From a virus, in the IMG/VR virus record IMGVR_UViG_3300025325_000154, positions 1 to 21,177 of that record: a stretch of DNA of 21,177 nucleotides. The stretch is one strand, 5' to 3'. Under the pieces are notes generated by a model that was not told the origin of the DNA, made no database searches, and was given only the letters and a program-made list of their open reading frames with translations. How positions within the stretch are numbered: the first letter of the stretch is position 1; every line of letters begins with the position of its first letter. The position numbers and the translations under genes were made by a program. This document shows, piece by piece, positions 1 through 21,177 of the stretch.

Positions 1-268
1 TGCGATAGGGAATGCCCAATACACCAAAAACGTCCACGGAAAACGTGTAAGTCTGCCCGCTGATGAGGCTGACTGTCCCGTAATAAGCCCCATCGTTGGC
101 CCCAGATGTTGGCGTGATCCTGAGCCTGGATACGCCCCGTCGCGATGCGCCAGAGATACGGTTGATGGATCCGCCAACTGCGGTGAATCCAGTCGTATCT
201 ACCTCGATGCTCGGGTTGATGACCAGGTTGGTTTCCGCCTCCGGGACCACGATCTCGTAGAACCCCAT
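1..268 (-). CDS. Distal tail / tail-fibre-like protein with carbohydrate-binding-like fold, truncated by window edge
   Basis: An open frame starts with ATG at 268-266, one base after the tape measure stop codon (272-270), and runs off the left edge after 89 codons. The translated start reads MGFYEIVVPEAETNLVINPS, followed by a beta-rich segment with NPSIE, DTTGF, RITPTSG, DGAYYGTV and SGQTYTFSVDV. This pattern (N-P-S-x-E near the N-terminus, then a GQTYTFSVDV-type strand) is typical of galactose-binding/CBM-like beta-sandwich domains at the start of phage distal tail or fibre proteins. Its place directly after the tape measure gene is where siphoviruses encode distal tail and baseplate proteins. 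The upstream gene ends in GAGGGATAG, which can act as a ribosome binding site. The C-terminal part is missing, so the exact role (Dit, Tal or fibre) cannot be decided. Confidence 0.75.
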   Translation of the reverse strand, partial: MGFYEIVVPEAETNLVINPSIEVDTTGFTAVGGSINRISGASRRGVSRLRITPTSGANDGAYYGTVSLISGQTYTFSVDVFGVLGIPYR

Positions 269-269
269 G

Positions 270-2402
270 CTATCCCTCCGCCAGCGCCCGCATCAGCCCA
301 AAATCGCTCACCAGATCCTCCCGCCGCGCGTTGGAATAGATCGTCAGGTTGAAGTGCTGTGCTGTGGAGATATTCGAAGCCGGGCTGCTCTGCGCCAGCG
401 AGAGCTGCAGCCTCGGCAGGTCCACCGCGTACAGCCTGCGGATCGCCTCGCTCGCCCCGATGAACGTCATCTCGAACTGCGACGGGCTCTGTCGCGTCAC
501 CCAGTCTGGCAGCCGCACGCTGCTCAGCTTCGCTATCAATGCCGCGATCTTGTCGATCACCCATTGGATCGCATCCCGCACGCTCTGGAAGGCGCTCCTC
601 AGGTTTGCCAGCGCTCCATTGACCAATCCGCTGATGATCGGTCCCAATGTGTCCCGGATGAAAGTCCATAGCCGGTTCAGGATCGGCAGCACGTTGTCCT
701 TGATGAACGTCCACACCGTCTCCAGGGCGGGCTTGAGCACATTGCGCCACAATCCCGAGATGATCTGCACCGCCAGCGCCCCGCTCACTTGAAATAAATT
801 CCACAATGATTGCAATAATGGTATCACGCTCGTTTGTACGAATGACCACACTGCCTCGATTGCCGGTTTGAGCGTGCCCGTCCAGAAGTTTGCCAATGTT
901 TGCAGCGCCGCGGGCACATTGATTTGCAGCCAGTCCCATAACGTCTGGATGATCGGAAAGACCGTCGTTTTCACCCAATTCCATACCGTCTGGATCGCCG
1001 GTTGCAGCACGTTCACCCAGAATGCCTTGAGCCGCTGTATGGCGACCGGGATATTCTCCGCCAGCCAGGCTCGCAGCGCCTGCAAGGCGGGTAGCGCCGT
1101 GTTGTTCCAGAACTCGGTCACCGCCGTGCGGATGCCCAGGAAGTCCGTCTCCCACGCCGTGCGTAAGAGCGCCACCGCGGCGACGATCCCGACGAAAGTC
1201 AGCACGATCGGGGCCAGCGCCGCCACCAGGCTCACGATGGCCGGGACCACCACCGTGGCGATCGCGATCCCCAGCGCCACCAGCACATCTTGCAGCTTGA
1301 CGTTCTCTTCTGCCCAGGAGATGATCGGCTCCAGGATGGTCAAGATCGTATCCCACAGCTCGCGTATCCCATCGATGAAAGCCCAGATGCGCTCGATGGT
1401 CGCCTCCGGAAGCACGTTGTCCAGCGCCTCCATGAATGCCGCCAGTGGGCTGCCCGTCGCCTCCAGTCCTCTGATGAATTCCCTGACGAAGTCCTGGATG
1501 AACACGATCACTTCCCCGATGGCTTTCGCAATCGGGCGGATCGCTGGCGGCAGGTCGGCCAGGAAGTCGTTCATTGTATCGCCCTCTTCCACTACAAAGG
1601 CGATATATTTCGCAAATGTGTTCAGCGCAGGCAGTATCTGGGTGGATACGGCCTTGAAAAAATTCCCCAATATCGGTAAGCCTATGCTCCCGATGGTTGC
1701 CAGGAAGTTCTCGAACTGCGCCTTCGCCACCCGCTGGGCATTCGCCAGCTCGCCCGACGTATTGACGAAATCTCCGGCCAGCTTGTCGGTCTGTTCGTAG
1801 AGCAGCGCCAGCGCCGCCGTCGCCCGCGTTTGGTCGTCCATCTCTCCCGTGGCCCCGATCAAGCCCATCTCCAACGCTTTGGCCTTTACCGCCGCCTGGC
1901 TCAGCCGCACGCCGAAACGCTCCAGCGGGTCCGCTTCGCCCCTCAGCCCAGCCTGGATCGCTGCCAGGGCGTCATTTACGTCGGTGTTGAAGATGCTCGC
2001 CATGTCCGCCGCCCGCTGGGCCAGGTTGACCGATTCCTGCGCCGCCCTGGACTGCTCCAATCCCAGGTTTTGCAGCATTGCCCCCGTCTGGGCGCTCATC
2101 TGGAAGAACGCGCTCTGCGCCAGCCCGGCTTGCGTTGCCGCCGTGGTGCCCCAATCTAGGACCGTTGCCGCCGATTCCCCGAACACCACGTTGACCGCGT
2201 TCATCGATTCGGTCAAGTTCGAAGCCGCGGGCACGGCCCTCGTTGCCAACGCGACGAAACCCGCTCCCAGCGCCGCGAGGCCCCCCGCTGCTGCGGAGAG
2301 CGCCAGCGTCCCGATGGTGCGCAGGTTTTTATTGATTCCAGCGAAGGCTTTAGCAGTCTGGTCTTTCGCCAGGATCAGGACTTCGAGCTCGGCGTCAGGC
2401 AT
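270..2402 (-). CDS. Tail tape measure protein
   Basis: This 710-residue protein sets tail length and is threaded inside the tail tube. The N-terminus (about residues 1-60) is alanine/glycine-rich and hydrophobic. Residues 60-235 hold the conserved tape measure region, with motifs such as NVVFGES, AADMASIFN, AIQAGLRGEADPLERFGVRLS and LYEQTDKLAGDFVNTSG, familiar from siphovirus tape measure proteins. Residues 370-410 form a strongly hydrophobic, probably membrane-interacting segment. Residues 461-595 are three exact-length 45-residue repeats rich in Trp and Pro. At the family's usual 1.5 A per residue the length predicts a tail near 105 nm. The start ATG overlaps the end of the frameshifted chaperone (stop at 2397-2395). 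The following tail gene starts one base after the stop. Confidence 0.93.
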   Translation of the reverse strand: MPDAELEVLILAKDQTAKAFAGINKNLRTIGTLALSAAAGGLAALGAGFVALATRAVPAASNLTESMNAVNVVFGESAATVLDWGTTAATQAGLAQSAFFQMSAQTGAMLQNLGLEQSRAAQESVNLAQRAADMASIFNTDVNDALAAIQAGLRGEADPLERFGVRLSQAAVKAKALEMGLIGATGEMDDQTRATAALALLYEQTDKLAGDFVNTSGELANAQRVAKAQFENFLATIGSIGLPILGNFFKAVSTQILPALNTFAKYIAFVVEEGDTMNDFLADLPPAIRPIAKAIGEVIVFIQDFVREFIRGLEATGSPLAAFMEALDNVLPEATIERIWAFIDGIRELWDTILTILEPIISWAEENVKLQDVLVALGIAIATVVVPAIVSLVAALAPIVLTFVGIVAAVALLRTAWETDFLGIRTAVTEFWNNTALPALQALRAWLAENIPVAIQRLKAFWVNVLQPAIQTVWNWVKTTVFPIIQTLWDWLQINVPAALQTLANFWTGTLKPAIEAVWSFVQTSVIPLLQSLWNLFQVSGALAVQIISGLWRNVLKPALETVWTFIKDNVLPILNRLWTFIRDTLGPIISGLVNGALANLRSAFQSVRDAIQWVIDKIAALIAKLSSVRLPDWVTRQSPSQFEMTFIGASEAIRRLYAVDLPRLQLSLAQSSPASNISTAQHFNLTIYSNARREDLVSDFGLMRALAEG
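618..1022 (-). repeat. Three tandem 45-residue Trp/Pro repeats in the tape measure gene
   Basis: Residues 461-505, 506-550 and 551-595 of the tape measure protein align without gaps. Each begins with [FL]W followed by LxPA[IL], then VW, a P near position 23, and LW near position 29. The period is 45 residues (135 bp). A partial related unit precedes them, from about residue 431 (FWNNTALPAL). Confidence 0.85.
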
Positions 2403-2879
2403 GTCTCAATTTCTCCTCCATTTCACGCTGCGCACTGGATACTTCCCGCTTGTAGATCTTGTATCGCAGCCACCAGATCACCGGCCCAGGCTGTGGGGCG
2501 ATCTCCCAGGGGAATTTTTTCCAGTCCTCCGCCGCATCCAGCACGCTCACCCATCCCGGCGCTTTGGGTACCCCGCCTTTTATGGCGATGCGGATTCCTT
2601 GCTGCTCCCGAAAGGGACCGCGGCTTCCTCCGCCAGGGCGCTGAACTCCTGCACCGCCTCATTCAGCTTTTCTAGGGTCAGCGAGCCGATCAATATACGC
2701 CCTTCGTCAGGAGGTAGATAATGCCCGTTCTCCACGATGAACAGCCCCATCACCTCCCGGATCGCCTTCAGGTTGCCCTCCTGCATGGCGATGAACTGGT
2801 CCAGCGTCACCTCTTTGGAGAGCCGCTCCGGATCTACTTTGATGCGTATCTTCTTCGTCGACATAATTGGCGCATTCAT
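2395..2879 (-). CDS. Tail assembly chaperone, long form made by -1 frameshift (gpGT-like)
   Basis: Reading the short chaperone frame from 2879 and slipping back one base at CCCTTTC (2616-2610) gives a 161-residue product: 90 residues shared with the short form, then 71 from the -1 frame, ending at TGA 2397-2395. The -1 segment looks like real protein, with GWVSVLDAAEDW, KKFPWEIAPQPG and WWLRYKIYKREV. It has no ATG/GTG/TTG between its upstream stop (TGA 2661-2659) and a GTG at 2550, well inside the sequence. In siphoviruses the two genes between major tail protein and tape measure encode G and the frameshift product GT, which bind the tape measure protein during tail assembly. Gene position, slippery heptamer and frame all agree; the frameshift itself is inferred. 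Confidence 0.85.
2580..2879 (-). CDS. Tail assembly chaperone, short form (gpG-like)
   Basis: This 99-residue, acidic, helical protein lies between the major tail protein and the tape measure gene, the canonical place of the G chaperone. The N-terminal MSTKKIRIKVDPERLSKEV followed by TLDQFIAMQEG is typical of small chaperones of this class. The ATG at 2879 is preceded by GGGAG seven bases upstream; an in-frame ATG at 2864 is an alternative without a better ribosome site. Only the last nine residues, after the slippery site, are unique to this form, as the rest is shared with the frameshift product. The gene follows the major tail protein stop (2892-2890) by ten bases. Confidence 0.88.
   Translation of the reverse strand: MNAPIMSTKKIRIKVDPERLSKEVTLDQFIAMQEGNLKAIREVMGLFIVENGHYLPPDEGRILIGSLTLEKLNEAVQEFSALAEEAAVPFGSSKESASP
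2610..2616 (-). other. Programmed -1 ribosomal frameshift site (CCCTTTC)
   Basis: The heptamer fits X-XXY-YYZ in the reading frame (GTC CCT TTC in frame 0, re-paired as CCC TTT in frame -1). It lies 28 bases before the frame-0 stop (TAA 2582-2580). A small stem, CGCC (2587-2584) with GGCG (2577-2574), lies about 23 bases downstream. It is weak and may not be a stimulator. Confidence 0.8.
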
Positions 2880-2889
2880 GGTAGGCTCC

Positions 2890-3891
2890 CTAAGGCAAAC
2901 TTGCCAGCTCGTTCACGACCACGATCTGCCCGAACAGCGCCGCGTTGGCGTTGTAGCGCGCCCGGAAGGTGCCGGTGACAATATCATTGCCATCCTCCTC
3001 CCCCAGCACGTCGAACGTCTCCCACTTGCCCGCCAGGTCGATCCTGCACGTCTTGTAGGTGTATGTCCCCGGCGTCGCAAGTGCGCTGCCCTCCACCAGA
3101 ATGCGGATCAGCCGCGCCGTCTTTGCGCGCCAGGCTGTCTTCTCCGCCGTCGCCGAGCCGTCGTGCTCGAAGGTGATGTCCAGCAACGCCTCGATGGTCG
3201 GGCGCTTGATGAAGCTGAAGTCCAGCCGGTTGTCGCCGGTGAATTGGTGCCGCCATCCGGTCTTCACTTTCAGACTGGCTTGAAGAAATGTGTTGGATTT
3301 TTGCGTGGTCCCGATCGCATCTGTATCGTTGTCGATATACAGCCGCGACTTTTGAAACAGCATCTCCTCCACCTCGGTCGCCACCACGTCCGAATCTGCC
3401 GTGAAGTTGCTTGGAGTCACCTGCCGCCCGAACCAGTTCGATTCCAGGTTCCATACCTCCGCGAACCGGCCCGCCAGGGTGAAATCTGCACAGTATCCGT
3501 AGCTGGCTTCCTCCTCTTGCTGATCGTCGCCCCCTTCGATGGTGTAGGTATTGATCGTCCCCTGGGAGGTAGTCGGGAGAGTATAGGTATAAATGAATCC
3601 CGATCCGCTGTCCGTCGTGGGTGTCACCGCTGCGATGCCAGCCTCCAGTATGTAGGGGAACTGCTCGAAGGTCGCTGGCCCACTCATCGCCATGCTGGCC
3701 AAATATTGAGATATGTATGCCCTGTCGCGCCCCGAGATATAGCCCACGTTCTCCATCGGGAACTCGATCTTCAGCTCGTCCTTCCACAGCCCTTCGAAGC
3801 GCAGCAAAGCGGTCGCCGCCACTCCCGTCCCTGGGTCAGTGCTGGCCTCTTTTCCAACTTGCAGTTTTCTCAATGCTTTAATTCCCGGCAT
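2890..3891 (-). CDS. Major tail (tube) protein
   Basis: This 333-residue beta-rich protein probably polymerises into the tail tube. It lies immediately before the chaperone and tape measure genes, as in nearly all siphoviruses. The start reads MPGIKALRKLQVGKEAS, followed by GTGVAATALLRFEGLWKDE, a common N-terminus of phage tail tube proteins of this size. The middle carries a LAGRFAEVWNLESNWFGRQVTPS segment and the C-terminal half alternates beta strands (DITFEHDGSA, GTYTYKTCRIDLAGK, DIVTGTFRARYN). It starts inside the preceding 79-residue gene (14-base overlap), with GAGGTGA upstream of the ATG. The length is longer than the shortest tube proteins and may include an extra Ig-like part. Confidence 0.85.
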   Translation of the reverse strand: MPGIKALRKLQVGKEASTDPGTGVAATALLRFEGLWKDELKIEFPMENVGYISGRDRAYISQYLASMAMSGPATFEQFPYILEAGIAAVTPTTDSGSGFIYTYTLPTTSQGTINTYTIEGGDDQQEEEASYGYCADFTLAGRFAEVWNLESNWFGRQVTPSNFTADSDVVATEVEEMLFQKSRLYIDNDTDAIGTTQKSNTFLQASLKVKTGWRHQFTGDNRLDFSFIKRPTIEALLDITFEHDGSATAEKTAWRAKTARLIRILVEGSALATPGTYTYKTCRIDLAGKWETFDVLGEEDGNDIVTGTFRARYNANAALFGQIVVVNELASLP

Positions 3892-4117
3892 GTTTCACCT
3901 CGCTCTCTCCGCCGCCGTTATCGGCGCCGCCATTGTTGGCGCTATCGATCTTGGTCTGGTTGATGGCCACTGGATACCATTTGCCGTCGATCAGCCGATA
4001 AACGACTTCGCTCTGCACCCAATCGCCTGTGATGGATTTCAGCACGCGGGATGTGCGTTGTACCCGCTCTGGCCTCGTGCTGAGCGTGACTTTATTCTCA
4101 TAATCCGGTATCCTCAT
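3878..4117 (-). CDS. Small hypothetical protein between tail terminator-like and tail tube genes
   Basis: This 79-residue protein starts at ATG 4117 with a very good ribosome site (GAGGAGG four bases upstream), nine bases after the previous stop. Residues 1-55 mix charged and beta-prone stretches (YENKVTLSTRPERVQRTSRVL, then SEVVYRLIDGKWYPVAINQTK). The C-terminus is a Gly/Asn-rich flexible tail (NNGGADNGGG). No family is recognised. Its place and size suggest a small neck or tail-completion accessory protein, as inference only. The strong ribosome site and 14-base overlap with the major tail gene support it as a real gene. Confidence 0.65.
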   Translation of the reverse strand: MRIPDYENKVTLSTRPERVQRTSRVLKSITGDWVQSEVVYRLIDGKWYPVAINQTKIDSANNGGADNGGGESEVKHAGN

Positions 4118-4126
4118 CTTGCCTCC

Positions 4127-4555
4127 TCATGTATCCGCATTTTCCCTCAGCTTAACGGTGATGTGCATCCGGAACCCGATCGTCTCCGTACTTGCCCATT
4201 GCAGGAGACCGAACTCGTACACCACCGGCTGCGCCTGGCTCATCAGGATCGTGTCCACCTGGTTATCCAGCTTCGGGTCCAGGGTCAATTTCCTGAAAAA
4301 TTCGCCGATGTATGGCTTGGCTGCCTCGACCGCCTCCAACAGCATCGCCCGCGGTGCGACGTGGAACTCGGTGATGACCGTGTGCAGCTCGCGGGTCAGG
4401 TTGCCGCTTTCCGCCGATAGGTTGCCCCGCTCCGGGTAGGAGACCACGAACGGGAACGAGCTCATCCCCTCCGGAACTGCGTCCGGTGCGTACTTCACAC
4501 CCTTGCAGCTCAGCGCCTTTTCCTGCAGTACCCGGATCGCGCCTTCGAAGCTCAT
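4127..4555 (-). CDS. Tail terminator / tail completion-like protein
   Basis: This 142-residue protein starts at ATG 4555, which overlaps the stop of the connector gene as ATGA. The sequence begins MSFEGAIRVLQEKALSCKGV, then KYAPDAVPEGMSSFPFVVSYPERG, and continues with LTRELHTVITEFHVAPRAMLLEAVEAAKPYIGEFFR. Small alpha/beta proteins with an N-terminal helix and a short-strand/long-helix pattern, placed between the head-tail connector and the tail tube, are usually tail terminators (lambda gpU/HK97 gp10-neighbour class). Position supports this; no diagnostic residue is visible, so the exact subfamily is inferred. The frame is open further upstream to 4684, but that part is antisense to the coding sequence style and lies within the connector gene. 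Confidence 0.6.
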   Translation of the reverse strand: MSFEGAIRVLQEKALSCKGVKYAPDAVPEGMSSFPFVVSYPERGNLSAESGNLTRELHTVITEFHVAPRAMLLEAVEAAKPYIGEFFRKLTLDPKLDNQVDTILMSQAQPVVYEFGLLQWASTETIGFRMHITVKLRENADT

Positions 4556-5517
4556 ACCACCACCCGCTTGAAATGATCGATGATCTCCGCCACGTCCGGG
4601 TCCAGCTTCTGCGTGTAGCGTAGTTGCCCCAGCTCGACGATCGCACTCGTATCCTGAAACGCCTGTTGCCCACGCTTGAACCATCGGGCCGCCTGGATCA
4701 CCGTCGCCTGTACGATCTCGTCCGGTATCGCGCTCGCCAGGCTGTGCCCGAACGGCGCTGTGACCTTGACCGATTTGGGATATTTGTAGAAAACCTGCTT
4801 ATTCCCATTCAGCGTGTCCAGGTCGATGCGATAATACGGCTCGCCTTTGGCTGCCGCGTTGGGCGGCCAGACGAACCAGTCCGTCGAAGGGTAGCTGGTG
4901 TAATCGCTGGATGCCAGCCCGCCGCTCTCGGAGACCGCCAGGAGAGAGGGCGCCACCACGTACGGGTCGATCCACTGCTGTGACCCGCCCGAGCCGTCGT
5001 AATAGCGCGTCTCCTCGTCCGTGGATGCCCTGGCGAAGCTCCCCGCCTCCCACTTGGTGTAGCGGTCCAGTGCCCGGCTGGCTCGCCGGATCAGGTCGGT
5101 CAACAGGCTGTCGTATGCCGATGAGATCCCGCTGTCGGGCAAGGCCCCTCTCAGCTCGAGCACCGTGGCGTAGCCGTCTCCCAGCACCATCCCGGGGATC
5201 AGGCTCTCCACCTCCACATCCAGAGCCTGGATGACCGTGTTTCCGGTGATGGTCACCGCCATCACCAGGCGGTAGATATCCGCCGCGCTGGGTGTGAACA
5301 GCTTCGCGGTGACCAGCTTGCCCGCCGGTGTATTGCTGCCCGTCAGCATCGTGGACGAGACGTCCGTCCCATCGTGGTCGTATGCGGTCAGGCTGGGTAC
5401 ACTCACGTCGTCGCTGTCCGCCCCGATCTCGCTGAAGTCGAACACGAAGGCTTTTGCTTCCCCGACCGCCATCGGCCTGGGCGATTCTTTGACCCATAGG
5501 TTGCGTATGCTGCTCAT
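4552..5517 (-). CDS. Head-tail connector (gp6-like) with N-terminal Ig-like domain
   Basis: This 321-residue protein appears to have two parts. Residues 1-105 are a beta domain (AKAFVFDFSEI, DGTDVSSTMLTG, AADIYRLVMAVTITGNTV) resembling the small Ig-like modules seen in phage structural proteins. Residues 113-321 resemble gp6-type head-tail connectors: GYATVLELRGALPDSG, LLTDLIRRASRALDRYT, then YPKSVKVTAPFGHS, and a closing helical segment with IVQATVIQAARWFKRG and ELGQLRYTQKLDP. Connectors of this class form the ring under the portal. The start ATG overlaps the stop of the repeat-protein gene as ATGA. The connector in HK97-like phages normally follows the capsid gene directly; here it lies more than 7 kb downstream of it. 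Confidence 0.8.
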   Translation of the reverse strand: MSSIRNLWVKESPRPMAVGEAKAFVFDFSEIGADSDDVSVPSLTAYDHDGTDVSSTMLTGSNTPAGKLVTAKLFTPSAADIYRLVMAVTITGNTVIQALDVEVESLIPGMVLGDGYATVLELRGALPDSGISSAYDSLLTDLIRRASRALDRYTKWEAGSFARASTDEETRYYDGSGGSQQWIDPYVVAPSLLAVSESGGLASSDYTSYPSTDWFVWPPNAAAKGEPYYRIDLDTLNGNKQVFYKYPKSVKVTAPFGHSLASAIPDEIVQATVIQAARWFKRGQQAFQDTSAIVELGQLRYTQKLDPDVAEIIDHFKRVVV

Positions 5518-7172
5518 TGTTCGCTCGCATTCACGGTAAATACCTGGCGCCGCCCCTCAACCGTCAGGCCCTCGTCCACATTGACCTCGAACATCTGCTT
5601 GCGCGCCCGCACCATGAATAATCCCGAATAAATCAGTTGCTCTGCGCTGGCGTTCGCGCCTTCTGCCAATGCCTCGGCGGCTTGCATTAGGATCGTCACG
5701 TTGCGGATAGTTGTCACGGTTAAATTTGCCCCATCCGCGATAGTCTCCGCTGCCTGGGTGAGCACACCAGCGCCCAGTGATTGCGTGGACCAGCCGCCCT
5801 CCGCCAGCATCTCCGCCGCCTGCGAGGTGACCGTCACGCTGATGATCTCCTCGGTGCTGACCGTCGTGAAGGCGCCCTCGCCGATAGCCTCGGCACTCTG
5901 GGTGACGACCGAGATATTGGCGACCACCGCGACGGTCGTATTGGCCCCTTCGGCGAGCGCTTCTGCCCCCTGAGTGCTCACGATGGCCTCTCCGGAGATC
6001 GTGACGATGGCGCCCTCCGCCAGCATCTCCGCCGTCTGTGTAGTCACGGTCACGTCGACGATCTCTGCCGTGCTGACCGTCGTGTCCGCCCCTTCCGCTA
6101 ATGCTTCCGCCGCCTGCGTCTCAAGGCTGACGTTCTGGATCGCCTGGATTATCGTCTCAGCCCCCTCGCCGATCCCCTCCGCGGCCTGCGCCTGCACCGT
6201 CACGTTGCTGATCGTGTCAACCGTCGCCTCAGCCCCCTCGGCTATTGCCTCAGCCGCCTGTGCGCTGATGATCGCGTCGATGCGAATCTCCGCATTCGCC
6301 CCCTCGCCGATCCCCTCCGCGGGTTGGGTTGCGATGGTGACATGGCGCACTGTGATAACTGTCGTATCCACGCCTTCAGCTATCGCCTCGGCAGCCTGAG
6401 TGCTAACTGATATGCTGGTAATGGCTTCCGCCTCGCCGCGTAAAAGCTCAGGCAGGAAAATGAACCGCCGCCCCACTCTGACAATGTTGATGTGCCATGA
6501 GGCCAGGTGGATAATTATTCCAAGGTTTGCGCCCTCTGCAATGGATTCCCCTGCCTGACTGACAACGGTTACGTTCTGCTCTGCACTGACAGCCGCGCTC
6601 GCGCCCTCTCCAGTAGCCTCGCCTGGTTGGGTGGCAATGGTGATGTGCGTTGCAGAGATATTGACGGTAATAGAAGGTGTATTGGAATAGACGGCGATGG
6701 CCGACGATCCGTCATAGATGCGTAGAGCAATGGTGTCATTTTGGCTGAGCTGCGCCGCATCGAGAGATAGGCACCACTCGGTATCCCAGATCTCCCCGCC
6801 CACACCGGTGTTGACCGATCCGCCGGTCGCCTCCTTCATACCGTTGTTGTTGGTCAGGAACGTGCCAGTTCCGCCGGTGAGTTGCTCCGTGCAGTCAGCG
6901 CTGTCGCCAAAATTGCTCGACAGTGCAAACTGTACTGGCGTGCTGCCACTGACCGCGGTATAAGCGCCCCCATTCAGCGAATAGTATAAGTTCCAGACTT
7001 TATTGGTCCAGGCTTTGACGACCGTCTCATCGATCCGGAATCGGACGCGGAAATTAGCGCCGGTATCTTGCGTCCAATTGGCGTTCTGGACATCGATCCA
7101 GGACGCGCCAAATTCCGATCCATCATCGAGACGCCCACGAAATCCAACCTGGGTATAACTGGGATTGGTCAT
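5514..7172 (-). CDS. Large repeat-containing virion surface/fibre-like protein
   Basis: This 552-residue protein has three regions. Residues 1-170 form a beta-rich domain (QVGFRGRLDDGSE, ANFRVRFRIDET, WNLYYSLNGGAYT, EWCLSLDAAQL) of the type found at the head of secreted or virion surface proteins. Residues 175-511 contain thirteen copies of a Q-[APGST]-[AG]-E-x-[LIT]-[AG]-[ED]-G motif, each followed by Thr/Val-rich strands. Residues 512-552 are a short basic-to-acidic tail with a small internal repeat (RKQMFEV and RRQVFTV). It has no signal peptide and no Cys-rich region. The start overlaps the previous gene as ATGA. I infer a virion decoration or fibre protein from its place among structural genes; no enzymatic motif is visible. 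Confidence 0.75.
   Translation of the reverse strand: MTNPSYTQVGFRGRLDDGSEFGASWIDVQNANWTQDTGANFRVRFRIDETVVKAWTNKVWNLYYSLNGGAYTAVSGSTPVQFALSSNFGDSADCTEQLTGGTGTFLTNNNGMKEATGGSVNTGVGGEIWDTEWCLSLDAAQLSQNDTIALRIYDGSSAIAVYSNTPSITVNISATHITIATQPGEATGEGASAAVSAEQNVTVVSQAGESIAEGANLGIIIHLASWHINIVRVGRRFIFLPELLRGEAEAITSISVSTQAAEAIAEGVDTTVITVRHVTIATQPAEGIGEGANAEIRIDAIISAQAAEAIAEGAEATVDTISNVTVQAQAAEGIGEGAETIIQAIQNVSLETQAAEALAEGADTTVSTAEIVDVTVTTQTAEMLAEGAIVTISGEAIVSTQGAEALAEGANTTVAVVANISVVTQSAEAIGEGAFTTVSTEEIISVTVTSQAAEMLAEGGWSTQSLGAGVLTQAAETIADGANLTVTTIRNVTILMQAAEALAEGANASAEQLIYSGLFMVRARKQMFEVNVDEGLTVEGRRQVFTVNASEQ
5640..6650 (-). repeat. Thirteen 22/24/26-residue repeats (QAAEAIAEGA type)
   Basis: The conserved Gln occurs at residues 182, 206, 259, 283, 305, 329, 353, 379, 401, 425, 451, 473 and 497 of the 552-residue protein. 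Spacings are 24, 53, 24, 22, 24, 24, 26, 22, 24, 26, 22 and 24. Apart from the single 53-residue gap, which holds an unrelated insertion at residues 218-250, every spacing is even. Residues 353-424 and 425-496 are successive 72-residue blocks with the same 26-22-24 order. Confidence 0.9.
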
Positions 7173-7516
7173 CGCTCGCCCTTGTTTTCGTATACCCCAT
7201 ATGCCGTGCGCAACGGGAAGTCTGCATCGTTCTCCGCTCGACGGTAAATCTCATTCCACAACGCGTTATCGACCATCTCACCGATCAACACCCGTTTTGG
7301 ACCTGGTAAGCTCAGATATTGGATCATGCCAATCTGGTCGTAGCCACGCCAGCGCTGTAATTCCGTGTCCCAACAATAGTAATCCGCACCTGATATAATG
7401 CGCCGCCCATGATCTGGATCTCGTTCAATGATTACCAGAACGCGAAAGATAGGCGCCTTCCAGGGTTCGCCATCATAGATATTGCCATCGGTATAGTAAA
7501 CGCGGAACGGGATCAC
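7169..7516 (-). CDS. Hypothetical protein in the structural module
   Basis: This 115-residue protein most likely starts at GTG 7516, three bases after the previous stop, with GAGGA seven bases upstream. An upstream continuation of the frame lies over the preceding gene and is not protein-like. Visible features are YYTDGNIYDGEPWKAP, then FRVLVIIERDPDHGRRIISGADYYCWD, then WRGYDQIGMIQYLSLPGPKRVLIGEMV. The mix of Tyr/Trp and short strands suggests a compact alpha/beta fold. No family is recognised. It is coupled to the next gene by an ATGA overlap, so it is probably made together with the repeat protein. Chaperone and minor virion protein are both possible. Confidence 0.6.
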   Translation of the reverse strand: MIPFRVYYTDGNIYDGEPWKAPIFRVLVIIERDPDHGRRIISGADYYCWDTELQRWRGYDQIGMIQYLSLPGPKRVLIGEMVDNALWNEIYRRAENDADFPLRTAYGVYENKGER

Positions 7517-7518
7517 GC

Positions 7519-7965
7519 TTATTCCTCGAAGAATATCTTTGCCCTGGCGTTGACGATCGCCGGTGCGGTGGCGCGCAGCCCGATCCGGTCGGACGCCCCG
7601 CAGATCGGCTCCTGCCCCAGCGGGTACTTGACCTCCCATCCGGATTGTGGGTGTACCTCGGCCATGTCCAGGATGTCGCCCGCGGTAGGCTCGCCGGTGA
7701 AATCCTGCTGGGCGGTGGTATCCAGGCTATCAGCATTGCTGTCGTTCAGCTTGACCAGCGTCAATGCCGACGCTGTGCCCGCAGTGGTTTGGCGCAGTAG
7801 CTCCACCTGCACCGGCTCGGCGGTCACTGATGTGCCGTCAAAATATACGCCCCAGCCCAAAATCTTGATCGAGTGATTTGCCGCAGCAACCAACTGGATC
7901 AGCGTTTCAACTGTGGCCGCAGCCAGTGCCTCTTCGGCAATAATTGCCACTCCGATTTGTGCCAT
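7519..7965 (-). CDS. Putative minor virion structural protein
   Basis: This 148-residue protein starts at ATG 7965, with AGGAG seven bases upstream; the earlier GTG (7971) lies too close to the ribosome site. It begins MAQIGVAIIAEEALAAATVE and continues with HSIKILGWGVYFDGTS, AEPVQVELLRQTTAGTAS, GEPTAGDILDMAEVHPQSG and YPLGQEPICGASDRIGLRATAP, ending in AKIFFEE. This strand order (a parameter-type PVxVELLRQTTAGT strand, then YPLGxEP, then RxGLRxTAP) is one I associate with small beta-sandwich phage proteins near capsid genes. The role as decoration or minor coat protein is inferred from that and from the neighbours. It follows the LamG gene by two bases. Confidence 0.6.
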   Translation of the reverse strand: MAQIGVAIIAEEALAAATVETLIQLVAAANHSIKILGWGVYFDGTSVTAEPVQVELLRQTTAGTASALTLVKLNDSNADSLDTTAQQDFTGEPTAGDILDMAEVHPQSGWEVKYPLGQEPICGASDRIGLRATAPAIVNARAKIFFEE

Positions 7966-7967
7966 AA

Positions 7968-8702
7968 TCACACTCCTAATGCTGCAATTTGGTAGGCCCT
8001 ATCAGATCTTATAAATATGCTTTTGACCGCCCGCTCATCCGCCGCTGGTGCGGCTGGGAGGAAATACGTGCGCGGTAGCTGGTGAATGATCGAAGGGTGT
8101 ACGGCCACACCCGGCGACCCAGTAACAATCGAAAATGACGCTCCCTGGACGTAATCCTCGTCCTCTGCCCGCCACATAGGGACATAGGAAACTAAATTGC
8201 CGGGGCGCACGTTGAACGAATTCCCACGGCGAGCCAGGGCTGTCTCCTCACCTGAGCTAAGGACAGCGTCCCACAAGGTAAACTCTGCCAGGTATCCAAT
8301 CCAGCGGTTGCCTCCGTCGTTGCGCTGAGCGATGTTATAACGGCTGGTTAGGGCAACGGTAAGATTAGAACCGCTATTGGTGTCCAGAGTGCCGTTGACT
8401 ATGGCCCGCATACTCTGACCACCGGCGGTGCTGCTGCACAGTATGTGTGTCCAGGTCTGTTGTGCCACTTGCCCAACAGTCGTGATCGAGCGTGTCCCGC
8501 CGCTGCCCATTATCACAAACTCAACGCTGCCACCGGATACTGTACGTACTTGCACAGTATTGCCTGTGGTCTCCCCCAAGCCGAGCATACAACGGATAGC
8601 CGTAGAATCCAGCCACACCCAGGCAGAATACGTGAACGGCCCGTCGGTGAACGGCACGCCAGCATAAAAAAGGGCCGCAAACCCATCGAACGAACGTGAC
8701 AT
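7968..8702 (-). CDS. LamG / concanavalin A-like domain virion protein
   Basis: This 244-residue protein carries a LamG-like jelly-roll domain over about residues 20-165. The marks are FTYSAWVWLDS, then MLGLGETTG, the WTHILCSS strand, MRAIVNGTLDTNSG, and RWIGYLAEFTLWDAVLSSGEE before ALARRG, which are the usual closing elements of the fold (W-x-H, NG, GxLAE, W-x-x-x-LS-x-x-E). The C-terminal 75 residues are not assigned. Such domains bind sugars or proteins on cell surfaces. In a phage structural operon this suggests a capsid or tail decoration that touches glycans. The ATG overlaps the preceding stop as TAATG, and there is no signal peptide. Confidence 0.75.
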   Translation of the reverse strand: MSRSFDGFAALFYAGVPFTDGPFTYSAWVWLDSTAIRCMLGLGETTGNTVQVRTVSGGSVEFVIMGSGGTRSITTVGQVAQQTWTHILCSSTAGGQSMRAIVNGTLDTNSGSNLTVALTSRYNIAQRNDGGNRWIGYLAEFTLWDAVLSSGEETALARRGNSFNVRPGNLVSYVPMWRAEDEDYVQGASFSIVTGSPGVAVHPSIIHQLPRTYFLPAAPAADERAVKSIFIRSDRAYQIAALGV

Positions 8703-9205
8703 TACGTCTCCCTACCGAATACGCCCCACAATTCCGCATCTCCAGTCATATTGCCGCCTACGCTGATATCGCGATAAACACGCACCATCGCCAGCTCTCC
8801 GTCGGCCCAGCTATCCATGTCTGCACCGTTGGTGAATGCAACCGTTGGATAAACTACCTCGCCCGAGACGGAGCCGGGTGCATCATCGACAGTATTGAAG
8901 TCGTAGGTATGGGAGGTATCTACATCCTCCGCGTCATCCTGGATGCGCCGAATCGCCACGCCCCAGCGCACTGTACCGGTCGTGGCAGTCGTCGCCGACC
9001 AGGGCAGCGTGATCGTCAGACCGCCGCCATCGTAGCCGCGCAGAATGCACAGGAAATCCAGGTATTCGTTTGCCGAGGCATCGAAATCCCAGACCGGGAA
9101 ATTCTCCGCTGGGGTCGAGCCGCCAGGGCGCACATCGAACGTCGCGTAGGTCGCCGCTGGCGGCATGATGGAAATGATTTGAACAACAGTATCTCCACTG
9201 GCCAT
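8702..9205 (-). CDS. Putative beta-sandwich virion protein
   Basis: This 167-residue protein starts at ATG 9205 with AAGGTAGAG upstream. It begins MASGDTVVQIISIMPPAATY and contains FDVRPGGSTPAENFPVWDFDAS, EYLDFLCILRGYDGGGLTITLPWSA, and a second half with TVRWGVAIRRIQDDAEDVDTS, AFTNGADMDSWADGELAMVRVYRD. The length and alternation of strands suggest a jelly-roll, a shape common to phage head fibres and decoration proteins. The phrase order (GxRWGVxIRR..DD near the middle and GELAMVRVYRD near the end) is similar to hypothetical proteins I recall near capsid genes in environmental phages. No enzymatic residues are apparent. Confidence 0.65.
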   Translation of the reverse strand: MASGDTVVQIISIMPPAATYATFDVRPGGSTPAENFPVWDFDASANEYLDFLCILRGYDGGGLTITLPWSATTATTGTVRWGVAIRRIQDDAEDVDTSHTYDFNTVDDAPGSVSGEVVYPTVAFTNGADMDSWADGELAMVRVYRDISVGGNMTGDAELWGVFGRET

Positions 9206-9226
9206 AGCTCTACCTTGTTTGTAGGC

Positions 9227-9862
9227 TCACCGTATCCCTATCGTCGCGATCCCGGTCGCGTCGAACTGGACCGTAAAGTTCCCATTGCTCGATGTCTGGT
9301 CGCTGCCGAAATCATTGTAGAGCAAAAGCGGGCTATCGCTTGCCACACCGCCCACATTCAGGTAGATCTCTCCATGCCGGGCGGTGATGCTGGAGCTGCT
9401 CCAGGTCTCGTCGGCCGCGTCGAACTTGATATATGCCGTGCCGTACTCCACCCATTCCACGGTGTTGTCCGCCACCTGGTCATTCGTCCCTGTCGGGAAA
9501 GATGGCTCGTCCGAAGCTGCCGCCCCGCTGGTCCCCGCCGTGATGCATTTGTAGACGTGCGTGTTCGCCGCTGTGGGTGCGACGATGTCCCCGAGCTGGT
9601 AAGCCGTCGCCGGTGCCCAGGCCGGTGCATCGCTGTCCACCACCAGGGCCACGGTGGGGCTCTCCAGGCTATCGCCGCCCGCCACGTAGCCAGTCCCGCT
9701 TGCCTCGTCCGTCGCCGGGATGTCGCTGCGATAGATATGCGTGTCCAGGTTGACCGTGTAGGTCGATTGGGTCAGCATGATCTTCAGGTTGCCAGCGTCC
9801 CAATCCACCTGGCCGTTGGCCATCGCCACCAGCGCGTTACCGTACCATTGCCATTGAGCCAT
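9227..9862 (-). CDS. Phage structural protein with inserted carbohydrate-binding-like domain
   Basis: This 211-residue protein starts at ATG 9862 with a perfect AGGAGG seven bases upstream. The flanks (residues 1-78 and 142-211) resemble a known phage structural family: WYGNALVAMANGQVDWDAG, LKIMLTQSTYTVNLDTHIY, GTGYVAGGDSLESPTVAL, and later SSITARHGEIYLNVGG and LLLYNDFGSD. Between them, residues 81-141 hold an insert with AWAPATAYQLGDIV, HVYKCITAGTSG, DEPSFPTGT and NTVEWVEYG, the signature of a small carbohydrate-binding-like module (W..xTAYxxGDxV..Y.C..AGTSG..EP). The gene overlaps the glycosyltransferase end by 26 bases. A virion surface role is inferred. Confidence 0.75.
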   Translation of the reverse strand: MAQWQWYGNALVAMANGQVDWDAGNLKIMLTQSTYTVNLDTHIYRSDIPATDEASGTGYVAGGDSLESPTVALVVDSDAPAWAPATAYQLGDIVAPTAANTHVYKCITAGTSGAAASDEPSFPTGTNDQVADNTVEWVEYGTAYIKFDAADETWSSSSITARHGEIYLNVGGVASDSPLLLYNDFGSDQTSSNGNFTVQFDATGIATIGIR

Positions 9863-10706
9863 AATTCGCCTCCTGAATTCTGATCTTCTCGTCCAGCACG
9901 TTTCCCATGTGCTGGGCATAGCGTTGTATCGTGGTTAATCTGAGCAGCCCCTCCCGGTCTATTGCCATGTCGAACAGCTTCTCATCGCTGATCGCCTCGC
10001 CGTCCCACTGTACGATGTAGTCGATCTTCCCGGCGTAGGTAATGAACTGGCAGTGGTGCGCCGTGGCGTAGGCTTGCAGGCCGTTATATTCGACCAGGTA
10101 ATCCTTATCATTCTTGGTGTAGATCAATTGGTAAGCGTAATTCCTGCCGATCGAGATGCAGAAATCCCGGTCGTATTCCTCGGGGATGAACCGCCCGATC
10201 TTCAGCTTGGCGTTTTTCAGCGCCCAGTTGACCGTGCTCTCCACCGCCCAGCGGAACTGCGTCCGCACCGGGTATCCGCTCACCACGCCGACATTTGGGA
10301 AGCCGCGCAGCAAATCCAGTTGTGGTTGCAGCCAGTCGGGGTAGAAATACATATCGTCGTCGCAGATGCATACCACCGTCTCCGGCGGGAAAGCCCGCAC
10401 GATCGATGATCTGGCCGATGCCTTGCCTACGTTGGGCGCCAGCGTCAGGTAATCGGGCTTGTATTCGTTCTGCAGCCAGTCGCGCAGCTCCGGTCCCGAG
10501 CCGTTGTCCCAGATGCAGGTCGCCACCTCCATCCCTGCCCGCTCGCGCATCGTCTTCAGGCAGAGCTGCACGATCTCCAGCCTGTTCGCGTGGTATCCAT
10601 CGGCATATTTGCCGCCCACGTTCGGCAGGTGCGTGATCGCACAAACAACGATCTTGGGCATGGGCTGGGCTTGCTGCCCTCGCAGTGGGTTATGTCCGCT
10701 TCTCAT
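9837..10706 (-). CDS. GT2-type glycosyltransferase
   Basis: This 289-residue GT-A-fold protein probably transfers a sugar from a nucleotide donor. The N-terminal strand is PKIVVCAITHLP (residues 16-28), followed by the IWDNGS motif at 65-70, where family 2 enzymes bind the nucleotide. NVGKASARSS (residues 92-101) and the metal-binding acidic cluster CDDDMYFYPDW (115-125) follow. The C-terminal part (GYPVRTQFRWAVES, FIPEEYDRDFC) is less conserved. The ATG at 10706 overlaps the methyltransferase stop as ATGA, with GGAG upstream; a second ATG (10661) would remove 15 residues of uncertain use. The target could be a virion protein or DNA; neighbouring methyltransferase and surface-protein genes favour virion glycosylation. 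Confidence 0.82.
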   Translation of the reverse strand: MRSGHNPLRGQQAQPMPKIVVCAITHLPNVGGKYADGYHANRLEIVQLCLKTMRERAGMEVATCIWDNGSGPELRDWLQNEYKPDYLTLAPNVGKASARSSIVRAFPPETVVCICDDDMYFYPDWLQPQLDLLRGFPNVGVVSGYPVRTQFRWAVESTVNWALKNAKLKIGRFIPEEYDRDFCISIGRNYAYQLIYTKNDKDYLVEYNGLQAYATAHHCQFITYAGKIDYIVQWDGEAISDEKLFDMAIDREGLLRLTTIQRYAQHMGNVLDEKIRIQEANYGSMAMVR

Positions 10707-11242
10707 TCCATCTCCAATCGATAGAATTCCGTCACTAGGTAGCTCGTCCTGCCCGGCACGTTGCGGTTGAAGAATTGCACCGGCTCGGCCTTTTTCATGA
10801 ACTTCAGCCGCTCGATCTGATATTCGGGTCGGTTTGCGTTATCCAGCACCACGATCCCCCCTGGCTTGACGAAGCGCTCCACGTCCATCAGAAAGCGAGC
10901 GCGGTCCTCCACCGGCTCGCCGTCGATCAGGAACAGGTCGAATTGCCGCGGCAATTTTGCCGAGGGCGACAGGCGCGGGTAGTTCCCACGGTCCCACAGG
11001 ATCAGGCGTGCGTTGGAGGGTGCGAGCTTGGCGATTAGCTTGTGCCACTCGCGCTTGGTCTCGATGGCGACTACCTTCTTGACCCGCTCCGCCAGCCACA
11101 GCGTCGATCCGCCCGAGCCGTGCTCCAGCACGGTCATATCCGGGCTCAATAATTTCTCCAGGTATGCCGTCACGTCCGGGTGCAGCCAGGGCTTCGCCAG
11201 AATGTCGCCGCTTGTTGGGGAAGGTCGCCACCATTCAGCCAT
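10703..11242 (-). CDS. SAM-dependent methyltransferase
   Basis: This 179-residue class I Rossmann-fold methyltransferase starts at ATG 11242, which lies inside the end of the preceding gene (ATGGCTGA), with GAGG six bases upstream; a TTG at 11254 would add four residues. Motif I is VLEHGSGGST (residues 38-47), with the acidic end of strand 2 at E61 (VVAIE). FDLFLIDGEPVEDR (D107) and GGIVVLDNANRPEY complete the core. The overall type (E-x-G-x-G-x-S and L-I-D-G) resembles small-molecule or sugar methyltransferases of the Methyltransf_24 class rather than DNA methylases, as no DPPY/NPPY motif is present. Together with the adjacent GT2 gene it may modify a sugar on the virion. Confidence 0.8.
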   Translation of the reverse strand: MAEWWRPSPTSGDILAKPWLHPDVTAYLEKLLSPDMTVLEHGSGGSTLWLAERVKKVVAIETKREWHKLIAKLAPSNARLILWDRGNYPRLSPSAKLPRQFDLFLIDGEPVEDRARFLMDVERFVKPGGIVVLDNANRPEYQIERLKFMKKAEPVQFFNRNVPGRTSYLVTEFYRLEME

Positions 11243-12500
11243 TCGATACCTCAACTTCCTTTGTTTCGCTCTCGATCTTCGCCATCAGCAAGGCCTCCTC
11301 CGCCTTCTCGCCACCCGCTGCTCTGAGAAGTCGGTCTACCTCGTCCAGCAGGGTGATGTTCTCCTTCATCGCCCCGTTGACCCGCCCCAGCTCGAACGCC
11401 GCCTGGACATACGCCTGGTGCGCCTCCGAATATTTCTGGCTCAGTCCATCCAGTTGCGCCAGCTCTCGTTCTTCCTTGACTGCTGCCTCGATGGCCTTCC
11501 AGGCGCTGCGCGCCTCGGCCCCCAGAACGTTGACCTGCGATTTGCGTTTCTCCAGCTCGCCGTTGGCCTGCGCTGCGGTCAGCTCGAATTCCTGCCGCGC
11601 CAGCATGTGCCAGCCGCTCTCTCGGTCCATCTGCTCGCATTTGAGCAGGTAGCGGTCTACCTCTCCCAGCGCCCCGATGAACATCCCCACCGCCATGATC
11701 GCCTCGGTCTGCCGCTTGATCCCGATGAAGTAGTCCCGTGCCGTGGCGACTGCGGCCATGCCCGGCTCGCCGCCGCTCTCCTCCATCGCTTTTTCCAGTG
11801 TAACCCTGTGCTGATCGTTGGCCGCTTCTAGCTCCGCATCAGCCTCTGTTTTGCGCTCCAGCAAGATTCCCCGGCGCGCCAAAAGCTGCTCGCGGCCCAG
11901 GTAAGCTCCACCCTCGTAGCCGTACAGCGGATCGCTGAACAGGTGGCTCTTTTCCTGGATGTGCACCTGGATGCCTCTGCCCAGCGCCAGACCGATCCAG
12001 AAGAAAACTCCGGCTCGTTGCAGGTTGTACTCCGTGTCGCTCTCCATCTCGATCCCATAGATCTCGATCCGCTGGTAATTCTTGTGTATTGCAAGCGCCA
12101 GGGCGAACGCGGGCGAGCTGGTTAAGAAGCGCTTCATCGCCCGCCCCTTCGTCAGCCCGGCAAGGAATCGCTTGCAGATTGCCTCTAGCGGGTAGCTCCG
12201 GCTGGCGGGCACTTCCTCGTAGCGTTCCAGCATCCAGATCGGATAGGGGTGCTCCTGGCGCATCCATTCCGGATATTTCGGGTCGTTGCGGTTCAGCGGG
12301 TTTTTCCACACCGGCGCGGCGTGCATCTGGAACACGCCGTCCACCCGCTTCGGCCAGCCGATCGATGCACTTTCGTTGAATAACCAGATATCCACGCCCT
12401 TGTCGTGCCAGGGCACGCCATCGCGAGTTAGCGTGTGGCTGCCCACGATGGCCACTGTCTTCGAGCTGACCTGTTGCCTGCCATTGCGCCTATTCCTCAT
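11235..12500 (-). CDS. Rossmann-type (DUF115/MptE-like) protein with long helical C-terminus
   Basis: This protein is 421 residues when started at ATG 12500, which has AAGGAAG upstream; frames further upstream (to 12608) are not protein-like. Residues 15-185 look like a Rossmann-type fold: KTVAIVGSHTLTRDG at the start, VDIWLFNESAS, then SSPAFALALAIHKNYQRIEIYGIEM (about 128-152). The last segment is the pattern of DUF115/MptE-like and sialyltransferase-type folds (S-S-x-x-x-A-L-A-L-A, I-x-I-Y-G-x-[DE]-M). Residues 203-415 are charged and helical with heptad-like spacing, probably a coiled coil. The stop lies within the start of the methyltransferase gene. I infer a role with the GT2 and methyltransferase genes; the catalytic activity is unproven. 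Confidence 0.6.
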   Translation of the reverse strand: MRNRRNGRQQVSSKTVAIVGSHTLTRDGVPWHDKGVDIWLFNESASIGWPKRVDGVFQMHAAPVWKNPLNRNDPKYPEWMRQEHPYPIWMLERYEEVPASRSYPLEAICKRFLAGLTKGRAMKRFLTSSPAFALALAIHKNYQRIEIYGIEMESDTEYNLQRAGVFFWIGLALGRGIQVHIQEKSHLFSDPLYGYEGGAYLGREQLLARRGILLERKTEADAELEAANDQHRVTLEKAMEESGGEPGMAAVATARDYFIGIKRQTEAIMAVGMFIGALGEVDRYLLKCEQMDRESGWHMLARQEFELTAAQANGELEKRKSQVNVLGAEARSAWKAIEAAVKEERELAQLDGLSQKYSEAHQAYVQAAFELGRVNGAMKENITLLDEVDRLLRAAGGEKAEEALLMAKIESETKEVEVSNG

Positions 12501-12526
12501 CGGCTTCCTTTCTGGCCTTTGCCCGG

Positions 12527-12558
12527 GGGGCCGGAGTAAAGAGAGAATCCCCGACCCC
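12527..12558 (-). other. Intergenic hairpin between decoration protein and modification genes
   Basis: In the 85-base gap (12501-12585) the transcript can pair GGGGTCGG (12558-12551) with CCGGCCCC (12534-12527), eight pairs with one G-U, over a 16-base loop. No T-run follows, so it is not a classical terminator. It could weaken expression downstream of the abundant capsid genes or stabilise the upstream message. This is one of the few gaps in the operon. Confidence 0.4.
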
Positions 12559-12585
12559 TCAGGATGATTAGCCATGCCAATCTGG

Positions 12586-12975
12586 CTATGTGTCGAACCT
12601 CGGCTCAACGATCACGCCCACCCAGTTGTAAGCGTTGGCCGCCGTCCCGCCCATCGTCAGATAGGCGCGCAGGTAACGCTTGGTCGCCGTCACCCCGATC
12701 TGTGATGCGCCCTCCGAGCCATCAAGCACCTGGGTAAAGGCCGCCCCGCTGATATCCGAGAAATCCGAATCAACGGTCGTGCCCGATTCCTGGAACTTGC
12801 AGTCGTAGGTGTGGTCGGTATCGGTGGCTGGTCCGAGGTCATAGTTGACCCATACGCCAGTCATTTCACGCACGCCGACGTGCATATACGGTCCCAGGTC
12901 GATCTCGTTGGTCGCCGCCACGTCGGAATCGCTCGTCGAGGCGTAGATTTGCACTAAAACCCTTTTTCTTCCCAT
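12586..12975 (-). CDS. Putative head decoration protein
   Basis: This 129-residue protein directly follows the major capsid gene after 31 bases and starts at ATG 12975 with GGGAGGTGAT upstream. Its sequence (KRVLVQIYASTSDSD, NEIDLGPYMHVGVREMTGV, CKFQESGTTVDSDFSDISGA, then SQIGVTATKRYLRAYLTMGG and NWVGVIVEPRF) matches a small beta-sandwich family that sits after capsid genes in many tailed phages. The DxxxQES..DSDFSDI..AAFTQV and KRYLRAxLTxGG elements are the conserved core. In phages such proteins decorate or cement the capsid shell. Function rests on family resemblance and position, not on a catalytic or binding motif. Confidence 0.68.
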   Translation of the reverse strand: MGRKRVLVQIYASTSDSDVAATNEIDLGPYMHVGVREMTGVWVNYDLGPATDTDHTYDCKFQESGTTVDSDFSDISGAAFTQVLDGSEGASQIGVTATKRYLRAYLTMGGTAANAYNWVGVIVEPRFDT

Positions 12976-13006
12976 TTCATCACCTCCCGGCAGTCACTCT
13001 GCCGCA

Positions 13007-14383
13007 TTAAGTCGAGTTGACCGTCTTCAACAGGCTCAGGCGGTATGCTTCCACCAGCTGCCCGCCCACGCGCTTTTTCGCCAACAGCAAGACCTGGTTG
13101 GTCTCCGCATACAGCTCGTCCAGTCTCTGGATCGAAAGTCCGACGCGGTCCACCACCGCGTAGCCGCTCAGATCGCCGAACACGAGCGGGTGCGTGGTCG
13201 TGATGGAGGCGCTGCTGATGTTGTCCATGAACTCATCGCGCACCACAGGGAAGCCCAGCAGCTCGTTGGCTGCTACGCCGAACCCTCCGACCAGCGCCTT
13301 GACCGGCCAGATGTAATCGCTGTCAGCGTCTTTCAGTTTGCGGATGTATTTCTCCGTGGCCTTGGTTATGAACACCCGCGCGTTGCGCTCGTATTGCGCT
13401 GGCAGTGCGTAGATCACGTCGATTACCTCGTCCGCATCGATAGCATTGGCCGCCGCCGCGGTCTGTACCTGAGCGTCGAAGTTGGTCGTATCGCTGGCGT
13501 CGTTGATGATGCCGCGTGGCTGCCCCGCGCCGGTGCCGCTCCAGAACGCCGCATTCTCGCCCAAAGCGAAGGCTTCGCCCAGCAAATCGGACGAGATGCC
13601 CTGCACGTCGAAAGCTGCATCCATTAGCAGGTCGTTGCTGAGCAGTTGGCTGGCCATCGCCGTGTTGACCGGGATATTGAATTCGCCGAATACCTGATCA
13701 GTCACTCGATGGACGGTTGCCGTGGAGGGTGTTTCGCCAGTCCAGGTCAGGCGAATGCCCGAGGTGTACTGATTGTCTGTGGTGTATTTGATGCGTGGCC
13801 ATTTGACTGCATCGCGGCTGGTGGAGATTACCCGCGCGAATTGCCGCACGGTCGCCATCGTGGCGATCTTTTTCAAGATGCTGCCCTGCATGTCTTCCGG
13901 CACCAGATAGCCGCCCGCCGAATCGACCGCCTCTTGCAACAGTTTGCGGTCGTCCGGGCCAATCTCGCCCTTGCCCTTGCGGATATACGCCTCGAAGGCA
14001 GAGGCATAGCCCTTCATCTGCACGGCCATGGGAACGTGATAGCGGATCTCTTTCTTTTCCACGCCGAACGGTGTGAGCAAGGCAATCTCGAAAGAATGCC
14101 AGGCTTTCACATCTACATCCGGATCGCCTTCACCCGGTCCGGCTGGCCGCCAGCCGTGGTGTGCCGCCTTCGTGCCCGCCGGTTGGTCCAGGTACGCGTC
14201 CGCGGCCTGGATGCGCTCCTGGTGGTCGATCTGGACCTTGATCTCATCCGCCCCCCCCAGCAGTGCTGTGATCTCGTCCGCGGCCTCCTTGCTCAGCGGC
14301 TGGTCGCCCGCCACCTCGGTTTTCTTTTTGGCTTCTGCGATCTTGGCCGCGTAAGCCTTTTTCAGTTCCTCTAGCGTTTTCAT
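13007..14383 (-). CDS. Major capsid protein (HK97 fold)
   Basis: This 458-residue protein forms the icosahedral shell. Residues 1-62 are a charged helical delta (scaffold-like) domain of the kind removed by the prohead protease. The conserved core includes DSAGGYLVPEDM (about 154-165), WPRIKYTTDN, FGEFNIPVNTAMASQLLSND (232-251), ISSDLLGEAFALGENAAFWSG (263-283) with GTGAGQPRGIIN, and the C-terminal VFGDLSGYAVVDRVGLSIQR. These are typical HK97 capsid signatures. The ATG has GAGGTGAG just upstream and the gene starts four bases after the protease stop. The cleavage site cannot be placed from sequence alone; the region between the helical domain and GGYLVPE (residues 63-150) is long. Confidence 0.95.
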   Translation of the reverse strand: MKTLEELKKAYAAKIAEAKKKTEVAGDQPLSKEAADEITALLGGADEIKVQIDHQERIQAADAYLDQPAGTKAAHHGWRPAGPGEGDPDVDVKAWHSFEIALLTPFGVEKKEIRYHVPMAVQMKGYASAFEAYIRKGKGEIGPDDRKLLQEAVDSAGGYLVPEDMQGSILKKIATMATVRQFARVISTSRDAVKWPRIKYTTDNQYTSGIRLTWTGETPSTATVHRVTDQVFGEFNIPVNTAMASQLLSNDLLMDAAFDVQGISSDLLGEAFALGENAAFWSGTGAGQPRGIINDASDTTNFDAQVQTAAAANAIDADEVIDVIYALPAQYERNARVFITKATEKYIRKLKDADSDYIWPVKALVGGFGVAANELLGFPVVRDEFMDNISSASITTTHPLVFGDLSGYAVVDRVGLSIQRLDELYAETNQVLLLAKKRVGGQLVEAYRLSLLKTVNST

Positions 14384-14387
14384 GTTC

Positions 14388-15482
14388 TCACCTCACTGAA
14401 AGTAAAATTGGATCTCGCTCGTAAATGGAAAGCTGGAACTTCAATCTCTCAGTGAGTGCCCGCAAACTTTCGTCGTCGGGCGGCTCGGCTGCCAGGATTG
14501 CGTGCAGCTCGTCAAGGGCGTTTTTCAGGCGCCCCAATTCCTGTTTGGATAGGTATTTGATCTCGTCCAGGTTGATGATGCTGGCAGTATGCGCCAGTTG
14601 GGTCAGGCTTTTCTCGGGCGGCTCTTTGTCGAATTGTTTGTAGTGTTTGACCAGGTGGTTATACACGCCGTCCATGTCCGCCGAGGGGATATCCACCCCG
14701 CCGCGCGCCCCCATCAATGCCCCCATTGCCGCCGAGCAGCCTCGCCAGACCGCCTTGCCGATGCCGCTTTTGCCCGCTTTGTGATGCGGCAGCTTGCAAT
14801 CGCCGAACTTCTCGGGCGGCATGGCCGCCACCCAGGCGTAATGCCCGGCGATGCGCCGCCTCTCCGCATCCGATAGATCGCCCCAGCTCTCATCCGTGAA
14901 GTCGGATAGCGTCGGCGCACTCCACTCCGTGTCCTCATCCGCGGTCCCGGTGTCTTTGTAAGGCACCGCAGCTTTGCTGGCGATGGTCAGCTCGTTGGCT
15001 CCCCAATTCACATCGGAGATATCCCATAGACGTATCTCGCGCAGATTGCGCACCAGGAAGCCTTTGCTATCTCCATCCTCGAGCTCTTCGAAGTCAAACT
15101 TGACCGGGGTGTAGCCAAAGCTCATCTGGTTGAGCGCCCCGGCCTTGATCCCCGCCAGGATCTCGTCTCCCCGCGGCGTTTGTAGATATTCGCGCTCCAC
15201 CTCTAGCCCCCCGGTCACTTCGGGATGCTTGGCTTTCAGGTCGTCCGGCAGCCCCCCCCGTCCGACCTCGTTCAGGCTCTTGATGGCCGCGGTCGGTGGT
15301 GACCATTCATCATGCATCCAAAGGTGGCGTACGCGGGCCAGATTTTCCTGGATCGTTTTCTTGAATGCCCCTTTGAAGATCCGGTCGCCGACCACATCAA
15401 CATTGCCGAATAACGCCGCGATCCCGGTCACCGTCCGGTCGTCGATCGCCTTCGTGTAAGCCTCGAAATTTTTATGCTCCAT
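14388..15482 (-). CDS. HK97-type prohead protease with C-terminal extension
   Basis: This 364-residue protein is best started at ATG 15482, since GGAGG lies five bases upstream; the frame is open to 15554 but that part is not conserved. The protease domain (1-175) shows GIAALFGNVDVVGDRIFKGAF, the likely catalytic His57 in LWMHDEW, and Ser121 in GALNQMSFGYTP, followed by LREIRLWDISDVNWGANE. The enzyme cleaves capsid delta domains during head maturation. Residues 195-290 carry a second domain: LSDAERRRIAGHYAW, FGDCKLPHHKAG, AVWRGCSAAMGALMGARGG, then YNHLVKHYKQF. A helical, acidic tail follows. The second domain recurs beside such proteases in environmental phages, but its role is unknown. It sits directly upstream of the capsid gene. 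Confidence 0.9.
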   Translation of the reverse strand: MEHKNFEAYTKAIDDRTVTGIAALFGNVDVVGDRIFKGAFKKTIQENLARVRHLWMHDEWSPPTAAIKSLNEVGRGGLPDDLKAKHPEVTGGLEVEREYLQTPRGDEILAGIKAGALNQMSFGYTPVKFDFEELEDGDSKGFLVRNLREIRLWDISDVNWGANELTIASKAAVPYKDTGTADEDTEWSAPTLSDFTDESWGDLSDAERRRIAGHYAWVAAMPPEKFGDCKLPHHKAGKSGIGKAVWRGCSAAMGALMGARGGVDIPSADMDGVYNHLVKHYKQFDKEPPEKSLTQLAHTASIINLDEIKYLSKQELGRLKNALDELHAILAAEPPDDESLRALTERLKFQLSIYERDPILLSVR

Positions 15483-15516
15483 ATTGGCCTCCGATATTGG
15501 CCTTATCCCTGTCCCG

Positions 15517-15609
15517 TCATCGTATCCTCTCGAACAGCCAGACGCTGAATGCAATCAATGCACCGCCGATCAATAAAGTCAACATGAACGATACAATACC
15601 TTCAATCAT
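15517..15609 (-). CDS. Single-span membrane microprotein (30 residues)
   Basis: A 30-codon frame starts at ATG 15609, overlapping the gp10-like gene stop as ATGA, and ends with TGA at 15519-15517. Residues 5-26 (GIVSFMLTLLIGGALIAFSV onward) form one hydrophobic span; the C-terminus is the basic FERIR. The tight coupling and absence of other coding frames over this stretch support translation. Small single-span proteins in phage operons may be holin or antiholin parts, or superinfection factors, but nothing here identifies which. It would be missed by gene callers with a length cut-off. Confidence 0.5.
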   Translation of the reverse strand: MIEGIVSFMLTLLIGGALIAFSVWLFERIR

Positions 15610-16022
15610 TTCAATCCTAAGAGCTCCCGCAGCCCCTGCCGGTAGATCTCGATCACCTTCTGCCGCGCCTCTCTCACCACCTTGTGCAGCGTCCACCACC
15701 TGCCCTGGTGCATCCAGGCTTGCGGCCCGCGGCTGCCCACTCGCTTCTCGCTGATCACCCACGGCGAGTAAACCGTCGGCGATCCGATCAGGCCCACAAC
15801 GTCAATTCCAACAGTTCGCACTTCCGTAGTAATCTGCCTGCCCAGTGTGCCCGTGCGCCGGTAGGATGATCCGATCGGCTTGGGCGGGTAAGGCGGCACG
15901 GTCGAGTGGACATATATCACTGCTTTCTGCGTGGCGCGCAGTTGGTAAGCGCGGATGCCGCGCGCGATCCGTTCTATCTCTCCGCTTGCCCGGTCGATGA
16001 TGAAGATCCCAAACTCGGCCAT
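15606..16022 (-). CDS. HK97 gp10-like neck / tail-completion protein
   Basis: This 138-residue protein starts at ATG 16022, overlapping the MuF stop by one base (TAATG). It begins MAEFGIFIIDRASGEIERIA, continues with KAVIYVHSTVPPYPPKPIGS, then SYRRTGTLGRQITTEV (51-68), and GLIGSPTVYSPWVISEKRVG, and closes with HQGRWWTLHKVVREARQKVIEIYRQGL. The YRRTGTLGR element with the following strand, the Y-SPWVI segment, and the C-terminal helix follow the layout of HK97 gp10-like proteins, where P-x-D/x-TGxLR-x-S is the mark. Such proteins complete the neck or tail. The gene lies before the protease, whereas relatives are mostly downstream of the capsid gene, next to the connector. The family assignment is moderate. 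Confidence 0.62.
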   Translation of the reverse strand: MAEFGIFIIDRASGEIERIARGIRAYQLRATQKAVIYVHSTVPPYPPKPIGSSYRRTGTLGRQITTEVRTVGIDVVGLIGSPTVYSPWVISEKRVGSRGPQAWMHQGRWWTLHKVVREARQKVIEIYRQGLRELLGLK

Positions 16023-16645
16023 TACATCTCCACGGATGGTTGCAGCCAGCACCGGCAGTTCACGTGCGCTGGAGGCGTGCTCAATCCGAGCCCGCCTATC
16101 TCGGTCGTAAATCCGTTGCTCTCCAATTCCACCAGCATTCCATCCAGCGGCAGGCAGATCGGGCAGACCAGCTCGTCCTCCGCCGTCATCCAACGTTTCC
16201 CTACTACCACGCCCGATTCCCGCCAGGTCGCCAGGTTGCCCTCGGCGTATGCTCTGGTCACCTCGGTGACCGCGATCATCTCCGCCCGCACTATCCCGAA
16301 CATCGGTGCGATTCCCTCGATCAGGCTGTCCAGCGGAGCGCCGCTCTCGATCCATTCGGCGATCTCCGATTGCAGGAAGCGCCGCGTCGTCTCGTTGATC
16401 CCGCGCACCAGCCCAAAAGTGTAGCTGCGCGACCACTGCGTAGCAGCCTGGTTGACCAGCGCCCAGTCTACACCGATCCCCATAGTCAACAGCCCGTCCA
16501 AAGCCGCCTGCGCCCCGTCCAGCGCCGCGGACCGGACCAGCGGGAACAGGATTGCGAAGAGCAGGTCATCCTCATTCTGCCAGTCGAGCAACTTGACCGA
16601 AAAATTAACCGGCAATTTTGCCGATTCCGTTATTGGCAGTGACAT
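16022..16645 (-). CDS. Phage head morphogenesis protein, MuF / SPP1 gp7 type
   Basis: This 207-residue minor head protein shows the conserved C-terminal MuF core: AEMIAVTEVTRAYAEGN (121-137), then WMTAEDELVCPICLPLDG (152-169), and PPAHVNCRCWLQP (191-203). The cysteines C161, C164, C197 and C199 with H194 probably form a small metal or structural site. SPP1 gp7/MuF proteins act in early head assembly and DNA ejection, next to the portal, as here. The start region overlaps the portal end by 41 bases. The ATG at 16645 lacks a well-spaced ribosome site, so a later start (for example TTG 16615) is possible. No toxin domain is fused at the C-terminus. Confidence 0.9.
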   Translation of the reverse strand: MSLPITESAKLPVNFSVKLLDWQNEDDLLFAILFPLVRSAALDGAQAALDGLLTMGIGVDWALVNQAATQWSRSYTFGLVRGINETTRRFLQSEIAEWIESGAPLDSLIEGIAPMFGIVRAEMIAVTEVTRAYAEGNLATWRESGVVVGKRWMTAEDELVCPICLPLDGMLVELESNGFTTEIGGLGLSTPPAHVNCRCWLQPSVEM

Positions 16646-18077
16646 CCTCGATCACACGCTCCTGTTGTTCCTTAAACCATGCCGTCATCGCTGCCCTGAC
16701 CTTGCGCTCGTGCCTGCGCCGCTCGTCGTCGTCGGGCGCGTTGGCTGCCGCCTTGCCATATTTCCCGCCCACCAATTCCTCCTCGCTGCCCGTTCCATTC
16801 CCTGGCGCCGTCCCCGGCGATGGCAGCGCGGGCATCGCCAGGCCCTTCTTTTTCTGTGGCACCTCGTACATCTGCAAAGTGTAGATATATACGTCACCCG
16901 CCGGGCCGATGGTCTCCATCCCCACCTCGCGGTAAAATTCGTTTTTACTGATCGCTCCTGCCCGCAACGCCTCGGTCGCCCGCTTCCACTTGGCATCCGT
17001 CTCTTCCTGAAAGGCGCGCACCTTGTCCAGGTTCCAACTCACCTCGTACTCTTTGTCTGGGTCGAACCTGCGCAGCAGGCGGTCCAGCACGTCGATAAAG
17101 TTCTCGTACATCGGCATCAGTGTGTCTTCCCACCAGCCGCGCCGCGCTTCTTTGTAGTTGGCGTACGTCGAGCGGTCCAGCCCCACCTTCGCCCCCACCA
17201 GGATCGGCGGCACGTCGAATACCATGCAGATGCGCGCCTCCTCCCTCGCATCCAGCACGTCGAAGCCCATCTCCTCGAACGACCAGGCGATCTTCTGGTA
17301 TTCCTGGTCCCGGTCCAGGATCGCCGGTTCGAGCCAGTTGCTGCGCCCCCCGTAGCGCTCGCGCCAGCGTCGGCGTGTGTCCGTGATCGCCGTATCGGTC
17401 AGCACCTGGGTGGTCTTCAGCAAACCTTGCGGCATGCCTCCATGCTCCCAGGTCAGCTTGATGTGGTCGGTGGCCGCGTTGTCGATGTCGCCCGCTCGCG
17501 CCGCCACCGCCACCGGAGGGAACACCGTGAAGCGGTTGAGTGGGTCGAATATCGGGAAGTCGAGCATTTGCGAAGGCGGTAGGTGCTGGTCTTCCATCCC
17601 CGGCACCTCATAAATATATTCGGCGACAACCGGGCGCTTTTCCCCCGGCATCACCCGCAGCCGGTTTGGGATCAGCGGCCACAGTGCGATCGGCAGGCCT
17701 CGGTTGTTCAATTCGATCTCGTAAGCCGCTCGCCCCGCCAGCTTCTGGAACATCACCACGCTGCTCCATAAGTCCGACTCGTTCATGGTGTCATTAGGGT
17801 GATGAATCAGATCCAGGAATGGATGTTCGTTGACGAGCTGCTTGTCCCGTTTGCGCCTGAGCTGGACGGCGAGCTGCGATGCGCTCGCGCTCGCCTTATT
17901 GATGCAGGCATAGATCAGCTCGTTGCGCCGGTAGCCCTCCCGCACCAGCGTCTCGTATTTGGCGCTGGTAGCATAATGCGGCTGCCTGCTCTCCCACGAT
18001 GGGCGCAGCGCTGCCACGGTCGATTTGCCGTTCAGGATGAAGCGCAGTCCAGGGCCAAGCCGTCTGACGAATGACAT
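16605..18077 (-). CDS. Portal protein (HK97-like)
   Basis: This 490-residue protein forms the dodecameric DNA gate at one head vertex. The sequence has the standard order: RNELIYACINKASASASQLA near residue 52, HPFLDLIHHPNDTMNESDLW (about 85-104), LAGRAAYEIELN, ALWPLIPNRLRVMPGE, then DAREEARICMVFDVPPILVG with LDRSTYANYKEARRGWWEDTL (about 275-315), then FKEQQER near the C-terminus. The FDVPPxLVG and STYANYKEA motifs are hallmarks of the HK97-type portal. The ATG lies six bases after the terL stop (18086-18084), with AGGTG upstream. The Pro/Gly-rich linker (PSPGTAPGNGTG) and acidic-basic C-terminal region may be flexible. It overlaps the MuF gene. Confidence 0.93.
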   Translation of the reverse strand: MSFVRRLGPGLRFILNGKSTVAALRPSWESRQPHYATSAKYETLVREGYRRNELIYACINKASASASQLAVQLRRKRDKQLVNEHPFLDLIHHPNDTMNESDLWSSVVMFQKLAGRAAYEIELNNRGLPIALWPLIPNRLRVMPGEKRPVVAEYIYEVPGMEDQHLPPSQMLDFPIFDPLNRFTVFPPVAVAARAGDIDNAATDHIKLTWEHGGMPQGLLKTTQVLTDTAITDTRRRWRERYGGRSNWLEPAILDRDQEYQKIAWSFEEMGFDVLDAREEARICMVFDVPPILVGAKVGLDRSTYANYKEARRGWWEDTLMPMYENFIDVLDRLLRRFDPDKEYEVSWNLDKVRAFQEETDAKWKRATEALRAGAISKNEFYREVGMETIGPAGDVYIYTLQMYEVPQKKKGLAMPALPSPGTAPGNGTGSEEELVGGKYGKAAANAPDDDERRRHERKVRAAMTAWFKEQQERVIEDVTANNGIGKIAG

Positions 18078-18083
18078 CTACAC

Positions 18084-19553
18084 CTACACTCCCTTGAATG
18101 GTTCTCCGCTCTGGTCCAGCTTGCTGTATGCCCCGCTGGACGCATCCACGTCATCCTTGAACCGACCCATCGGGAACGCCACGTGGTTCTCGATGTAGAC
18201 TTCGTTCCACCCGCCCCGCACCAGCCGCACGATCCCCGCCTCCAGTGCGCTGCTCCATGGACCGGCGCGCACTTCCTTGGATCCGGTGACCGTCTCGAAG
18301 TGTGCCTCGAACCCCCCCCCGCTCAGCTTGGCGTTCGTCGCCTGGGCGCTGTCCTTCCCGCTCGAGCCCGGCTCCTGTTCGTGCCAGAACACTATGTGCC
18401 CCGGTCGATGTTCCCTATCCAGTCTGGCCGTCTTCAGCATCTCCTCCTCGCGCTGGTGCATGCTCCATTGCCCGCGGCTGACGTGCTCCACGTAGATTAG
18501 CCCATCTAGCCCCTTGCTCATGCATACTCCTGATGAGAATGCCCCACCTCCCGCTGTCGACGCCTTGTCCCAGTAGCGCACGCGTGAAACCACCTCCCGC
18601 GGCGGCTGTTCCACGATCACGAACCAATCCCGCCGGAATAAATTCCCCGCCCGGCTGTACGGCCTCTGCTGATACAGTGCCTCCCAGTCATACGAGCCGA
18701 CGCTTGCCCGGATCGTCTCCAGCACTCCCGCTCCGTACATCTCCGGCCACAGCGCGTCCCCCCCTTCCCTTCCCAGCGCGTCCCGCTGATCCACCCACAC
18801 TCCGTTGAGCAGCTCGTTGTACCGGTATTTCTCCCAATCGACCCCCTCAGGCGGCCTGGGCGCTTCCCAGATCGCGGGTAGGCTGAGCACGTGCCACCGC
18901 TCCGAGCGCGGGTTGGTCGCCATCCCTCGCAGGATCCGCCCCGCCCAATCATCCGCGTGCCATCTTGTGAACATCCCGATCGCCGCGCCCCACGGCCTGA
19001 GCCGGGTGCGCGCCGAGCTGGTCCACCACTCCCACACGTCCCGCCGGTAGGTCTCGCTTTCCGCTTCTTTACGGTTCTTGAAGGGGTCATCGATGATGAA
19101 TAAATAGGCCGGTTTTCCCGTGATCCCACCGCCCACCCCCGCCGCCACCAGCCCGCCACGGTTCGGCGCCGCCAGGTCCCAGGCTTCCACGCTCCGGCTG
19201 TCCGAGCTCAGTTCCACCGGCGCGTCCACCGTCCCCCGCTGCCCGAATACGTTCATGTACAGCTCGTCCATCACGATCTTCCTGGCCGCCCGGCTGTTCT
19301 CCAGCGCCAGGCTCGAGCCGTACGATGTCGTGATGATCCGCGTATCAGGTTGCCTGCCCAACACCCACGCCGGGAAATGCTTGCTCACCATCTCCGTCTT
19401 GCCATGCTGTGGCGGCATCGAGATCAGCAGCCTGCCGATCCCCTCCTCGCCCTGCGTTGCCAGGTACAGCTCCACCTGCTCGAGCATCTCCGCCACCAGC
19501 CGGTGGTGCCTGGATGCCCGGTACCACGGCGAGGTGTACTCCATGAAATCCAC
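18084..19553 (-). CDS. terL: Terminase large subunit
   Basis: This protein packages DNA using an N-terminal ATPase and a C-terminal RNase H-like nuclease. From the GTG at 19553 (489 residues) the Walker A is SMPPQHGKTEM (45-55), Walker B is YLFIIDDPFKN (150-160), and WWTSSARTRLRP follows. Nuclease marks are VRYWDKASTAGG (first catalytic Asp) and DDVDASSGAYSK near the C-terminus. TerL ATPases of this type usually begin further upstream with a charged helix. The frame is open upstream to 19622 and codes a convincing helix (KAEVAREELARRELARRHLV), but has no ATG, GTG or TTG; ATT 19613 or CTG 19619 (overlapping the terS stop) could be the true start. The gene is downstream of terS and upstream of portal. 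Confidence 0.95.
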   Translation of the reverse strand: MDFMEYTSPWYRASRHHRLVAEMLEQVELYLATQGEEGIGRLLISMPPQHGKTEMVSKHFPAWVLGRQPDTRIITTSYGSSLALENSRAARKIVMDELYMNVFGQRGTVDAPVELSSDSRSVEAWDLAAPNRGGLVAAGVGGGITGKPAYLFIIDDPFKNRKEAESETYRRDVWEWWTSSARTRLRPWGAAIGMFTRWHADDWAGRILRGMATNPRSERWHVLSLPAIWEAPRPPEGVDWEKYRYNELLNGVWVDQRDALGREGGDALWPEMYGAGVLETIRASVGSYDWEALYQQRPYSRAGNLFRRDWFVIVEQPPREVVSRVRYWDKASTAGGGAFSSGVCMSKGLDGLIYVEHVSRGQWSMHQREEEMLKTARLDREHRPGHIVFWHEQEPGSSGKDSAQATNAKLSGGGFEAHFETVTGSKEVRAGPWSSALEAGIVRLVRGGWNEVYIENHVAFPMGRFKDDVDASSGAYSKLDQSGEPFKGV

Positions 19554-19615
19554 CAGGTGCCGCCGCGCCAGTTCCCGCCGCGCTAGCTCCTCGCGCGCGA
19601 CCTCTGCCTTAATCG

Positions 19616-20281
19616 TCAGCGTGCTGCTCGGTGCTGCTCGTCAGCATCTGTTGCCTCTTCATCTCCCTCTCCCATATTTGGGTGAGGGTTTTCTCCCAGC
19701 CACTTCCGCAGCTCCTCGTCCGTCATCTCCTGCACATCCCCTTTTGCCGCCTTGCCCAAATCCAGTTGAGATCTCGGCACGTAATCTCCCACCAGCTCCA
19801 GGAACAACTTCCGGTCGTTGAACGATTTGTAGTCCGGTTCGCTGGCCATCTTCACCAGCGCCTCGATCACGTCCCTGCGGTGTTCGAACAGCGGAGCCGC
19901 CTGCATCATCGCCACCATCTCGTCGATCGTCGGGTACTTCGTCCGCCAGGTATGGATCTGCCTCGAGCTCCTCAGCCCCAGCACCAGGCTCGCCAGCTCT
20001 TTCAATGTTTTCGGCCAGCGCGTGGCTCTCGGCGAGGCCGCCCAGGCGATGTAGCACGCCACCCGCCACGGCCAGCCCAGCTCGATCAGCTTCAGGTACT
20101 CGTCGAACCAGCCTCTCCCTTCCCCCTCCCGGCTCGTCTCCCGCACCTGGTCGAAAGCCAGCCGCGCCGCCTCGCTGATCTGCCGCGCCTCCTCGTAACT
20201 GATCAGCTCCTCGGACGCTTCCAGCTCCGTCTCGTCCAGGTCCAGCTCGAACCTGAGTTGCAACTCGTCGAACTTTTTCAT
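19616..20281 (-). CDS. terS: Terminase small subunit-like protein
   Basis: This 221-residue protein precedes terL and probably recognises the packaging site. Residues 58-82 include GWFDEYLKLIELGWPWRVACYIAW; residues 91-116 (KTLKELASLVLGLRSSRQIHTWRTKYP) form a likely helix-turn-helix; and residues 131-170 (LFEHRRDVIEALVKMASEPDYKS, NDRKLFLELVGDYVPRS) match the oligomerisation region of phBC6A51-type small terminases. The C-terminus is acidic and disordered (MTDEELRKWLGENPHP, then GEGDEEATDADEQH). The ATG shares one base with the stop of the preceding gene (TGATG), with GAGAGG upstream. The DNA-binding and holoenzyme roles are from family knowledge. Confidence 0.82.
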   Translation of the reverse strand: MKKFDELQLRFELDLDETELEASEELISYEEARQISEAARLAFDQVRETSREGEGRGWFDEYLKLIELGWPWRVACYIAWAASPRATRWPKTLKELASLVLGLRSSRQIHTWRTKYPTIDEMVAMMQAAPLFEHRRDVIEALVKMASEPDYKSFNDRKLFLELVGDYVPRSQLDLGKAAKGDVQEMTDEELRKWLGENPHPNMGEGDEEATDADEQHRAAR

Positions 20282-20607
20282 CAGAGCCTCTCTGGCTCGC
20301 CCCCCAACCCGCGCACCTGCCGTACCAGTCGTTCTGCCCAGTCCCGCAGCACGCCATTTTCCTCTTCCAGATCGTCGAGCCGCTCGCGCAGTCGTTGATT
20401 CTCCGTCTGAAGCAAAGTGATCGTCTTTCGCAGGCTTTCCAATTCGGCCTTCGTAGCCGCGCTGTGAGCCGTCAGCGCCGCGATCACGATCCCGATGATC
20501 CCAGTGATCAGGGCGCCGATAGCTGTGATGATAGCTGCATCCAATTCTCTAAGTCCCTCCTCGACAGTCAATCTCCGTTGCACGATCGGTGCGAGATCTC
20601 CAATCAT
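20281..20607 (-). CDS. Small membrane protein with coiled coil
   Basis: This protein has 108 residues from ATG 20607. Residues 22-48 (LDAAIITAIGALITGIIGIVIAAL) form one transmembrane span; residues 53-95 (KAELESLRKTITLLQTENQRL, RERLDDLEEENGVLRDWAERL) form a clear heptad coiled coil. The ATG has no ribosome site. A TTG at 20544 has GAGGAGGG 11 bases upstream and would start just before the span, giving an 87-residue protein. Single-span proteins with a coiled coil next to the packaging genes could be spanin- or holin-accessory-like, or structural. No lipobox or signal peptidase site is seen. The next gene overlaps the stop. Confidence 0.6.
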   Translation of the reverse strand: MIGDLAPIVQRRLTVEEGLRELDAAIITAIGALITGIIGIVIAALTAHSAATKAELESLRKTITLLQTENQRLRERLDDLEEENGVLRDWAERLVRQVRGLGGEPERL

Positions 20608-20619
20608 GATTGCATACTG

Positions 20620-20910
20620 TTAAGCGCGGATGTGATTCGTCGCTTTGTACACCCCGGCGTTGGCCGCGATCGCCAGCACGAACGTCCAGGCCGCCCTCAG
20701 CCCACCGTCCACACTGCACGCGTATGCCTCCCCGTATCCCAGGCATCCCACCCCGAACGGCACCCACACCATCACGAAGATCAGGAACAGCATCACCAAC
20801 TGTTTCTGCTCGCTGTTCAGCTTTTCGTATTTACCCTTGAATCCCGGGACGTACGCGAACAGCAGAGAAAGCCCGCCCGCAGCCAGGATCAAAATCATCT
20901 CGATCTCCAT
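20620..20910 (-). CDS. Small three-span membrane protein, holin-like
   Basis: This 96-residue protein is the first gene of the operon. Three hydrophobic segments are seen: residues 5-24 (MILILAAGGLSLLFAYVPGF), about 37-59 (KQLVMLFLIFVMVWVPFGVGC), and about 69-90 (GLRAAWTFVLAIAANAGVYKAT). Between them are charged turns (KGKYEKLNSEQKQ) and two cysteines (C55, C65). This layout recurs in small phage membrane proteins annotated as holin-like, so a lysis role is possible. It is also possible that it acts at DNA packaging or in the host envelope. The ATG has AAGGAGG (20916-20922) at the optimal five-base spacing. Confidence 0.6.
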   Translation of the reverse strand: MEIEMILILAAGGLSLLFAYVPGFKGKYEKLNSEQKQLVMLFLIFVMVWVPFGVGCLGYGEAYACSVDGGLRAAWTFVLAIAANAGVYKATNHIRA

Positions 20911-20929
20911 CTCAGCCTCCTTAAATGTC

Positions 20930-20962
20930 AGCGCCCGACAGCCTTTTCGACTGCCGGGCGCT
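20930..20962 (-). other. 12-pair hairpin upstream of the first ORF
   Basis: AGCGCCCGGCAG (20962-20951) pairs with CTGTCGGGCGCT (20941-20930), with one G-U, around the nine-base loop TCGAAAAGG. It ends seven bases before the AAGGAGG ribosome site. No T-run follows on either strand, so it is not a typical terminator. It may stabilise the message or gate translation. Confidence 0.6.
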
Positions 20963-21013
20963 CATCTCCGACGATGGCCGCGGATCAACTTCATCCGGCC
21001 TGCTCATCGATCA

Positions 21014-21097
21014 ATCAGGTCCCCTCTCAACCGCCTATCCCTATAAAAATAAATTTTTATACCGTGTGAAGCAGGGCTTGGGGACCTGATGGATAGG
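21014..21097 (-). repeat. Crossing inverted repeats with AT-rich palindrome (pseudoknot-like)
   Basis: In transcript order: CCTATCC (21097-21091), ATCAGGTCCCC (21090-21080), then GGATAGG (21040-21034) and GGGGACCTGAT (21024-21014). The first pairs with the third and the second with the fourth, so the two stems cross. The 11-pair stem is perfect; the 7-pair stem extends by two more pairs past one mismatch. Between them TATAAAAAT-aa-ATTTTTATA (21042-21061) is a perfect palindrome. It could work as RNA or as a DNA operator. Confidence 0.6.
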
Positions 21098-21128
21098 TGG
21101 GGGAAACCCCGCTCCACTCGCTATTCAC

Positions 21129-21157
21129 ATTGTATGGGAATATTTGTAATAAGTCAA
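21129..21157 (-). promoter_or_regulatory. Predicted sigma70-type promoter of the late operon
   Basis: On the minus strand TTGACT (21157-21152) and TACAAT (21134-21129) are separated by 17 bases, close to the bacterial consensus TTGACA-17-TATAAT. The flanks are AT-rich, unlike the coding DNA. Transcription would start near 21122 and read the whole operon. Confidence 0.75.
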
Positions 21158-21177
21158 CATTTAATTCTCGTTTGATG

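Follow-up and report, generated by a model that had tools for sequence, protein, structure and literature searches.

A phage structural-operon protein with a conserved predicted Ig-like head and an apparently exchangeable repeat stalk

Gene neighbourhood of the repeat protein

The window is a 21,177-bp stretch of virus DNA that carries, on the minus strand, a siphovirus-type structural operon with the gene order MCP, P0001, head-tail adaptor, tape measure (Table 1). The P0001 gene, which lies inside the head gene block, encodes a repeat protein made up of three parts: an N-terminal domain (here called the head), an array of repeats and a short tail.

Table 1. Features of the window, from high to low coordinates
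Feature	Position	Strand	Evidence or remarks
Terminase	18084-19553	minus	
Portal	16605-18077	minus	PF04860
MCP	13007-14383	minus	PF05065
Cassette gene	8702-9205	minus	69-71% identical in L017/L039
LamG (concanavalin-like) protein, cassette	7968-8702	minus	Pfam PF13385, E 4.6e-15; conserved in L017/L039
Cassette gene	7519-7971	minus	94-95% identical in L017 and L039
Small upstream gene travelling with the head	7169-7555	minus	37-70% identity beside the head in L001, L002, L017, L039, L041, L042, L043
P0001, repeat protein CDS, 552 residues	5514-7172	minus	ATG start overlaps stop of upstream gene (ATGA)
P0001 head, residues 1-170, predicted Ig-like β sandwich	6663-7172	minus	kept in relatives; AF2; VIA-align
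P0001 junction, codon 170	6663-6664	minus	DNA similarity to alignable relatives stops here
P0001 repeat stretch	~5613-6659		
P0001 repeat units 1 and 2 (Gln 182, 206), residues 172-229	6486-6659	minus	motif count
P0001 irregular part of 53-residue gap, contains VRVGRRFIFLPELLRGE	6399-6485	minus	motif count and sequence inspection
P0001 repeat units 3-13 (Gln 259 to 497)	5613-6398	minus	lengths 24, 22, 24, 24, 26, 22, 24, 26, 22, 24
72-residue three-unit superrepeat of P0001	5685-6116		units 7-9 and 10-12 have MLAEG second unit in common
P0001 C-terminal tail FMVRARKQMFEVNVDEGLTVEGRRQVFTVNASEQ, ~9-residue short strand repeats	5517-5612	minus	lag-9 z = 1.8, weak for P0001
Head-tail adaptor, directly downstream of P0001	4552-5517	minus	PHROG 442, E 6.6e-11
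Tape measure	270-2402	minus	

The small gene overlapping the P0001 start codon accompanies the head at seven loci, and the whole run from the outermost cassette gene through the LamG gene, the next cassette gene and the small gene to the head is conserved in L017 and L039. The cassette gene nearest P0001 belongs to no Pfam or PHROG family; its identity in these two loci compares with 71-76% for the nearby head. Distant relatives of this gene occur in L048-L050, and at L049 the gene after its homologue (L049:4418-5335) encodes another short repeat (LQIVFPSFSTAF-like) without a P0001-type head.

In other records the head-bearing gene lies between the portal and MCP genes (G002) or upstream of the portal gene (G007); the order of portal, MCP and head-bearing genes thus differs between records, as it does for accessory genes. 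At L039 a neck gene also lies 3' of it. The phages that carry the head gave no match to the terminase of this record, although these are contig fragments, for which an empty answer is weak evidence, and tblastn detected no MCP similarity in the flanks of the head loci.

One head with different stalks

AF2, run with ten head sequences, modeled residues 1-170 of P0001 as a confident β-sandwich, with block pLDDT of ~71-95. The best matches to the head in the PDB were Ig-like or similar sandwiches (best VIA-align Z 8.7; Foldseek E above 1e-3), an arrangement too common to permit assignment to a family. In BFVD, the full model had a single match with E below 1e-3, to a minor tail protein of Mycobacterium phage Tourach; this match was rejected, having a TM-score of 0.10 and resting on low-confidence parts of the model.

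The head recurs in ~14-15 IMG/VR contigs, plus fragments, at 56-80% identity, and this set was saturated, a final scan giving just one 18-residue fragment (L044). A search with the whole of P0001 found five IMG/VR loci (L001-L005) in which residues 1-170 are 73-80% identical and are followed by a SDAVTVAD repeat instead. Searches for the head among cultured phages, among plasmids and in bacterial genomes found none; the head had no convincing match in PHROG, and the PHROG matches of P0001's relatives were weak or to other domains only.

Seven other, unrelated C-termini occur on P0001-type heads, giving, with QAAEAIAEGA, eight stalk types. The seven are SDAVTVAD (L001-L005), LSSSGALxK (L017, L038-L040), SLAVSNKTI (L018), TGAPxLGxPA (L020), SPSSS-rich (L041), LSKTLADVTLDSDG (L042) and Gly-rich (L043). 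Profile comparison between the repeat types detected no relation, but the small profiles aligned poorly. In L001-L005, L017 and L038-L040, the relatives close enough to be aligned across the junction, DNA similarity to the P0001 gene ends at codon 170. Several of the head-bearing proteins end in tails of short strand-like repeats (e.g., RRAYVDFEN in L001, GRRQVFTV in P0001) with periods of 9-11, the hydropathy lag z being 1.8 to 3.2 in five of the six tested; L018 gave no signal in this test. Among near relatives, L001 and L002 both have 13 units, and the L017 and L038-L040 proteins are all 695 residues long; as the set holds no near relative of the QAAEAIAEGA array, this comparison of unit number rests on the other stalk types. 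The gene at L041:5001-9434 encodes 1477 residues, in which a P0001-type head precedes very long SPSSS mucin-like stretches broken by apparently folded domains.

L017 and L039 have recently shared a repeat block: their LSSSGAL repeats are 99.2% identical over 1.7 kb, compared with 76.7% for the head's first 245 bases and 82.7% for the upstream gene, and, on the 3' side, 81.5% for the last 135 bases and 73.3% for the next gene. Beyond these flanks backbone identity is back at 92-100%. The pattern shows mosaic recombination inside the gene and does not indicate which side moved. The L002 phage has two genes (L002:3840-5663 and L002:6001-7533), with LamG-like and Ig-like heads, both followed by SDAVTVAD repeats. 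Its protein P0009, which has the LamG-like head (PHROG 14065), carries the repeats of P0002 and P0003, and the significant BLASTP alignments between P0002 and P0009 (E 3e-26) are confined to the repeat region. Judged from these comparisons, the stalk appears to be the exchangeable part.

P0001 is probably an accessory virion-surface protein, likely a fibre of the head or neck, with an Ig-like head, an exchangeable β-rich stalk of 13 units and a short tail. Phage fibres usually have a conserved N-terminus and a variable C-terminus, a layout that also fits P0001, and LamG and CBM genes adjoin; the protein might on these grounds be a tail fibre or receptor-binding protein, with the repeat region or the C-terminus as the distal receptor contact. 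This seems unlikely, because the P0001 gene is upstream of the adaptor and tape-measure genes, outside any tail-tip module, and because the head-bearing gene of G002 sits between portal and MCP.

Repeat spacing and predicted structure

The earlier note on this DNA had described 13 repeats with units of 22, 24 or 26 residues and one 53-residue gap, and had placed the motif outside described families. Both descriptions held. The pattern Q-x-[AG]-E-x(2,3)-[ED]-G has 13 matches in P0001, at residues 182, 206, 259, 283, 305, 329, 353, 379, 401, 425, 451, 473 and 497, and the Gln spacings are, in order, 24, 53, 24, 22, 24, 24, 26, 22, 24, 26, 22 and 24, identical in position and spacing to those first given. 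Thirteen copies of QxAExIAEGA are far beyond chance. P0001 had no match above curated cut-offs in Pfam or NCBIfam and none convincing in PHROG; sequence searches of the PDB gave nothing related to its repeats or head, and a profile of the units gave no significant match to PDB sequences (best E 0.14, an unrelated enzyme). Among viral proteins, a profile scan of IMG/VR yielded 161 pattern matches, none of them confirmed, and a scan of IMG/VR with the DNA motif of the repeat yielded 17 stretches, all single unrelated occurrences; nowhere else in IMG/VR was the motif tandem. No phage match to the repeat was found at E up to 10, a search in which the BLAST low-complexity filter may hide matches; plasmids gave no match to P0001, and a description of such a protein type was not found in the literature.

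TRF reported no tandem array in the DNA of the repeats, and three-unit blocks are 59-68% identical at the DNA level. The array is therefore old and held by constraint at the protein level, rather than a product of recent slippage. A gap-free alignment of units 7-9 with units 10-12 spans 72 residues and has a score of 187, as against ≤135 for the best block at any other lag; the three-unit lag scores highest in the C-terminal half. The VRVGRRFIFLPELLRGE insert resembles the array's own C-terminal strand motif and also the Arg-rich insert YRIRARVMRRRLIASLVERIGG in the L017 array (P0004 residues ~268-310). To judge from these two sequences, P0001 and L017, there seems to be one such interruption per array.

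Past residue 170, the AF2 model of P0001 shows strands and no helix, with a pLDDT of ~35 for the repeats, and a second run on the repeats alone, taking units 3-6 with units 7-10 and 10-13 aligned to them in register, gave a pLDDT of 34.6. These low values could reflect a flexible, largely disordered Ala/Thr-rich linker that has no defined fold and is kept for length and charge alone; the strong net charges and the mucin-like SPSSS C-terminus at L041 would also fit. Such a linker is nevertheless doubtful, because the hydropathy and charge of the repeat region lie on the folded side, Val, Ile and Thr are abundant, and the strict Q, E and G positions survive divergence at the DNA level. The region is strand-rich, with strand propensity at TTVxT and VTVxT.

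The earlier note had further proposed that the repeats build a continuous β-solenoid or β-prism stalk, with QAAEAIAEGA as turns and with even length changes preserving the in/out alternation of strands. The strands are backed by propensity and by the helix-free monomer model; that model, at its low pLDDT, does not demonstrate a continuous solenoid or prism. Turns at QAAEAIAEGA are likewise no more than a possibility, since the propensity of QAAEAIAE leans to helix over strand. A solenoid, prism or triple β-spiral that requires even units for its in/out register would accord with the even spacings (11 of 12), with the even units of L017 (18 or 20) and with the preference of hydrophobic residues in the P0001 repeats for odd offsets from Gln (35, against 17 at even offsets; p = 0.012). 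The probability of 11 even spacings in 12, p = 0.003, is however valid only if the 12 are independent, which they are not: a stretch of three units (72 residues) has undergone duplication, and the recurring 26, 22, 24 is one inherited pattern. About three independent length changes are therefore left, for which we estimate a chance of ~1/8 that all are even. In addition, the parity of the register shifts across the 53-residue gap, and the lag-2 autocorrelation over the whole array is negative, so that alternation is not continuous. A fold of this kind is accordingly improbable, and the even unit lengths of P0001 probably carry no meaning. Even length as a general rule was ruled out by the duplication and by the units of other arrays on the same head, which are 21 residues nearly throughout in L042, 23 in L020 and a mixed 20-24 in L001. 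An α/β repeat, in which QAAEAIAE forms a short Gly-capped helix and TTVxT/VTVxT form strands, is very improbable: helix propensity does exceed strand propensity over unit positions 1-7 and an invariant Gly comes next, but AF2 places no helix there (both runs being of low confidence), and no obvious helix-like segment is present in the other stalks on P0001-type heads.

Proposed architecture and known systems

As an accessory virion-surface protein, P0001 would comprise the conserved 170-residue, Ig-like N-terminal domain of a putative fibre and, between this domain and the short terminal tail, a stalk of 13 β-rich units of 22-26 residues. Different repeat stalks would recombine onto one head near codon 170, and one repeat type would also recombine onto different heads. 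We infer a virion location for P0001, an elongated β-rod form for the stalk, which would serve as a spacer, and binding of cells or glycans by the head or the tail. The head, kept across phages with dissimilar capsids, could bind a shared ligand, or could dock via the product of the small upstream gene; the lack of shared terminase or MCP similarity is awkward for docking on one specific capsid. More broadly, and tentatively, uncultured phages may hold a pool of interchangeable stalks built of 18-26-residue units. Recombination at a constant junction would join these to a few conserved heads of the virion surface (Ig-like, LamG), varying the chemistry and length of the stalk while head and partner gene stay; QAAEAIAEGA would be an undescribed member of this pool with a fold of its own.

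Phage fibres are known to be modular; in the present case one 170-residue head occurs with eight stalk types, without detectable relation to one another, in otherwise dissimilar phages, and the set adds a sharp junction and the recent transfer of a block. Should the stalks prove to be spacers or coats of the surface, they would offer natural interchangeable rods with which to compare stalk effects (reach, charge, avidity), and the heads could flag unannotated virion proteins.

P0001 is not placed in any of three known classes to which it bears some likeness. The Ig-like capsid decoration proteins T4 Hoc, T5 pb10 and N4 gp17 are thought to mediate adhesion (PMC7602432). Like these, P0001 has an Ig-like domain (in its case predicted), proximity to capsid genes, a possible role in adhesion, and an accessory, horizontally spread character; unlike them, it has a single Ig-like domain plus short repeats rather than a chain of Ig domains, and there is no sequence match. 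In adenovirus-type triple β-spiral shafts, short repeats form a stalk from anchor to tip, giving reach (PMC4834066, PMC4587935). The P0001 stalk may by analogy work as such a spacer, but its repeats have no profile match to solved shafts, and domain order and unit pattern differ. Periscope Proteins are bacterial surface proteins in which a repeat stalk projects a functional domain, the repeats being highly identical and variable in number (PMC9704523). Projection of a functional domain by a repeat stalk might likewise be the working principle of P0001, whose three-unit blocks are by contrast diverged and undetected by TRF, and whose near relatives L001 and L002 have the same unit count. In PHROG terms, the neighbours of P0001 fall in the adaptor (PHROG 442), tape-measure and head-decoration families, and P0001 itself convincingly in none.

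Between the MCP and adaptor genes, the stretch at 9227-12608 carries genes for a CBM5/12 protein (also matching head-decoration PHROG 20658) and for a GT2 glycosyltransferase, both next to the conserved LamG cassette run. It also holds a small methyltransferase-like gene and, at 11235-12608, a gene whose 457-residue product has no known family; the stretch is possibly an island of virion-surface and glycan functions.
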